DNA of 64,000 nucleotides from NCBI RefSeq assembly GCF_003202035.1, contig NZ_QJKC01000003.1, positions 1 through 64,000 on the forward strand. The letters run 5' to 3'. A model generated the notes under the pieces. It searched no databases, was not told the DNA's origin, and saw only the letters and a list, made by a program, of their open reading frames with translations. The DNA is from Aquitalea magnusonii. Lineage in GTDB: Bacteria > Pseudomonadota > Gammaproteobacteria > Burkholderiales > Chromobacteriaceae. Of this stretch, positions 1 through 64,000 are shown piece after piece. Both the position numbers and the translations under genes were made by a program. Each line of letters opens with the position of its first letter. The stretch's first letter is position 1.

Positions 1-608
1 GGGATGTAGGAGTCCAGAGCAGCAGCCAGACGGAAGATGGACGGTTCGCCCATTTCGGATTGGTCGCCTTCCAGTGCCAGACGGGCGGAACCGATGACTA
101 CCGGAGTGTCGTCACCCGGGAAGTCGTAGGAAGACAGCAGATCGCGCACTTCCATTTCAACCAGTTCCAGCAGTTCAGCATCGTCAACCAGGTCAGCCTT
201 GTTCAGGTAAACGATGATGTACGGTACGCCAACCTGACGGGACAGCAGGATGTGTTCGCGAGTTTGCGGCATCGGGCCGTCAGCAGCGGAACATACCAGG
301 ATAGCGCCGTCCATCTGGGCAGCACCGGTAATCATGTTCTTAACGTAGTCGGCGTGACCCGGGCAGTCTACGTGAGCGTAGTGACGGGACTCGGTTTCGT
401 ATTCTACGTGTGCGGTATTAATGGTAATACCACGAGCCTTTTCTTCCGGCGCACTGTCGATCTGGGAGTAGTCCTTGGCTTCGCCACCGAACTTCTTCGA
501 CAGAATGGTGGTGATCGCTGCGGTCAGGGTGGTCTTACCATGGTCAACGTGACCGATGGTGCCGACGTTTACGTGCGGTTTGGTCCGCTCGAACTTTTCC
601 TTAGCCAT
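1..608 (-). CDS. tuf: Elongation factor Tu, N-terminal part (cut by window edge)
   Basis: Read on the minus strand from ATG at 608, the translation begins [20 protein letters not shown] and is plainly EF-Tu, the GTPase that delivers aminoacyl-tRNA to the ribosome. Visible motifs are the P-loop (GHVDHGKTT), the switch I segment ([10 protein letters not shown]), G3 (DCPGHADYV) and G4 (NKAD). About 202 of the usual ~396 codons are inside the window; domains 2 and 3 lie beyond the left edge. It follows tRNA-Thr by 39 bases and is probably co-transcribed with the three tRNAs, an arrangement common in proteobacteria. Confidence 0.97.
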
Positions 609-647
609 GGCAAAATTTCCTGATTTGAATAACTACAAACAAATGGG

Positions 648-722
<75 letters not shown>

Positions 723-743
723 CCTTTAACAGGCATTAACGCT

Positions 744-817
744 TGGAGCGGGTGAAGGGAATCGAACCCTCGTCGTAAGCTTGGAAGGCTTCTGCTCTAC
801 CATTGAGCTACACCCGC
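744..817 (-). tRNA. tRNA-Gly (anticodon TCC)
   Basis: A complete cloverleaf with encoded CCA is seen on the minus strand. The acceptor GCGGGTG is paired and the anticodon loop CTTCCAA gives TCC. It is the second tRNA of the Tyr-Gly-Thr-tuf unit. Confidence 0.96.
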
Positions 818-870
818 CTGCAACAACTATACGGCTTTCAAACTACACGCCGCCAAGACGTAAAAAATTC

Positions 871-956
871 TGGTGGGGGGAGAAGGATTCGAACCTTCGA
901 AGGCTGAGCCGCCGGATTTACAGTCCGGACCCGTTGACCGCTGGGGTAACCCCCCC
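871..956 (-). tRNA. tRNA-Tyr (anticodon GTA)
   Basis: This is an 86-base class II tRNA on the minus strand with a long variable arm and encoded CCA. The anticodon loop CTGTAAA gives GTA. The acceptor is almost all G:C (seven G on the 5' side). It is the first gene of the tRNA-tuf unit. Confidence 0.95.
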
Positions 957-968
957 TGAGAGACCCGA

Positions 969-997
969 ATAGTATAGATACCCACTTCTCTCGTCAA
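969..997 (-). promoter_or_regulatory. Sigma-70 promoter of the tRNA-tuf unit
   Basis: On the minus strand TTGACG (997-992) and TACTAT (974-969) are separated by 17 bases. The expected start is about six bases before tRNA-Tyr, as is usual for stable RNA promoters. Confidence 0.7.
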
Positions 998-1040
998 CAC
1001 CTGTGCTGCATTTTTTTTCATTATTTTTGCCGGAAAAAGA

Positions 1041-1065
1041 ACAAAGCCCCGCAAACTGCGGGGCT
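1041..1065 (-). terminator. Terminator of the ferredoxin gene
   Basis: A 9-bp GC-rich stem (1045-1053 with 1057-1065, loop of three) is followed on the minus strand by a T-rich run. It lies 30 bases after the ferredoxin stop codon. Confidence 0.75.
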
Positions 1066-1095
1066 CTGTCTTTTGCATCAAGCACTTAGCCTTGA

Positions 1096-1365
<270 letters not shown>

Positions 1366-1446
1366 TCACAGTATTGATTCTGTCATCCGTGCAGCACGGT
1401 CGCAAGTTCGCCCCGTTATATCCTTATACGGCGACCTGCCGACGTA

Positions 1447-2007
1447 TCACAGCGATTCTTCAGTGGCGGGCCGCGCCAATGCGTAATGCACCATGCCGGC
1501 CTTGTCCTGTTTGATGATCTGCCAGCCCGGCAAACTATCCGGCCAGTGCCTGGCTTCGAAATACAATACGCCGTCCACGGCCAGCACCGCCTGCAGCATG
1601 GGCAATGTCTGCAGCAGCAAGCTGGAGTCATACGGCGGATCAACAAAGATGATGTCGAATTGTTCGCGACAGCTTTTCAGGTAGTGCAGTGCATCCATCG
1701 GAACGACTTCGATGGCATGTGCTGCCAGCAACTGCCGGTTGGCCTTGAGTGACTCGGCCACCTTGCGTGATTTTTCCACCATCACCACGCGAGCAGCTTC
1801 GCGCGATGCAGCTTCAAACCCCAGCGCACCGCTGCCGGCAAACAGGTCGAGACAGCGTTTGCCATAAAGCTCCTGCCCCAACCAGTTGAACACGGTCTCG
1901 CGCACCCGATCCGGCGTCGGGCGCAAACCTTCCGCATCCGGGAAGGGCAGCAAGCGACGACGATACTGGCCGCCGATGATTCGGACTTTGTTTCGCTGTT
2001 GATTCAT
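1447..2007 (-). CDS. rsmD: 16S rRNA (guanine-966-N2) methyltransferase
   Basis: The 186-residue protein is the RsmD methyltransferase that modifies G966 of 16S rRNA during 30S assembly. The sequence shows RIIGGQYRRR at the N-terminus, the SAM-binding DLFAGSGALGFEAASR at about residues 54-69 and the catalytic DPPY near residue 123. Length matches the family. It is read leftward, away from ftsY, with a 450-base gap between the two starts. Confidence 0.95.
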   Translation of the reverse strand: MNQQRNKVRIIGGQYRRRLLPFPDAEGLRPTPDRVRETVFNWLGQELYGKRCLDLFAGSGALGFEAASREAARVVMVEKSRKVAESLKANRQLLAAHAIEVVPMDALHYLKSCREQFDIIFVDPPYDSSLLLQTLPMLQAVLAVDGVLYFEARHWPDSLPGWQIIKQDKAGMVHYALARPATEESL

Positions 2008-2457
2008 GACACGTGGGCTAAAAACTCAAGGGCGAGAGTTTACCCTTTTCCCGTCCTCCATGCTGCATCTGACGCAGATTGGGGGCAAAGGTGTCGCACC
2101 TGCCGTCACAATGTGCGCTGGCGGACAGACGCTGGCAATTGGCAATCGCTCATCAGGGAGCTCATATAAAGTGGGGTATTCGCAATACTGGGTCAGCCCC
2201 ACCCTGGCCCGGCAATTCCACGGCTCCGCCCTTGAACATGCCTGACTCCGCCAGACCATTCCCTATATATAGGTCGCGAATGGCCGCACCTCGCCCACAC
2301 CCTCCGGCCAAATCTCCCGCCTCCACTCAGCTGTTCCAGCATGGCTGGCCATGGCCAATCGGCCTGGCCACGGCTTTCATCACCATCGTTTCTGCCCAGT
2401 TGCTGATTTAAGGATACAATTTAGCCATTTATCGCCTATCGTTGACTACGCAGACGC
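2008..2457. other. 450-base gene-free gap between rsmD and ftsY
   Basis: No convincing coding region is seen on either strand. The gap holds a perfect 12-base palindrome CCTATATATAGG at 2262-2273 and a good -10 hexamer TACAAT at 2416-2421 reading towards ftsY, with no clear -35. A small imperfect inverted repeat lies near 2178-2195. No homology to a decayed gene could be recognised by eye. Confidence 0.5.
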
Positions 2458-3576
2458 ATGTTCAGTTTCTTCAAGAAAAAGCCAAAGCCGGTTGAAACCC
2501 CGGCTGTAGAACCCCAAGCCAGCCAGCCGGCAAACCGCCCGGCCGCCGCTCCCGCCACCCCGCAAGCGACGCCGCCTGCCACCGTCGACATCGTCGCAGA
2601 CACCACGGCGCAGCCAGTAAGCCCGACGCCGCCCGCCAGCGCGCCGGCCGTGGAACAGCCCGCCCGCAAGCAAAGCTGGACCGAGCGCCTGAAGGCCGGC
2701 CTGTCCAAAACCCGCGACAAACTGGGCAAGTCGCTGGCCGGCCTGTTTGGTGGCGGCAAGATTGACGAGGACTTGTACGAAGAGCTGGAAACCGTACTGC
2801 TGACTGCCGACATGGGCATGGATGCCACGGTCCACCTGCTGCAAGACGTGCGCGAACGGGTCAGCCTGAAGGGCCTGAAAGATGGCAGTGAGCTGAAGGG
2901 CGCCCTCAAGGATTCGCTCAATGAACTGATCCATCCCCTGGAAAAGCCGCTGGATGTCAGCGGCAAAAAGCCCTTTGTGATCATGATGGCCGGGGTGAAT
3001 GGCGCCGGTAAGACCACCTCCATCGGCAAGCTGGCCAAGTATTACCAGCAGCAAGGCAAGAGTGTGCTGCTGGCAGCTGGCGATACCTTCCGCGCCGCGG
3101 CGCGCGAACAGCTGATGGCCTGGGGCGAGCGCAACAACGTCACCGTGATTGCCCAGCAAGGTGGCGATGCCGCCGCCGTGTGCTTTGATGCCATCCAGGC
3201 CGCCACTGCCCGTGGCATCGACATCGTCCTGGCGGATACCGCGGGTCGCCTGCCGACCCAGCTGCACCTGATGGAAGAAATCAAGAAGGTCAAGCGCGTC
3301 ATCCAGAAGGCGCTGCCGGATGCCCCGCATGAAATCATCCTGGTGCTGGACGCCAATATCGGCCAGAACGCCATCAGCCAGGTCAAGGTATTTGACGATG
3401 CCCTGGGCCTGACCGGGCTGATCCTGACCAAGCTGGATGGCACGGCCAAGGGTGGCGTGATTGCCGCCATTGCCAAGCAGCGGCCGATTCCGCTACGGTT
3501 TGTCGGTGTGGGCGAAAGCATCGACGATCTGCGCCCGTTCAACAGCAAGGATTATGTCGACGCCCTGTTCGACTGA
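2458..3576 (+). CDS. ftsY: Signal recognition particle receptor FtsY
   Basis: FtsY is the membrane-associated SRP GTPase that docks ribosome-SRP complexes to the translocon. This 372-residue copy has a short basic N-terminus (MFSFFKKKPK), a Pro/Ala-rich linker to about residue 70, the helical N domain, and the NG GTPase with G1 GVNGAGKTT near residue 179, DTAGR (G3) and TKLDG (G4). The linker replaces the acidic A domain of enterobacterial FtsY and is simple in composition. It heads an ftsY-ftsE-ftsX cluster like the one in E. coli, which there also precedes rpoH. Confidence 0.97.
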   Translation: MFSFFKKKPKPVETPAVEPQASQPANRPAAAPATPQATPPATVDIVADTTAQPVSPTPPASAPAVEQPARKQSWTERLKAGLSKTRDKLGKSLAGLFGGGKIDEDLYEELETVLLTADMGMDATVHLLQDVRERVSLKGLKDGSELKGALKDSLNELIHPLEKPLDVSGKKPFVIMMAGVNGAGKTTSIGKLAKYYQQQGKSVLLAAGDTFRAAAREQLMAWGERNNVTVIAQQGGDAAAVCFDAIQAATARGIDIVLADTAGRLPTQLHLMEEIKKVKRVIQKALPDAPHEIILVLDANIGQNAISQVKVFDDALGLTGLILTKLDGTAKGGVIAAIAKQRPIPLRFVGVGESIDDLRPFNSKDYVDALFD

Positions 3577-3688
3577 TCGACCTACTTCATAGAGCCCCGC
3601 GCCGGCAACTGCCTGCCGGCGGCAGCTCACCCGGCAGGCCCTGGCAGATGCGCCGGCCTGCAGCTCAGGATCAAGGGGAATGCAGCGC

Positions 3689-4342
3689 ATGATTCAGTTC
3701 GACCAGGTCACCAAGCGTTATCCCGGTGGCAACGAAGCCCTGAAGAATCTTTCCTTTACCATCGACACCGGTGAAATGGCCTTTCTGGCCGGACACTCCG
3801 GTGCCGGCAAATCCACCCTGCTCAAGCTCGTCGCCGGCATTGAACGCGCCAGCAGCGGCAGCGTGATTGTCAGCGGCCAGAATCTGTCCAAGCTGCGCAG
3901 CAGTCAGATTCCTTATGTACGCCAGCATATCGGCATGGTGTTTCAAGACCACAAGCTGCTGTTCGACCGCTCGGTATTCGACAACGTCATGCTGCCGCTG
4001 GACATCATCGGCTTTGATCGTCGCGATGCCGCACGGCGGGTGCGTGCCGCGCTGGACAAGGTCGGCCTGCTGGCCAAGGAAAAATCCATGCCGATCCGCC
4101 TGTCTGGCGGTGAACAGCAACGCCTGTGCATTGCCCGTGCCGTGGTACACCGCCCCAGCCTGTTGCTGGCCGATGAACCCTCAGCCAACCTCGACCGCGC
4201 CTACGCGCTGGACATCATGGAGCTGTTCAAATCCTTCCATCAGGTAGGCGTGACCGTGGTGATTTCCGCCCATGACGAAACCCTGATGGAAGACTACGGC
4301 CGCCGCATCATCCGGTTGAAGGAAGGACAGTTCGCCGCATGA
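3689..4342 (+). CDS. ftsE: Cell division ATP-binding protein FtsE
   Basis: FtsE is the ABC ATPase of the FtsEX complex that activates peptidoglycan hydrolysis at the septum. Walker A is GHSGAGKST, the signature LSGGEQQR, Walker B LLLADEPSANLD and the switch histidine lies in VISAHDE. I chose the ATG at 3689 (MIQFDQVTKRY) because AAGGGG at 3673-3678 is 10 bases away; the ATG at 3680 would sit only one base after it. The stop overlaps the ftsX start by four bases (ATGA), so translation is coupled. Confidence 0.96.
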   Translation: MIQFDQVTKRYPGGNEALKNLSFTIDTGEMAFLAGHSGAGKSTLLKLVAGIERASSGSVIVSGQNLSKLRSSQIPYVRQHIGMVFQDHKLLFDRSVFDNVMLPLDIIGFDRRDAARRVRAALDKVGLLAKEKSMPIRLSGGEQQRLCIARAVVHRPSLLLADEPSANLDRAYALDIMELFKSFHQVGVTVVISAHDETLMEDYGRRIIRLKEGQFAA

Positions 4343-5247
4343 AACATTTTCTCTACCTGAACTGGCAAAGCGCTCGCCAGGCGCTGGTCAAGATCCTGCG
4401 CCAACCCTTTGGCAGCCTGCTGACCCTGCTGATGCTGTCCATCGCACTGGCCCTGCCCTTGTCGCTTTACCTGACCGTGAGCAGCATCCAGGAATGGGCG
4501 GGCCGGCTCACCGCCACGCCACAGATCACCCTGTTCATGGAGCAATCGGCCGAAGAAGCCGACCTTGCCGCCGTCTCCAGCACGCTGACCAAGCATCCGC
4601 GCATCCAGAGTTACAGCTTTGTCGGCAAAAAGCAGGCACTGTCCGACCTGGAAAAGCGCAACGGCTTGCCGGGACTGAGTGACGGCCTGACCGACAATCC
4701 GCTGCCGGACGCCTTCGTCGTTACGCCCAAGACGCTGGAACCGCACGAGCTGGAAATGCTGCAAAAAGAATTGTCCGGCCTGCCCATGGTGGAAACCGCG
4801 CAATTCGATGCCCGCTGGGCCAAACGCCTGTATGGCATGGTGGAAATGGGCAGACAGCTGACCTGGTTTCTTGGCGCTGCGCTGGGCATCGCCCTGGTAC
4901 TGGTCACCCACAATGCGGTGCGCATGCAGATTCTGGCGCGTCGTGATGAAATCGAAGTGGCCAAGCTGATTGGCGCACCGGACAGCTTTATCCGCCGTCC
5001 TTTCATGTACCACGCCATGTGGCAGGGCCTGCTGGCCGGCCTGGCAGCCTGGGGGCTGACCAGCTGGCTGGTGATGACGGCGAACCCGGCCATTCACGAG
5101 TTTGCCCAGCTTTATAACGAAGCCGTACAACTGCGTGGCCTCAGCCCTGTCGAGTTGCTGGTCGTACTGGCCATTTCCTCCCTGCTGGCGATGCTGGGTG
5201 CGCGACTGGCCTCCGATCATCATCTGCGACAGATTCAACCTCGTTAA
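4339..5247 (+). CDS. ftsX: Cell division protein FtsX
   Basis: This 302-residue membrane protein is the permease-like partner of FtsE. It has one N-terminal membrane segment (about residues 22-45), a periplasmic domain of about 120 residues that contacts hydrolase activators, and a C-terminal block of three membrane segments typical of the FtsX/MacB family. Length fits the family. It is translationally coupled to ftsE. An 11-bp inverted repeat (5269-5299) follows it. Confidence 0.96.
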   Translation: MKHFLYLNWQSARQALVKILRQPFGSLLTLLMLSIALALPLSLYLTVSSIQEWAGRLTATPQITLFMEQSAEEADLAAVSSTLTKHPRIQSYSFVGKKQALSDLEKRNGLPGLSDGLTDNPLPDAFVVTPKTLEPHELEMLQKELSGLPMVETAQFDARWAKRLYGMVEMGRQLTWFLGAALGIALVLVTHNAVRMQILARRDEIEVAKLIGAPDSFIRRPFMYHAMWQGLLAGLAAWGLTSWLVMTANPAIHEFAQLYNEAVQLRGLSPVELLVVLAISSLLAMLGARLASDHHLRQIQPR

Positions 5248-5268
5248 CAATCATTCTCTTTCACATTT

Positions 5269-5299
5269 GGCTGAATGTCGCTTATGGTGACATTCAGCC
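5269..5299. repeat. Inverted repeat after ftsX
   Basis: Arms of 11 bases (5269-5279 and 5289-5299, GGCTGAATGTC and its complement) surround a nine-base loop. There is no T run on either side, so it is a weak terminator at best. It could instead be an mRNA 3' end stabiliser or a protein-binding site upstream of rpoH. Confidence 0.5.
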
Positions 5300-5342
5300 G
5301 ATGTCGACCAGCAGGCTATTCCGGCAATTTCCACTGAAAAAA

Positions 5343-5357
5343 CTATCAGTCTGATAG
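5343..5357. repeat. Small palindrome upstream of the rpoH promoter
   Basis: CTATCA-gtc-TGATAG is a perfect 6-3-6 inverted repeat lying just upstream of the probable -35 element (TTGACG, 5367-5372) of rpoH. It has the size of an operator, but no regulator can be named. Confidence 0.35.
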
Positions 5358-5388
5358 GAAAAATCATTGACGTTGGAACCTTTGCTTG

Positions 5389-5415
5389 CTAGCACTCTCA
5401 ATATACGAGTGCTAA
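5389..5415 (+). promoter_or_regulatory. CIRCE element (HrcA operator) before rpoH
   Basis: CTAGCACTC and GAGTGCTAA are separated by exactly nine bases, matching the CIRCE consensus at 17 of 18 arm positions. CIRCE is the binding site of the heat-shock repressor HrcA. A TTGACG at 5367-5372 lies 17 bases before the TAGCAC of the first arm, so repressor binding would cover the -10 region. Confidence 0.85.
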
Positions 5416-5439
5416 CATAGCACTACCCAAGGAGGTAGT
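5408..5439 (+). promoter_or_regulatory. Overlapping hairpins covering the rpoH Shine-Dalgarno
   Basis: A third CIRCE-type half-site TAGCACT (5418-5424) can pair with AGTGCTA (5408-5414) across a three-base loop. Overlapping it, ACTACC (5422-5427) can pair with GGTAGT (5434-5439), which holds half of the Shine-Dalgarno AAGGAGGT (5429-5436). The two pairings share bases 5422-5424 and exclude each other. Regulatory function is inference. Confidence 0.5.
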
Positions 5440-5446
5440 TACACTG

Positions 5447-6310
5447 ATGACCACAACATTTGCCTTGCCCGTTCCGTCGTCCAGCGGCAGCCTGGAGCAA
5501 TACATCCAGGCGGTGAACAGTGTTCCCATGCTGACCCCCGAACAGGAAACCGAGCTGGCCACCCGCTTCCAGCAAGACAATGATCTGGAAGCCGCTCGCC
5601 AGATGGTGCTGTCACACCTGCGTGTTGTCGTATCGATTTCACGCGGCTATGCCGGCTACGGCCTGCAACAGGCCGACCTGATCCAGGAAGGCAATATCGG
5701 CCTGATGAAAGCGGTCAAACGCTTCGAACCGGGCCGTGGCGTACGGCTGTTCTCCTTTGCCGTGCACTGGATCAAGGCTGAAATTCACGAATTCATCCTG
5801 CGCAACTGGCGTCTGGTGCGTATTGCCACCACCAAGCCGCAGCGCAAGCTGTTTTTCAATCTGCGCAGCATGAAAAGCAGTTTTTCGGCACTAAGCGAAA
5901 ATGAAGCCCGGCAGATCGCCGAAGACCTCGGCGTCAAGCCGGAAGAAGTGCGCGAAATGGAAACGCGCATGAGCGGGCAGGATATCGCGCTGATTGCCGA
6001 CGATGGCGACGATGAAGGATTCGCCCCCATCGACTGGCTGGCCGATGCCCATCACGAACCGACCCATGCCCTGGAACGCAAAGCCTTCGATCATCTGCAA
6101 ACCGAAGGCATCGAATACGCACTGGCGTCGCTGGATGCCCGCAGCCGTCGCATTGTCGAAGCACGCTGGCTGGCTGACGATGGTGGAGCAACCCTGCACG
6201 AACTCGCCGCCGAGTTTGGCGTTTCCGCCGAGCGCATCCGCCAGATCGAAGCCAAGGCATTGAGCAAGATGAAGACTGCGCTGAGCGAAGGTGTGGTCAT
6301 CGACAATTGA
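5447..6310 (+). CDS. rpoH: RNA polymerase heat-shock sigma factor (sigma-32)
   Basis: RpoH directs RNA polymerase to heat-shock promoters. The 287-residue protein has region 2 (DLIQEGNIGLMKAVKRFEP, then FSFAVHWIKAEIHEFILRNW), the RpoH box QRKLFFNLR that distinguishes sigma-32 from other group 3 sigmas, and region 4 with the helix-turn-helix ending AERIRQIEAKALSKMK. Start at 5447 has a strong AAGGAGGT ten bases upstream. Its leader carries a CIRCE element, suggesting HrcA control of sigma-32 itself, and additional inverted repeats that could mask the ribosome site. Confidence 0.97.
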   Translation: MTTTFALPVPSSSGSLEQYIQAVNSVPMLTPEQETELATRFQQDNDLEAARQMVLSHLRVVVSISRGYAGYGLQQADLIQEGNIGLMKAVKRFEPGRGVRLFSFAVHWIKAEIHEFILRNWRLVRIATTKPQRKLFFNLRSMKSSFSALSENEARQIAEDLGVKPEEVREMETRMSGQDIALIADDGDDEGFAPIDWLADAHHEPTHALERKAFDHLQTEGIEYALASLDARSRRIVEARWLADDGGATLHELAAEFGVSAERIRQIEAKALSKMKTALSEGVVIDN

Positions 6311-6330
6311 TAAGCCGTTGCTGCAATGAA

Positions 6331-6358
6331 AAAGCCCGCGCCATCCAGCGCGGGCTTT
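6331..6358. terminator. Bidirectional terminator between rpoH and the oligosaccharyltransferase gene
   Basis: An 11-bp perfect stem (AAAGCCCGCGC with its complement at 6348-6358) with a six-base loop stands between two converging genes. Confidence 0.8.
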
Positions 6359-6383
6359 GCTATTCAAGCTTAACCATTAGGGT

Positions 6384-8195
6384 TTAATCCCCTTCACCAC
6401 CACGATATTTGACTGGCAGGCGGTCAAATACCTGCTGTGCAATCTTGCGCAGCGGCTGCCATGCCGGGACGTCTTCATCGATACCATCCAGGTAATCCTT
6501 GGCATAAGTCGGGAAGGAAGCCAGCGCCGTCCGCACCGTCTCCTGCGCCTCAGCCTCACGCCCGGCCAGCGCCAGCATTTGTGCCTTTTTCATCATCACA
6601 TCGGGATAGGGGCGGAAAGCTGTCAGGCGTTCCTCCCATTGCAGCTTGCGCGCCAGATTGTCCTTGTCGGCCACCAGATAATCATCCAGTGTGCTTAGGG
6701 CATGGTAGGCAAACAGCGGCTGCTGCTCCATGATCTCGGCCAGCCGCAACTGCCGCTTGGCATCGCGCGCCGGATTATTCGTCTGGGTATACAGCCCCAC
6801 CAGCTCGTTATAGGTGGACCAGGTCACCACCGACATATAGCCGATGAACAACATGCCCAGTATCCAGCCCGCCCGCAGCAGCCAGCCGGCACGACCGGTA
6901 CGCGCAGGCGACATCGAGGCAAACACCACCAGCATTGCCAGGAAATACAGATACCACAGTGGATACTCCAGCATGGAGTGAATCAGCGTGACCGCCATGC
7001 AGCCAAGGGCCAGCATGCCTTCGGCCTCCGCCTGCTCGCTGAAGAAAGGCCAGATCACCCAGGCAAAGCCACCCAGCACCAGCAAGGTAATCGGCAAGCC
7101 CATTTCCACCAGCAATTGCAGAATCAGATTATGGCAATTGGTAAACAAGCCGCTGTTGAAGCCGGCTGACGCAAATTGCGGCAGGGGCTGCAAGCGCACA
7201 CTTTCTGCGGCATATTGCGACCAGCCCACCCCCCACAGCGGGTGAGCCTTGAAACTCATCCAGGCCTTGCCCATTTCAGCCAGCCGGCGCGAGCCCATAT
7301 CATCGCCATTGGCCGCCAGCCGCTCCACCCCAGAAGCATTGTTCACCGCAGCATGCGTCAGCACAGACAGCAGATGGTTCACCAGCGGCAAGGCAAACTG
7401 CGCCGCAAACACCACCACACAAGACAGCAGCATTGCCCACATCAGCCGGCGCGATACCGCCGACTGCATCCGCCAGTGCCACAGCCCGCCCAGCAAGGTC
7501 AAGGCCAGCAGATACAGCAAGGTGGTACGTGACGCGGCATAAGCCAGCATCAGCCCCAGCCACAGCACCAGCAGTGCCAACCAGCCACGCGCCATGCGCT
7601 CCACTGCAAACAGATACACCCCGCTCACCACCGACCACATCAGGTAATGGGCATACTGGTTGCGCTGGCCGATATGGCCAAAGATATTGGTCGTCGGGTG
7701 AGCGCTGTCGTAAAACAGTCCCAGGCTATTGGCCAAGCCGGTCAGTTGCGCCAGGCCGATAAGCGACTGCACCAGCCCGCCGACAATGATGGCGCGCGCC
7801 AGCCACACCGCAAATTCGCGACTGCCAAATGTCTGCTGCAAGCTATAGGACAAGCCCGCCAGCAAGGCCATCGTCAGCCAGGCCAGCGCCGTGGCATAGC
7901 TCATGCCGGGGAATAGCGCATGCACCAGCTGCGGCTGCACGGCCCACACAAGGGCCAACGACAGACACCACCAGCTGGCACGTGGCACCCGCTCGAACAG
8001 CATGCCGCTGGGCAACAGATAGACAGCCGCGGCCAGCATCAACCACACCACATTCATTTCGCCAAACCACTGCGGCAATGGCACGAAATGGATACGTGAG
8101 GCAAAAGGCATGATGGCGATCAGGCAAAACGCCAGCAAGGCCAGACGGCGGGAAAAGGTTGGAAAAGACATGATGGAGTCTAAGGCTGAAAGCAA
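6384..8195 (-). CDS. PglL/TfpO-like O-oligosaccharyltransferase (first copy)
   Basis: The 603-residue polytopic inner-membrane protein belongs to the Wzy/WaaL/PglL superfamily, which transfers lipid-linked glycans to pilin or other periplasmic proteins. About ten or more membrane segments precede a C-terminal periplasmic region. Family marks are GQRNQYA near the periplasmic loop, HPLWGVGWSQYA and CHNLILQLLVEMG, the latter holding the histidine essential in PglL enzymes. An in-frame ATG at 8171 (MSFPTFSRRL) is an equally likely start; neither has a clear ribosome site. Its base composition is like the chromosome's. It lies downstream of a second copy and two pilin genes on the same strand, so pilin is the likely substrate. 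Confidence 0.85.
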   Translation of the reverse strand: MLSALDSIMSFPTFSRRLALLAFCLIAIMPFASRIHFVPLPQWFGEMNVVWLMLAAAVYLLPSGMLFERVPRASWWCLSLALVWAVQPQLVHALFPGMSYATALAWLTMALLAGLSYSLQQTFGSREFAVWLARAIIVGGLVQSLIGLAQLTGLANSLGLFYDSAHPTTNIFGHIGQRNQYAHYLMWSVVSGVYLFAVERMARGWLALLVLWLGLMLAYAASRTTLLYLLALTLLGGLWHWRMQSAVSRRLMWAMLLSCVVVFAAQFALPLVNHLLSVLTHAAVNNASGVERLAANGDDMGSRRLAEMGKAWMSFKAHPLWGVGWSQYAAESVRLQPLPQFASAGFNSGLFTNCHNLILQLLVEMGLPITLLVLGGFAWVIWPFFSEQAEAEGMLALGCMAVTLIHSMLEYPLWYLYFLAMLVVFASMSPARTGRAGWLLRAGWILGMLFIGYMSVVTWSTYNELVGLYTQTNNPARDAKRQLRLAEIMEQQPLFAYHALSTLDDYLVADKDNLARKLQWEERLTAFRPYPDVMMKKAQMLALAGREAEAQETVRTALASFPTYAKDYLDGIDEDVPAWQPLRKIAQQVFDRLPVKYRGGEGD

Positions 8196-8266
8196 AGCAT
8201 GGAGGATACCGCATGTAGGGCAGCGACGACACCGCCGGCCAGCAGACTGGCGGTGTCGTCAAGCAC

Positions 8267-10117
8267 CTAGAACAAGGGCTTGCGGGTGACGGGGGAGGCG
8301 ACGGTCATGACGGCGGCAATACGCGCATCCTCATATTGGCTACCTTTTGCCGCATAGGCATGAGCCGCAGTAAGGGCAATTCGCTGCAGGCTCTTTAAGT
8401 CCAACTCCTTCATTGCCGTCAGATAAACACTGTAATTTGCGGCAAAATCCGGATAGTTGGCAATGGCCATTTTCAAAGTATGCTCAGCAGCAACCTCATT
8501 TTTATTTAATGCATACAAAATGGATAACTTTAACAACACATCAGGATAAGGACGAAAGCTTGCCAATCTTTCAAAATGCTTTAGCTTTAGATCGATATCA
8601 GATCTTGATGGCACAAGATAACTGGTCAATACAAAATCCGCATCAGCAGCCCACAATGGATTTTTTTCTATTTCAAACAGTCTATTTAACCGCTGCAAGT
8701 TATCCGCAGCACCAACGGCTGGGGTACGAAATGCAACCAAGACACGGAAATTTTCCACACCATTGATGGTATAAAGCAAGGCCAGCACTGATGCGACAAG
8801 CCCGACAATACGTAAAAAATCAGTTCTGACCTTCAACTGCACTGGCTTTAATGGCGCCATCAGCAGAACAATCAAAAACATGACAAGAAATGGCAAATAC
8901 CACAAAGGGTATTCAAACATGCTATGAGCAAGCACAAGCAAACCAATACTCACCAGCAGCATATTATCTTTCGTCTGCTGACCCCGCTGCAGATATCCAC
9001 AGAACACGATAATGACTGGTACCAAAAAAAGTAGGCATCCAACCAGCCCTGTTTCCGCTAACAGCTGCAATACCAGATTATGGCAATGTGTGAAGAGCCA
9101 GCTTTCCGGAACCTTGGGCAAACCTGCACTCAACTCCATTTCAACAGATTGGGCTCCAAATCGCCCCCAGCCAATACCGAAGAATGGGTGCTGAAGAAAA
9201 ATATCGATTGCTTTAGTCCACTCAACCCAGCGCCTAGCACCAAACCCGGCAGAAAAAAACCGCTCTGTACCACTGACGGTGTGGACTGGCAGCCCGGCCA
9301 AGGCCAACAATCCAGTAATCTGGTGACTCATCAGCTGTGTCAGAATCATGATAACAACGGCCACAGCCATGGCACCGGACATTTTAGCAATATCATCAGA
9401 CTCTCTTCTGACGTACCAGTAAAAGGCAACTAAAGCAAAAATAATGGCATAGGCCCAAACCAATCGAGCACCCGAACAAGCCGCGAGCCAGGACAGGAAC
9501 AGTACTGCAATAAAAAACAGGTATCCCCTTAATCGCCCCATCGCATACAAATAGCTTGCCGACACAATACCCCAACACAAAAACTGGGCATATTGATTTC
9601 TCTGACCAATATTACCCATTATATTCGAATCAATTCCATTCTGATCAAAAATAATATAGCCAGAAAAAAAAGGAGCCAACCTAAAAATCTGCGACAAACC
9701 CAACAAGGCTTGCAATAAGCAAGCAAGGAAAATCACTGACGAAACAACTATCAGCAACTCTGTCTTTTTATCATTAAAATATGACGAAAAGAGCAAGGAC
9801 CACACACCAAGAAACAACACAAGTACAATAAAAACCGTAGCACTATCCAGATGCTTATTACTGAGCAACAGGTAAAAACCCACAGCAAAAGCAAACAGGA
9901 AAACCCAGGAAGAGCTAACTACCGAGCGCCCTTTCATGGGTAACATCAGAGGAAGGGAGCAGGCCAACAGAAACAAGGCCGAGGCATCCGAAACCCAGTC
10001 TGTCAGTGGCGCATAGCGAAACCAGCTAAAAAATGGCAGCGTCACAGACAAGCTGATCAGCAATGCCAGGCCAAATTGTCGTAGCTCGACAGGGTTCAGA
10101 TGAAGGTTTTTATTCAT
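8267..10117 (-). CDS. PglL/TfpO-like O-oligosaccharyltransferase (second, AT-rich copy)
   Basis: This 616-residue homologue of the next gene has the same layout: multiple membrane helices, GQRNQYAQ, HPFFGIGWGRFG and THCHNLVLQLLAETG with the catalytic-type histidine, then a hydrophobic stretch and a TPR-like C-terminal tail. I chose the ATG at 10117 (MNKNLHLNPVEL) because the upstream in-frame extension overlaps the pilin terminator. Base composition is strikingly unlike its neighbours: stretches such as 9601-9720 are only about 35% GC in a region around 60%. That suggests horizontal acquisition together with the pilins. Transcription would be by read-through of the pilin terminator or by a promoter inside it. 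Confidence 0.85.
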   Translation of the reverse strand: MNKNLHLNPVELRQFGLALLISLSVTLPFFSWFRYAPLTDWVSDASALFLLACSLPLMLPMKGRSVVSSSWVFLFAFAVGFYLLLSNKHLDSATVFIVLVLFLGVWSLLFSSYFNDKKTELLIVVSSVIFLACLLQALLGLSQIFRLAPFFSGYIIFDQNGIDSNIMGNIGQRNQYAQFLCWGIVSASYLYAMGRLRGYLFFIAVLFLSWLAACSGARLVWAYAIIFALVAFYWYVRRESDDIAKMSGAMAVAVVIMILTQLMSHQITGLLALAGLPVHTVSGTERFFSAGFGARRWVEWTKAIDIFLQHPFFGIGWGRFGAQSVEMELSAGLPKVPESWLFTHCHNLVLQLLAETGLVGCLLFLVPVIIVFCGYLQRGQQTKDNMLLVSIGLLVLAHSMFEYPLWYLPFLVMFLIVLLMAPLKPVQLKVRTDFLRIVGLVASVLALLYTINGVENFRVLVAFRTPAVGAADNLQRLNRLFEIEKNPLWAADADFVLTSYLVPSRSDIDLKLKHFERLASFRPYPDVLLKLSILYALNKNEVAAEHTLKMAIANYPDFAANYSVYLTAMKELDLKSLQRIALTAAHAYAAKGSQYEDARIAAVMTVASPVTRKPLF

Positions 10118-10122
10118 GGGCC

Positions 10123-10157
10123 GTAAAATAAAAAAAGGGGCGCCATATGCGCCCCTT
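10123..10157 (-). terminator. Terminator after the pilin genes
   Basis: A 9-bp stem (AAGGGGCGC, 10135-10143, with 10149-10157) and five-base loop is followed on the minus strand by TTTTTTATTTTA. It lies 13 bases past the pilin stop and ends just before the start of the AT-rich oligosaccharyltransferase gene. Confidence 0.85.
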
Positions 10158-10169
10158 ATCATTCAAACA

Positions 10170-10616
10170 TTAACCGCGGCAGTTTGCCGGCAGATACTTC
10201 GTCGGAATAGCATTAGAATTAACACCGGTACCATCACCGGTACGGCAAGACCAGTTTACCGCACCAGAAGCAAGGAGCGGAACCAGAGAGAAGTAGTTAC
10301 CATTGATATCAGAATTGATATTCTGCATCTTGATGGAAATAACACCACCAGTAGAGAGGACCGTCGAAGCCACATAAGTAGAGCTAGCAGAGGAAATACC
10401 TGCAGAAGCCATGGTGCTCGGCAGCTGCCCTTGGCTGATGGCATATTCAGAAACCGAAGCTTTTGCCGCCGCAGCGGCGTTCAAACCTTCCGTCACCTTG
10501 GCACGGGCGGTGTAATCCTGATAGGCCGGAATGGCAATGGCGGCCAAAATACCAATAATCGCCACCACGATCATCAGTTCGATCAGGGTAAAACCTTGTT
10601 GAACTTTATTGTTCAT
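10170..10616 (-). CDS. Type IV major pilin, PilA/PilE type (copy 1)
   Basis: A 148-residue type IVa pilin. The class III leader MNNKVQQG is followed by [20 protein letters not shown], with Gly -1 for PilD cleavage and Glu +5, then the polymerisation helix. A C-terminal disulfide loop is bounded by Cys124 and Cys146. Strong AGGAGAG lies before the start. It is 20 bases downstream of a second pilin with no terminator between, so both are probably made from one transcript, and it is followed by a strong terminator. Pilins of this kind drive twitching, adhesion and DNA uptake; dprA elsewhere in the window fits natural competence. Confidence 0.93.
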
Positions 10617-10636
10617 AATTCGACTCTCCTAGAAAA

Positions 10637-11059
10637 TCAACGACATGTTGAAGGTAAGTATTTCTCATAACCAGCAGTACTAGAACAAGCCCAAACAATG
10701 CTGCCTTGACTACTCGCTGCAGGGGTCAGTGTCAGCACCAAACCCGACGCTACCGCACTAGCAAATGAAACATTCACTATACTGACACCACTGCTGATTG
10801 AAATCTGCACATCACTAACATAATTGCCGGGCAAGCTGGTAGGCAACCCAGCGCTGGCATTATTTGCCGGCCACCCACCCATCGAAGTGTAATACTCGCT
10901 GACCGATGTTTTAGCATGGTCCGCAAAGCTAAGCCCTTCAGCCACCTTGGCCCGTAACGTGTAATCCTGATAAGCCGGTATCGCAATTGCCGCCAGAATA
11001 CCGATGATGGCAACAACAATCATCAACTCAATCAGGGTAAAACCATTATTGCCCCGCAT
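10637..11059 (-). CDS. Type IV pilin (copy 2)
   Basis: A 140-residue type IVa pilin with the short leader [26 protein letters not shown], and a shorter C-terminal disulfide loop (Cys125-Cys139). The ATG at 11059 has GGAGAGG just upstream; reading frame continues far upstream but only the pilin part makes sense. The first ~40 mature residues are nearly identical to copy 1 and the rest diverges strongly, so the two could form mixed or alternative fibres. It is first in the operon behind a sigma-54 promoter. Residues after 60 are rich in Ser and Val and could carry O-glycans, which is inference. Confidence 0.92.
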
Positions 11060-11091
11060 GACCCTCTCCGTGGTATGCACTGTCCATACCT

Positions 11092-11108
11092 TGCAGAAAG
11101 CGTGCCAA
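11092..11108 (-). promoter_or_regulatory. Sigma-54 (RpoN) promoter of the pilin operon
   Basis: On the minus strand the sequence is TTGGCACGCTTTCTGCA, differing from the TTGGCACG-N4-TTGCA consensus at one position and with GG and GC exactly ten bases apart. The transcript would start near 11081, about 22 bases before the first pilin. PilSR-RpoN control of pilin is well known in related bacteria. Confidence 0.85.
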
Positions 11109-11248
11109 GCAGCTTCATCCTGAGAATTCGGCCCATTAGCGCAGCACATGGCCTGCTGTATGCGGCAGGATGTGACGTTTTTTGTCAGTTCGGGTCGCGC
11201 TGCCAGCCTGTGATAGCATCCAGTCCATTCCCCATTCAGGAGTTTGTC

Positions 11249-12598
11249 GTGAGCAATCAGGACTGGCTGCAGCGCAGCCGCCAGCATGTGTGGCATCCAT
11301 GTACCCAAATGAAACGCCATGAAACCTTGCCCATCGTTCCCATTGCCCGTGCCGAAGGGGTGTGGCTGGAGGATTTCGAAGGCAGGCGCTATCTGGATGC
11401 CGTCAGTTCCTGGTGGGTCAATCTGTTCGGCCATGGTAACCCTAGGATCAAGCAGGCGATCAAGGATCAACTGGATCAGGTGGAGCATGTCATTCTGGCC
11501 GGCTTTACCCACCGGCCGGTCATTGAACTGTCCGAGCGGCTATGCGCACTGAGCGGGCTGGATCATGCGTTTTATGCTTCGGATGGTGCCAGCGCCACCG
11601 AAATCGCGCTGAAAATGAGCTTCCACTACTGGAAGAATGTCGGCCGGCCGGAGAAGTGCCGCTTTATCAGCCTGGACAACAGCTATCACGGCGAAACGGC
11701 CGGTGCGCTGGCGGTAACCGATGTACCGCTGTTTTCCGCCACCTATGCCCCGCTGCTGAAACCGGGAGTGCGGGTTCCCAGCCCGGATGTGCGCCAGGCC
11801 CGCCCGGGGCAAAGTGCAGCCGATGTGGCAAGACAGGCCTTGCGCTCGCTGGAGAATGTGCTGGCCAAGAAAGCGGGTGAAATGGCCGCCATCATCGTCG
11901 AGCCGCTGGTGCAGGGTGCAGCCGGCATGGCCATGTACGATCCGGTTTATCTCACGGAGCTGCGCCGGCTGTGTGATCAGTATCAGATACACCTGATTGC
12001 CGATGAAATCGCCGTCGGATTTGGTCGCACCGGCACCCTGTTTGCCTGCGAGCAGGCCGGCATCACGCCCGACTTTCTATGCCTCTCCAAAGGCATTACC
12101 GGCGGCTTCCTGCCCCTGTCCTGCGTGCTGACCAGCGCGGCGATCTATCAGGCCTTCTATCACGATGAGGTCACGCGCGGTTTTCTGCACTCGCACAGCT
12201 ACACCGGCAATGCACTGGCCTGCAGTGCGGCACTGGCGGTACTGGATATCTTTGCCGATGAGGACATCATTGCCCGCAACCGTGAACTGGCGGCGACCTT
12301 CAGCGCCATTCTGGCACCACTGGCAGAGCGGGCGGATGTCAGGCATTTCCGGCATACCGGCATGATCTGGGCCTTTGATGTCGACAGCCCGCGCGCGGAC
12401 TTTGCACAAGCCTTTTTCTCAGCCATGCTTAAGCATGGTTGCCTGGTAAGGCCAATCGGCAAAACCGTGTACTTCATGCCGCCTTATATCCTGCAGCCAG
12501 AGGAGATGACCCAGCTGTTCCAGGCCACCACGCAGGTACTGGATGAGTTAAGTCAACAAAACGATGTTTTGACCGGGCCCGTGACTGCCTTGCCCTGA
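11249..12598 (+). CDS. bioA: Adenosylmethionine-8-amino-7-oxononanoate aminotransferase
   Basis: BioA makes 7,8-diaminopelargonate from KAPA, the antepenultimate step of biotin synthesis, using PLP. The 449-residue protein shows WHPCTQM near the N-terminus, [10 protein letters not shown], the PLP-binding [11 protein letters not shown] and the Schiff-base lysine in CLSKGITGG, then [12 protein letters not shown] start at GTG 11249 (then [10 protein letters not shown]), since AGGAG lies seven bases upstream and upstream codons overlap the pilin promoter. No bioF, bioD or bioB is adjacent, so the biotin genes are split in this genome. Confidence 0.93.
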
Positions 12599-12726
12599 GG
12601 GCGACCTTGCCTTGGCCGGCTTGATTCAAATAGCATGGCGGATGAATACATGGCGGGGGGATAGCGCTTGGCTACTACCCCGCCTTTTCCTCCCTGCGCT
12701 ACTCCGCCTTGCCATTAGGACGCACG

Positions 12727-14265
12727 ATGCAGCTTGCCTTGCCCGCCCTGGATAGGGACCCGCGATTGGTCGACACCAACCCCGACAGCGTAGCCAGCTG
12801 GGTAGAGCGCTTGCCATACAGCGACCTGCAAGAATGCGGTCGCCTCCTGCTCGAGGCCCTGCGTGGCCTGAGCCGTACGCCAATGGAAGTGGGCAATCGG
12901 CACAAGCTGCTATTGCACTACCTCAAAGGGCTGGATCGCTACTATCCGGCGCTGGAAAGCGAGATTGTGCAGACCGACCTCACCTCGGTCGTGCGGACCC
13001 GCCAGCTGGCCATGCTGGGGGCGGCGCTGTTCGAGTCCATCTTTGTCGCTTTCAAGCTCACCCTGAGCGAGCGTCTGGCCAAGCGTGGTCTGCTGGAGCG
13101 TGAACATCAGCGCATCGAACTGCTGCTGTATACCATGATGGCGGCGCGGCAGCTGCTGAACATTTGTTGCCAGAGCTACAGCCCGCCCCCCGCACACTTC
13201 TGGCAAGACTGCCACCAGCTGTACAGCTTTGCCCTGGCGCGCGGCTGGCAGGAAAAGCAGCTGGAAAAGGACGACTCACTGGAGCTGATCTACCGGCAAA
13301 TCCTGCTGCTGGGGCTGACCTCCACCAACCGGCTGTCGATGCCGGAACTGCTGGTGACCAAGCAACTGATCATGGATTTGTCGCGCCAGACCGTCCTGCT
13401 GCCGGTGGAAGCCCTCAAGGGAACGGTGCATGGCTATCTGGTGGATTCCAGCCGCGATGAGCCGCCGCGCTTCCTGCGTGTGCAGAGCGAAACACTGGAA
13501 GCCGCCTGCTATCTGCTCGACCTTTCCCAGGCCATCACGGTACTGACGCATAGCGTGGAGCAGCTGACCCGGCTGCAGAACACCAGCCACAGCCCCAGCC
13601 AGGTTTACGATGAGCTGGCCCTGCTGCAATCACTGGCTGCCGAATGGCAACAGCCACGGCGGCGGCGTCATCCGCGCCTGCCCATGCAGGAAGTCATCGA
13701 GCTGATCTCCACTATTCCCGCCATCTGGTACCGCTGCAATGGCATGAGCTGGGTACAGGCCGGCAACGAACAGGCCGCGCCCCCGGCCAGTACCCGCGCA
13801 CCGCCCGCCCCCAGCCTGTTTGTGGTGGTGAATCAGAGCGCCACCGGCTTTTTGCTGCGCGGCCAGCCACGCGGCCAGACACTGCGCGCCGGCGAGGCCA
13901 TTCTGCTGACCCGGCCAGGCAAACCGGATACCGCCCAGCTGTGCATGATCTGCTGGGTATCGCTGCTGCCGGATGGCATTGACGTGGAGTGTGGCGTCGA
14001 GGTCATTGGCAAGCAGCCGGCAGCCGTGATGCTCATCCCCAGCATCACCCATCCCGCCGATACGCCACAGTTCGCGCTGCGCCTGCCAGCCATCGCCAGC
14101 CTGCACCGTCCGCCGCTGCTGCTCACCCAGGGGCGTCTGTTCAGCCGGCTGCGCGAATTCCGCCTGTGGGACGAGGCTGGAGAAAGCCTGATCCGCAGCT
14201 CGCGCCTGGACAGGCAGTCACCCCATTTCCAGCTGATGGAATTCCGCGCCAGCGAGTACTTCTGA
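12727..14265 (+). CDS. Conserved protein with C-terminal PilZ-like domain (possible c-di-GMP binder)
   Basis: I do not recognise the full family. The 512-residue protein has no signal peptide. Residues 1 to about 310 are predicted helical and leucine-rich. At about residue 315 an arginine patch RRRRHPR is followed some 60 residues later by NQSATGFLL, which resembles the RxxxR ... (D/N)xSxxG signature of PilZ domains that bind cyclic di-GMP. The rest is beta-rich, fitting a PilZ barrel. ATG 12727 is preferred over a TTG 18 bases upstream because AGGA lies six or seven bases before it. It stands between bioA and proB and shares no obvious pathway with either; closeness to the pilin operon may matter, as c-di-GMP often controls pili. 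Confidence 0.65.
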   Translation: MQLALPALDRDPRLVDTNPDSVASWVERLPYSDLQECGRLLLEALRGLSRTPMEVGNRHKLLLHYLKGLDRYYPALESEIVQTDLTSVVRTRQLAMLGAALFESIFVAFKLTLSERLAKRGLLEREHQRIELLLYTMMAARQLLNICCQSYSPPPAHFWQDCHQLYSFALARGWQEKQLEKDDSLELIYRQILLLGLTSTNRLSMPELLVTKQLIMDLSRQTVLLPVEALKGTVHGYLVDSSRDEPPRFLRVQSETLEAACYLLDLSQAITVLTHSVEQLTRLQNTSHSPSQVYDELALLQSLAAEWQQPRRRRHPRLPMQEVIELISTIPAIWYRCNGMSWVQAGNEQAAPPASTRAPPAPSLFVVVNQSATGFLLRGQPRGQTLRAGEAILLTRPGKPDTAQLCMICWVSLLPDGIDVECGVEVIGKQPAAVMLIPSITHPADTPQFALRLPAIASLHRPPLLLTQGRLFSRLREFRLWDEAGESLIRSSRLDRQSPHFQLMEFRASEYF

Positions 14266-14331
14266 GCCATGCCACGGCAGTTTGCGGTACACTGGGCGGC
14301 TCGATATTCATAGCCAGACAGAGGATTTTGT

Positions 14332-15450
14332 ATGCGTTCGGTGATTCATGCCGCCAGCCGTATCGTGGTCAAGGTGGGCTCCAGCCTGGTAACCAATGAC
14401 GGCAAGGGGCTGGACCTGTCGGCGCTGGCGCGCTGGGCTGCGGAAATCGCCGAACTCAAGCGTCGTGGCAAGCAGGTGGTCCTGGTATCCAGCGGGGCCA
14501 TCGCCGAAGGATGCCAGCGGCTGGGCTGGTCGGTACGCCCCAAGGGGGTGCACGAACTGCAGGCCGCCGCGGCCGTGGGCCAGATGGGCTTGTGCCAGGC
14601 TTATGAAACGGCTTTTCGCGAATTCGGCCTGAAAACCGCACAAATCCTGCTGACCCACGAAGACCTGGCCGATCGCACGCGTTACCTGAATGCCCGCTCC
14701 ACCCTCACCACCCTGCTCAACCTCAATGTCGTGCCCATCATCAATGAGAACGACACCGTGGTCACCGATGAAATCCGCTTTGGCGACAACGACACTCTGG
14801 GCGCGCTGGTCACCAACCTGATCGAAGCCGACGCGCTGATCATCCTGACAGACCAGCAAGGCCTGTATAGTGCCGATCCGCGCAAGCATCCGGATGCCAT
14901 CTTCGTGCACGAGGCGGAAGCCGGCGACCCCAAGCTGGAAGACATGGCCGGTGGTGCCGGCTCCAGCGTGGGCACTGGCGGCATGATCACCAAGATTCTG
15001 GCAGCCAAGCGTTCGGCGCGCAGCGGTGCCGCCACGGTGATTGCCTGTGGCCGCGAGCATGATGTGCTGTCGCGACTGGCGGATGGTGAAGGCATTGGCA
15101 CCCAGCTGCTGGCGCCCACCAACCGCATGGCCGCACGCAAGCAGTGGCTGGCCGATCACCTCAAGCTCACCGGCCGCATCGTGCTGGACAACGGCGCCGC
15201 CCTGGCCGTGCGCGAACGCGGCACCAGCCTGCTGCCGGTTGGCGTCACCGCCATCGAAGGCGATTTCCTGCGCGGCGAGGCCGTGGCCTGTGTCGATCAG
15301 CAAGGGCGGGAAGTGGCGCGTGGTCTGGTCAACTACAGCTCGGACGAAGCCCGCCTGATCATGAAGAAAACCACCCGCGAAATCGAAGCCACACTGGGCT
15401 ATATGGTGGAGCCGGAATTGATCCACCGTGACAATATGGTCACGCTGTAA
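14332..15450 (+). CDS. proB: Glutamate 5-kinase
   Basis: ProB phosphorylates glutamate, the first step of proline synthesis. The 372-residue protein has the amino-acid kinase domain ([55 protein letters not shown]) up to about residue 265 and a C-terminal PUA domain (residues 275-360). AGAGGA lies seven bases before the ATG. proA is not adjacent. Confidence 0.96.
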
Positions 15451-15460
15451 CTGTGCGGTG

Positions 15461-15498
15461 AAATGAAACAAGCCAGCATAAGCTGGCTTGTTTCATTT
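15461..15498. terminator. Bidirectional terminator after proB
   Basis: A perfect 17-bp stem (15461-15477 with 15482-15498) with loop ATAA and A/T-rich feet on both sides serves the converging genes. Confidence 0.9.
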
Positions 15499-15505
15499 GC
15501 ACGAC

Positions 15506-15925
15506 TCACTCGCCACCCTCATCCGGCTCACCCTGCCTGGCGCGGCGCAACTCCAGCGAACGGGCAATCACATACGCCATCATCGAGCACAGGAAAAACA
15601 GCAGCATCACCAGCGCAATCGAGCGCAAGGTTTCGGTCAGCGCATTCCACAGCTCCAGCAGCCAGCGCGCACCGGTAATTTCCAGCTGGGTACTCCCCTT
15701 GCCGGCCGAGGGCGGCAGGTACTGTTCCAGATTCCACGGCCGCACGCCGCCGGAAATTCCGGCCACCAGAATGGCAAAGCTGATATAGCGGCGCCAGGCA
15801 TCCGCCAGATCCTGCCCCAGCGTGCGCTGCAGAATCTTGTAGACCGCCGGATCAAAAAAACGCACCACCGCCAGCGAAGCGGCCAGCGCCACTGCAACAA
15901 TGGCGACAAACAGTGCATAAAACAT
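15506..15925 (-). CDS. Small integral membrane protein of unknown function
   Basis: This 139-residue protein is not recognised. It has three hydrophobic segments, at about residues 1-24, 46-62 and 98-121, with a soluble loop between the second and third (PWNLEQYLPPSAGKGSTQLE) and a charged C-terminal tail (RRARQGEPDEGGE). It lies 44 bases after the glutamine amidotransferase gene on the same strand and ahead of the proB terminator, so it is probably the last gene of a ruvB-amidotransferase transcript. No function can be assigned. Confidence 0.7.
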   Translation of the reverse strand: MFYALFVAIVAVALAASLAVVRFFDPAVYKILQRTLGQDLADAWRRYISFAILVAGISGGVRPWNLEQYLPPSAGKGSTQLEITGARWLLELWNALTETLRSIALVMLLFFLCSMMAYVIARSLELRRARQGEPDEGGE

Positions 15926-15969
15926 GATGTTCCCTTTCTGGAAAACAAAGTTGGACCGGGATGGCCGGA

Positions 15970-16686
15970 TCAGGCCGCCTGGTGTGCGAGCAAACGGGCA
16001 AACCGTTGCAGCAGCCCCGCTGCATGCGGGGTAGGCCGCAATGACTGATGCAAGACCTCTGCGCTTTTGCCGGCGGCCTGCAAGGCCGGGGCGAGATGGT
16101 GCAGATAAGCCGCCATGGCGGCCGTATCAAACTCGGGATGGAACTGCACGCCCCAGGCCGAACCGATGCGGAAGGCATGGTTGGCTTCGAAATCATTGGC
16201 GGCCAGCCGCACCGCACCGGGCGGCAAGGCCGTCACCGACTGCCAGTGAATCACCGCCGCGGGGAAGGCCGCCGGCAGCCCGGCCAGCAGCGGATCCTGC
16301 CCGGCCTCGGGCAATAGCCGGATATCCACCACGCCGGCTTCCGGCCCCTGCGGGTGATAGCCAACCTGGCCGCCCAGCGCATCGGCCAGCAGCTGGTGAC
16401 CATAGCAAATGCCCAGCAGCGGCACATTGCCCGCTACCGCCTCACGCAGCCAGGCCGCCGTGCTGACACTCCATTCTTCATAGTCACTGACCATGGCCGG
16501 CGAGCCGGTCAGCACCGCACCGGCGCAGTCGGCCACCGCCGGCAAGGCTTCGCCACGCTGGACATCAACCACCCGCCACTCGCCGGGGGCAGCGCCCAGT
16601 TCGCGTTCAATCCAGTTTTCGAAATCGCCCAGTTGTGCTGCCAGTGCCGGATAGGTACGGCCGGTCTTGATGATGATTTTCTGCAT
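15970..16686 (-). CDS. Class I glutamine amidotransferase (GMP synthase-like)
   Basis: A stand-alone class I glutamine amidotransferase domain of 238 residues. The nucleophile is Cys94 in GICYGHQLLA and the catalytic His183/Glu185 lie in FHPEFD. Such free-standing proteins, often labelled GuaA-like, hydrolyse glutamine or gamma-glutamyl compounds; substrate is unknown. It starts four bases after the ruvB stop and is probably co-transcribed with it. Confidence 0.85.
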   Translation of the reverse strand: MQKIIIKTGRTYPALAAQLGDFENWIERELGAAPGEWRVVDVQRGEALPAVADCAGAVLTGSPAMVSDYEEWSVSTAAWLREAVAGNVPLLGICYGHQLLADALGGQVGYHPQGPEAGVVDIRLLPEAGQDPLLAGLPAAFPAAVIHWQSVTALPPGAVRLAANDFEANHAFRIGSAWGVQFHPEFDTAAMAAYLHHLAPALQAAGKSAEVLHQSLRPTPHAAGLLQRFARLLAHQAA

Positions 16687-16690
16687 GGGA

Positions 16691-17725
16691 CTAGTCTTTG
16701 AGCGGCAGGCCGAAATGGGTGTAGGCCAGTGCCGTGGCCATCCGCCCGCGCGGTGTGCGCTGCAGATAGCCTTGTTGAATCAGGAAGGGTTCGATCACGT
16801 CTTCGATGGTGTCGGTGGATTCGCCAATGGCGGCACCGACATTGTCCAGCCCCACCGGGCCGCCGCCAAATTTTTCCAGAATGGCCGCCAGCAGCTTGCG
16901 GTCCATCACGTCCAGTCCGGCCGGGTCCACGTCCAGCATGGCCAGCGCCGCATCCGCCACCTGGGCGGTGACGATGCCATCGGATTTCACTTCAGCATAA
17001 TCGCGCACCCGCCGCAGCAGGCGGTTGGCGATACGCGGCGTGCCGCGCGAGCGCCGGGCCACTTCAAAAGCGCCATCGTCGGCCAGGGTGACATTAAGCA
17101 GACCGGCCGAGCGGCTGACGATTTTCGTCAGCTCCTCGGCGGTGTAAAACTCCAGCCGCGCCACGATGCCGAAACGGTCGCGCAGCGGATTGGTCAGCAT
17201 GCCGGCACGGGTGGTCGCCCCGATCAGGGTAAAGGGCGGCAGGTCGAGCTTGACCGAGCGTGCGGCTGGTCCTTCGCCGATCATGATGTCGATCTGGTAG
17301 TCCTCCAGCGCCGGGTAGAGGATTTCCTCCACCACCGGACTCAAGCGGTGGATTTCATCAATGAACAGCACATCATGCGGCTCCAGATTGGTCAGCAGCG
17401 CCGCCAGATCGCCGGCACGCTCCAGTACGGGGCCGGAAGTCTGGCGCAGGTTGACACCCATTTCACGCGCCACGATGTGGGCCAGCGTGGTCTTGCCCAG
17501 TCCGGGCGGGCCAAACAGCAACACATGATCCAGCGCCTCGCCACGGCGCTTGGCCGCTTCGATAAAGATTTCCAGCTGTTCACGCGCTTTTTTCTGGCCG
17601 ACGTATTCATCCAGCAGCTTGGGCCGCAGGGCACGTTCCAGTGCTTCTTCCTGGGTGGACAGGCTTTGCTGGGTGACGATGCGGCGCTCCGCTGCGCCGC
17701 CGATCAGGTTGTCGGTTTCAATCAT
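16691..17725 (-). CDS. ruvB: Holliday junction branch migration ATPase RuvB
   Basis: RuvB is the hexameric motor that drives branch migration with RuvA. The 344-residue protein has Walker [10 protein letters not shown], Walker B DEIHRL, sensor 1 GATTRAGML and the C-terminal winged helix ending in RTPRGRMAT. The ATG at 17725 ([10 protein letters not shown]) fits the family start; upstream in-frame codons do not. Unusually it is separated from ruvA and ruvC, which lie 1.2-3.4 kb away on the same strand with ribB in between on the other strand. Confidence 0.96.
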
Positions 17726-17819
17726 GTGCCGTTGCCGTAAAGCCGAATGGTGCGATCCCGCCATCTTACCACTGCGCTATACTGGCCGCTGGCCGACGCA
17801 CATTGCGCGGCCTTGCTAC

Positions 17820-17966
17820 GTCTTCAGGGCGGGGTGCAACTCCCCACCGGCGGTATGGCCTGCACACTGGCAGGCCGAGCCCGCGAGCGCCTTTTTCCGA
17901 TGAAAGAGGGTCAGCAGATCTGGTGCGATGCCAGAGCCGACGGTGATAGTCCGGATGAAAGAAGAT
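17820..17966 (+). promoter_or_regulatory. FMN riboswitch (RFN element) for ribB
   Basis: The conserved RFN blocks are all present in order: TTCAGGGCGGGGTG, CTCCCCACCGGCGGT, AGCCCGCGAGCGC, GGTCAGCAGATCTGGTG, CCAGAGCCGACGGT and ATAGTCCGGATGAAAGAAG. The closing helix pairs TCTTC (17821-17825) with GAAGA (17961-17965). FMN binding lowers ribB expression in known cases. Confidence 0.96.
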
Positions 17967-18107
17967 GACAGCAGCTGCAGTCTGGCCAGCCCGGACTGCT
18001 GTCGACCTGTCCGGCGGTGCTGCGGGCGGTGCGGTCCATCCTGGATGATGGCCGGCCCCCGCATGGCTCGCCACGCTGGCACCACCGCCGTGGTGCTGGC
18101 GGCTTTT
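17967..18107 (+). promoter_or_regulatory. Expression platform of the FMN riboswitch
   Basis: GACAGCAG (17967-17974) pairs with CTGCTGTC (17996-18003). Further on, GCACCAC-cgcc-GTGGTGC (18079-18096), flanked by CGCCA and TGGCG, is followed by CTTTT (18103-18107) and looks like an imperfect intrinsic terminator. Together they suggest transcriptional control in the 185-base stretch before ribB. This is inference from folding by eye. Confidence 0.45.
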
Positions 18108-18151
18108 CATGCCCTGAAACGTGTTTCTCAGACCTGATCGAGGACCGTTTC

Positions 18152-18808
18152 ATGCCTTACACCCAGCCTACCCAACTTTCTTCCCTGCCCCCGCGGCTGG
18201 CCGCCGCGTTGACCGCCTTGCGTCAAGGCCGGCCAGTGATTGTCAGCGATGATGACGACCGCGAAAACGAGGCCGACCTGATCCTGGCGGCCGACCGCTT
18301 GAGCCTGCCGGAAATGGCACGACTGATTCGCGATGGCAGCGGCATTGTCTGCCTGTGCCTGACTCCGGCTCATGCGGCAAGGCTGCAACTGCCGCCGATG
18401 GTGCCGGACAACCGCAGCCGCCATGGCACGGCCTTCACCGTCAGCATCGAAGCGGTGCATGGCGTGAGCACCGGGGTATCCGCTGCCGACCGCGTCACCA
18501 CCATTCGCGCCGCCATCGCTCCACTCGCCAAACCACAAGATCTGGCCCGCCCCGGCCATGTCTTTCCCTTGATCGCCCGCCCCGGTGGCGTGCTGGAGCG
18601 GCGCGGCCATACCGAAGCGGCCGTGGAGCTGGCCACGCTGGCGGGCTATAGCCCGGCAGGGGTGTTGTGCGAGCTGATGAACCCGGATGGCAGCATGATG
18701 CGCGGTGCACAGCTGCAGGCCTATGCTGCCTTGCACCAGCTGCCCATGCTGACGGTGGCGGAACTGGCACAGTGGCGACAGCAGCAAGCCGAAGCCGTCT
18801 GCGCCTGA
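18152..18808 (+). CDS. ribB: 3,4-dihydroxy-2-butanone 4-phosphate synthase
   Basis: RibB converts ribulose 5-phosphate to the four-carbon precursor of riboflavin. The 218-residue protein is a single-domain RibB without the GTP cyclohydrolase II half found in RibBA. The metal/substrate motif [31 protein letters not shown] and [22 protein letters not shown] are all present. GAGGA lies seven bases before ATG 18152. It is monocistronic, preceded by the FMN riboswitch and closed by a 16-bp palindromic terminator. A stand-alone riboswitch-controlled ribB beside a larger rib operon elsewhere is a common proteobacterial arrangement. Confidence 0.95.
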
Positions 18809-18838
18809 CGCCTGCTTTGCCGGCCGTGGCGTGACAGC

Positions 18839-18870
18839 AACAAGGCCAGCGGCATGCCGCTGGCCTTGTT
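18839..18870. terminator. Bidirectional terminator between ribB and ruvA
   Basis: A perfect 32-base palindrome (16 bases each way) with feet AACAAGG and CCTTGTT stands between converging genes. Confidence 0.85.
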
Positions 18871-18902
18871 CATTGCCGCTTGCCCAGAGATGGCAGCAGC
18901 CA

Positions 18903-19496
18903 CTAGCCCTTCATCAGGTTCTTCAGCGCCAGCCGCACCCCGTCACTCACCGTCACCTCCGCCGGCAAGCCCTTGGTGGCGGCAGCGGCTTCCTTGTCGT
19001 TGTAACCCAGTGCCAGCAGCGCATTGACGATATCGCTCTTGTCGTCCGGCGTGGCGGCAAAGGGCAGGCCGCCCGGCACCGCCAGATTGCTGCCGGTGGC
19101 CAGCTTGCCGCGCAGCTCCAGCACCAGCCGTTCGGCGGTTTTCTTGCCGATGCCCGGCACCGAGGACAGGCGCTTGAGGTCTTCACTGGCAATCGCCACC
19201 GCCAGCTCATCGGCGGTCATGCCGGAGAGCACCGCCAGGGCGATCTTGGCACCGATGCCACTGACCTTGATCAGCTGGCGGAAGGTTTCGCGCTCCTCCT
19301 TGCTGGCAAAGCCATACAGCAGGTGGGCATCCTCACGCACCACCAGATGCGTGAACAAAGTGGTTTTCTGGCCCAGCGCCGGTAGCTGGTAAAAGGTGGT
19401 CATCGGCACATCCACTTCGTAGCCGACACCGTTGACATCCACTACCACTTGCGGCGGCAGTTTTTCGATGAGATTGCCGCTGAGGCGTCCGATCAT
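18903..19496 (-). CDS. ruvA: Holliday junction DNA-binding protein RuvA
   Basis: RuvA binds four-way junctions and loads RuvB. The 197-residue protein has the OB-fold domain I ([12 protein letters not shown] ... VNGVGYEV), two helix-hairpin-helix motifs ([18 protein letters not shown] and [19 protein letters not shown]) and the flexible RuvB-binding domain III after about residue 148. It is 30 bases downstream of the prenyltransferase gene. Confidence 0.96.
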
Positions 19497-19526
19497 GGGG
19501 GTGATTCTCCAGGGATATGCCGCCGC

Positions 19527-20474
19527 TCAGCCCAGCAGCAAAGCCAGGGCCAGCAGCAGCGGAAACAGATTGGCCGCCATGATGGTGGCAATGATGGCCG
19601 GGCGCAAGCGTGCCGGCTCGGCGGCACGCCGCCACAGCTGCAACGCGGCAAACCCGGACAGCGGCAGGCTAAGCAAGCCCAGCAAGGCAGACGGCGGCAA
19701 TAGCGCCCGCCACACCAGCCAGCCGAGCAGGGCATAGGCCAGCCAGGCCAGCACGCCGTAAACAGCGCGAGCCCGCTGCAGCGGCAAACGTGCCACCCAG
19801 TGCCACTTGCCGGCCAGCTGGTCTGCCGTACGGTCGGGAAACTGGTTGATATACAACAGCAGGCTGGTGAGGATGGCAAAGGGCAGGCTGGCCCACAGCA
19901 CAGGCAGCTGCCCTTGTCCGGCCAGCAATACCACCATGCCTTGCGGCAGCAACAGAAAACACAGCAATACGCTCAACTCACCCAGGCCCCGGCTGTTCAG
20001 CCGCAAGGGCGGTGCCGAATAGCCCCAGCCCAGCACCACGCCGGCCAGGCCGATCAGCAACAAGGGCCAACCACGCAGGCTGACCAGATACAGGCCGCCC
20101 AGCACCACCAGTGCAAACAGGCCATAGGCCAGCCCCTGCATCTGTCCGGCACTGAGCACGCCGTTCTGGATAAAGCGGCTACCACCGGTAAACGGAAACA
20201 GCCGCGCGGTATTGGCGGCATCCGTGCCATTGTGGTGGTCGGCCACATCATTGATGACATTGACGGCGGCATGGGTGAGCAAGGCCAGCAGCAGGCCCAG
20301 CAGCGCCAGCAGCCCGTTTTGCCGCAAGGCTGGCCAGCCACTGCCGGCCACACCCAGCACGACGCCGGCCAGGGTAATGCTGAGAAAAGCCGGCCGGGTG
20401 GCCAGCCACCAGCGCGCCGGATGCTGGGCCAGCACCGCAGCGCTGGGTTCGACACTGACAGGACTCTGCGACAT
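19527..20474 (-). CDS. UbiA-family prenyltransferase, MenA-like
   Basis: A 315-residue polytopic membrane prenyltransferase with about eight or nine helices. Two Asp-rich Mg/diphosphate motifs are visible: NDVADHHNGTD at about residue 75 and NQFPDRTADQLAGK at about 210. Their spacing and the DxxxDxxAGK form are closer to MenA (1,4-dihydroxy-2-naphthoate prenyltransferase) than to UbiA (4-hydroxybenzoate). The ATG at 20474 has GTGGAG before it and is preferred over a GTG 12 bases upstream. It sits between ruvC and ruvA with no quinone genes nearby, so the acceptor is uncertain. Confidence 0.8.
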   Translation of the reverse strand: MSQSPVSVEPSAAVLAQHPARWWLATRPAFLSITLAGVVLGVAGSGWPALRQNGLLALLGLLLALLTHAAVNVINDVADHHNGTDAANTARLFPFTGGSRFIQNGVLSAGQMQGLAYGLFALVVLGGLYLVSLRGWPLLLIGLAGVVLGWGYSAPPLRLNSRGLGELSVLLCFLLLPQGMVVLLAGQGQLPVLWASLPFAILTSLLLYINQFPDRTADQLAGKWHWVARLPLQRARAVYGVLAWLAYALLGWLVWRALLPPSALLGLLSLPLSGFAALQLWRRAAEPARLRPAIIATIMAANLFPLLLALALLLG

Positions 20475-20562
20475 GAAGCGCTCCACTTGCGAATGACCAG
20501 AGCATAGCGCGAACAGCCGTTACCAGGGCCTGCGTCAGCACAAGTAAAGCGGCCAAAGGGCG

Positions 20563-22830
<2,268 letters not shown>

Positions 22831-22892
22831 GTCGGTTCGTCACGATGCTGATAGAATCGTCTGATTTTAACCTGCCCACCTGCCCACACGAT

Positions 22893-25205
22893 ATGGCTTT
22901 GTGCATGCTCAAACTGCAGCCCACGAGAATGACCCTGGCCCTGGCAGCCGCTTTTTCGGTTTCTGCTGCCCAGGCTGATGATATTGCGCCGCAGGCGCTC
23001 ACCACGGTGCCCGCCGCCCAGGGCCAGACCCATGTCACGGCCAACCACATGGACGGGCAGATGCAGGACAAGCTCAAGGCCAGCGGTGATGTGGTGGTCA
23101 TCCATGACAACCAGACCCTGGAAGCCGACTGGCTGGACTATTACCAGCAGCAAAATCGCGTCAAGGCCGGTGACCACTTCCGCCTGACGCGCGACAAAGA
23201 CGTCATCACCGGCACCACCCTGGATTACTGGATGGACGAGCATACCGGCTCGGCCCAGCAAGCTTCCTTCCAGATGGGCAGCCCGGACACCCAGAACAAA
23301 GCCGGCGGCAGCAAACGCAGCCTGGCCAAAGCCGGCATTGCCTTTCGCGGCGATGGCAGCGAAGTGCAATTCACCGGCCCGGACCAGTACCGCCTGCTCA
23401 ACAGCAGGGTCAACTCCTGCGTGGTGGGCGATGACTCCTGGTATCTGAAATCCTCCACGCTGGACCTGAACTACGCCACCAATATTGGCGTTGCCCGCAA
23501 TGCCCGGCTGGAATTCCAGGGCCTGCCGATTCTCTACACCCCGTGGATCGATTTCCCGCTGGATGGCAGCCGCAAGTCCGGCCTGCTGGCGCCGACCTTC
23601 CGCTCCGGCAGCAACGGCTTCGACCTGGCACTGCCCTACTACTGGAACATCGCCCCCAATTACGATGCCACCATCACGCCGCACATCAATCTCAAGCACG
23701 GCACCATGGTGGCTGGCGAGTTCCGCTATCTGGAGCCGGATTTCTCCGGCAGCATCTATACCGAGCAGCTGCGCAATGACAAGCTGACCCATACCGACCG
23801 CTATGCCTGGTACGCCACGCACAAGCAGACGGTAATACCGGGCCTGACCTTCGGCTACGACTACAACTACGTTTCCGATGTCAATTACTTCACCGACTTC
23901 GGCGACCGCACCCTGACTGCCACCAACGTCAACCTGCTGCGCCAGGCCTGGACCAAGTACAGCACCAGTTGGCAAGGGGGCAGCCTGGAAACCATGCTGC
24001 GTGCCCAGCGCTACCAGACGCTGGAAGATCCGATCATCCCGGCCGACCAGCCCTATGCGCGGCTGCCGCAGATCACCCTGACCGCCAACCAGAAGCTGCC
24101 GGACGGTTTCAGCTTCAACCTGCAGGGCGATCTCACCCGCTTCTCCCACCCCACGCTGCAGACCGGTGACCGCTTTGTCGCCTATCCCAGCGTGAGCTGG
24201 GCCTTCGAGCGCAGCTGGGGCTTCATCAAGCCGAAATTCGGTGTCAACTACACCAGCTATTCACTGAATGCGCTGGGCAGCGATAACACGCCGGGCAGCA
24301 ACATCACCCGCACCCTGCCCATCTTCAGCACCGACTCCGGCCTGTACTTCGAGCGCGATACCAGCTTCCATGGCAGTGATTATGTGGAAACCCTGGAACC
24401 ACGCCTGTTTTACGTTTACATCCCGGCCAAGGACCAGAGCAATATTCCCAACTTCGACAGCTCGGAAAACGACTTCAACTTCGCCCAGCTGTTCTCGGAA
24501 AACCGCTTTTCCGGCTGGGACCGCATCAATGCCGCCAACCAGCTGACCGCGGCCCTCACCAGCCGCCTGATCAGCAGCGAAACCGGTATCGAGCGCCTGC
24601 GCCTGATGCTGGGCCAGCGCTATTACTTCAAGAACGAAGACACCTCGCTGTACGGCAACCAGATCACCCTGCAAAACAATAGCAAGGGCTTGCTGGGCAG
24701 CCTGGGCGGCGATCTGACCCAGGCCTGGCGCCTGGACAGCTCCTATGAGTACAACCAGGACCTGGCCAAGACCCAGCGTTACAACCTGCAAGTACGCTAC
24801 AACCCGGCACCCGGCAAAACCGTCAGCCTGCGCTACCGCTATGGCCGTTACGAACAGATCGGCGATACCACGCAATATGGCCCCTTGCGCCAGATCGACC
24901 TGGGCGTGCAATGGCCCATCGCCCGCCAGTGGTATGCCGTGGCACGGGAAAACTACTCGCTGATCGACAACAAGCCGCTTGAGCATCTGCTCGGGGTGGA
25001 GTACAACGACGGCTGCTGGACCACGCGCGTCGTGCTGAAACGTGACGCCTCGCTGGCGACCACCATTACTTCCGCCACTACACATACCGGTGTATTTTTC
25101 CAGCTGGAACTGCGCGGTCTGGGCGGTTTGGGCAGTAATCCCACTTCCGAACTGAAACTGGCGATTCCGGGCTACTCCAATATTTCCGACATCCGATCCA
25201 ATTGA
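22893..25205 (+). CDS. lptD: LPS-assembly outer-membrane protein LptD
   Basis: LptD is the outer-membrane barrel that inserts lipopolysaccharide with LptE. The 770-residue protein has a signal peptide ending near SAAQA-DD, an OstA/LptA-like periplasmic jellyroll (about residues 45-190) and a beta-barrel of about 550 residues rich in alternating aromatic strands. Only two cysteines remain after processing, about residues 175 and 707, enough for a single disulfide linking the two domains; E. coli has four. The start is either ATG 22893 or ATG 22905. A -10-like TAGAAT is at 22852-22857. It is followed by surA three bases later. Confidence 0.95.
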   Translation: MALCMLKLQPTRMTLALAAAFSVSAAQADDIAPQALTTVPAAQGQTHVTANHMDGQMQDKLKASGDVVVIHDNQTLEADWLDYYQQQNRVKAGDHFRLTRDKDVITGTTLDYWMDEHTGSAQQASFQMGSPDTQNKAGGSKRSLAKAGIAFRGDGSEVQFTGPDQYRLLNSRVNSCVVGDDSWYLKSSTLDLNYATNIGVARNARLEFQGLPILYTPWIDFPLDGSRKSGLLAPTFRSGSNGFDLALPYYWNIAPNYDATITPHINLKHGTMVAGEFRYLEPDFSGSIYTEQLRNDKLTHTDRYAWYATHKQTVIPGLTFGYDYNYVSDVNYFTDFGDRTLTATNVNLLRQAWTKYSTSWQGGSLETMLRAQRYQTLEDPIIPADQPYARLPQITLTANQKLPDGFSFNLQGDLTRFSHPTLQTGDRFVAYPSVSWAFERSWGFIKPKFGVNYTSYSLNALGSDNTPGSNITRTLPIFSTDSGLYFERDTSFHGSDYVETLEPRLFYVYIPAKDQSNIPNFDSSENDFNFAQLFSENRFSGWDRINAANQLTAALTSRLISSETGIERLRLMLGQRYYFKNEDTSLYGNQITLQNNSKGLLGSLGGDLTQAWRLDSSYEYNQDLAKTQRYNLQVRYNPAPGKTVSLRYRYGRYEQIGDTTQYGPLRQIDLGVQWPIARQWYAVARENYSLIDNKPLEHLLGVEYNDGCWTTRVVLKRDASLATTITSATTHTGVFFQLELRGLGGLGSNPTSELKLAIPGYSNISDIRSN

Positions 25206-25207
25206 CC

Positions 25208-26497
25208 ATGAAAAAAACCCTGCTTGCCCTGTTGATCGCAACCTTTGTCCAGACGACCCATGCGGCGCCGGCGTCCCCGGTCAACGAAATGGATCGCATC
25301 GTGGCCGTGGTCAACAAGACCGTCATCACCAATATCGACCTGCAAAACCGCATCGATGCCACCATCCAGCAACTCAAGGGGCAGAACGTCACCCCGCCGG
25401 CACGCGACATCCTGGCACGCCAGGTGCTGGAGCAGATGATTACCGAACAGGTGCAAATGGAGTACGCCAGCAGCAATGGCATGCGCGTGGACGAGCATGA
25501 TCTGGACCAGGCCATCGCCGATCTGGCCAAGCAGAACAAGCTGGATGTCAAAGGCCTGCAGGCACAGCTGGCCAAGGAAGGCGTGCCGTTTGAGCGCTTC
25601 CGCGAAGAAATCCGCCGCGAAATCGTGCTGGCACGGCTGAAAAACAATGAAATCGGCTCGCGCATCAATGTCACCGACAGCGAAGTGGACCAGGTGCTGA
25701 AAAGCGCACAAAGCGCCAACCGCAGCGAATACCACCTGGCCACCATCCTGATCAGCACGCCCGAGCGCGCCGATGCCAAACAGCTGGACAACCTGTCGGC
25801 CAAGGCCAACAAGGCATTGGGCGAACTGAACGACAAGCAGCCCTTTGCCAAGGTAGCCGCCAGTTACTCCGATGCACCCAATGGCATCAAGGGGGGGGAT
25901 CTGGGCTGGCGTCCGGCAGCCACGCTGCCGCCGGAATTCGTCTCCATGCTGGATCAGCTGAATCCCGGCCAGCATACCGGGGTCATCCGCACCGCCCAGG
26001 GCTTCATGATTTTCCAGCTGATTGAAAAGCGCAGCGGCAACCAGCCGCTGGTGGTGGAGCAATACCACACCTCGCACATCCTGATCCGCACCAACGAGGC
26101 GGTATCCGAGGCCGATGCCAAAAGCCGCATCCTGCAGATTCGCGACCGCATTCTGCGCGGCGCCAAGTTCTCCGAAATGGCCAAGCTCTATTCCGAAGAC
26201 GGCAGCAATGTCAAAGGCGGCGATCTGGGCTGGGTGAACAAGGGCGACATGGTGCCGGAATTTGAAAAGGCCATGCTGGCCCTGCCGGTGGGCACGGTGT
26301 CCGAGCCGGTACGCAGTCCCTTTGGCTGGCATCTGATCCTGGTGGAAGCCACCCGCAACCAGGACGTATCGGCCGACCGCGAACGCCAGACCATCAAACA
26401 GCAGCTGCGCCTGCGCAAGCTGGACCAGGCTTATCTGGACTGGGTACGCCAGCTGCGCGACTCCGCCTTTGTTGAAGAACGTCTGGACGACAAGTAA
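25208..26497 (+). CDS. surA: Periplasmic chaperone and peptidyl-prolyl isomerase SurA
   Basis: SurA escorts outer-membrane proteins, LptD among them, through the periplasm. The 429-residue protein has a signal peptide (MKKTLLALLIATFVQTTHA), the N-terminal chaperone module, and two parvulin domains at about residues 170-270 and 283-380, each with the GGDLGW motif. The ATG at 25208 is chosen; a TTG two codons earlier overlaps the lptD stop. Operon order lptD-surA-pdxA is conserved across proteobacteria. Confidence 0.96.
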   Translation: MKKTLLALLIATFVQTTHAAPASPVNEMDRIVAVVNKTVITNIDLQNRIDATIQQLKGQNVTPPARDILARQVLEQMITEQVQMEYASSNGMRVDEHDLDQAIADLAKQNKLDVKGLQAQLAKEGVPFERFREEIRREIVLARLKNNEIGSRINVTDSEVDQVLKSAQSANRSEYHLATILISTPERADAKQLDNLSAKANKALGELNDKQPFAKVAASYSDAPNGIKGGDLGWRPAATLPPEFVSMLDQLNPGQHTGVIRTAQGFMIFQLIEKRSGNQPLVVEQYHTSHILIRTNEAVSEADAKSRILQIRDRILRGAKFSEMAKLYSEDGSNVKGGDLGWVNKGDMVPEFEKAMLALPVGTVSEPVRSPFGWHLILVEATRNQDVSADRERQTIKQQLRLRKLDQAYLDWVRQLRDSAFVEERLDDK

Positions 26498-26500
26498 GCC

Positions 26501-27490
26501 ATGGCTGCCCCCCGCCCCCTGCTGGCCGTCACCGCTGGCGAGCCAGCCGGCATCGGCCCGGATCTGGTCCTGCAACTGGCAGAGCCGCATGACGGCGCCC
26601 GGCGGGTCATCATTGCCGACCTCTCGCTATTGCAGCAGCGTGCGGCACAGCTGGGCCTGACTGCCCTGCGCTTTCAGCCCTACCAGCCGGGGCAGGCAGC
26701 GGCTGCGCCCGGCGTACTGGAAGTGCTGCATGTCCCGCTGGCCGCCGCAGTCACGCCCGGTCAGCTGGATCCGGCCAATGCCCGCTATGTGCTGAATACC
26801 CTGGATGTGGCGATAGCCGGCTGCCTGTCCGGCGAGTTTGCCGCCATGGTCACCGCACCGGTACACAAGGGGGTGATCAACGATGCCGGCGTGCCCTTCA
26901 GCGGTCATACCGAATATCTGGCCGAGCACACCGGCACGCCGCGGGTCGTGATGATGCTGGCCGGTGCCGGCATGCGGGTGGCGCTGGTCACCACCCATCT
27001 GCCGCTGCGCGCGGTGGCCGATGCCATTACCAGACCGGAACTGGAAGCGGTCATCCGCATCCTGCATGCCGATCTGCAGCACAAATTCGGCCTGCCCGCC
27101 CCGCGCATCCTGGTGGCGGGCCTCAACCCGCATGCCGGCGAGTCCGGCCACATGGGGCGTGAGGAAATCGACATCATCGAACCGGTATTGCAACAGTTGC
27201 GCGCCGAAGGCATGCAGCTGCTTGGCCCGCTGCCTGCCGATACCCTGTTCAATCCCGACAAGCTGGCTACAGCGGATGCCGTACTGGCCATGTACCACGA
27301 CCAGGGCCTGCCGGTGCTGAAATACGCCAGCTTTGGTGCCGGCATCAACATCACGCTGGGCCTGCCCATCATCCGCACCTCGGTGGATCACGGTACGGCG
27401 CTGGACCTGGCTGGCAGCGGCCGCGCCGATCCGGGCAGCCTGTTTGAAGCCGTCAAGCTCGCCGAGCAACTGGCACAGCACCGGTCATGA
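26501..27490 (+). CDS. pdxA: 4-hydroxythreonine-4-phosphate dehydrogenase
   Basis: PdxA oxidises 4-phosphohydroxy-L-threonine in the DXP-independent-start, E. coli-type route to pyridoxal phosphate. The 329-residue protein begins with [14 protein letters not shown], has metal-binding [24 protein letters not shown] and [12 protein letters not shown]. It starts three bases after surA. In E. coli rsmA (ksgA) follows; here an intrinsic terminator ends the operon. Confidence 0.96.
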
Positions 27491-27510
27491 CTGCGCATGC
27501 CGTCCACTGC

Positions 27511-27540
27511 AGCCCCTGTTGATAACAGGGGCTTTTCCTT
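27511..27540 (+). terminator. Terminator of the lptD-surA-pdxA operon
   Basis: A 10-bp stem AGCCCCTGTT (27511-27520) with 27524-27533 is followed by TTTCCTTTTG. Confidence 0.85.
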
Positions 27541-27709
27541 TTGCGGCCAAGGCTTTAGCACATCACCGCCAATATTGTCCGACAACATCCAATTTACCCG
27601 GTTATCTTCACGTCAAAATGAGAAAATGACGCATGCGGCATTTTTCGCAACGCAGCAATTGGGCTAAACTAGCCGGTAATATATTCAAACAATTACTGCA
27701 GCACGGACC

Positions 27710-30700
27710 ATGACCACCAGCAACCAGCAGCGTCTTCGCGAGATACCTTACAACTACACATCGTATTCGGACCGGGAAATCTTCATCCGGCTTCTGGGCG
27801 AGCCCATGTGGGCACTGCTGGAAGAGTTGCGCAGCGAGCGCAAGACCGGACGCTCCGCCCGCATGCTGTTCGAGGTGCTGGGTGACATCTGGGTGGTGGA
27901 TCGCAACCCCTACCTGGTGGACGACCTGCTGGACAATCCCAAGCGCCTGTCGGCGCTGGTCGAGGCCATGCACCACCGCCTGCAGGAAGTGGAAAAGCGC
28001 CGCGAGGGCAATGACAAGGTGGGCCGGCTGATCGCCGCCGCCCGCGAGGCGGTGGACCGCTTCGCCCAGCAGTTTGCCGAAACCCGCGAGCTGCGCCAGG
28101 CCATCCTGAAAAAACTGTCGCGCCATACCCGCAAGGACAACATCCTGTTCGACGGCCTGGCCCGCGTGTCGCATGTGACCGACGCCACTGACTGGCGCGT
28201 CGAATACCCCTTTGTGGTGCTGTCGCCGGATACCGAAGAAGAAATCGCCCCGCTGGTGCGTGCGCTGATCGAGCTGGAACTGACCATCATCCCGCGCGGT
28301 GGTGGCACCGGCTACACCGGCGGTGCCGTGCCGCTGGATCGCCGCAGTGCGGTGATCAACACCGAAAAGCTGGTACAGCACAATGGCGTGGAATACATCA
28401 GCCTGCCTGGCCTGGACGGCGAACGCGCCACCATCCAGTGCGGTGCCGGCGTAGTCACCGCCCGAGTGTCGGAAGCCGCCAGTGCCGCCGGTCTGGTGTT
28501 TGCCGTTGATCCGACCTCGGCTGAAGCCTCCTGTATCGGCGGCAACGTCGCCATGAATGCCGGCGGCAAGAAAGCCGTGCTGTGGGGCACCGCGCTGGAC
28601 AACCTGGCCAGCTGGAAAATGGTGGATACCGATGGCAACTGGATGTTCATCGAACGCCTGGCCCACAACTACGGCAAGATTCACGACATCGATGTCGCCA
28701 GCTTCCGCATCACCCGCTACAAGGACGACGACAAGACCATCCTGTCCACAGAGCAGCTGGACATCCCCGGCCCGTCCTTCCGCAAGGTTGGCCTGGGCAA
28801 GGACGTGACCGACAAATTCCTGTCCGGCCTGCCCGGCGTGCAGAAGGAAGGCACCGACGGCATCATCACCAGCGCACGCTTCGTGCTGCACAAGATGCCG
28901 GCGCATACCCGCACCGTGTGCCTGGAATTTTTCGGCACGGTCGCCCAGGCCACGCCGGCCATCGTGGAAATCACCGACTACTTCAAGCCGGATGGCGCCG
29001 GCTACAAGGCCGGTGTGCAACTGGCCGGCCTGGAACACCTCGACTGGCGCTATGTCCGCGCCGTGGGCTATGCCACCAAGGCCAAGAGCAAGGGCCGGCC
29101 CAAGATGGTGCTGATTGCCGACATCGTCTCCAACGATGAAAACGCCGTGGCCGAAGCCGCCAGCCAGGTGGTGCGCTATGCCAATGCCCGTACCGGCGAA
29201 GGCTTTATCGCCGTCACCGCCGAGGCGCGCAAGAAATTCTGGCTGGACCGTTCGCGCACTGCCGCCATCGCCCGCCACACCAATGCCTTCAAGATCAACG
29301 AAGACGTGGTGATTCCGCTGCCGCGTCTGGGCGACTACTCCGACGGCATCGAACGCATCAATATCGAGCTGTCGGTGGCCAACAAGCTGCGCCTGCTGGA
29401 CACCCTCACCGAATACTTCCATGGCCGCCTGCCGGTGGATACCGAAGGCGGTGCCGTTTCCGCCGACGAAATCATCGGCGAGCGCCGCGGCACCGCGCTG
29501 GAGCTGATTGCCACGCTGCGCCAGCGCTGGCAGTGGCTGCTGGACAATCTGGACGCACCGTTTGCCCAGTACCGCGCACAATGGCCCGATGCACCGCTGG
29601 TGGATGCCAATGCCACGCCGGCCACCCTGTTTATCGCCATGCGCGACTTCCAGCTGCGCGTCAGCTGGAAAGACGAACTGCTGAACGATCTGGAAAGCCT
29701 GTTCTCCGGCAAGGCCGATGCCCCCATCCTGGATGCCGTGCATGCCCTGCACCAGAAGGTGCTGCGCGGTCGCGTATTCGTGGCGCTGCACATGCACGCC
29801 GGCGACGGCAATGTGCATACCAACCTGCCGGTCAACTCCGACGACTACGACATGCTGCAAACCGCGCACAAGGCCGTGGCGCGCATCATGGAGCTGGCCC
29901 GCAGCCTGAACGGCGTGATTTCCGGTGAGCACGGCATTGGCATCACCAAGCTGGAATTCCTCACCGAAGAGGAAATCGCCCCCTTCCGTGCCTACAAGCA
30001 GCGCATCGACCCCAAGGGCCATTTCAACAAGGGCAAGCTGCTGCCGGGTGCCGACCTGACCATGGCCTACACCCCGTCCTTCGAATTGCTGGGCGCGGAA
30101 TCGCTGATTCTGGAACAGTCCGACATCGGCAGCATTTCCAACAGCGTCAAGGACTGCCTGCGCTGCGGCAAGTGCAAGCCGGTGTGCTCCACCCACGTGC
30201 CGCGTGCCAACCTGCTGTACAGCCCGCGTAACAAGATTCTCGGCGTCGGCCTGCTGACCGAGGCCTTCCTCTACGAGGAACAGACCCGCCGTGGCGTCAG
30301 CCTCAAGCATTTTGACGAGCTGTCCGATGTGGCCGACCACTGCACGGTGTGCCACCGCTGCGTGAAGCCCTGCCCGGTGAAGATCGACTTCGGCGATGTG
30401 TCGGTCGCCATGCGCAATTTCCTGCGCAAGACCGGCAACAAGCGCTTCAACCCCGGCACCGCGCTGGGCATGGCCTTCCTCACCGTCAAGGACCCGTCCA
30501 CCATCAAGGCCATTCGTGGCGGCCTGGTCGGCTTTGCCTACAAGGCCCAGCGCCTGGGCTACAGCGTGGGCAAGAAGCTGCACCTGACCAGCGCCCAGAC
30601 CAAGCAACCGCCGTCCACCGTGGGCAAGGCAGCGATCAAGGAACAGGTCATCCACTTCATCAACAAGCCGATGCCCGGTGGCCTGCCCAAGAAAACCGCC

Positions 30701-31552
30701 CGTGCGCTGCTGGATGTGGAAGACGCCAACGTGGTGCCGGTGATCCGCAACCCGCAGCTGGCCGAAGACGCCGAAGCGGTGTTCTACTTCCCCGGCTGCG
30801 GCTCGGAACGCCTGTTCAGCCAGGTCGGCCTCGCCACCCAGGCCATGCTGTGGCATGTCGGCACCCAGACCGTGCTGCCGCCGGGCTATCTGTGCTGTGG
30901 CTACCCGCAGACCTCCGCCGGCTATGCCGACAAGGGCGAAGCCATCACCACGGAAAACCGCGTGCTGTTCCACCGCGTGGCCAATACGCTGAACTACCTG
31001 GACATCAAGACCGTGGTGGTGAGCTGTGGCACCTGCTACGACCAGCTGGCCAAGTATCGCTTCGAGGACATCTTCCCCGGCTGCCGCATCATCGACATCC
31101 ATGAATACCTGATGGAAAAGGGCCTGAAGCTGGACGGGATTGGCGGCCAGAAGTATATGTACCACGATCCCTGCCATACCCCGATGAAGGCTTATCAGCC
31201 GCTGGACGTGGCCAACAAGCTGCTGGGCGGCGGCGTGACGCTGAGCGACCGCTGCTGCGGCGAATCCGGCACCTTTGCCGCCAGCCGGCCCGACATTGCC
31301 ACCCAGGTACGCTCGCGCAAGGAAGAGGAAATCAACAAGGATCTGGCCAAGATCGGTGCCACCGAACAACCGGTGAAGATTCTCACCTCCTGCCCGTCCT
31401 GCCTGCAGGGCCTGTCGCGCTACAGCCCGGATACCGGCACCGAGGCCGACTACATCGTGGTGGAAATGGCCAAGCACATCCTGGGCAAGAACTGGATGAA
31501 GGACTACGTGGAAAAGGCCCGCAACGGCGGTATCGAACGCGTGCTGCTGTAA
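27710..31552 (+). CDS. Large FAD/Fe-S oxidoreductase with DUF3683 domain (D-lactate dehydrogenase-like)
   Basis: A 1280-residue fusion. Residues 1 to about 170 form a DUF3683-type N-terminus. Next comes a FAD-binding type 4 domain ([15 protein letters not shown] near residue 200), a FAD-linked oxidase C-terminal domain ([24 protein letters not shown]), two [4Fe-4S] motifs ([11 protein letters not shown] near 815, [12 protein letters not shown] near 877), and two cysteine-rich CCG domains ([14 protein letters not shown] and HDPCHTP/CCGESG). E. coli YdiJ has the same core at about 1018 residues. A 2-hydroxyacid such as D-lactate or D-2-hydroxyglutarate is the likely substrate, with electrons passed to the quinone pool. 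It is monocistronic. Confidence 0.88.
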
Positions 31553-31576
31553 GCTCCGCACACCGAGCTGCCACAG

Positions 31577-31608
31577 AAAACCGCAGGCTTGACCGCCTGC
31601 GGTTTTTT
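31577..31608 (+). terminator. Terminator after the FAD/Fe-S oxidoreductase
   Basis: A 12-bp stem (AAAACCGCAGGC with 31595-31606), loop of six, ends in TTTTTT. It can also work on the minus strand for the converging polyamine-binding protein gene. Confidence 0.88.
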
Positions 31609-31648
31609 CATGGAGGATACCCTGCCTTTGCCGGCAGGGACCTGCTTG

Positions 31649-32743
31649 TTAGCGCCCGCTTTTCAGCTCGGCCCACATGCGGTTCATCAGCCGGGTGATG
31701 TCGCTGGGTAAGGGCAGCTCGACATACATGGTCTTGAGCAGTGTGTCGGGAGGATAGACATTGGGATCATTGGCAATGACCGGCTTGGTCAGCTTTCTGG
31801 CGGCCAGGTTGGCACTGGGATAAAACACCTCGTTGGTGATGCCGGCACTGACGTCGGGCCGCAAGATGTAGTTGATCCATTTATGTGCTGCTTCCGGATG
31901 ATTGCTGTCCTTGGGGATGCCCATCAGGTCGAACCAGATCGGAATATTGCCCTTGGGTGTGACATAGCGCAGCTCATAGCTGCGATGCGCCTCTTGTGCG
32001 CGGTTGCGCGCAATATTCACATCGCCGGAGTAGCCCAGCGCCAGGCAGATATCGCCATTGGCCAGGTCGTTGATATAGCCGGACGAATTGAACTGGGTAA
32101 TGTAAGGGCGCAGCTTTTTCAGCACGGCATAAGCGGCCTGATAGTCTGCCGGACTCTTGCTGTTGGGATCGCGGCCGATATATTTGAGCACCACCGGAAA
32201 CACATCCGTGGGCGAATCCAGCATATTCACCCCGCAGCTGACCTTGGCCAGCAGCTCCGGGCGAAACATCAGGTCCCAACTATCCAGCACTGCCTCATGG
32301 CCCAGCACTTTTTGCAACTTGGTGATATTGATACCCATGCCAGTGGTACCCCAGGCATAGGGCACGCCATACAGGTTTTTCGGGTCCATGCTGGCGATGA
32401 TTTTCATCAGCACCGGATCGAGATTGGCCAGGTTAGGCAGCTTGCTCTTGTCCAGCTTCATGTAGACGCCTGCTTCAATCTGCTTGGCCATGAAGGTTGA
32501 GGATGGCACCACCACATCATAGCCGGCCCGCCCGCTCAGCAATTTGGCTTGCAGGGTTTCATCGGTATCGAACACATCATACTTGACCCGGATGTGTGAC
32601 TCTTTTTCAAAATTGGCCACGGTGTCTTTGGCGATGTAGTCCGACCAGTTGTAGACATTCAGCACGGCCTCTTCCGCCGTGGCGGCCGCAGACAGTAACA
32701 GACCGCACAGCAGGGCTGTCAGCCGGGATAGGGTAGTCCTCAT
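31649..32743 (-). CDS. Periplasmic polyamine-binding protein, PotF/PotD type
   Basis: The 364-residue substrate-binding protein has a signal peptide (cleavage near residue 23, ATA-EEA) and family 1 spermidine/putrescine-binding marks: LNVYNWSDYIAKD, the YDVVVPSSTFM strand and NLYGVPYAWGTTGMGIN. GAGGA lies six bases before the ATG. It stands alone: no ATPase or permease genes follow, so it must work with a transporter encoded elsewhere or act as a sensor. It is transcribed away from a TetR regulator across a perfect palindrome, which suggests that regulator controls it. Confidence 0.88.
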   Translation of the reverse strand: MRTTLSRLTALLCGLLLSAAATAEEAVLNVYNWSDYIAKDTVANFEKESHIRVKYDVFDTDETLQAKLLSGRAGYDVVVPSSTFMAKQIEAGVYMKLDKSKLPNLANLDPVLMKIIASMDPKNLYGVPYAWGTTGMGINITKLQKVLGHEAVLDSWDLMFRPELLAKVSCGVNMLDSPTDVFPVVLKYIGRDPNSKSPADYQAAYAVLKKLRPYITQFNSSGYINDLANGDICLALGYSGDVNIARNRAQEAHRSYELRYVTPKGNIPIWFDLMGIPKDSNHPEAAHKWINYILRPDVSAGITNEVFYPSANLAARKLTKPVIANDPNVYPPDTLLKTMYVELPLPSDITRLMNRMWAELKSGR

Positions 32744-32807
32744 GATTTTCCTCGCAGATGGTATGAAAACGGTGGCATACAGCGACCCAGAGGACTTTTT
32801 TTATTTA

Positions 32808-32821
32808 GCTGTACGTACAGC
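32808..32821. promoter_or_regulatory. Palindromic operator between potF-like and tetR genes
   Basis: GCTGTACGTACAGC is a perfect 14-base palindrome in the divergent region. The same half-site GCTGTAC recurs at 32891-32897, 31 bases before the tetR start, and ATACAGC lies at 32777-32783 on the other side. TetR regulators typically bind such sites next to their own gene. Confidence 0.65.
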
Positions 32822-32928
32822 CAGTTTGTTGGCTAAGTATTTACCACGTCAATAACAACCAGTGTTTTCACAACATCACTACAGAAATCCGCTGTACATT
32901 GTGGCGATATTTCCACGCAGAGACCTGC

Positions 32929-33558
32929 ATGCCACAGTCCATTCCCGATGGTCGCCGCCGCAAAGGCGACAGCAGCCGCCAACAATTGGTCGAGGCGATG
33001 ATTCAGGCAGTCGCCCGCCATGGCCTACCGGGTGCCACCATTTCCGTCGTCGCCGAGCTGGCCGGTGTATCGCGCAGCCTGGTCAATTTCCACTTCAAGC
33101 AGAAAGAACAATTGCTGGACAGCGCGCTGGACCTTGCCCTGCACACCTACCAGCAGTCGCTGGCTACGGCTCTAGCAGAGTGTGAAACCACGCCATCTGC
33201 CCGCCTGGCAGCAGACATCCGGCACGATATTCATTTCGCCGCCACCCATCCCGAACTGCTGGCACTGTGGTATGCCAGCTGGAGCGAGCGCCACAGCCTG
33301 CAGCAATACCGCGCCACCACCCTGGCGTCAGACCGGCTCTATCGGATGGCTTACACGACCTGCTTCGAGCAGTTGCTGGGAGATGCCGAACAGGCCCGGC
33401 GCTGCGGCATGATCGTGGACAGTTTCATCGATGGCTTGTGGCTGGATTGCCATCTGGACCCGGACAATTTTTCAGTCAGCGAAGCAGAAGCCTGCGCCGA
33501 GATACTGTTGCAGTCATTGCTGCATACCCCCGCCAGTGGAGCACACCATGCGTCGTGA
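32929..33558 (+). CDS. TetR-family transcriptional regulator (BetI-like)
   Basis: A 209-residue TetR repressor. The N-terminal helix-turn-helix spans about residues 36-56 (ATISVVAELAGVSRSLVNFHF), matching BetI/TetR_C_6 type proteins rather than TetR itself. The C-terminal ligand domain is rich in Ala and Leu with FIDGLWLDCHL near its end, as in BetI. ATG 32929 is chosen over an in-frame start ten codons upstream that would include the half-site region. Its 3' end overlaps the isochorismatase gene by 11 bases. The ligand is unknown; BetI responds to choline, so a cationic amine is a fair guess. Confidence 0.88.
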   Translation: MPQSIPDGRRRKGDSSRQQLVEAMIQAVARHGLPGATISVVAELAGVSRSLVNFHFKQKEQLLDSALDLALHTYQQSLATALAECETTPSARLAADIRHDIHFAATHPELLALWYASWSERHSLQQYRATTLASDRLYRMAYTTCFEQLLGDAEQARRCGMIVDSFIDGLWLDCHLDPDNFSVSEAEACAEILLQSLLHTPASGAHHAS

Positions 33559-34084
33559 TAGCGCACTCTTGATTGTCGATGTCCAAGTAGCCCAGTTCGA
33601 ACCCACCCCGCCCTACCAGGCCGCTACGGTACTGGCCAGACTGAATCAGGCCATTGCCAAGGCCCGCCAGCAGGGCATGCCGGTCATTTTCGTCCAGCAC
33701 GACAGCCCGCCGGGTACCGACCTGGCCCCCGGCAGCGCCGGCTGGGCACTCCATCCGGCCTTGCAGCGGCTCGCTGATGACCCGGTCGTGCACAAGACCG
33801 TGGGCGACAGCTTTTATCGGCCAGAGCTGCATGCACTGTTACAGCAGCTGGGTGTGCGCCATGTGTGGATAGGCGGCTCCGCCACCGACTTCTGCATTGA
33901 TTACGCCATTCGCAGTGCGCTGTCGCACGACTATGCCGTGACCGTACTGGAAGATGCCCATACTTGCCGCAACCGTCCGCTGTTGACTGGTGAACAGGTG
34001 GTAGCCCACTTCAACTGGGTATGGCGCAATATGGACGAAACCCCGCAGGCCCTGCGCGTATGCAAGGTGGCGGAGCTGGATTGA
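33548..34084 (+). CDS. Isochorismatase-family cysteine hydrolase
   Basis: A 178-residue hydrolase with the family's triad: Asp11 in LLIVDVQ, Lys83 in VVHKTVGDSF and Cys116 in SATDFCIDYA. Relatives hydrolyse nicotinamide, N-carbamoyl compounds, ureidoacrylate or isochorismate; nothing here fixes the substrate. GTGGAG lies before the ATG, inside the end of tetR, so the two genes are coupled. With the divergent polyamine-binding gene this makes a three-gene locus possibly devoted to an amine or amide. Confidence 0.87.
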   Translation: MRRDSALLIVDVQVAQFEPTPPYQAATVLARLNQAIAKARQQGMPVIFVQHDSPPGTDLAPGSAGWALHPALQRLADDPVVHKTVGDSFYRPELHALLQQLGVRHVWIGGSATDFCIDYAIRSALSHDYAVTVLEDAHTCRNRPLLTGEQVVAHFNWVWRNMDETPQALRVCKVAELD

Positions 34085-34097
34085 GGGCGGGCATGCA

Positions 34098-34123
34098 AAA
34101 GAGGAGGCTGATGCCTCCTCTTT
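34098..34123. terminator. Bidirectional terminator after the isochorismatase gene
   Basis: An 11-bp stem AAAGAGGAGGC with 34113-34123 and loop TGAT is followed by TCTTGC on the plus strand and by TTTTGC on the minus. Confidence 0.8.
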
Positions 34124-34148
34124 CTTGCGTAGCACTGCGGCTGCTGGC

Positions 34149-34451
34149 TTATTGGTTAAGCTTGCGCGGGGCATGCTGGTGATGCTTGCCGGCGTGGTGA
34201 TGGTGATGATGCTTGTGCACATGCTTCCTGGCAGACTGGGCTTTTTGCGCAGCCGGGGCCGAAGCGGCTTTTTTCACCTGATGGTGTTTTTTGGCGTGGT
34301 GTTTCTTGGCCTGATGCGGTTTGGCGTGATGGGCCTTGGCCGGAGCGCTCACTGCAGGCTTGGCGGCAGGCGCAGAGGCATCAGCGGCAAAGCCGGCAGC
34401 GGAGGCAAGACCAAACACGGCGGTCAGGACGAGTGCGGCGATCTTTTTCAT
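34149..34451 (-). CDS. Histidine/lysine/alanine-rich exported protein, acid-shock (Asr)-like
   Basis: A 100-residue protein with a signal peptide (MKKIAALVLTAVFGLASAAG ... FAADA) and a low-complexity mature part: repeats of HHAKKHH, AAQKAQSARKH and a run of six histidines. The composition and the QKAQxAxKH repeat resemble the acid-shock protein Asr of enterobacteria. A metal-binding or proton-buffering role in the periplasm is inference. The ATG at 34451 is seven bases after GGGAG; the ATG two codons earlier touches it. Confidence 0.75.
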   Translation of the reverse strand: MKKIAALVLTAVFGLASAAGFAADASAPAAKPAVSAPAKAHHAKPHQAKKHHAKKHHQVKKAASAPAAQKAQSARKHVHKHHHHHHAGKHHQHAPRKLNQ

Positions 34452-34587
34452 GGTCATTCTCCCGTAAGGCGACTTTGTTGAGTTGCGGGGGCAGTGTGTT
34501 TGCTGCCTCCATGCATTGCATCTTAGGGAGGGAGGGCCGACGCGTCTGTGAGACTCTTGTAAGCCCGTGTAAGCAATCGTAACCGGC

Positions 34588-35895
34588 TCAGTCCGGCTGT
34601 GCGGGCACCGGGCTCACCCGCGTCACCAGCAACTGGTCGATGCGGTAGTTGTCGATATCCACCACCTCGAACTTGTAGCCGGCATACTCGACATGGTCGG
34701 TACGCTTGGGAATCTTGCGCAGCATGTACATCATGAAACCGGCGATGGTTTCGTAGTTTTCATCATCCGGAAAACTGTCGATATCCAGGGCACGCAATAC
34801 ATCCTCCACCGGCGAGGCGCCATCCACCAGCCAGCTGTCGGCATCGCGCTGCACGATCTGGTCTTCCTGGCTTTGCGACACCAGATCACCCATTACCGTG
34901 CTCATCACATCGTTCAGGGTGATGATGCCCACCACCAGCGCGTATTCGTTCATCACCACGGCAAAGTCTTCGCGCGAAGCCTTGAAGCGTGCCAGCAGCT
35001 CGGACAGGGTCAGGCTGTCGGGAATGATCAGCACATTGCGGATGGTCAGCTCGCGCTTGATCGACACGCTTTGCTGGTTCACCAGCCGGGTCAGGATATC
35101 CTTGGAATCGACATAGCCCACCACCGCATCCACCACGCCATCGCATACCAGATACTTGGCATGCGGGCTCTCGGCGATCTTGCGCTTGATGCTGGCTTCT
35201 TCTTCCTGCAGGGTGAAATACACCACGCTTTCGCGCGCGGTCATCGACGAGGGCACGGTGCGGCTTTCCAGCTCGAACACGTTTTCAATCAGGTGATGCT
35301 CCTGCTGCTGCAATACGCCGGCTTCGGCACCTGCTTCCATCATGGCGACGATATCGTCCGGGGTCAGGTCGTCCGGCCGCGCCGTGGGCAGGCCAAACAG
35401 CCGGAACAGCATATTGGCCATGCCGTTGAACAACCACACCAGCGGCATGAACAGCCGCACGCAAGCCTGCATCGGCCGCACCACGCGCACGGCAATCTGC
35501 TCCGGCGCCGACATGCCCAGCCGCTTGGGCATCAGGTCGGCAAACAGCACGAACAGCGCCGTGACCGTGACAAAGGACAGCAGAAAGCTGACCCGCTCCA
35601 CCCAGTCGGCGGAGAACACCAGATGCAGCGCCTGGGCAAAATAGGGGGTAAAGGCCGCTTCCCCCATGATGCCGGCCATGATGGCCACGGCATTCAGGCC
35701 GATCTGCACCACGGTAAAGAACAGGCCCGGCTGCGCCTGCAAGGCCAGCACGCGGTCGGCGCGCCCATCGCCCTCTTCGGCCATTTGGCGCAGTTTGATC
35801 TTGCGTGCCGCCGCCAGCGAGATTTCCGATACGGAAAAGAAGGCACTGATCAAGATCAGTACGGCAATCACCATCAGGCTTTGAACCAGATTCAC
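34588..35895 (-). CDS. CNNM/CBS-domain membrane protein (hemolysin C/CorC family)
   Basis: A 435-residue protein of the CNNM family, proposed Mg2+/Co2+ or polyamine exporters (YtfL/PaeA group). It has an N-terminal DUF21 membrane domain (about residues 1-190, four helices), two CBS domains (about 205-330) and a C-terminal CorC_HlyC domain (YKFEVVDIDNYRIDQLLV). I start at GTG 35895 (NLVQSLMVIAVLILISAFF); longer in-frame starts add non-conserved residues. It diverges from the HIT gene. Confidence 0.88.
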   Translation of the reverse strand: MNLVQSLMVIAVLILISAFFSVSEISLAAARKIKLRQMAEEGDGRADRVLALQAQPGLFFTVVQIGLNAVAIMAGIMGEAAFTPYFAQALHLVFSADWVERVSFLLSFVTVTALFVLFADLMPKRLGMSAPEQIAVRVVRPMQACVRLFMPLVWLFNGMANMLFRLFGLPTARPDDLTPDDIVAMMEAGAEAGVLQQQEHHLIENVFELESRTVPSSMTARESVVYFTLQEEEASIKRKIAESPHAKYLVCDGVVDAVVGYVDSKDILTRLVNQQSVSIKRELTIRNVLIIPDSLTLSELLARFKASREDFAVVMNEYALVVGIITLNDVMSTVMGDLVSQSQEDQIVQRDADSWLVDGASPVEDVLRALDIDSFPDDENYETIAGFMMYMLRKIPKRTDHVEYAGYKFEVVDIDNYRIDQLLVTRVSPVPAQPD

Positions 35896-36064
35896 ACAGT
35901 ATTTCCAGGGAGTTAGCGACGAAATGTCTTGTACAGGATAGCAGGCCCGCATGACAGGACTGAATATGCGGACAGTGGAATCAGTATAACAGACGAAAAA
36001 AAACAGCACGGTCGCAGCACGGTAGAATGAGCGACATCCTTCAACAGAAAATGGCGCTCCGCTC

Positions 36065-36487
36065 ATGACTTGTCCGCTTTGCACCCTGCCTGCCGGCGAA
36101 TTGCTGTACGAAGATACCCGACTGTGGGTCTTGCTGGTTGAAGAAGCCGGCTATCCCGGTTTCTGCCGCGTCATCTGGAAACAGCATGTACGCGAAATGA
36201 GCGACCTGGCCCCGGCCGACTGTGCACATGTGTTTGACTGGGTGCTGCGGACCGAAAAAGCCATCCGCGCCGTCATGCAGCCAGACAAGATCAACCTGGC
36301 CAGCCTGGGTAATGTGGTGCCGCACCTGCACTGGCATGTCATTCCGCGCTTTGCCGACGACGCCCACTTTCCCAGCCCGATCTGGGCCAGCCCGCAGCGC
36401 CAGGGGGCAGAACACGGTCAGCCGGACCTGGCCGCCAGCCTGCGAGCCGCCTTGCAAAATCAGCCACTTGCCGCTGCAGTGCAATAA
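36065..36487 (+). CDS. HIT-family nucleotide-binding protein
   Basis: A 140-residue histidine-triad protein with HLHWHV (His87, 89, 91), the nucleotide phosphate-binding site that serves as nucleophile in hydrolases of AMP conjugates. CPLC at residues 3-6 may bind zinc. Substrate is unknown. A TAGAAT hexamer at 36023-36028 may be its -10 element. Confidence 0.9.
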   Translation: MTCPLCTLPAGELLYEDTRLWVLLVEEAGYPGFCRVIWKQHVREMSDLAPADCAHVFDWVLRTEKAIRAVMQPDKINLASLGNVVPHLHWHVIPRFADDAHFPSPIWASPQRQGAEHGQPDLAASLRAALQNQPLAAAVQ

Positions 36488-36530
36488 CCCGGCCCGCTTG
36501 CCGACTGTAGCTGCTTCTGTGTAGGCTAGA

Positions 36531-36650
36531 GCGGTCCTGCCGGTTTGCCCGCGCTTGCCGGCAGGCATGCGGAACCGCTTTCAAGCCGGCCCCTGGGCCG
36601 GCTCGTAAGCGGCTCCTCCTTGCCACAGGGTGCATGTCCGCCATGTGGCA
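36531..36650 (+). promoter_or_regulatory. Structured leader before sseA
   Basis: Three inverted repeats follow each other: CCTGCCGG (36536-36543) with CCGGCAGG (36558-36565) inside an outer GCGGT/ACCGC pair; AGCCGGCCC (36584-36592) with GGGCCGGCT (36595-36603); and TGCCACA with TGTGGCA (about 36621-36650). None has a T run. It matches no riboswitch class that I know. Confidence 0.4.
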
Positions 36651-36670
36651 CACCCATTCAGGAGAAGCCG

Positions 36671-37507
36671 ATGTACACCACCCTCATCAGCCCGGCCCAG
36701 TTGCAGGCGCTTGATCCCGAGCATTACGTCATTCTCGACTGCCGCTTCCAGCTGACCGACCCGGAATACGGCCTGCATGCCTATCAGGCCGGCCACATTC
36801 CCGGCGCACGCTATCTCAACCTCGATTACCACCTGTCCGGCGTGAAAACCGGCAGCAATGGCCGCCACCCGCTGCCGGATGGCCAGCGGCTGGCGGTGGA
36901 TCTGGGCGCGGCCGGCATTACCGGCGACATCCAGGTCATCTGCTATGACGACGCTGGCGGCATGTATGCCGCCCGCGCCTGGATGCTGCTGCGCTGGCTG
37001 GGCCATGCCGCCGTCGCCGTGCTGGATGGCGGCATCCAGGCCTGGCAGCAAGCCGGAGCGGTGCTGGAAACCGACAAGAAACGCTATATGCCGCGCCGTT
37101 TTCCGGTCAATGCCAGCCTGGTCGAAACCGTCGATGCCGATCAGGTCCTGGCCAATCTGGATGCACAGGACTTTGTCGTGGTGGATGCCCGCAGCCCGGA
37201 ACGTTTCCGTGGCGAAGGCGAAACCATGGATCCGGTGGGCGGCCACATCCCCGGCGCCCGCAACCGCTTCTTCCAGCAGAACCTGGCTGGCAACGGTCAC
37301 TTCAAGGACGCGGCGACCTTGCGCAGCGAGTGGGAGGTCGTACTGGCAGGCAGCAAGCCGGAAGAAATCGTCCACCAGTGCGGTTCCGGCGTCACCGCCT
37401 GCCACAATCTGCTGGCCATGGAACATGCCGGGCTGACTGGCAGCCGGCTGTATCCGGGTTCGTGGAGCGAATGGTGCAGTGACCCGGCGCGCCCGGTCGC
37501 CCGCTAA
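36671..37507 (+). CDS. sseA: Sulfurtransferase, 3-mercaptopyruvate/thiosulfate type
   Basis: A 278-residue tandem-rhodanese protein. The second domain carries the active Cys237 in CGSGVTACHN; the CG(S/T)GVT loop marks mercaptopyruvate rather than thiosulfate preference. The inactive first domain has CYDDAGGMYAARAWM in the matching place. CAGGAG precedes the ATG. Role: moving sulfane sulfur from 3-mercaptopyruvate to cyanide or thiol acceptors. Confidence 0.9.
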   Translation: MYTTLISPAQLQALDPEHYVILDCRFQLTDPEYGLHAYQAGHIPGARYLNLDYHLSGVKTGSNGRHPLPDGQRLAVDLGAAGITGDIQVICYDDAGGMYAARAWMLLRWLGHAAVAVLDGGIQAWQQAGAVLETDKKRYMPRRFPVNASLVETVDADQVLANLDAQDFVVVDARSPERFRGEGETMDPVGGHIPGARNRFFQQNLAGNGHFKDAATLRSEWEVVLAGSKPEEIVHQCGSGVTACHNLLAMEHAGLTGSRLYPGSWSEWCSDPARPVAR

Positions 37508-37534
37508 GGCCAGCCAATAAAGCCCCCGCAATAT

Positions 37535-37573
37535 AAAAACCGCCGCCCTCGCTCGCGAAGGTGGCGGTTTTTT
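37535..37573. terminator. Bidirectional terminator after sseA
   Basis: A 13-bp stem (37535-37547 with 37560-37572, one G-T pair) has runs of A at the left foot and T at the right, between converging genes. Confidence 0.88.
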
Positions 37574-37589
37574 ATTGGGGCCTGGCGGC

Positions 37590-38186
37590 TCAGGCCAGGA
37601 TGAAGCGCTGCAGCAACTGCTGTCCGGCAGCCCAACTACCCAGACCAGCATGACTACCCATATGACCGGCACGGCCCGCATCCACCAGCCGGATACCCCA
37701 CAGCTCCGCCATGGCCTGGGCCGTGGCAAAGTCGCAGAACAGGTCATCCTGGCTGGCCACCATCACCGCCGGCACGGGCAAGCGCCCTGCACTGGCCTGG
37801 GCAAATCCGGAGAAGGCCGGTAGCGCTGCACCCTCCGGCAGTTCACCACTGGCCCGCGCCCTGGCTTCGGTAATGGGCAGGGCTGGTGGAGCCACCAGCA
37901 GCACACCCTTGATGCGATGCTGGGTCTGCAGATCGACGGTACGCAGCCACTCCACCACCGTGTGACAGCCCAGGCTATGGGCCGCCAGTACGATACGGCC
38001 CGGCGTATCCCGTACCAGCGCATCCAGGGCGGCCACCCATTCCTTCTGCTCCGGGTAAAGCCAGTCCTGTTGCTGGACACGTCGCGCCAGCGGATAGGTC
38101 AGCTCCCACAGGGTTTGCCAGTGCCTGTCCCCGGAATTCCCCCAGCCAGGCACTGTCAGCAGTACCACATCATCATCGTCCAGCAT
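37590..38186 (-). CDS. RBBP9/YdeN-family alpha/beta hydrolase
   Basis: A 198-residue serine hydrolase. Nucleophile Ser71 is in AAHSLGCH, the acid is in ASQDDLFCD near residue 147 and the base His in GRAGHMGSHAG. The N-terminus LTVPGWGNSGDRHWQTLWE is characteristic of RBBP9-type proteins. ATG 38186 fits that start. Substrate unknown. Confidence 0.88.
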   Translation of the reverse strand: MLDDDDVVLLTVPGWGNSGDRHWQTLWELTYPLARRVQQQDWLYPEQKEWVAALDALVRDTPGRIVLAAHSLGCHTVVEWLRTVDLQTQHRIKGVLLVAPPALPITEARARASGELPEGAALPAFSGFAQASAGRLPVPAVMVASQDDLFCDFATAQAMAELWGIRLVDAGRAGHMGSHAGLGSWAAGQQLLQRFILA

Positions 38187-38352
38187 CACAGCCCTTATTG
38201 CATGCTGATGCCGCCTGCCCTGCACTGGCCGCATCATGGTTGATCGCCGCGCCACCGCAACAGCAGTGGCGCAGGCAACAGGCTAATGCCTTGCACGCGG
38301 GAATGCAAAACCGCCGGTCAAAGCGGCGGTTGCTGGATTGGACAAAGCCATG

Positions 38353-38811
38353 TCAGTGTCGGCCGCCACCGCCTTGCTCAGGCCAGGGCGCACCAGACCG
38401 CTCATCCCGATATGCATGGCCACGGTGCTCTTCACCCTTGTGCCAGCCATTATCATGTCCGTCATGACCACGCGGATGGTCACGCTGATAGCGTGGGGCA
38501 AACTCCTGCCGGTACCACCTGTCCTGCACGAAATACACTCGGCGGTCGCAAGCCTGATAGCGACGGCAGTAACGATCCCAATGACGAGCGTGTTCCGGCG
38601 GAACACGCAGATAGATAGGGGGCTGGGCCACCACTACCGGGCTGACAATGACCGGCTGCGGATAAAGCAAGGCTGGCGGGGGGTAATGGCCAATATCCAG
38701 CTGGCCGTAAAAGCCGGGTTCGCCGATATTGACGGAAATGCCGACATTGGCTGCCAGTGCCGGCAGCGCGGCACCCAGGCCCAGTAAAACAAGCAGCAGA
38801 CGGTTTCTCAT
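38353..38811 (-). CDS. Conserved exported protein of unknown function
   Basis: A 152-residue protein with a signal peptide (MRNRLLLVLLGLGAALPALA-A) and a mature region with VGISVNIGEPGFYGQLDIG, a Pro/Val-rich span, and a basic Cys-containing block (HWDRYCRRYQACDRRVYFV) whose two cysteines may pair. The last 40 residues are His/Gly/Asp-rich (RGHDGHDNGWH) and could bind metal. Similar proteins are widespread in beta- and gammaproteobacteria without assigned role. AGGA before ATG 38811 favours this start over one three codons upstream. Confidence 0.78.
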   Translation of the reverse strand: MRNRLLLVLLGLGAALPALAANVGISVNIGEPGFYGQLDIGHYPPPALLYPQPVIVSPVVVAQPPIYLRVPPEHARHWDRYCRRYQACDRRVYFVQDRWYRQEFAPRYQRDHPRGHDGHDNGWHKGEEHRGHAYRDERSGAPWPEQGGGGRH

Positions 38812-38937
38812 GAGATGCATCCTGTGAAGTTGCGAACGGGCAGGTGCCCGGCAGGCTTGGCCTGCCGGTGCAGGCAGATTCGCGATAACTTCATCCTAGA
38901 GGCAGGACATCAGCAAGACTTGATACAGTGATTACAA

Positions 38938-38966
38938 TGTGTTGCCAACACGCCGTGCACAACACA
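38938..38966 (-). terminator. Possible terminator of xth
   Basis: TGTGTTG (38938-38944) pairs with CAACACA (38960-38966). The T run on the minus strand is poor, so this is weak. Confidence 0.3.
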
Positions 38967-38972
38967 AATTCA

Positions 38973-39755
38973 TCAAGCAGGCAGATCCAGCGCGTAGTCG
39001 ACGATCAGCGGTGCATGGTCGGAGAATTTCTCATCCTTGTAGACGGATGCCGCCTGTGCCACCGCCATCAGCGATGGGGTGACGATGTGATAGTCGATGC
39101 GCCAGCCCACATCCTTGGCATAAGCCTGGCCGCGATTGCTCCACCAGCTATAGCCCGGCTGTTCGGGATACAGGGTGCGCCATACATCACACCAGCCCAC
39201 GCGGCCCAGCAGATCGCTCATCCAGGCACGCTCCTCCGGCAGGAAACCTGAATTTTTCAGATTGCCCTTCCAGTTTTTCAGGTCGATCTCCTGATGGGCG
39301 ATATTCCAGTCACCACAGATGACGATATCGCGCCCGGCCGCTTTCAACTGCTCCAGATGCGGCATGAACACCTCCAGGAACTGGAACTTCACCTGCTGGC
39401 GCTCATCGCTGCTGGAACCCGATGGCAGATACAGCGAAATCACGCTGAGATTACCGAAATCCAGCTGCAGGAAACGTCCTTCAGCGTCGATCCAGTCCAC
39501 GCCCAGCCCCTCGATCACCGCATCCGGCTGATGACGGGTATACACCCCCACGCCGCTGTAACCTTTTTTCTCGGCATAGTGGAAATAGCCGGTCAGGCCA
39601 TCCGGCGCACGCATGCGCTCGCTCAGGTCGGCCGCCTGGGCCTTCAGCTCCTGCACGCAGACAAAATCGGCAGCGATTCCGGCCAACCAGTTGAAAAAAC
39701 CCTTCTTGTCCGCCGAGCGGATGCCATTGAGGTTGGCTGAAACGATTCGAAGCAA
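38973..39755 (-). CDS. xth: Exodeoxyribonuclease III
   Basis: A 260-residue ExoIII/APE-type AP endonuclease for base-excision repair. The catalytic residues are visible in NLNGIRSA, CVQELKAQ, GDWNIAHQEIDLKN and the final SDHAPLIVDY. The start is TTG at 39755 (then LRIVSANLNG), because CAGGAGA lies six bases upstream; no ATG fits. It diverges from pyrE. Confidence 0.93.
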   Translation of the reverse strand: MLRIVSANLNGIRSADKKGFFNWLAGIAADFVCVQELKAQAADLSERMRAPDGLTGYFHYAEKKGYSGVGVYTRHQPDAVIEGLGVDWIDAEGRFLQLDFGNLSVISLYLPSGSSSDERQQVKFQFLEVFMPHLEQLKAAGRDIVICGDWNIAHQEIDLKNWKGNLKNSGFLPEERAWMSDLLGRVGWCDVWRTLYPEQPGYSWWSNRGQAYAKDVGWRIDYHIVTPSLMAVAQAASVYKDEKFSDHAPLIVDYALDLPA

Positions 39756-39831
39756 TGCAGTCTCCTGTGCTATCCTTGCCGGCAATTTTTCCAGCCGTTC
39801 AGATAGTTAACTAGTCTCTATGAGGAATGAT

Positions 39832-40479
39832 ATGAGCGATTTCCGCCAAGATTTTATCCGTTTTGCACTCGACAAGCAGGTATTGAAGTTTGGCGAGTTC
39901 ATCACCAAGGCCGGGCGCAAATCGCCATATTTCTTCAATGCCGGCCTGTTCAACGATGGCCTTTCCACCCTGCACTTGTCTCGCTTCTATGCCAAGTCGA
40001 TAATGGCTAGCGGCATCGAATTCGACATGCTGTTCGGACCTGCCTACAAGGGTATCATCCTGGCCGCCGGCGCGACCATGGCCATGGCCGAACAAGGCCG
40101 CAATGTGCCTTTTGCCTATAATCGCAAGGAAGCCAAGGATCACGGCGAAGGCGGCACCCTGGTCGGCGCACCGCTGCAAGGCCGTGTCCTGATCATCGAT
40201 GACGTGATTTCCGCCGGCACCTCGGTGCGCGAATCGGTGGAACTGATCCGCGCCGCCGGTGCCACCCCCGCAGGCGTAGCCATCGCGCTGGACCGCATGG
40301 AGCGCGGCAGCGGTGAATTGTCCGCGGTGCAGGAAGTGGCACAGCAATATGGCATGCCGGTCGTGGCCATCGCCACCCTGCAAGACCTGCTGGGCTTCCT
40401 TGAGGACAGCCCGCAACTGGCGCAACACCTGACAGCAGTACGCGCTTATCGCGCCCAATATGGAGTGAGTGAAAAATGA
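39832..40479 (+). CDS. pyrE: Orotate phosphoribosyltransferase
   Basis: PyrE makes OMP from orotate and PRPP in pyrimidine synthesis. The 215-residue protein has KSPYFFNAG, the dimer-loop catalytic region [15 protein letters not shown] and the PRPP motif [21 protein letters not shown] lies seven bases before ATG 39832. The stop overlaps the next gene by four bases. Confidence 0.96.
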
Positions 40480-41081
40480 CCCAGCACTTGTCTGCCTTGT
40501 TGATCTTGCTCAGCGGCAGCGTGGCCATGGCTGATGGCACGCTGTACAAGTGGGTGGACGAAGCAGGCAAGGTGCACTACAGCGATGCCGCGCCGCTGCA
40601 AAACCAGAAGCAGGGCGTGGCCGAGCTCAGTCGCCAGGGTGTGATACGCAAACCGGCGGAAAGTGAACAGGCACGCCGCCAGCGCGAAGCCAGCGAGGCC
40701 CTGCACAAGCAGGAACAACAGCGCCAGCTGGACAGCGCACGCTATGACAAGGGTTTGCTGGAAAGTTACCGCAGTGTTGGCGAACTGAAGGCCGACCGGG
40801 AAAAGCAGCTGAGCATCCTGCAAGCATCGCTGGATGCCCAGTATTCCAGGTTGAAGGGCCTCAACCTGCAGCTGCGCGACATGCTGAAAGAGCAAGACAC
40901 CAACCAGAAACTGCACCGGCCGGCAGCACCGGCCCTGCAGCACAATATCCAGGTCATCCAGCAGGAACAGAAGGGGCTGGGCGCGCTGATCAGCACCAAG
41001 CAGGCCGAGCTCAACAGCGTGCGCCAGAAAATGCAGGAAGACATCAACCGCTATCAGCAGCTCAGCCGCGGCGCTCAGTAA
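40476..41081 (+). CDS. Exported DUF4124 coiled-coil protein
   Basis: A 201-residue protein with a short signal peptide (ends near VAMA-DG) followed by the DUF4124 hallmark [18 protein letters not shown], then a long Gln/Arg/Glu-rich coiled coil to the end. DUF4124 proteins are periplasmic and of unknown role. Coupled to pyrE by ATGA overlap. Confidence 0.82.
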
Positions 41082-41096
41082 ACCCGCCGCGCCGCC

Positions 41097-41423
41097 TCAA
41101 CCGCCGGCTTCCTTGCGCTGCCATGCCTCCTGCAGTTGCCGGGTATGCTGCTGCAACTGCTCACTGGCCGCCGTGTTCGCTGCGGTCGCCGCCGACAGCT
41201 CTTCCGCCGCACGCTGCGCCGCCATTTGCGCATCGGCCAGCCGCTGGTCCGCCTGCTGTTTGGCCGCCTGCGCCTGCGTCAGGCGCGCCTGGGCCTGCTC
41301 CTGCAGATTGTTTGCCTGCTGGTAAGCCATCTGCGCTGCCAGCAGCTGCTCATCCACCGTTTGCGCCAGCGCTGGCAGCGCCATCGTCGCCAGCCACAAC
41401 ACACAAGCGAATTTCTTGATCAT
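41097..41423 (-). CDS. Small exported Ala/Gln-rich coiled-coil protein
   Basis: A 108-residue protein with a signal peptide (MIKKFACVLWLATMALPALA-Q) and a mature part that is almost entirely a heptad-like Ala/Gln helix (AQARLTQAQAAKQQADQRLADAQ). It converges on the DUF4124 gene, which encodes another coiled coil. Function unknown; low complexity rules out family assignment by eye. Confidence 0.7.
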   Translation of the reverse strand: MIKKFACVLWLATMALPALAQTVDEQLLAAQMAYQQANNLQEQAQARLTQAQAAKQQADQRLADAQMAAQRAAEELSAATAANTAASEQLQQHTRQLQEAWQRKEAGG

Positions 41424-41507
41424 TGCCTTGCCCTCTCACAGGTATTCTCGACGCATCCATTATCCACGCGGATGGCAGGCTTGACGACCACAGGGCATCA
41501 GCACAAT

Positions 41508-41542
41508 GCAAAAAGCCCGGCCACACTAGGGTGACCGGGCTT
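41508..41542 (-). terminator. Terminator of the lysine tRNA array
   Basis: AAGCCCGG (41513-41520) pairs with CCGGGCTT (41535-41542); on the minus strand it is followed by five T. It lies 13 bases after the last tRNA. Confidence 0.8.
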
Positions 41543-41554
41543 CTGCAGACTGAC

Positions 41555-41630
41555 TGGTGGGTTGTGAGTGGCTCGAACACTCGACCTACGGATTAAGAGT
41601 CCGCTGCTCTACCAACTGAGCTAACAACCC
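41555..41630 (-). tRNA. tRNA-Lys (anticodon CTT), copy 3
   Basis: A 76-base cloverleaf with encoded CCA; acceptor GGGTTGT, anticodon loop CTCTTAA. It is the last gene of the array. Confidence 0.95.
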
Positions 41631-41639
41631 GCAAAGCGG

Positions 41640-41715
41640 TGGTGGGTCGGGCGAGATTCGAACTCGCGACCAACGGATTAAAAGTCCGCTGCTCTACCGG
41701 CTGAGCTACCGACCC
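41640..41715 (-). tRNA. tRNA-Lys (anticodon TTT), copy 3
   Basis: A 76-base cloverleaf with encoded CCA; acceptor GGGTCGG, anticodon loop CTTTTAA. It is identical to the other two TTT copies. Confidence 0.95.
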
Positions 41716-41743
41716 GATCCTGCAATGAGTGACAACGACAAAC

Positions 41744-41819
41744 TGGTGGGTTGTGAGTGGCTCGAACACTCGACCTACGGATTAAGAGTCCGCTGCTCTA
41801 CCAACTGAGCTAACAACCC
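41744..41819 (-). tRNA. tRNA-Lys (anticodon CTT), copy 2
   Basis: Identical to copy 3 of the CTT tRNA, 189 bases further on. Confidence 0.95.
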
Positions 41820-41829
41820 GCTAAAGCGG

Positions 41830-41905
41830 TGGTGGGTCGGGCGAGATTCGAACTCGCGACCAACGGATTAAAAGTCCGCTGCTCTACCGGCTGAGCTACC
41901 GACCC
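41830..41905 (-). tRNA. tRNA-Lys (anticodon TTT), copy 2
   Basis: Identical to the other TTT copies, with encoded CCA. Confidence 0.95.
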
Positions 41906-41936
41906 GTGTCTTGCCTGATGGCAAAACCGGAAAAAC

Positions 41937-42012
41937 TGGTGGGTTGTGAGTGGCTCGAACACTCGACCTACGGATTAAGAGTCCGCTGCTCTACCAACTG
42001 AGCTAACAACCC
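41937..42012 (-). tRNA. tRNA-Lys (anticodon CTT), copy 1
   Basis: Identical to the other CTT copies, with encoded CCA. Confidence 0.95.
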
Positions 42013-42019
42013 GAAACGG

Positions 42020-42095
42020 TGGTGGGTCGGGCGAGATTCGAACTCGCGACCAACGGATTAAAAGTCCGCTGCTCTACCGGCTGAGCTACCGACCC
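42020..42095 (-). tRNA. tRNA-Lys (anticodon TTT), copy 1
   Basis: Identical to the other TTT copies. It is the first tRNA transcribed, about nine bases after the expected start. Confidence 0.95.
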
Positions 42096-42110
42096 ACGAA
42101 AGAGTTCGCA

Positions 42111-42139
42111 ACTATAATAAAACCGTCTTTTTCAGTCAA
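42111..42139 (-). promoter_or_regulatory. Sigma-70 promoter of the lysine tRNA array
   Basis: TTGACT (42139-42134) and TATAGT (42116-42111) on the minus strand are 17 bases apart, just upstream of the first tRNA. Confidence 0.88.
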
Positions 42140-42246
42140 GGCTTTTACCGAAATAATTTGGAAAAACCGGGGCATAGACCCGCATTTCATGCTACACGGC
42201 TGGAACCATGACCAAGGACCAGCAGTCCAAATTTCCTCCGCGCCCG

Positions 42247-42573
42247 CTAGTCATCACTTGAAAGCAGCGACTGCGATACCCATGTCAGGTAAGCGGGCAA
42301 GCCCTGTGCCACTGGCAATGCGATGATTTCCGGCACATCATAAGGATGCAGCCCGAGCAAACGCTGCTGCAGGCCGGGATAGCCGGCCGGGGTGGTCTTG
42401 ATCAGCAGGGGGATTTCACTGGCTTCCTGCAGCTCGCCCTCCCAGCGATAAACCGACTTGCAGGCTGGCAGGATATTGACGCAGGCAGCCAGACGCTCCT
42501 GCACCAGAACATGTGCAATGTGCGTGGCGGTGGTTTCGTCCGGCACATTGCAGATCACCATCAGACAATTCAT
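42247..42573 (-). CDS. cutA: Divalent cation tolerance protein CutA
   Basis: A 108-residue CutA1 trimer protein. Family marks are VICNVPDETTATHIAHVLVQERLAACVNI cut short here as VPDETTA and LAACVNI, SVYRWEGEL, EIPLLIKT and the C-terminal HPYDVPEIIALPV. Linked to copper tolerance in E. coli, though its exact role is unsettled. Its ATG at 42573 is only 17 bases from the divergent fxsA start. Confidence 0.93.
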   Translation of the reverse strand: MNCLMVICNVPDETTATHIAHVLVQERLAACVNILPACKSVYRWEGELQEASEIPLLIKTTPAGYPGLQQRLLGLHPYDVPEIIALPVAQGLPAYLTWVSQSLLSSDD

Positions 42574-42590
42574 ACGGATACCTTGATTCG

Positions 42591-43010
42591 ATGCGCGCCA
42601 TCTTGCTGTTGTTACTGCTTTATCCCTTGCTGGAAATCGCCACACTGGTCACGCTGGCCCATCACCTGGGCGGTGGCGTGGTGTTCCTGCTGGTGCTGGC
42701 CAGCAGTCTGCTGGGCATCTGGATGCTGCGCAACCAGAAGCTGGGCGCCTTGCTGACGCTGTCCAGCGTGCTGCGCCAAGGCCAGCAGGTGTCGCTGTAC
42801 TCACTGCTGTGGCCCCTGCGCTATGCCTTGTCCGGCCTGCTGTTTGCCATTCCTGGCATCCTCAGCGATCTGCTGGCTATACTGCTGCTGCTACCATTCA
42901 AGGGCCCGGCACTGAACATGGCCGCCGCCACCAGGGCAGCGGATGATGTCATCGAGGGCGAATTCAGCCGTGTCGACAAGCCAGCGGACCAGCAGCAGCG
43001 CCTTCACTGA
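42591..43010 (+). CDS. fxsA: FxsA-family membrane protein
   Basis: A 139-residue membrane protein with the FxsA core: three hydrophobic helices (about residues 2-20, 24-44, 72-100), the EIATLVTLAHHLGGG turn and the LFAIPGILSDLLAILLLLP motif. FxsA overproduction suppresses F exclusion of phage T7 in E. coli; its normal job is unknown. Its 3' end overlaps the converging DUF167 gene by seven bases. Confidence 0.9.
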   Translation: MRAILLLLLLYPLLEIATLVTLAHHLGGGVVFLLVLASSLLGIWMLRNQKLGALLTLSSVLRQGQQVSLYSLLWPLRYALSGLLFAIPGILSDLLAILLLLPFKGPALNMAAATRAADDVIEGEFSRVDKPADQQQRLH

Positions 43011-43300
43011 ATGCCCAGCAAGGCCAGCACTTCCGGCTCGGCCAGTGACGAGGTGATCAGCACCACCTTGTGGCGGCTCTTGTCACCGGCCTGCAAGGCC
43101 ACCGCGCGCTTGCCGACCGCAAAACAGTCGGCCAGCCAGGATAGCAATGCCGCATTGGCCTTGCCGTCGACCGGCGGCGCGGCCAGGCGGATTTTCAAGC
43201 AGTCGCCATGCTCGCCCGCCACCTCGGTTTTTCGGGCGCCGGGCTGGACATGCAAGGTGAGACGCACGGTATGGCCGCTACAGACCAGCCAGGGTTTCAT
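43004..43300 (-). CDS. DUF167 (YggU) family protein
   Basis: A 98-residue protein with LTLHVQPGARKTEVAGEHGD, LAAPPVDGKANAALLSWLA and VALQAGDKSRHKVVLI, which define DUF167/YggU. Function unknown; structural homologues are small alpha/beta proteins. ATG 43300 (MKPWLVCSG) fits family length. Confidence 0.9.
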   Translation of the reverse strand: MKPWLVCSGHTVRLTLHVQPGARKTEVAGEHGDCLKIRLAAPPVDGKANAALLSWLADCFAVGKRAVALQAGDKSRHKVVLITSSLAEPEVLALLGIQ

Positions 43301-43406
43301 GGTGATTTTTCCGCAAAAGGGCAATTCTAGACCAAATCCAGCCGCGCTCAAGCCGCGCCTGGCAGCCTGATCCGGTCCGGCTTACCCACCAACCAGGAGT
43401 TTGCAT

Positions 43407-43871
43407 ATGGATATCGGCATCAACGAACAAGATCGTCAGGACATCGCCCACGGCCTCTCCCGCCTGCTGGCAGACACCTACACCCTGTATCTGAAAACCC
43501 ACAATTTTCACTGGAACGTCACCGGGCCGATGTTCAACACCCTGCACCTGATGTTCGAGACGCAATACAACGAACTGTCGCTGGCCGTCGACCTGATCGC
43601 CGAGCGCATCCGCGCCCTGGGTCACTTCGCGCCCGGCAGCTATGCCGACTACGCCAAGCTGACCGCCATTGCCGAGGCCTGCGGCGTGCCCAAGGCCGAA
43701 GAAATGCTGGCACAACTGGTGGATGGCCATGAAATCCTCTGTCGCACGGCCCGCAGCATTTTCCCGCTGGCCGAGCGCGCTGCCGACGAGCCGACCGCCG
43801 ACCTGCTGACCCAGCGTCTGCAAGTGCATGAGAAAACCGCCTGGATGCTGCGCAGCATGCTGGACAAATAA
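43407..43871 (+). CDS. dps: Dps-family ferritin-like DNA-protection protein
   Basis: A 154-residue four-helix Dps/ferritin-like protein forming an iron-storing dodecamer. The inter-subunit ferroxidase residues appear in [14 protein letters not shown] and [20 protein letters not shown] cut here as [12 protein letters not shown]. The N-terminus lacks the Lys-rich DNA-binding tail of E. coli Dps. AGGAG lies seven bases before the ATG. An intrinsic terminator follows. Confidence 0.92.
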
Positions 43872-43884
43872 TCTGACACGCCCC

Positions 43885-43909
43885 ACGCCGCGCCCAGCGC
43901 GGCGTTTTT
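43885..43909 (+). terminator. Terminator after dps
   Basis: ACGCCGCGC (43885-43893) pairs with 43897-43905, followed by TTTT. Confidence 0.85.
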
Positions 43910-43968
43910 CTTGGCACATCCCCAGCCATGGTAAACTGCAGCAGACTTACGGAGGCCGCCAGTTGCCC

Positions 43969-44814
43969 ATGACCGCCAATCTGCGCAAACCCACCAGCAC
44001 CAGCACGAACGGACCGCTGATCATCATGATCGCAGCGTCCCTGCTGGCCCATGCCTTACTGCTGGCGAGCAGCGTCATTTCATGGACTCCCGGCATCACC
44101 CTGCCCGATAACAACCGTATCAATATCCAGCTGGTGCAGGTGCCGACACGGCAAGCCCTGCCCACCCTCCGCCAGAGTGAAGACAGCAACCAGGGCCGCG
44201 GCAATACCAGCGCCCCCAATCATCTGGCCAGCCACAGCCGGCCCACGGTCAAACCCGAACAGACCGAGCAGTCCGTCGCCGCGCTGCCAGCCAGCAACGA
44301 CACCAATCTGCTGCAGGAAAACCACCGCAAAAAACCGGCACTGGCCGCAGCCAAGCCGGCCCAGAACAGTGCAAGTGCACCACTGAGCGCCGCCAACCTG
44401 CTGGGGCAGATCGCCAACCTCGGCAGCGTGCAGCGCGGGGACCGCGACGTGAAAGACAGCACGCTGGAAAGCGGCACGGCCGATGGCGCGGGTGACAGCG
44501 CCAATCGCTATGCCTGGGCACGCTACAAGGAAGACTGGCGGCTGCGCATGGAACGCATCGGGCGACAAAACTATCCTGAAGCCTTGCGCCAGCAGCATAT
44601 CTACGGCTCGGTCACCCTCGCGGTCAGCATCCTGCCGGATGGCAGCTTGCAGGACATCCAGCTGGTGAAAAAATCCGGCAATAGCCTGGTGGACGAAGCG
44701 GCCATCAATCTGGTCACCCGACATGCCCCATTCGGCCGCTTTCCCCCCTCACTGGCCGGCAAGGGGCCCCTGACCATCGTCAAGGCCTTTACCTTTAGCC
44801 GGGACAACAATTAG
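43969..44814 (+). CDS. tonB: TonB-type energy transducer
   Basis: A 281-residue protein with an N-terminal membrane anchor (PLIIMIAASLLAHALLLASS), a long Ser/Asn/Lys-rich periplasmic linker and a C-terminal TonB domain (YPEALRQQHIYGSVTLAVSILPDGSL ... VRVVKSSG-like QLVKKSGNSLVDEAA). The linker is not Pro-rich as in E. coli TonB. GGAGG at 43951-43955 is 13 bases before the ATG but only seven before an in-frame TTG at 43963, which may be the real start. No exbBD are adjacent; the partner and receptors are unknown. Confidence 0.85.
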   Translation: MTANLRKPTSTSTNGPLIIMIAASLLAHALLLASSVISWTPGITLPDNNRINIQLVQVPTRQALPTLRQSEDSNQGRGNTSAPNHLASHSRPTVKPEQTEQSVAALPASNDTNLLQENHRKKPALAAAKPAQNSASAPLSAANLLGQIANLGSVQRGDRDVKDSTLESGTADGAGDSANRYAWARYKEDWRLRMERIGRQNYPEALRQQHIYGSVTLAVSILPDGSLQDIQLVKKSGNSLVDEAAINLVTRHAPFGRFPPSLAGKGPLTIVKAFTFSRDNN

Positions 44815-44838
44815 TCGAACCCACGACAAGGAAGCATC

Positions 44839-45213
44839 ATGTTTGAAGTCAACCGCAGCATTGCGCTGATCCGCCCCAAAGCCCCCTTTCTCGACTGGCT
44901 GCAGCAACTGCCCGGCGATCTCGACGGGCAGCTGGATCTGGACATCCTCACCCGCGACTGCAATGCCCTGCTGATTCCGGCAGCCGACGATTACGCCTCG
45001 GCCGCCGACTTCGTACTGCAGCACTATCGCCTGCTGTTTCAGGCAGAGCTGGCCGACTGGTGCGATGATGAACAACTGTGGCCGGAGCAACTTTCTCCAG
45101 CCCTGTTTCTGGAGTGGTTTGAAGTAGAAATCCACTCCGTACTCACCGATATGGTCGAGACGCCACTAGAGCGCGAACCATTCGTCCCGCTGGACCTCAA
45201 CGCCGAGGATTGA
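44839..45213 (+). CDS. Conserved acidic cytosolic protein of unknown function
   Basis: A 124-residue acidic protein (start MFEVNRSIALIRPK), no signal or membrane segment, rich in Asp, Glu, Leu and Trp (WCDDEQLWPEQLSPALFLEWFEVEIHS). I do not recognise a domain. It is 24 bases after tonB and 29 bases before the thioesterase, so the three are probably co-transcribed. Confidence 0.75.
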   Translation: MFEVNRSIALIRPKAPFLDWLQQLPGDLDGQLDLDILTRDCNALLIPAADDYASAADFVLQHYRLLFQAELADWCDDEQLWPEQLSPALFLEWFEVEIHSVLTDMVETPLEREPFVPLDLNAED

Positions 45214-45242
45214 GGTACAGCGTTCACCACAAGGGGAAACAC

Positions 45243-45650
45243 ATGTCGCATGAAACACGCATCAAGGTCCGGGGTTATCATCTGGACCTGTACGGCCACG
45301 TCAACAATGCCCGCTATCTGGAATTTCTGGAAGAAGCCCGCTGGAGCTTTTTCGAAGACCGTGGCGATCTGCCCTGGTTTCTGCAATCCGGGCTGGCACT
45401 GGTAGTGGTCAACATCAATATCGACTACCGCTACCCGGCCACCATGGGCGACGAGCTGGCCCTGGCCACCTCGGTCAAGAGCATAGGCAGCCGCAGCGCC
45501 GTCATGCACCAGCGGGTCACCCTGGCCGGTAGCGACAAGGTGGTTGCCGAGGCCGATGTGACTTTTGTGGTGTTTGACGCCAAGCAGAACAAGGCCGTGA
45601 CGCTGGAAGGACAATTGAAGGAACTCCTGCAGTCCATGCTGGACCAATAA
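45243..45650 (+). CDS. 4HBT/YbgC-like acyl-CoA thioesterase
   Basis: A 135-residue hot-dog fold protein. The active site Asp is in HLDLYGHVNNARYLEFLEEAR, the 4-hydroxybenzoyl-CoA thioesterase signature. AAGGGG precedes the ATG at 45243. Substrate is unknown. Confidence 0.88.
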   Translation: MSHETRIKVRGYHLDLYGHVNNARYLEFLEEARWSFFEDRGDLPWFLQSGLALVVVNINIDYRYPATMGDELALATSVKSIGSRSAVMHQRVTLAGSDKVVAEADVTFVVFDAKQNKAVTLEGQLKELLQSMLDQ

Positions 45651-45656
45651 GCCCGA

Positions 45657-45677
45657 CAGCCCCGCCAGACGGGGCTG
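45657..45677 (+). terminator. Likely terminator after the thioesterase
   Basis: CAGCCCCG pairs with CGGGGCTG (45670-45677) around CCAGA; the T run downstream is broken. Confidence 0.5.
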
Positions 45678-45707
45678 CTGTCTATCCCTTTTCCGGATGT
45701 AGCAAGC

Positions 45708-46199
45708 ATGAAGAAGGTACTGATCACTCTACTGGCGGTTGCCGTCATCGGCCTGGTGGCCTATACCCTGCTGTTCGACCGCAATGCGGCACCGCAGGTC
45801 AGCTATACCTCGCTGAGCGGCCAGCACGCCGATACCGCCTCGCTCAAGGGCAAGGTGGTCCTGGTCAATTTCTGGGCCACCAGCTGTTCCGGCTGCGTGG
45901 AGGAAATGCCGGAAATCAAGAAACTGCATCAGCAGTACGCTGCGCGCGGCCTGCAGGTGATGGCCGTGGCCATGAGCTACGACCCGCCCAATTACGTACA
46001 GGCTTTTGTACAGCAAAACCAGCTGCCCTTCTTTGTCGCCCTGGATGGGCAGGGCAGCATTGCCAAGGCCTTCGGCGACATCCAGCTGGCACCGACCACC
46101 TTTCTGATCGACAAGCAGGGCAATATTCTCAAACGCTATGTCGGCGTGATGGACTTCAAGGAAGTGCATCAGATACTGAACCAGCAGCTGGGTACCTGA
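45708..46199 (+). CDS. TlpA/ResA-like membrane-anchored thioredoxin
   Basis: A 163-residue periplasmic thioredoxin with an N-terminal anchor or uncleaved signal (residues 3-23), the redox motif WATSCSGC (Cys60, Cys63) and the cis-proline segment LAPTTFLIDKQG. Such proteins reduce disulfides in cytochrome c maturation or other exported proteins. Confidence 0.9.
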   Translation: MKKVLITLLAVAVIGLVAYTLLFDRNAAPQVSYTSLSGQHADTASLKGKVVLVNFWATSCSGCVEEMPEIKKLHQQYAARGLQVMAVAMSYDPPNYVQAFVQQNQLPFFVALDGQGSIAKAFGDIQLAPTTFLIDKQGNILKRYVGVMDFKEVHQILNQQLGT

Positions 46200-46204
46200 G
46201 CCAT

Positions 46205-46242
46205 CCAACACAAAGCCCCGCCAATGCGGGGCTTTGTGTTGG
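46205..46242. terminator. Bidirectional terminator after the thioredoxin gene
   Basis: A perfect 17-bp stem (46205-46221 with 46226-46242), loop CAAT, between converging genes. Confidence 0.88.
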
Positions 46243-46258
46243 TCAGAACCGGGGACGC

Positions 46259-47014
46259 TCAGGCCGCAGCACACACCGGGCAGGCCGGATCGCGGCTGAA
46301 TTTCAGCTGACGGATCTCACCGCTCAGCGCATCGTACAGAGTCAGTCGCCCCAGCACCGCTTGTCGCCCGGCCAGCAGCTTGACCGCCTCCACCGCCTGC
46401 ATGCTGCCCATCACCCCCACCAGCGGTGACAACACGCCAAAGGTGGCACACGGGCCATCCGACACCTCGCCCTCCTCGGCAAACAGGCAGTGATAGCAGG
46501 GTGAGCCGGGCACGCGCGGGTCGAATACCGCCAACTGCCCGGCAAAGCGCACCGCGGCACCGGATACCAGCGGCACACCAGCCGCCACGCTGGCACGGTT
46601 CACCGCATGGCGGGTGGCGAAATTGTCAGAACAGTCCAGCAACAGATCGTGTTGTCTCGCTTCTTCCAGCAGGCGGTCTGCGCTTAAGCGCTCGGCCAGC
46701 GCCCGCACCTGGATCTCCGGGTTCAGCCCCAGCATGCGCGCCCGCGCCGATTCGGCCTTGTTCTGCCCCAGTGATGCCATCTCGTGCACCACCTGGCGCT
46801 GCAGATTGCTCAGCTCCACCTGATCGTCATCGGCCAGGGTGATATGACCGACACCGGCACTGCCCAGATACAGCGCCACCGGCGAGCCCAGCCCCCCGGC
46901 ACCGATCACCAGCACACGGCTTGCCAGCAGCCGCTGCTGGCCTTCGATATCGATTTCCGGCAGCAGGATGTGCCGGCTATAGCGCAGCAGGGCTGCATCA
47001 TTCAGATCTGTCAT
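46259..47014 (-). CDS. moeB: MoeB/ThiF-type adenylyltransferase (HesA family)
   Basis: A 251-residue E1-like enzyme that adenylates the C-terminal Gly-Gly of MoaD or ThiS. It has RYSRHILLPEI, the ATP loop GAGGLGSPVALYLGSAGVG, DLLLDCSDNFATR and two zinc CxxC pairs (CYHC, CPVC). Lack of a rhodanese domain and of thi or moa neighbours leaves MoeB versus ThiF open; many Neisseriales use one protein for both. Confidence 0.88.
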   Translation of the reverse strand: MTDLNDAALLRYSRHILLPEIDIEGQQRLLASRVLVIGAGGLGSPVALYLGSAGVGHITLADDDQVELSNLQRQVVHEMASLGQNKAESARARMLGLNPEIQVRALAERLSADRLLEEARQHDLLLDCSDNFATRHAVNRASVAAGVPLVSGAAVRFAGQLAVFDPRVPGSPCYHCLFAEEGEVSDGPCATFGVLSPLVGVMGSMQAVEAVKLLAGRQAVLGRLTLYDALSGEIRQLKFSRDPACPVCAAA

Positions 47015-47074
47015 GGGGTCAAAGCTTAGTCAAATCAGGCCAGGGATGCCATAGCTCCAGCGAGCTAGCCGGCA

Positions 47075-47102
47075 AAACAAAACGCCAGCACGAGGCTGGC
47101 GT
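47075..47102 (-). terminator. Terminator after ntrX
   Basis: ACGCCAGC (47082-47089) pairs with GCTGGCGT (47095-47102) and on the minus strand runs into TTTTGTTTTG. Confidence 0.8.
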
Positions 47103-47122
47103 CTGCTTGGGCGGGACAGGGA

Positions 47123-48391
47123 TTACTCCTCGACCACCTTGCGGGCAAACTTGATGCCCAGTTGCTTGAGCTTGCGGTACAGGTGGGTACGTTCCAAGCC
47201 CACCTTCTGTGCCACGCGGCTCATATTGCCGTTTTCCAGCGAGATGTGGTACTCGAAATACCGCCGCTCCAGCTGCTCGCGCAATTCGCGCAGCGGCATG
47301 TTGAAGTCGAAGCCCGACTCCTCCACCGGCTTTTCGTGGCGGAACTGCGCCAGCACCTTGTTGACCTCGGGCGCGTCGACATCGTCCGATTCGGAAGTCA
47401 GCGCCAGGCTCTTGATGATGCTGCGCAGCTGCTCCAGATTACCCGGCCAGTCATACTGGCGCAGCGCATTGAGTGCGGCGGTGGTCAGCTTCTTGTTGGG
47501 CACCTGGCGCGACTCCACCAGCTCGATCAGGATCTGTTCGGCGATGAAGATGATGTCCTCGGCATGCTCGCGCAGCGGCGGAATCGGCACGATGACGCTG
47601 GACAGTGCCGTCAGCAGGCGGTTGTCGCATTCCGGATCGACCAGCAATTCCTGCAATGGCCGGCTGCAGGAACACAGCAGGCGCACGTTGAAGCGGTCTA
47701 GCTTGGACAGCAGGAACAACAGCCCCTGCTGCACACGACGGTTGTACTGGCCGATTTCCGGCAGGAACAACACGCCGTTATTGGCCTTTTGCAGCAGTTC
47801 CAGCGGCGCATCCGCCAGTTGTTCCGGCTTGGCCGGCGTCACCCAGGGCGTATTGCCCTGATGGAAAAAGCGTGCCACCAGTTCGAAGCCGGAACCGGGC
47901 TCACCGGTCAGCAGCACCGGCGACTTGACCTTGGCCACCCGCTCCAGCTGGCGCTTGAGCTCCTGAATCGGTTCGCTGCGTCCCAGCTTGTCCAGATTCA
48001 GCGAGGTATTGGCCTGCATGTCGCCATACTTCAGCGCGCGCTGCACCGTGGTGAGCAGCTTTTGCAGGGCAATCGGCTTTTCCAGGAAATCGAAGGCGCC
48101 GATGCGGGTCGCCTCCACTGCGGTATCGATGCTGGCATGGCCAGACATCATGACGACCGGCATGTTGAGCTGGCCGGACTTGGCCCATTCCTTGAGCAGG
48201 GTGACCCCGTCGCAGTCCGGCATCCAGATGTCCAGCAGCACCAGCGCGGGACGCGTCTGGTTGCGCAGCTGTCTGGCTACCTCGGCGTTTTCCGCCAGGG
48301 CAACCGTGTATCCCTCATCCTGCAGGATCTCCGAGAGCAGTTCACGTATTCCGATCTCGTCATCAACAATCAATATATCGCTGCTACGCAT
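47123..48391 (-). CDS. ntrX: Response regulator NtrX with degenerate AAA+ domain
   Basis: A 422-residue NtrC-family regulator. The receiver domain has the phosphoacceptor Asp54 (LVLLDIWMPD) and the C-terminus a Fis-type helix-turn-helix (MSRVAQKVGLERTHLYRKLKQLG). The central AAA+ domain is broken: Walker A is GEPGSGFE with Phe169 in place of Lys, Walker B reads VLFLPEIG with Pro for Asp, and the sigma-54-contacting GAFTGA loop is absent, with the domain shortened there. It therefore cannot act as a sigma-54 ATPase and presumably represses or activates by DNA binding alone. Overlaps ntrY by one base (TAATG). Confidence 0.93.
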   Translation of the reverse strand: MRSSDILIVDDEIGIRELLSEILQDEGYTVALAENAEVARQLRNQTRPALVLLDIWMPDCDGVTLLKEWAKSGQLNMPVVMMSGHASIDTAVEATRIGAFDFLEKPIALQKLLTTVQRALKYGDMQANTSLNLDKLGRSEPIQELKRQLERVAKVKSPVLLTGEPGSGFELVARFFHQGNTPWVTPAKPEQLADAPLELLQKANNGVLFLPEIGQYNRRVQQGLLFLLSKLDRFNVRLLCSCSRPLQELLVDPECDNRLLTALSSVIVPIPPLREHAEDIIFIAEQILIELVESRQVPNKKLTTAALNALRQYDWPGNLEQLRSIIKSLALTSESDDVDAPEVNKVLAQFRHEKPVEESGFDFNMPLRELREQLERRYFEYHISLENGNMSRVAQKVGLERTHLYRKLKQLGIKFARKVVEE

Positions 48392-50496
48392 TAGGCCTCC
48401 AGCAATGGCAGGGTGAGAAGAATTCGCGCGCCTTGCTGCTCGCCATTCCCCAATATGACCTGGCCATGGTGTTCCTCCGCTATTTTCTTCACCACCGCCA
48501 GTCCCAGCCCGGTTCCCTTGGGCTTGCTGGTCACATAGGGCTCGAACGCGCGTGGCAGGAGCTCGGCAGGAAAGCCCGAACCATTGTCCTGCACGCAGAC
48601 GGTCGCGTTTCTTCCTTCTTGTCGGCTGCTAATGTGAATCATCGGGATGTCAACGTCAAGGACCGCATCCTGTGCGTTCTGCATCAGGTTGTGCAATACC
48701 TGCCGCAGCAATGCGGCATCCCCCATGATCATCAGCGGCCTGTCTTCCAGTTCAATCTTAACAGCCGGATTGGATTCGTACAGCGTGGCAACCTCCCGTA
48801 CTACCTGATTGAGATCAAGTTCACTGAGTTTGATGCGTGGTGCGCGCGCATAATCGCGGAAAGCGTCCACCATGTTCTTCAGCGCCGCCACCTGCTTGAT
48901 GATGGTGTCGGTTGAGCGCTTGAGCATGTCGGCATCTGCCGCTTCCAGCTTGGCCGTCAGCTTCATCGCCAGGCGCTCGGCCGACAGCTGGATGGGAGTG
49001 AGCGGATTGCGGATTTCATGCGCCAGCCGCTTGGCCACCTCGCCCCAGGCCGCGTCGCGCTGCGCCCGCCCCAGCTCGGTTATATCATCGAACACCACAA
49101 CATAACCGCTTCCGGAGCGTTCCGGCAAGCGGGCGCCGCGCACCAGCAGGCTTCGCGCGCCCTGGCCGGTGACATAATCCAGCTGGGTTTGCCATTCTTC
49201 CTCCAGCTTGTTCTCGCCATGCTGCAGCATGGTGTCCACCAGGGGAATCAGCGCCGGCACCTGCGTCGACCACTGTTTGACCGGGTAGGCGACCAGTTCG
49301 GCAAAGTCCACGCCCAGGATGCGGCCGGCACTGGTATTGGCGGCGCGCAGCTGCCAGCTTTCGTCCAGGGCGATGACACCGGCGGACAGATTGGCCAGTA
49401 TGCTTTCCAGGTAGAGCTTGCCGCTTTCCAGTGCCCGCTGGTTCTGGTTGGCCGTCTGGCGTGCTTCTTCCAGCTGCTGGGTCATGCGGTTGAACAGGGT
49501 GGTGAGCATGCCCAGTTCATCACGGCGATAAACCGGGTGCCGCTTGGAAAAGTCCCCCTGGGCCACGGCACGGGTGCCGGCGGCCAGTTCGGATAGCGGT
49601 GCGGACAGGCGCTCGGACAGGAACAGGGCAAAGGCCAGGGCGGAGGTCAGCGCCAGCAGACAGGCCAGCGCCAGGGTCAGCATGTAAAAGGTTTTCAGGC
49701 CATCGCGCGACAGCAGCAATTGATGATATTCGGCGCGGGCGGTTTCAATCTGTTCGGCATCGCGGGCAATGGACTGCGGCGCGGCCTGCACCACCTGCAG
49801 CACACGCCAGTCGCCGTCCAGCGTGCGATAGGGCAGCAGCACCTTGAGCGTCAGGCCGCCGGCCTCGTTTTCAATGCTCTTGCTGCCCTGGCGCAGCTTG
49901 AGGCCACGCAAGGTATCGCGGGCAGGCGCTTGCGGCAGCTGGTGAGCATTATTGCTGGCAAAATTCAGTAGCTGCCCCGATTTGTTGAAAATCGCCAGCT
50001 CGCGCAGGCCCAGCTGCTCGCGCAAGCGTTCCAGCCGAGAAGGCAGCATGCTGCCGGGCAGGCCGTCGATGTCATCCAGCACCACGCGGCTTTTGCGGCC
50101 AACGTCTTCCAGCACATAGTTGAGCGCGCCCTTGCCCAGTTCCAGGCCACGGTCCAGTGCCGATTCCACTCGCACGTCGAACCAGCTTTCAATGCTGCGC
50201 GTCAGGAATTGGGCCGAAATGGTAAACACCAGCAAGCCCGGCACCAGCGCCACCACGGCAAACATCATCACCAGCCGCTGGGTGAGCTTGGCTCCGAACA
50301 CGCGGCCCTTGACCCGCTGGCGCAGCCGCAGCAGCTGGCGACCCACCACGCCGAGCAGGCCGAGCAGTAGCAGGCTGTTGAGGCCGAACACCCACCAGTA
50401 GTACTCGGCCAGCTTGGAGGCATTGCCGGTGGCCACTGCCAGCAGGTAGAGCATGATGGCACCGAAGGCCGCCAGGGCAATCGCCGCGTAACGCAT
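48391..50496 (-). CDS. ntrY: Sensor histidine kinase NtrY
   Basis: A 701-residue membrane sensor kinase. It has three N-terminal helices, a periplasmic sensor segment and a fourth helix near residue 285, then HAMP (about 300-355), PAS (about 370-450), the HisKA box with the phosphorylated His in RLAHEIRNPLTPIQ, and HATPase with NLMQNAQDAV, DNGSGF and GTGLGLAVVKKI. Partner of NtrX. The start at 50496 overlaps the upstream DUF4390 stop (TGATG). NtrYX in related bacteria responds to redox or microaerobic conditions. Confidence 0.94.
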   Translation of the reverse strand: MRYAAIALAAFGAIMLYLLAVATGNASKLAEYYWWVFGLNSLLLLGLLGVVGRQLLRLRQRVKGRVFGAKLTQRLVMMFAVVALVPGLLVFTISAQFLTRSIESWFDVRVESALDRGLELGKGALNYVLEDVGRKSRVVLDDIDGLPGSMLPSRLERLREQLGLRELAIFNKSGQLLNFASNNAHQLPQAPARDTLRGLKLRQGSKSIENEAGGLTLKVLLPYRTLDGDWRVLQVVQAAPQSIARDAEQIETARAEYHQLLLSRDGLKTFYMLTLALACLLALTSALAFALFLSERLSAPLSELAAGTRAVAQGDFSKRHPVYRRDELGMLTTLFNRMTQQLEEARQTANQNQRALESGKLYLESILANLSAGVIALDESWQLRAANTSAGRILGVDFAELVAYPVKQWSTQVPALIPLVDTMLQHGENKLEEEWQTQLDYVTGQGARSLLVRGARLPERSGSGYVVVFDDITELGRAQRDAAWGEVAKRLAHEIRNPLTPIQLSAERLAMKLTAKLEAADADMLKRSTDTIIKQVAALKNMVDAFRDYARAPRIKLSELDLNQVVREVATLYESNPAVKIELEDRPLMIMGDAALLRQVLHNLMQNAQDAVLDVDIPMIHISSRQEGRNATVCVQDNGSGFPAELLPRAFEPYVTSKPKGTGLGLAVVKKIAEEHHGQVILGNGEQQGARILLTLPLLEA

Positions 50497-51092
50497 CAGT
50501 TGCCATCTTTCATATTGATGGCGGTCCAGTTGGAGGACAGGCTCCATTCCCCCGAGCCCAGGGCATTGATCTGGAAGGGTTTGGGCAGCTCGCTGATGTC
50601 CAGCACCAGTCGCACCCGGCCCGCCACGCTGCCGGGGCTGCGCGGATCAAGCGCCCCGCTTTGCAGCACGCGCCAGTCCTGAATGGAGCCGAGGGCGCCC
50701 ATGGCTTCGGCCAGGGTACGGTAATAATTGGAAAAACTGCCGATGGTAATGCGGTAACGGCTGGTCAACGGCTGGTAGGACAGCTTGAAAGCCAGGCTGG
50801 CATGCGGCTCGAACCATTCTTTCAGGTTGAGGTAATAGGCGGTGCTGCGTGGCCGGGTCAGTTCGAACTCCAGCCGGAAAGTCAGGGCCACGCCCTGCTC
50901 CAGCGCATCGTTCAGACCGCTGCTCAGCCTGGTCTGAAAACGGGTGCTGAGAGACAGCTGCCCATCCGGGGTCAGCTCGGCATCGGCGCGGCGCGCCAGA
51001 ATGCCATCGGCCTGCGCCGTGTTGACGGCACAGACCAGTAGCCATAACACCAGGCTAATGCTTCGCAAGCAGCGCGTAATAGAAACCGTCAT
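50496..51092 (-). CDS. Exported DUF4390 protein
   Basis: A 198-residue protein with a signal peptide (ends near TAQA-DG) and the DUF4390 pattern (FRLEFELTRPR, YQPLTSRYRI, WRVLQSG, RLVLDISELPKPFQINA, WNLSSNW-like end). Conserved between rsmB and ntrY in betaproteobacteria; function unknown but the position suggests an accessory to NtrY. ATG 51092 lies inside the end of rsmB (38-base overlap). Confidence 0.88.
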   Translation of the reverse strand: MTVSITRCLRSISLVLWLLVCAVNTAQADGILARRADAELTPDGQLSLSTRFQTRLSSGLNDALEQGVALTFRLEFELTRPRSTAYYLNLKEWFEPHASLAFKLSYQPLTSRYRITIGSFSNYYRTLAEAMGALGSIQDWRVLQSGALDPRSPGSVAGRVRLVLDISELPKPFQINALGSGEWSLSSNWTAINMKDGN

Positions 51093-52308
51093 GACGCTCA
51101 CAGGGCAACAGTTGTTGCTGATCCAGGCATTCGGCATCGGGATGTCGTGCCAGGAATGCGCTCAGCTGCTGCTGATTTTCTTCCGGAAAAATCGAGCACG
51201 TAGCGTAAAGCATTTTGCCCCCGGAAGCGAGTAGCCCCCATAGCGTGTCAACCATCGCCGCCTGCTGGCGGGCCAGCGCGGCGAAATCGCCCGGACGGCG
51301 CAGCCACTTGATGTCCGGATGACGACGCACCACGCCGGATGCCGAGCAGGGGACGTCGGCCAGAATGCGATCGAAGGGCTTGCCATCCCACCAGTCAGTC
51401 GCCTGCCCGGCGTCAGCCGCATGCAGGCTGGCTTGCAAGCCACCGCGCTGCAGGTTCTCTGCCACCCGTTGCAGTCGCTGCGGGTCGATATCCAGCGCGG
51501 TCATGTCCACCTCGGCCATTTCCAGCATATGACAGGTTTTGCCACCCGGCGCGGCACAGGCATCCAGCACGCGCTGTCCGGGTTGCAAGTCGAGCATCCG
51601 GGCAGCCTGCTGTGCACCCCAGTCCTGTACCGATACCACGCCGTCGGCAAACCCCGGCAGTTCGCGCACATTGACCGGTTTGTCCAGCATGATGCCGCCG
51701 TCCTCGTCCAGTGCCGTTGCGCGCATGCCCAGTGCGTCCAGCTGTGCGAGGTAAGCCGCCAGCGTGCTCTTGCGGCGATTGACGCGCAGCGTCATCGGCG
51801 GGTGGCTGTTGTTCCATTCCAGGATGGACGACCATTCTTGCGGGTACGCCTGCTGCACCGCCTTGATCCACCAGCGCGGATGATTGGTGGCTGCTTCCAG
51901 ATCCTTGTCGGCCAGCCGCAGCATTTCCTCACGCTGACGCAGGAAATTGCGCAGCACGCCGTTGACCAGCGCTTTGAATTTGCCACGCGCCAGGCGCTCG
52001 GACAGCTTGACCGCCTCGTTGACGATGGCGTAATCGGCCGCGCGGGTATACACCAGCTGATACAGCGCCACCAGCAGCACCCGTTCCAGCTGCGGCTCCG
52101 GCAGGGCCTTGGGCACCAGCCGCCGCAGCCAGAAGCGCAGACGCGCCAGCTGGCGCAGGCTGCCGTAGCAGATGTCCTGCAGGGCGGCACGCTCTGGTGG
52201 CGTCAGTTCGCTGCCCTGGCGCTGGGCTTGGGCCAGTGCCTCGGTCAGGGTATGGCCGGATTCCACCTGGCCCAGCACGTCGGCGGCCAGTTGCTGTATG
52301 CGATGCAT
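51055..52308 (-). CDS. rsmB: 16S rRNA (cytosine-967-C5) methyltransferase
   Basis: A 417-residue enzyme with an N-terminal NusB-like RNA-binding domain (about residues 1-140) and a C-terminal SAM domain. Motifs: VLDACAAPGGKTCHMLE, the catalytic cysteines in ADVPCSASGV and YATCSIFPEEN. It heads the rsmB-DUF4390-ntrY-ntrX unit with overlapping genes throughout. Confidence 0.95.
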   Translation of the reverse strand: MHRIQQLAADVLGQVESGHTLTEALAQAQRQGSELTPPERAALQDICYGSLRQLARLRFWLRRLVPKALPEPQLERVLLVALYQLVYTRAADYAIVNEAVKLSERLARGKFKALVNGVLRNFLRQREEMLRLADKDLEAATNHPRWWIKAVQQAYPQEWSSILEWNNSHPPMTLRVNRRKSTLAAYLAQLDALGMRATALDEDGGIMLDKPVNVRELPGFADGVVSVQDWGAQQAARMLDLQPGQRVLDACAAPGGKTCHMLEMAEVDMTALDIDPQRLQRVAENLQRGGLQASLHAADAGQATDWWDGKPFDRILADVPCSASGVVRRHPDIKWLRRPGDFAALARQQAAMVDTLWGLLASGGKMLYATCSIFPEENQQQLSAFLARHPDAECLDQQQLLPCERHDGFYYALLAKH

Positions 52309-52327
52309 GTCAAAACCTTAAATGGCA

Positions 52328-52354
52328 AACGGCGAGGACTGCGTTCTCGCCGTT
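52328..52354 (-). terminator. Possible terminator between htpX and rsmB
   Basis: AACGGCGAG (52328-52336) pairs with CTCGCCGTT (52346-52354) over a nine-base loop; only TTT follows on the minus strand. It lies just before the rsmB start and may instead be part of its leader. Confidence 0.4.
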
Positions 52355-52471
52355 GATAATGGCCGGCGCTCATATCCTGGCACCGGCCCGTGGGTCTCCG
52401 TCGGCGTCGGCGACCAGGCAGTCTGGCCGGATCCGGCGGCAACGGATTCTTGCTAGAGGCGCATGATACGT

Positions 52472-53323
52472 TCAGCCCACGCCGCGCGCCATAGCGTGCA
52501 AGCGGGCAATGCGCTCCTCGGTGTGCGGATGGGTGCGGAACAGCTCGCCCATGCTCAGACCGGACAGCGGGTTGATGATCATCATCTGCGCGGTTTCCGG
52601 GTGTGCCTGTGCCGTGGGCATGGCGATACCTTGAGCGTAGTACTCGATCTTCTGCAGCGCTGCCGCCAATGCCAGCGGATCGCCGGAAATTTCGGCGCCA
52701 CCGCGGTCGGCTTCGAATTCGCGCGCCCGGGAAATGGCCATCTGGATCACGCTGGCGGCCAGCGGCGCCAGAATGGCCACCAGCAGTCCGGCCAGCGGAT
52801 TGACCGGCCGGCCGTTTTCGTCCCGCCCGCCAAAGAACATGGCAAAGCTGGCCAGGGCAGATACCGCACCGGCCATGGTGGCGCTGATGGTGGAGATCAG
52901 CGTGTCGCGGTGGCGCACATGGGCCAGCTCGTGCGCCATCACGCCGCGCAGCTCGCGGTAGTCCAGCATGCGCATGATGCCGGTGGTGGCGGCGACGGCG
53001 GCGTGTTGCGGATCGCGCCCGGTGGCAAAGGCATTGGGCTGGTCTTCATGAATCACATACACCCGTGGCATGGGCAGGCCGGCGCGCTGCGCCAGCTCGG
53101 CCACCATGCCGTAGAACTCGGGGGCCGTGCTGGCATCCACTTCCTGCGCGTTGTACATGCGCAACACCATCTGGTCGGAATTCCAGTAGGCAAACAGATT
53201 CATCCCGCCGGCAAACAGCAAGGCCAGCAACAGCCCGCTCTTGCCCCCCACCATGGCGCCAATGAAGCCGAGAAACGCCACGAAGGCGGCCATCAGCACT
53301 GCAGTCTTGAACAGATTATTCAC
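52472..53323 (-). CDS. htpX: Membrane zinc metalloprotease HtpX
   Basis: A 283-residue M48 protease for quality control of membrane proteins. Two N-terminal helices precede the zinc motif [10 protein letters not shown] at about residue 131 and a third ligand in [11 protein letters not shown]; a second helix pair lies between them. It follows fmt by 33 bases. Confidence 0.94.
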
Positions 53324-53356
53324 GCTAGCCTCCTTTGCTCTGGCCTGTTGTGATGC

Positions 53357-54277
53357 CTAGCCGCCCAGACGGGTTCCCGCCAGCGCGGTACGGCCGGCGG
53401 CAAAATCACGCGCACTCAGCCGCTTGCCCCCTGCGGCTTGCAGCTGGCTGATGACCACCAGCCCCTCACCGCTGCCCACCACCACGCCCTCGGCATCGGC
53501 ACGCAGTACCACACCCGGTTCGCCCGCGCCGGCGATGGCCTGGGCAAACCACAGCTTGAGCGGTTCGCCGTCCAGCTTGGTAAAGGCACCCGGTGCCGGG
53601 TTGTAGGCCCGAATGGCGCGGGCAATGGTGGCGGCCGGCAAGGACCAGTCCACTTCGGCCTCGGCCTTGCTCAGCTTGTGGGCATAGTTCACGCCCTGTT
53701 CCGGCTGTGGCTGTGCCTGCAGGCTGTCCAGCTGCGCCAGCGTGCTGACGATGGCCTCGGCACCGCATGCGGCCAGCTTGTCGTGCAGGCTGGCTGCGGT
53801 GTCATCAGCGGCAATGGCCAGCGGATGGATGGACAGCATGTCGCCGGTATCCAGCCCGACATCCATCTGCATGATGGTGATGCCGGTTTCGCGGTCTCCG
53901 GCCAGGATGGCGCGCTGGATGGGTGCGGCACCGCGCCAGCGTGGCAACAGCGAGGCATGAATGTTGAGACAGCCGCGCGGCGGAATCTCCAGCACCGCCT
54001 TGGGCAGCAGCAGGCCATAGGCCGCCACCACCATCAGTTCGGCACCGACCTCCTGCAGCATGCGCTGGGCTTCTTCCGTCTTGAGGGAAACCGGCTGCTC
54101 CACGCGCAGGCCATGCTCCAGCGCCACCTGCTTCACCGGGCTGGGCTTGAGTTTCATGCCACGGCCCGCCGGGCGGTCCGGCTGGGTCAGCACCAGGGCA
54201 ATTTCATGTCCGGCAGCCAACAGGGCCTTGAGCGCTGCGGCGGCGAATTCCGGCGTACCGGCAAATATCAGTTTCAT
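53357..54277 (-). CDS. fmt: Methionyl-tRNA formyltransferase
   Basis: Fmt formylates initiator Met-tRNA. The 306-residue protein has LIFAGTPEFAAAAL, the formyl-folate site NIHASLLPRWRGAAPI and ETGITIMQMDVGLDTGDM, and the C-terminal OB-like domain. It lies downstream of def, the enzyme that removes the formyl group. Confidence 0.97.
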   Translation of the reverse strand: MKLIFAGTPEFAAAALKALLAAGHEIALVLTQPDRPAGRGMKLKPSPVKQVALEHGLRVEQPVSLKTEEAQRMLQEVGAELMVVAAYGLLLPKAVLEIPPRGCLNIHASLLPRWRGAAPIQRAILAGDRETGITIMQMDVGLDTGDMLSIHPLAIAADDTAASLHDKLAACGAEAIVSTLAQLDSLQAQPQPEQGVNYAHKLSKAEAEVDWSLPAATIARAIRAYNPAPGAFTKLDGEPLKLWFAQAIAGAGEPGVVLRADAEGVVVGSGEGLVVISQLQAAGGKRLSARDFAAGRTALAGTRLGG

Positions 54278-54296
54278 TGTCAGCCTGCAATTAACA

Positions 54297-54317
54297 AAGA
54301 CAGGCCAGGCCTGTCTT
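54297..54317 (-). repeat. Palindrome in the def-fmt spacer
   Basis: AAGACAGGCC and GGCCTGTCTT around one base form a strong hairpin followed on the minus strand by TTGTT. It could be a partial terminator between def and fmt. Confidence 0.4.
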
Positions 54318-54361
54318 CAATCAGCCAGGGCCACCCGGTAAGGGCAGGTGGCCGTCATGCC

Positions 54362-54865
54362 TTACATATTCTGTTTTTCGCGCTTTTTCAGCTTGGTGCG
54401 GATCCGCCCCTGCTTGAGCTCGGACAGGTATTCGACGAACACCTTGCCATCCAGATGATCGATTTCGTGCTGGATGCAGATGGCCAGCAGGCCGTCGGCT
54501 TCCAGCTCGAACGCCTTGCCGGTGGCATCCTGGGCGCGCACCTTGATCCGCTCGGCACGGGTCACCTTGTCGTAGATGCCGGGCACCGACAGGCAGCCCT
54601 CTTCGTACACGGTTTCACCTTCTTTTTCGAGGATGACCGGATTGATGAAGACGCGACGCTCGTTGTGCTCTTCGGAAATGTCCATCACCACCAGCCGCTG
54701 GTGGTAGTCCACCTGGGTGGCAGCCAGACCGATGCCCTTGGCCTCGTACATGGTGTCGAACATATTGTCGATCTGGGTCTGCAGGGCAGCGTCAAAAGTC
54801 TCGACCGGCGTGGCCACGGTATGCAGACGCGCATCCGGATAATGCAGAATGTTCAGCAGCGCCAT
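54362..54865 (-). CDS. def: Peptide deformylase
   Basis: Def removes the N-formyl group from new proteins. The 167-residue enzyme has all three metal motifs: [16 protein letters not shown] and [12 protein letters not shown] lies before ATG 54865; upstream codons are not conserved. It diverges from the LysM gene. Confidence 0.96.
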
Positions 54866-54990
54866 CGGTTTTCTTGCTCCAAGTTGTCGTAATGCCATCA
54901 GCACGTCGATAATAGACGGGTCTGACGCATGCTCGTTTGTCAAAGGAGCGCTCGCGGGCGCTCGTTACACTCAATATTGGGGCACTTTTC

Positions 54991-56028
54991 ATGCGTAAAA
55001 GTATTATATCGCTTGCTTTGGCTCTGGGACTGGCTCTCCCGGCATTTTCCGACACCCTCACCATCAAGCCCGACGCACCCGCGCGCTACACCGTGACCAA
55101 GGGCGATACCTTGTGGGGCATCTCGGGACGCTACCTCAAGAGCCCATGGAAGTGGCCCAGCTTGTGGCAGATGAACAAGCGCGACATCAAGAACCCGCAC
55201 TGGATCTACCCCGGCGACGTGCTGGTGCTGAGCTATGTCAACGGCCAGCCGCGCCTGTCGCTGGAAAAGGGCAAGCAGGACGAAGTGCGGCTGTCACCGC
55301 AAATACGCATGTCCGACATCGACAAGGCGGTGCCCAGTATTCCGGCCGCGGCCATCGAGCCCTTCCTCCGCCGTCCGCTGGTGGTCGATGAAGCGCAGTT
55401 CAACACCGCCCCCAGGCTGATTGCCGGGCCGGAACAGCGGCTGGCCTTCGGCACGGGCGACCGCGTCTATGCCAATGGTGTGACCGAAATGGGCAACTGG
55501 CAGGCCTATCGTGCCGGCAAGCCGCTGATCGACCCCGACACCAAGGAAAACCTCGGCTACGAAGTCATGTACGGTGGCGACGTGGTGGTGGACAAGCTGG
55601 GCGAGGACGTGCAGACCATGCACATCACCAGTGTGGCCGGAGAAATCCTGGTGGGCGACCGCCTGATCAAGGCGCCGAAAGACCAGTTTGTCAGCTATGT
55701 GCCGCACAGCCCGGATGGCGACATCCGCGGCCAGATCATCTCGGTCTACGATGGCGTGGACGGTGCCGCGCAGTATTCCAATGTAGTCATCAACCGCGGC
55801 CGGCGCGAACAGGTGGAAGCGGGCGATGTGTTCAGCATTGTCAAGAACGCCAAGCCGGTTTCCATCACCACCGCCGACGGCCAGCAAAAAATCGTCACAT
55901 TGCCGGGCCAGACCATAGGCAAGATTTTCATCTACCGCGTGTTTGACAAGGTGTCTTACGGACTGGTGCTGGAAAGCGCCGATGCCGCCAGTGTCGGCGA
56001 TGTCGTTACCGCACCGGAAAGCGAATGA
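54991..56028 (+). CDS. Exported LysM-domain protein
   Basis: A 345-residue protein with a signal peptide (MRKSIISLALALGLALPAFS-D) and one LysM peptidoglycan-binding domain (YTVTKGDTLWGISGRYLKSPWKWPSLWQMN, seen at about residues 33-80, with IYPGDVL). The remaining 250 residues are beta-rich and of unknown fold. This LysM-dprA-smg-topA order is conserved in betaproteobacteria. Its stop overlaps dprA (ATGA). Confidence 0.87.
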   Translation: MRKSIISLALALGLALPAFSDTLTIKPDAPARYTVTKGDTLWGISGRYLKSPWKWPSLWQMNKRDIKNPHWIYPGDVLVLSYVNGQPRLSLEKGKQDEVRLSPQIRMSDIDKAVPSIPAAAIEPFLRRPLVVDEAQFNTAPRLIAGPEQRLAFGTGDRVYANGVTEMGNWQAYRAGKPLIDPDTKENLGYEVMYGGDVVVDKLGEDVQTMHITSVAGEILVGDRLIKAPKDQFVSYVPHSPDGDIRGQIISVYDGVDGAAQYSNVVINRGRREQVEAGDVFSIVKNAKPVSITTADGQQKIVTLPGQTIGKIFIYRVFDKVSYGLVLESADAASVGDVVTAPESE

Positions 56029-57107
56029 GCGACAGCACCGGCGACTGGCTGCTGCTGGCGCTGACACCGGGCATTGGGCCGGTGGGCTTTCTCAAGCTGA
56101 TCGCCAGCTTTGGTTCGGCCAGCCATGCCGTGGCCGCCAGCACCGCCCAGACCACGCCACTGATCGGCCAGCAGGCTGCCCAGGCGCTGCGCGAGCGGGT
56201 GGCGCAGCCGGATGTCGACGCCGCACTGGCCTGGGCCGCAGGCGAGCAATGCAGCCTGCTCAGCCTGCAGGATGACGACTATCCGCAGGCGCTGGCAGAA
56301 ACCGCTTCTCCACCGCCGCTGCTGTTTGCCCGCGGTCGCCGTGAATTGCTGCAGCAGCCCATGCTGGCCATGGTGGGCAGCCGCAGCGCCACACCGCCGG
56401 GCAAGCAGATCGCCAGTGACTTTGCCCGACGACTGGCCGAACACGGCTATACCATCGTCAGCGGACTGGCCAGCGGCATCGACGCCGCGGCACACCAGGG
56501 CGCCCTGGCTGCGGCCGGCTCCACCATCGCCGTGATCGGCACCGGCATCGACCGGGTCTACCCGGCCAGCAACCGCGCGCTGGCACACCAGATCGGCAGC
56601 GCCGGCTTGATCCTGTCCGAATTCCCGCTGGGTGCCGGTCCGCTGGCCGGCCATTTCCCGCGCCGTAACCGCATCATTGCCGGCCTGGCCCGCGGCTGCC
56701 TGGTGGTGGAAGCCAATATCAATTCCGGCTCGCTGATCACCGCCCGGCTGGCGGCGGAGAGCGGGCGCGAAGTCATGGCCGTACCCGGATCGATCAACAA
56801 CCCGCAGGCGCGTGGCTGCCACCGGCTGCTGAAAGATGGCGCCCGGCTGGTGGAATCGGTGGAAGACGTGCTGGAAGAAGTGGGCAGACTGCGCCACAGC
56901 GCGCGCCCGGCCACCGTTTGCGCTCCCGATCCGGCCGCGGCGACCGGGCAGATTCTCACCCTGATGGGCTACGACCCGGTCAGCAGCGAGTGGCTGGCAC
57001 AGCAACTCGGGTTGACGCAAGGGGAGGTTTACGCGATGCTGCTCGAGCTGGAGCTTGCCGGCAAGCTCACCAGCCTGCCTGGCGGGCAGGTCCAGCGACT
57101 GGTCTGA
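56025..57107 (+). CDS. dprA: DNA-processing protein DprA
   Basis: DprA loads RecA on single-stranded DNA taken up in transformation. The 360-residue protein has a SAM-like N-terminus, the Rossmann domain with GSRSATPPGKQIA, SGLASGIDAAAHQGAL and the C-terminal winged-helix DML1-like domain (residues 300-360). With two pilin genes in the window it fits natural competence. Confidence 0.95.
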   Translation: MSDSTGDWLLLALTPGIGPVGFLKLIASFGSASHAVAASTAQTTPLIGQQAAQALRERVAQPDVDAALAWAAGEQCSLLSLQDDDYPQALAETASPPPLLFARGRRELLQQPMLAMVGSRSATPPGKQIASDFARRLAEHGYTIVSGLASGIDAAAHQGALAAAGSTIAVIGTGIDRVYPASNRALAHQIGSAGLILSEFPLGAGPLAGHFPRRNRIIAGLARGCLVVEANINSGSLITARLAAESGREVMAVPGSINNPQARGCHRLLKDGARLVESVEDVLEEVGRLRHSARPATVCAPDPAAATGQILTLMGYDPVSSEWLAQQLGLTQGEVYAMLLELELAGKLTSLPGGQVQRLV

Positions 57108-57148
57108 TTCAGACTGGATTCTGTAGCAGCTCATTTGAAGAAGACCTG

Positions 57149-57607
57149 ATGTTTGACGTTCTCACATATTTGTTCGAGCAATACCGTGACCCGGATGCCT
57201 TTGGCGACCGCGGCACACTGATGCGCCAGCTGGAAGCCGCCGGCTTCGAAGACGAGGAAATCAACGACGCGCTCGACTGGCTGGACAATGTCGCCAATAT
57301 GGTGGAAGGCCTGTATGCCAGCGCGGACGACGCCTCGGGCATGCGCATTTATGCCGATGCCGAGCAGGAACGCCTGCCGACCGAAGTGCGCGGCCTGATC
57401 CAGTTTCTGGAAGACCACGGCGCACTGTCGCCCTCGCAGCGCGAAATGGTGATCGACCGCCTGTTTGAATTGCCGGATGACGATATCAATGTCGGCTCGG
57501 CCAAACTGGTGGCGCTGATGGTGTTGTGGGCGCAAAAGGCAGAACTGCCCATCCTGCTGGGCGAAGAATTGCTGGACGCCATTCACGGCGAACCCACCAT
57601 GCAATGA
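57149..57607 (+). CDS. smg: Smg family protein (DUF494)
   Basis: A 152-residue acidic helical protein starting MFDVLTYLFEQY with LEAAGFEDEEINDALDWLD and LFELPDDDINVGSAKLVALMVLWAQ, diagnostic of Smg/DUF494. Function is unknown; it is conserved beside dprA. In-frame codons upstream overlap dprA and are not used. Confidence 0.92.
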   Translation: MFDVLTYLFEQYRDPDAFGDRGTLMRQLEAAGFEDEEINDALDWLDNVANMVEGLYASADDASGMRIYADAEQERLPTEVRGLIQFLEDHGALSPSQREMVIDRLFELPDDDINVGSAKLVALMVLWAQKAELPILLGEELLDAIHGEPTMQ

Positions 57608-57673
57608 CTTGTCAGCGCCGGTGCGGCGGGCTTAACATCCCGCCTCGCCTGACGAGACTGCACGGAATTTTGC

Positions 57674-57705
57674 ACAAGAGCGCCACACGCGCTCTTGTTT
57701 TATTT
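57674..57705 (+). terminator. Terminator after smg
   Basis: ACAAGAGCGC (57674-57683) pairs with GCGCTCTTGT (57689-57698) and is followed by TTTATTTG. Confidence 0.88.
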
Positions 57706-57777
57706 GCGCACTTGCTTTATTTGATAGATAGACCCGCTATCAGCCGGAGCCCCTCCGGTACACACTGAAACGAAAAC

Positions 57778-60075
57778 ATGCCCTCCAGCCTCTTGATCGT
57801 TGAGTCGCCATCCAAGGCAAAAACGCTGAAGAAATACCTGGGACCGGACTTCGAAGTCCTGGCTTCCTACGGTCACGTGCGCGATCTGGTACCGAAAAAC
57901 GGTGCGGTAGACCCGGAAAAGGGTTTTGCCATGAAGTACCAGCTGATCGCCCGCAACAGCAAACATGTAGACGCCATCGTCAAGGCGGTGGCCGAGGTGG
58001 ACCATGTCTACCTGGCCACTGACCCGGACCGCGAAGGGGAAGCCATTTCCTGGCACCTGGTGCAGATCCTCAACAGCAAGAAGCTGCTGAAGGACAAGAC
58101 TGCCCAGCGCGTGGTGTTCCACGAAATCACCAAGAATGCGGTACTGGAAGCCATCGGCAACCCGCGCGAAGTCGCCCAGGACCTAGTCGATGCCCAGCAG
58201 GCACGCCGTGCGCTGGATTACCTGGTGGGTTTCAACCTGTCGCCGCTGCTGTGGAAGAAAATCCGCCGCGGCCTGTCGGCTGGCCGGGTACAAAGCCCGG
58301 CACTGCGCCTGATCTGCGAACGCGAGAACGAGATCAAGGCCTTTGTACAGCAGGAATACTGGTCGGTACATCTGGACAGCCACAAGGGCAGAACCAAGTT
58401 CTCGGCCAAGCTGACCACCCTGGCAGGCCAGAAGCTGGACCAGTTCGCCATTCCCGGCGACGCCGAACACGCCGACATCCTGGCGCGCCTGCAAGGCCAT
58501 CCGGCCACCGTCACCAGCATCGAGAAGAAAAAGAAATCGCGCAGCCCGGCTGCCCCTTTCACCACCTCCACGCTGCAACAGGAAGCCGTGCGCAAGCTGG
58601 GCATGACCACCGACCGCACCATGCGGACGGCACAGCAGCTGTACGAAGGGATCGACATCGGCCAGGGCACGGTCGGTCTGATCACCTATATGCGTACCGA
58701 CTCAGTGGCGCTGGCCAATGAAGCCGTGGAAGAAATCCGCAGCTATATCAGCGACACCTTCAACAACGACTTTCTGCCCAAGAACGCCGTTGCCTACAAG
58801 AACAAGTCCAAGAATGCCCAGGAAGCGCACGAGGCCATCCGCCCCACCTCCATCCTGCGCACGCCGGAATCGGTCAAGCCCTTCCTGACCACCGACCAGT
58901 TCAAGCTGTATGACATGGTGTGGAAGCGGACCCTGGCCTGCCAGATGGCACCGGCCAAGTTCGACACCACCAGCGTCGACATCACCATGGGCGAGGGCAT
59001 CTTCCGCGCCAGCGGCCAGGTGCAGACCTTTGCCGGCTTCCTCGCCGTGTACGAAGAAGACGTGGATGATGCCGAGGACGAAGACAACGCCAAGCTGCCG
59101 CTGCTGGAAGAAGGCGACAGCCTGCCGGTGGACAAGCTGTACGGCGAACAGCACTTCACCCAGCCACCGCCGCGCTTCTCCGAAGCCAGCCTGGTGAAGG
59201 CGCTGGAAGAATTCGGCATCGGCCGTCCTTCCACCTACGCCAGCATCATCTCCACGCTGAAAGACCGCGAGTATGTGATTCTGGACAAGAAGCGCTTCCA
59301 GCCCACCGACACCGGCGACATCGTCAACAAATTCCTGACTGAACACTTCAGCCAGTACGTGGACTACAACTTCACCGCCAAGCTGGAAAACCAGCTGGAT
59401 GACATCGCCAGCGGCCAGCGTGAATGGGTGCCGGTGATGGACAGCTTCTGGAAGGGTTTTTCCAAGCAGCTGGCAGAAAAAGAGAGCATTTCCCGCGCCG
59501 AAGTCACCACCGAAAGCCTGGACGAAGCCTGCCCCAAGTGCAGCAAGCCCTTGTCCATCAAGTTTGGCAAGCGCGGCCGCTTCATTGCCTGCACCGGCTA
59601 CCCGGACTGCGACTACACCCGCAATATCGGTGAAACCGCCGAGCAGGCTGCCGAAGAAGCCGAAGCCCCGACGGTGATCGAAGACCGGGTCTGCCCGGAT
59701 TGCGGCGGCGAGCTGCACATCAAGAAGGGCCGTTACGGCAAATTCATCGGTTGCGCCAACTACCCCAAGTGCAAGCACATCGAGCCGCTGGAAAAACCCC
59801 GCGACACCGGTGTGGAATGCCCGGAGTGCAAGACCGGTCACCTGATCGAGCGCAAGAGCCGCTACGGCAAGCTGTTCTACAGCTGCAATACCTATCCCAA
59901 GTGCAAGTACGCCACCTGGAACCCGCCGGTCGCCGAGCCCTGCCCCAAGTGCAACTGGCCTATCCTCACCATCAAGACCACCAAGCGTCGCGGTACGGAA
60001 AAGGTGTGCCCGCAGAAGGAATGCGGCTACAGCGAGGTGATTGCCCCGCCGGAAGCCAAGCCGGCGGAAGAGTGA
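57778..60075 (+). CDS. topA: DNA topoisomerase I
   Basis: A 765-residue type IA topoisomerase that relaxes negative supercoils. The Toprim domain begins LLIVESPSKAKTLKKYLG with DPDREGEAISWHL; the active tyrosine, near residue 304, is in GLITYMRTDS. Four C-terminal four-cysteine zinc ribbons start at about residues 584, 639, 680 and 721, the last being atypical (CPKC ... CPQKEC). Shorter than the E. coli enzyme (865). Confidence 0.97.
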   Translation: MPSSLLIVESPSKAKTLKKYLGPDFEVLASYGHVRDLVPKNGAVDPEKGFAMKYQLIARNSKHVDAIVKAVAEVDHVYLATDPDREGEAISWHLVQILNSKKLLKDKTAQRVVFHEITKNAVLEAIGNPREVAQDLVDAQQARRALDYLVGFNLSPLLWKKIRRGLSAGRVQSPALRLICERENEIKAFVQQEYWSVHLDSHKGRTKFSAKLTTLAGQKLDQFAIPGDAEHADILARLQGHPATVTSIEKKKKSRSPAAPFTTSTLQQEAVRKLGMTTDRTMRTAQQLYEGIDIGQGTVGLITYMRTDSVALANEAVEEIRSYISDTFNNDFLPKNAVAYKNKSKNAQEAHEAIRPTSILRTPESVKPFLTTDQFKLYDMVWKRTLACQMAPAKFDTTSVDITMGEGIFRASGQVQTFAGFLAVYEEDVDDAEDEDNAKLPLLEEGDSLPVDKLYGEQHFTQPPPRFSEASLVKALEEFGIGRPSTYASIISTLKDREYVILDKKRFQPTDTGDIVNKFLTEHFSQYVDYNFTAKLENQLDDIASGQREWVPVMDSFWKGFSKQLAEKESISRAEVTTESLDEACPKCSKPLSIKFGKRGRFIACTGYPDCDYTRNIGETAEQAAEEAEAPTVIEDRVCPDCGGELHIKKGRYGKFIGCANYPKCKHIEPLEKPRDTGVECPECKTGHLIERKSRYGKLFYSCNTYPKCKYATWNPPVAEPCPKCNWPILTIKTTKRRGTEKVCPQKECGYSEVIAPPEAKPAEE

Positions 60076-60102
60076 TTCACCGCCCGCGGATTGCCCAGCA
60101 CG

Positions 60103-60131
60103 ACGCCACCTCAGGGTGGCGTTGTTTTTTT
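60103..60131 (+). terminator. Terminator after topA
   Basis: ACGCCACC (60103-60110) pairs with GGTGGCGT (60115-60122) followed two bases later by seven T. Confidence 0.9.
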
Positions 60132-60198
60132 GTCAGGCCGTCACAATGCAGGCCGTGATTGCCGCTACGCCATCAGCATTCGCAACACACTGTTTTTA

Positions 60199-60352
60199 TT
60201 GCTTAATTTCAGAAAAATACTCATATAATTCCGAATATGCGCCGCACAGCCTGCCGACAAACCCTGCCGGATTGAGCGTGCCAGCGGTGCAGCTTCCCGC
60301 GACGGAGCAATACCTACCCGCACAACGCCGCCTCCAGCCAGGCGGCGTTTGC
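60199..60352 (+). ncRNA. Candidate small RNA or attenuated leader
   Basis: A perfect TATAAT at 60224-60229 has TTGCTT at 60199-60204 (19-base spacing). About 90 bases on, AACGCCGCCT (60324-60333) pairs with AGGCGGCGTT (60340-60349) followed by a short T-containing tail. A transcript from about 60236 to 60352 would be about 115 bases and has no ribosome site. It fills most of the gap between topA and the next gene. Confidence 0.35.
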
Positions 60353-60377
60353 CATTTGCAGGCCACAAGCCCGGGCA

Positions 60378-60773
60378 ATGAACCACCTCATGAAAACACA
60401 CAGCAGCTTCTTTTTTACCGGCGCCACCATTCTCACCCTGTTCGGCCTGCTCAGCGGCCACTGGCTGATGTTGCCGCTTGCCTTCCTGATGGCCTTCTGC
60501 GGCATGGTGGCCGCCGATCGCGAACAACTGGCCGACATGGACATCCATACCGCGGCCATGCTGCTGGTGCTGCCCAGCCAGCAGCCCTTGCTGCCGCTGG
60601 ACCACTTCCATGGCAATGAATTGCTGTTCTATCAGGCCGGCAGCCCGGTCTACCGGATACTGCAGGCCAATGGCGCCAGCTGGGAGCTGGTGGGGGAATA
60701 TGGCAAGGTCGAAGATGTCAGCGGCTGCATCCGGGTCTATCCCGGCTATCTGTACCGCCGCCAGGCGCGCTGA
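60378..60773 (+). CDS. Small membrane protein of unknown function
   Basis: A 131-residue protein with two closely spaced hydrophobic segments (about residues 10-25 and 29-46) and a soluble C-terminal domain (LPLDHFHGNELLFYQAGSPVYRILQANG). Not recognised. A second ATG at 60390 is possible; neither has a strong ribosome site. It follows the terminator-like hairpin at 60324-60349, which may attenuate it. Confidence 0.6.
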   Translation: MNHLMKTHSSFFFTGATILTLFGLLSGHWLMLPLAFLMAFCGMVAADREQLADMDIHTAAMLLVLPSQQPLLPLDHFHGNELLFYQAGSPVYRILQANGASWELVGEYGKVEDVSGCIRVYPGYLYRRQAR

Positions 60774-60802
60774 GGCCGGCATAGCAGGCCAGCACAGGGC
60801 AG

Positions 60803-61174
60803 CTAGCGCGCTGGCGGCTGCTCTGCCTGCTCGGTATCGCGGATTTCCCGGGCCAGGAAAAAATTGAGCGCGGTACGCAGTACGGCAATGGCCGCCAGCT
60901 TGCCGATCTGGTCCCAGCTGGGGGCTACTGCAGTCGACAGGATATCCGCCGCCAGTTGCAGTTCCAGCGCCAGTGCCAGAAAGCGGGCAAAGCTCAGCCG
61001 TACTGCGTTGTATTGCGCCATGCCCGGCTCAAAGCAGCGCTGCAGATAACGCAGGCCGGCAAACAGCACTCCCACGCCAATCACCAGCGCACCACTGGCT
61101 TCCACCGCCAGTTTCAGCCACAGCACCAGATTGAGCACCAGTTCTTCCACGCCAGAATCGGCCGGTGACAGCAT
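60803..61174 (-). CDS. DUF1622 membrane protein
   Basis: A 123-residue membrane protein with three hydrophobic segments and the DUF1622 pattern RLSFARFLALALELQLAADIL and TAVAPSWDQIGKLAAIAVLRTALNFFLAREI. Function unknown. GAGAGG is six bases before ATG 61174, favouring it over an ATG two codons earlier. Confidence 0.82.
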   Translation of the reverse strand: MLSPADSGVEELVLNLVLWLKLAVEASGALVIGVGVLFAGLRYLQRCFEPGMAQYNAVRLSFARFLALALELQLAADILSTAVAPSWDQIGKLAAIAVLRTALNFFLAREIRDTEQAEQPPAR

Positions 61175-61273
61175 ATGCATCCTCTCGCTTGACAGGGCAG
61201 GAGCTGACCAGCATACACGCAAGCACGCTGCCAGGCAGCCCGGCAGCGCAGCGCGCGATGCCATCTGCATGTT

Positions 61274-62056
61274 ATGCTGGGCCGGCTGTTGCTACCGGTC
61301 CACTGCATGTTGCTGCTGAAACTGACCCTGATCCCCACCCTGTTGTATGCGCTGTCGCTGGTGGCGCGTTACCGCGGCCCCGCCCTGGCCGGCTGGCTGT
61401 CCGGTCTGCCGGTCGTCGCCGGCCCCATCCTGTGGCTGCTGGCCCATGAGCAGGGCAAGGCGTTTGCTGCCGTGGCAGCCATGCAAGCCATCGCCGCCAT
61501 TGCGGCATCCGAAGCCTTCAACCTGATTTATGCCCGTACCGCAGCGCGCCGGCACTGGCCGCTGGCGCTGGCCGCCGCCCTCGGCGGCTGGCTGCTCGCC
61601 GCACTATTGCTGCAGCAACTCACGCCCTCGCTGCTTCTGGCGCTGGGCGTAGCGGCACTGAGTGTCGGGGGCAATTATTTCTGCTTGCCACGGCCAGCGC
61701 AGCTGCCGCCGGACAGCCCCAGCCACGAGCGGCTGTGGCTGCGCATGCTGGCTGCCGCCGTGCTGACACTGGCGGTGAGTGCGGCCGCGCAGCGGCTGGG
61801 TGCGGCCTGGAGCGGCGTGCTGGCGGTGTTTCCGCTGCTGGGGGTGGTGATGGCGGTATCGATGCAGCAGGCGCAGGGCGCTGCTGCGGTGCAGATGCTA
61901 TTGCGCGGCATGCTGCTGGGGCGCTTTGCCTTTGCCGCATTCTGTCTGACGCTGGTACTGCTGCTGCCGCGACTGGACCGCGACATCTCCTTCCTGCTGG
62001 CCAGCCTGCTGTCATTGCTGGCGCAGTCGGCGTCGCGCCGTGGCTTGCGACCTTAG
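61274..62056 (+). CDS. Polytopic inner-membrane protein of unknown function
   Basis: A 260-residue, very Leu/Ala-rich protein with about eight membrane segments arranged as two similar halves (first from about residue 12, second from about residue 155), resembling a duplicated GlpM-like unit. Not firmly recognised. A start at 61307 (MLLLKLTLIPTLL) is also possible. The stop overlaps the converging dgkA gene by four bases. Confidence 0.65.
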   Translation: MLGRLLLPVHCMLLLKLTLIPTLLYALSLVARYRGPALAGWLSGLPVVAGPILWLLAHEQGKAFAAVAAMQAIAAIAASEAFNLIYARTAARRHWPLALAAALGGWLLAALLLQQLTPSLLLALGVAALSVGGNYFCLPRPAQLPPDSPSHERLWLRMLAAAVLTLAVSAAAQRLGAAWSGVLAVFPLLGVVMAVSMQQAQGAAAVQMLLRGMLLGRFAFAAFCLTLVLLLPRLDRDISFLLASLLSLLAQSASRRGLRP

Positions 62057-62439
62057 CGCCCGAACAACACCAGCAGCCATACCGCGGCCAGATTGATCAG
62101 GCCCAGCAGCTGGGCGGCGCTGCCCATGTCCTTGGCCCGCTTGGCCAGCGGGTGGCGTTCCAGCGAGGTGTGATCGACCGCGGCCTCGATGGCGGAATTG
62201 AGCAATTCGATGATGAGCGTGGCCAGCGAGCTGGCCACCAGCATGGCGCGTGCCAGCGGGCTGGCCGGCACCAGGAACAGCGCACAGGGAATCAGGATGC
62301 AGGCCAGCAAGGCCAGCTGGCGAAAGGCATCTTCATGGCGGTAGGCCGCCTTGATGCCGTCCAGCGAATAACCGAAGGCGTTGATCAGCCGGCGGACGCC
62401 GGTCTTGCCCTTGAACGGGCTTTCCTCATGCTTGCTCAT
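62053..62439 (-). CDS. dgkA: Diacylglycerol kinase
   Basis: A 128-residue prokaryotic DgkA, a trimeric three-helix enzyme that recycles diacylglycerol from membrane-derived glucan synthesis. It has AYRHEDAFRQ and the active ELLNSAIEAAVD with the catalytic Glu pair, then AKDMGSAAQL. ATG 62439 matches family length. Confidence 0.93.
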   Translation of the reverse strand: MSKHEESPFKGKTGVRRLINAFGYSLDGIKAAYRHEDAFRQLALLACILIPCALFLVPASPLARAMLVASSLATLIIELLNSAIEAAVDHTSLERHPLAKRAKDMGSAAQLLGLINLAAVWLLVLFGR

Positions 62440-62587
62440 GTCAGATCCAGTGATTGCGCGGATGGCGGGTGGCATTTGCCGGCCCGGCGAGCGGCATGTT
62501 AAGCGCTGCCGGCCAGCCGGGCAAGCGAACCGGCCTTGCTGCCAGCGGCGATGTTGCCGCCGGCAGATGACAGGCTGATGGCAAGGC

Positions 62588-62705
62588 TTAGAGCCGCTAA
62601 CAAAACCTCGTAGAGTACCCGAGTCAAGGCGCGCCGACGCAGACAGTACAGTGAGTACGGCAAGTCGGCGCAACGCAGAATCGGGGGTTTTGTGAGCGGG
62701 TCTTA
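62588..62705. mobile_element. MITE-like element inserted at the gshB stop codon
   Basis: A 112-base body (62591-62702) is bounded by 17-base terminal inverted repeats that match at 15 positions: GAGCCGCTAACAAAACC and, read inward from the right, GACCCGCTCACAAAACC. It is flanked by direct repeats TTA (62588-62590 and 62703-62705). The interior holds a second inverted pair GCGCCGAC (62631-62638) and GTCGGCGC (62664-62671). No coding capacity. A TTA duplication fits TNA-targeting IS5-group transposases, which would have to act in trans. Confidence 0.75.
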
Positions 62706-63659
62706 ATGGGCGGTGGCGCGTTCCAGTGCGTCGATATACAGGCCGGCGACATTGATATCGGTCTGGTCCATGATTTCTCGGAAGCAGGTGGGACTGGTGA
62801 CATTCACTTCGGTCAGGTAATTGCCGATGATGTCCAGCCCGGCCAGCAGGATGCCGCGCTTTTTCAGCTCCGGGCCGACCGCTTCGGCGATTTCCCGGTC
62901 GCGGGCGCTGAGCGGGCGGGCTTCGCCACGGCCACCGGCAGCCAGATTGCCACGGGTTTCCCCCGCAGCCGGAATGCGCGCCAGGCAGTAGTCCACCGGC
63001 ACGCCGTCAATCACCAGCACGCGCTTGTCGCCATCACGGATTTCCGGAATATAGCGCTGGGCCATGATGGTGCGCTTGCCGCGCAGGGTGATGGTTTCCA
63101 GAATCACCGACAGGTTCGGGTCGTTCGGCGTCACCCGGAAAATGCTGTCCCCGCCCATGCTGTCCAGCGGCTTGAGGATCACGTCCAGATGCTGGCGGAT
63201 AAAGGCTTTCAGCCGTGGCGTTTCGCCGGTGATCATGGTGGGCGCGGTCAGCTCGGGGAAATTGAGGATGGCCAGCTTTTCGTTGAAGTCGCGCAGCGCC
63301 TGGCCGCTGGTGAAGACCTTGACGCCCTGCGCCTCGGCCAGGGTGAACAGCTGCGAGGCATACAGGTATTCCATGTCGAAGGGCGGGTCCTTGCGCATCA
63401 CCACCGCATTGAAGGCGGTCAGCGGCTGGCGATGGACATCGTCCAGCTTGTACCAGGCCGGGTGATCGCCCTTGCGTTCGTCGGTAACGGTGAGGCCACG
63501 GGCATCCACCAGCAGCCGCCCGCCCTCCACCGACAGCTGGCGCGCCTCGGCAAAGCTGATGGCGTGATTGCGTCGTGCCGCCTCTTCCATCATGGCAAAG
63601 GTGCTGTCCTTGTAGATCTTGAACTGTTCCAGCGGGTCGGCGATGAACAGGATACGCAT
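62703..63659 (-). CDS. gshB: Glutathione synthetase
   Basis: GshB joins glycine to gamma-glutamylcysteine. The 318-residue ATP-grasp enzyme has [62 protein letters not shown] and [19 protein letters not shown] precedes ATG 63659. Its stop codon TAA is formed by the right-hand TTA duplication of the adjacent MITE-like element, so the coding sequence ends exactly at the insertion and is intact. gshA is not adjacent. Confidence 0.95.
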
Positions 63660-63716
63660 GGTGCTCTCCAGGGTTTCGCCAGCAGGCACTGGCGGGCCGG
63701 CAGACGGCCATCGGAT

Positions 63717-64000
63717 TCATTGATGATAGTAGGCATCCAGCGCATAGCGCCGGGTGGATCTCTTCCAGTGGCCGTTGACCAGGGTTTCGCGGGTTACGCG
63801 CACCTGTTTGCCGGCCGGGTCCTGCGCGTCTTCAATCAGCCGCTCCACCGCCTGCAGGCGGTGGTGGGCATCAAACTGGTAATCGGTGGTTTCGTGGTAA
63901 CAGCAGCCGCTCTTGGCCAGGGTGCGCAAGCGCTTGCGCTTGGCATCCACCTGGAACAGGCCCAGTGTTTCCCCGGTCAGCGTGGATAATTCATCGTTCA
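63717..64000 (-). CDS. C-terminal part of a conserved hypothetical protein (cut by window edge)
   Basis: The frame is open to the right edge on the minus strand, giving about 94 codons ending at 63717. It contains RKRLRTLAKSGCCYHETTDYQF and VTRETLVNGHWKRSTRRY. The SGCCYH block is reminiscent of small exported XAC2610-like proteins of proteobacteria, where the two adjacent cysteines are conserved, but this is only a resemblance. The N-terminus, and any signal peptide, are outside the window. Confidence 0.6.
   Translation of the reverse strand, partial: NDELSTLTGETLGLFQVDAKRKRLRTLAKSGCCYHETTDYQFDAHHRLQAVERLIEDAQDPAGKQVRVTRETLVNGHWKRSTRRYALDAYYHQ

Follow-up and report, generated by a model that had tools for sequence, protein, structure and literature searches.

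The leader of rpoH in Aquitalea magnusonii carries three copies of one half-site in a row, which raises the question whether the synthesis of sigma-32 is decided on the DNA by a repressor, on the mRNA by competing hairpins, or by both through the same bases. In the window, by which we mean the whole stretch of 64,000 nucleotides that was analysed, ftsE, ftsX and rpoH are all transcribed in one direction. The ORF at 5447–6310 is RpoH (TIGR02392: 403.6 bits against a cut-off of 323.1) and its best relative among the named loci is the one from Chromobacterium sinusclupearum with 87% identity. Between the end of ftsX at 5247 and the rpoH ATG at 5447 lie, in this order, a hairpin (5269–5299), a dyad, an A-rich tract with CATTGACG, the motif GGAACCT, a CIRCE sequence, a third half-site and the Shine-Dalgarno (SD) sequence. 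A preliminary description of the locus had placed the half-sites TAGCACT, AGTGCTA and TAGCACT at 5390–5396, 5408–5414 and 5418–5424, and the short motifs ACTACC and GGTAGT at 5422–5427 and 5434–5439, and direct reading finds all five at these positions. It had proposed that arms 1 and 2 form an HrcA operator and that in the RNA the pairing of arm 1 with 2, or of arm 2 with 3, decides whether a further hairpin hides the SD sequence, with temperature acting on this choice. The features of the region are the following.

5343..5357, no strand assigned: dyad CTATCAG-T-CTGATAG (family form CTATCG-N3-CGATAG), a candidate DNA element 31 nt before CIRCE
5375..5381, plus strand: predicted sigma-E -35 element GGAACCT, based on the conservation of GAAC and on GGAACTC at the like site before rpoE
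5389..5415, no strand assigned: CIRCE, predicted HrcA operator, CTAGCACTC-N9-GAGTGCTAA, 17 of 18 consensus positions
5398..5402, plus strand: predicted sigma-E -10 element TCAAT, formed by bases 1–5 of the CIRCE spacer, at 16-nt spacing from GGAACCT
5408..5410, plus strand: predicted sigma-E transcription start, placed by spacing to about +/-2 nt
5410..5418, plus strand: predicted housekeeping extended -10 element TGCTAACAT (TGN-TAANAT), the right CIRCE arm plus CAT
5418..5424, plus strand: third half-site TAGCACT, exact in 21 of 61 family genomes
5422..5427, plus strand: 5' arm ACTACC of the SD hairpin, pairing with 5434–5439
5429..5436, plus strand: Shine-Dalgarno sequence AAGGAGGT, read directly
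5434..5439, plus strand: 3' arm GGTAGT of the SD hairpin, covering the last three SD bases
5447..6310, plus strand: rpoH, sigma-32, 287 aa (NCBIfam TIGR02392, E 4.7e-121)

We favour the reading that the rpoH leader is a transcriptional switch on the DNA, in which a sigma-E promoter and an extended -10 element would be built into and across CIRCE so that HrcA represses rpoH directly (probability about 0.77). As a likely operator lies on top of a likely rpoH promoter, rpoH is probably switched on and off at the level of the DNA. Two collections of sequences were used to examine this. The family set comprises 61 genomes in 10 genera (g1–g10) including the own genome (G000), with the own genus g1 represented by 10 genomes, g2 by 19 and g7 by 6. 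The named set consists of the 80 best named RpoH loci, of which the 75 with CIRCE were used for the promoter counts; it contains one family locus (L001), two loci of one MAG (L011 and L022) and several loci labelled just as Proteobacteria bacterium.

The operator proposed for arms 1 and 2 is confirmed as an HrcA-type sequence. It is one mismatch off the inverted repeat TTAGCACTC-N9-GAGTGCTAA, and the genome possesses an hrcA gene (PF01628 at G000:C6:84032-84691, E 8.8e-63). CIRCE is present at rpoH in all 61 family genomes with 1–3 mismatches of 18 positions, and in 60 of them it lies 57–65 nt before the aligned rpoH start. In the remaining genome, G044, it is found 92 nt before the aligned start and 58 nt before an ATG that matches the relatives and sits 34 nt before the aligned start; as 34 is no multiple of 3 the assembly may hold an indel there, and the G044 leader was cut at the relative-matching ATG for the leader and stem counts. 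Among the 80 best named loci, 75 have CIRCE within 420 nt upstream of the rpoH start and the five loci without it belong, by title, to Snodgrassella (two), Stenoxybacter, Neisseria and Nitrosovibrio. The own genome contains two exact matches to the 25-nt CIRCE core, one at rpoH and one at a groES-like gene, and three more matches with 3 mismatches, the same number that a reversed control pattern gives. With up to two mismatches allowed a CIRCE match is found in 61/61 family genomes, in 51 of them at exactly two places. CIRCE at rpoH exceeds chance.

The distribution of the repressor was compared with that of its operator. HrcA was found in 60 of the 61 family genomes, split into two pieces in G044 and G045, and the one genome lacking it is 61% complete. 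Our presence and absence calls for Neisseria and C. violaceum agree with the tables of PMC3135505, which give one HrcA for C. violaceum and none for two Neisseria. The profile search returned no HrcA match in the E. coli control genome or in four Neisseriaceae genomes without rpoH CIRCE, one of them a 1.6-Mb single-cell genome, and a match in each of four comparison genomes with rpoH CIRCE. In Nitrosovibrio (L039) HrcA is present and the rpoH CIRCE is absent.

Sigma-E (RpoE-type) promoters consist of a GGAAC-type -35 element, a spacer of about 16 nt and a -10 element starting with TC, and the sequence GGAACCT-N16-TCAAT scores 11/12 for such a promoter. In the 45 nt upstream of CIRCE, GAAC is found in 56/61 family genomes, where 500 shuffles give a mean of 9.5 and a maximum of 19, and in 56/75 named loci, where shuffles give a mean of 12.6 and a maximum of 24. 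A score of at least 9/12 with the -10 element at CIRCE offset +7 to +10 is reached by 57 of the 61 family genomes, the shuffle null covering GAAC alone and not the full 12-point score; G023, G035, G036 and G044 score lower yet keep CIRCE. The CIRCE spacer begins with TC at 44/61 family rpoH sites versus 0/15 groES sites. RpoE itself lies above the TIGR02939 cut-off in 60/61 family genomes including the own one, the missing genome being 84% complete, and among the five of 61 genomes examined for it the form GGAACTC-N16-TCTA precedes rpoE in the own genome, G004, G016 and G045 and is weaker in G031. Scanning the 10 genus genomes with the bare pattern GGAACYT-N16-TCNAT matched rpoH in 10/10 genomes and gave 21 matches overall versus 22 for the reversed control. 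As the bare pattern is as frequent as its control, the call of a sigma-E promoter rests on its conservation and fixed place. In many Burkholderia-type loci GAAC is located 23–26 nt before CIRCE instead of 9–12, so the exact overlap of promoter and CIRCE is not universal and a promoter there would end about where CIRCE starts. The two Bordetella loci are L041, with GAAC 23 nt before CIRCE, and L036, with none within 36 nt. Just upstream of the putative sigma-E -35 element, after the A-rich tract, ATTGAC (5366–5371) is conserved in the majority of g1 and g2 genomes and might serve as an upstream promoter element or as another -35 element. The combination of TTGACG (5367–5372) as -35 with TAGCAC (5390) as -10 element was also considered and rejected as weak (3/6).

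A second promoter-like element spans the other end of the operator. The right arm GAGTGCTAA followed by NAT yields TGC-TAANAT, which meets the TGN-TANNNT of the sigma-70 extended -10 element. NAT stands directly 3' of CIRCE at 61/61 family and 69/75 named rpoH sites and at 0/15 groES sites. Thus a spacer beginning with TC and a following NAT mark the rpoH CIRCE, as both are absent from all 15 groES sites. By the usual spacing, a transcript driven by TAACAT would start at about 5425. The consensus sigma-70 scan, which requires a -35 element, did not list the element at 5410–5418; its single site lies at 5260–5288 (shuffle mean 0.4).

The second CIRCE place allows a comparison of layouts. In all 15 genomes examined (loci L082, L116–L119, L124, L126, L127, L130, L135 and L139–L143) a GroES-like ORF beginning with MAIRPLHDRV, which we take to be the GroES start, follows downstream, and at all 15 loci CTTGAAA...CCCTAYYA, presumably a sigma-32 type promoter, directly abuts the operator upstream (both judged by eye). 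The groES leader layout differs from that of rpoH. As the only other near-exact CIRCE of the own genome precedes this groES-like gene, HrcA may gate sigma-32 and a chaperonin target together. In the model that we propose, HrcA sitting on CIRCE would cover the sigma-E -10 element, the predicted start and the second -10 element and would thereby block rpoH transcription. GroE is known to activate HrcA and to be titrated by unfolded protein in other systems with HrcA; such titration would here make HrcA let go and sigma-32 would be made. HrcA would thus repress rpoH and groES, sigma-32 would activate groES and GroE would activate HrcA, which amounts to a coherent feed-forward loop with the action of GroE on HrcA as feedback. 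HrcA would limit how far envelope stress, signalled by sigma-E, can act on sigma-32. If this holds true, sigma-32 synthesis in the family would be decided at transcription by a chaperonin-sensing repressor on a sigma-E promoter, and perhaps likewise in many HrcA-containing Betaproteobacteria, where the promoter would be shifted. One operator would then join cytoplasmic (GroE/HrcA) and envelope (sigma-E) stress, and as no gene of the own genome other than rpoH and groES carries a near-exact CIRCE, the loop formed by HrcA, sigma-32 and GroE would be a small one, with feed-forward and feedback. In E. coli the rpoH mRNA acts as a thermosensor by pairing its start region with the coding sequence, and the control of rpoH in the family would be unlike it.

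The RNA elements of the leader depend in part on the third half-site, which is found in 9/10 g1 and 12/19 g2 genomes and in none of the other 8 genera. Its occurrence by chance has a P of about 0.0016 (either orientation, 20 nt of random sequence of the same composition). It was also considered as part of a second HrcA operator, a reading that was rejected on geometry and conservation: arms 2 and 3 (5408–5424) are 3 nt apart and face the opposite way from CIRCE, and the third half-site is poorly conserved. Folding predicts both hairpins of the preliminary description at 37 °C, a 2-3 hairpin of 7 bp with a 3-nt loop (-6.8 kcal/mol) and an SD hairpin of 6 bp with a 6-nt loop (-6.2 kcal/mol). The stem of the latter covers only the GGT of the SD sequence and AAGGA stays in the loop. 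Rfam at gathering thresholds gave no match at the rpoH leader.

That the same bases serve as DNA operator and as RNA switch, with 1-2 pairing permitting the SD hairpin, 2-3 pairing opening the SD sequence and temperature deciding between them, appears very unlikely to us beyond its operator part. The exclusive pairing is seen in folds of read-through RNA, where 1-2 pairs with p about 1.0 and 2-3 does not form. At 37 °C the inner SD stem then amounts to 0.82–0.95 in the three lengths folded from 5250 and to 0.77–0.89 in two of the lengths folded from 5367, the shortest fold from 5367 giving 0.38. No terminator match was found, and read-through from ftsX is possible. Yet the promoter-like elements place the starts elsewhere. 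A start inside CIRCE, which the preliminary description had foreseen, is what the sigma-E promoter would give at 5408–5410, excluding arm 1 from the RNA, and the putative start at about 5425 would lie after 5424, an outcome named there as speaking against the proposal, and would exclude arms 2 and 3. Since both predicted starts lie after arm 1, the main transcripts are unlikely to contain a 1-2 versus 2-3 switch. The 2-3 hairpin dominates in RNA starting at 5408 (0.80–1.0) but not at 5410 (0.24–0.45). In all transcripts folded, GGT keeps a pairing of at least 86% between 20 and 45 °C and shows no clear melting, as the coding sequence can pair with it when the SD hairpin does not. On heating from 20 to 45 °C the unpaired fraction of AAGGA in RNA from 5408 rises from 0.21 to 0.43 in the shortest fold (end 5470) and from 0.47 to 0.60 in the middle-length fold, but goes from 0.86 to 0.83, without opening, in the longest (end 5560). 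The competition of the arms is hence real on paper, and a clear heat-opened SD sequence is not predicted by the folds. Compensatory changes in the 2-3 stem are absent from the 16 aligned leaders and could not easily arise, because the 5' arm of this stem is fixed as operator, and with arm 3 kept in 21/61 genomes only, we rejected the RNA switch as the main mechanism. A related possibility is that the choice of start site sets rpoH translation. In sigma-E RNA (5408–5409) a 5' hairpin of arm 2 and the third half-site would block the SD hairpin, whereas ftsX read-through RNA would carry the whole CIRCE, fold 1-2 and form the SD hairpin, so that envelope stress would yield a better translated rpoH mRNA than read-through gives. 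We regard this, too, as quite improbable, and it would be confined to g1 and g2, where the third half-site is retained.

A simpler role for the RNA would be that the short SD hairpin alone tunes rpoH translation independently of CIRCE; in some members of the family it might act as a weak brake that is always on. This is possible but we consider it rather unlikely. A stem of at least 5 bp is found in 36/61 family genomes from 7 of 10 genera and in g6, g9 and one g7 genome the loop is longer by a 3-nt insertion without loss of the stem, but the stem has at most 4 bp in g3, g5, g10 and 5/6 g7 genomes. Shuffles of the left flank produce at least 6 bp in 4% and at least 5 bp in 17% of cases, so the hairpin is unremarkable in a single genome. 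The compensatory changes expected between ACTACC and GGTAGT were found once among 16 leaders, as a double change from C-G to U-A in G037, while several other pairs are broken. The covariation score is reached by 1/500 shuffles, but the double-change count is reached by 59/500 and slid registers of the stem score similar or higher. Moreover, the alignment covers 16 of the 30 distinct leaders. The other 14 come from g3, g5, g10 and three of six g7 genomes, and as these have stems of at most 4 bp the test flatters the SD stem. AAGGA stays in the loop, and we regard the SD hairpin as no more than a minor translational element of some lineages. Within the DNA switch itself the role of TAANAT may be disputed: it might be no promoter, with the conserved AT serving the binding of HrcA or another protein and sigma-E alone driving rpoH. 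This we hold to be a real though less probable alternative. It is favoured by several relatives in which the SD sequence begins 6–9 nt after TAANAT, in a few of them just 6 nt, which would be tight and leave almost no leader for a working -10 element. On the other hand the AT is absent from all 15 groES CIRCE sites, where the same HrcA would be expected to bind, the motif TGN-TAANAT makes a good extended -10 element, and the SD sequence is never closer than 6 nt in the leaders counted, namely 28 distinct family leaders and those 45 of the 75 named leaders whose CIRCE lies no more than 90 nt from the aligned start. The SD sequence was located as the longest match, which in G054 and G060 gave an AGGT that probably does not represent the SD sequence. 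A minimum of 6 nt is as expected if transcripts begin about 6–7 nt after TAANAT. Finally, CIRCE at rpoH might be a relic without regulatory effect, in line with the use of C. violaceum rpoH as a qPCR reference gene in PMC9131926. We find this scarcely credible, as the arms are well kept in every family genome and in all but five of the named loci, and CIRCE is missing in the four Neisseriaceae loci whose genomes give no HrcA match.

The DNA switch that we prefer combines parts known from other bacteria. In Bacillus subtilis CIRCE acts both as DNA operator and as mRNA element. The same bases would here belong to the operator and to the mRNA 5' end, with the difference that the whole CIRCE is transcribed in B. 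subtilis and arm 1 probably lies outside the RNA in our case. Permina and Gelfand, cited in PMC545781, reportedly described the CIRCE/sigma-32 regulons of beta-, gamma- and epsilon-proteobacteria and may already list a CIRCE at rpoH. In Geobacter sulfurreducens TTAGCACTC-N9-GAGTGCTAA has been predicted by comparison at -51 of rpoH (PMC545781, Table 8), so that an HrcA operator upstream of rpoH is shared. This species is a Deltaproteobacterium with CIRCE also at hrcA-grpE-dnaKJ, and an overlap with sigma-E is not described in the part of PMC545781 considered here. SigE of Bordetella bronchiseptica transcribes from the promoter of rpoH (fam) in vitro, an example of an RpoE-type sigma factor acting on a betaproteobacterial rpoH, and CIRCE is not mentioned in the part of PMC3490749 considered. 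The same source names the sigma-E promoter P3 of E. coli rpoH, which is alike in this respect but comes from a species whose control genome has no HrcA match. What is already known in the literature covered is the rpoH CIRCE (predicted, G. sulfurreducens) and sigma-E on rpoH (E. coli P3; Bordetella in vitro). HrcA control of a betaproteobacterial rpoH, the superposition of CIRCE and a sigma-E -10 element, the conserved NAT and an HrcA regulon of two targets were not found described in that literature, with most subscription journals lying outside the search.

Two further conserved elements lie upstream of the predicted promoter. The dyad scores at least 9/12 in 54/61 family genomes versus 2.6% of shuffled upstream regions, a generous control because the motif was derived from the same sequences. 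In 53 family genomes it lies 30–32 nt before CIRCE, and G058 has its best match elsewhere. A scan of the genus finds it at rpoH in 10/10 genomes with 3 other matches, each in one genome. Among the named loci, 15 (one of the family) reach a score of at least 9 at scattered distances, which makes the dyad a feature of the family. With its CTAT-N7-ATAG geometry it is similar to LysR-type sites. The hairpin that directly follows ftsX has 11 bp, a 9-nt loop and no T-run, and its loop and stem are partly invariant. Aligned over 7 of the 10 g1 genomes (G002 and G005 are like G001 here, and G009 is too divergent for alignment by eye), it shows 9 double-change cells (0/500 shuffles) in 4 pairs (93/500 shuffles), a covariation clearer than that of the SD stem, and it is possibly a 3'-end element between ftsX and rpoH. 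Elsewhere in the window we noticed an FMN riboswitch at 17816–17970 (109.5 bits) and six minus-strand tRNA genes at 41558–42095, whose scores alternate between 71.7 and 77.6 three times and which look like one tRNA gene pair repeated.
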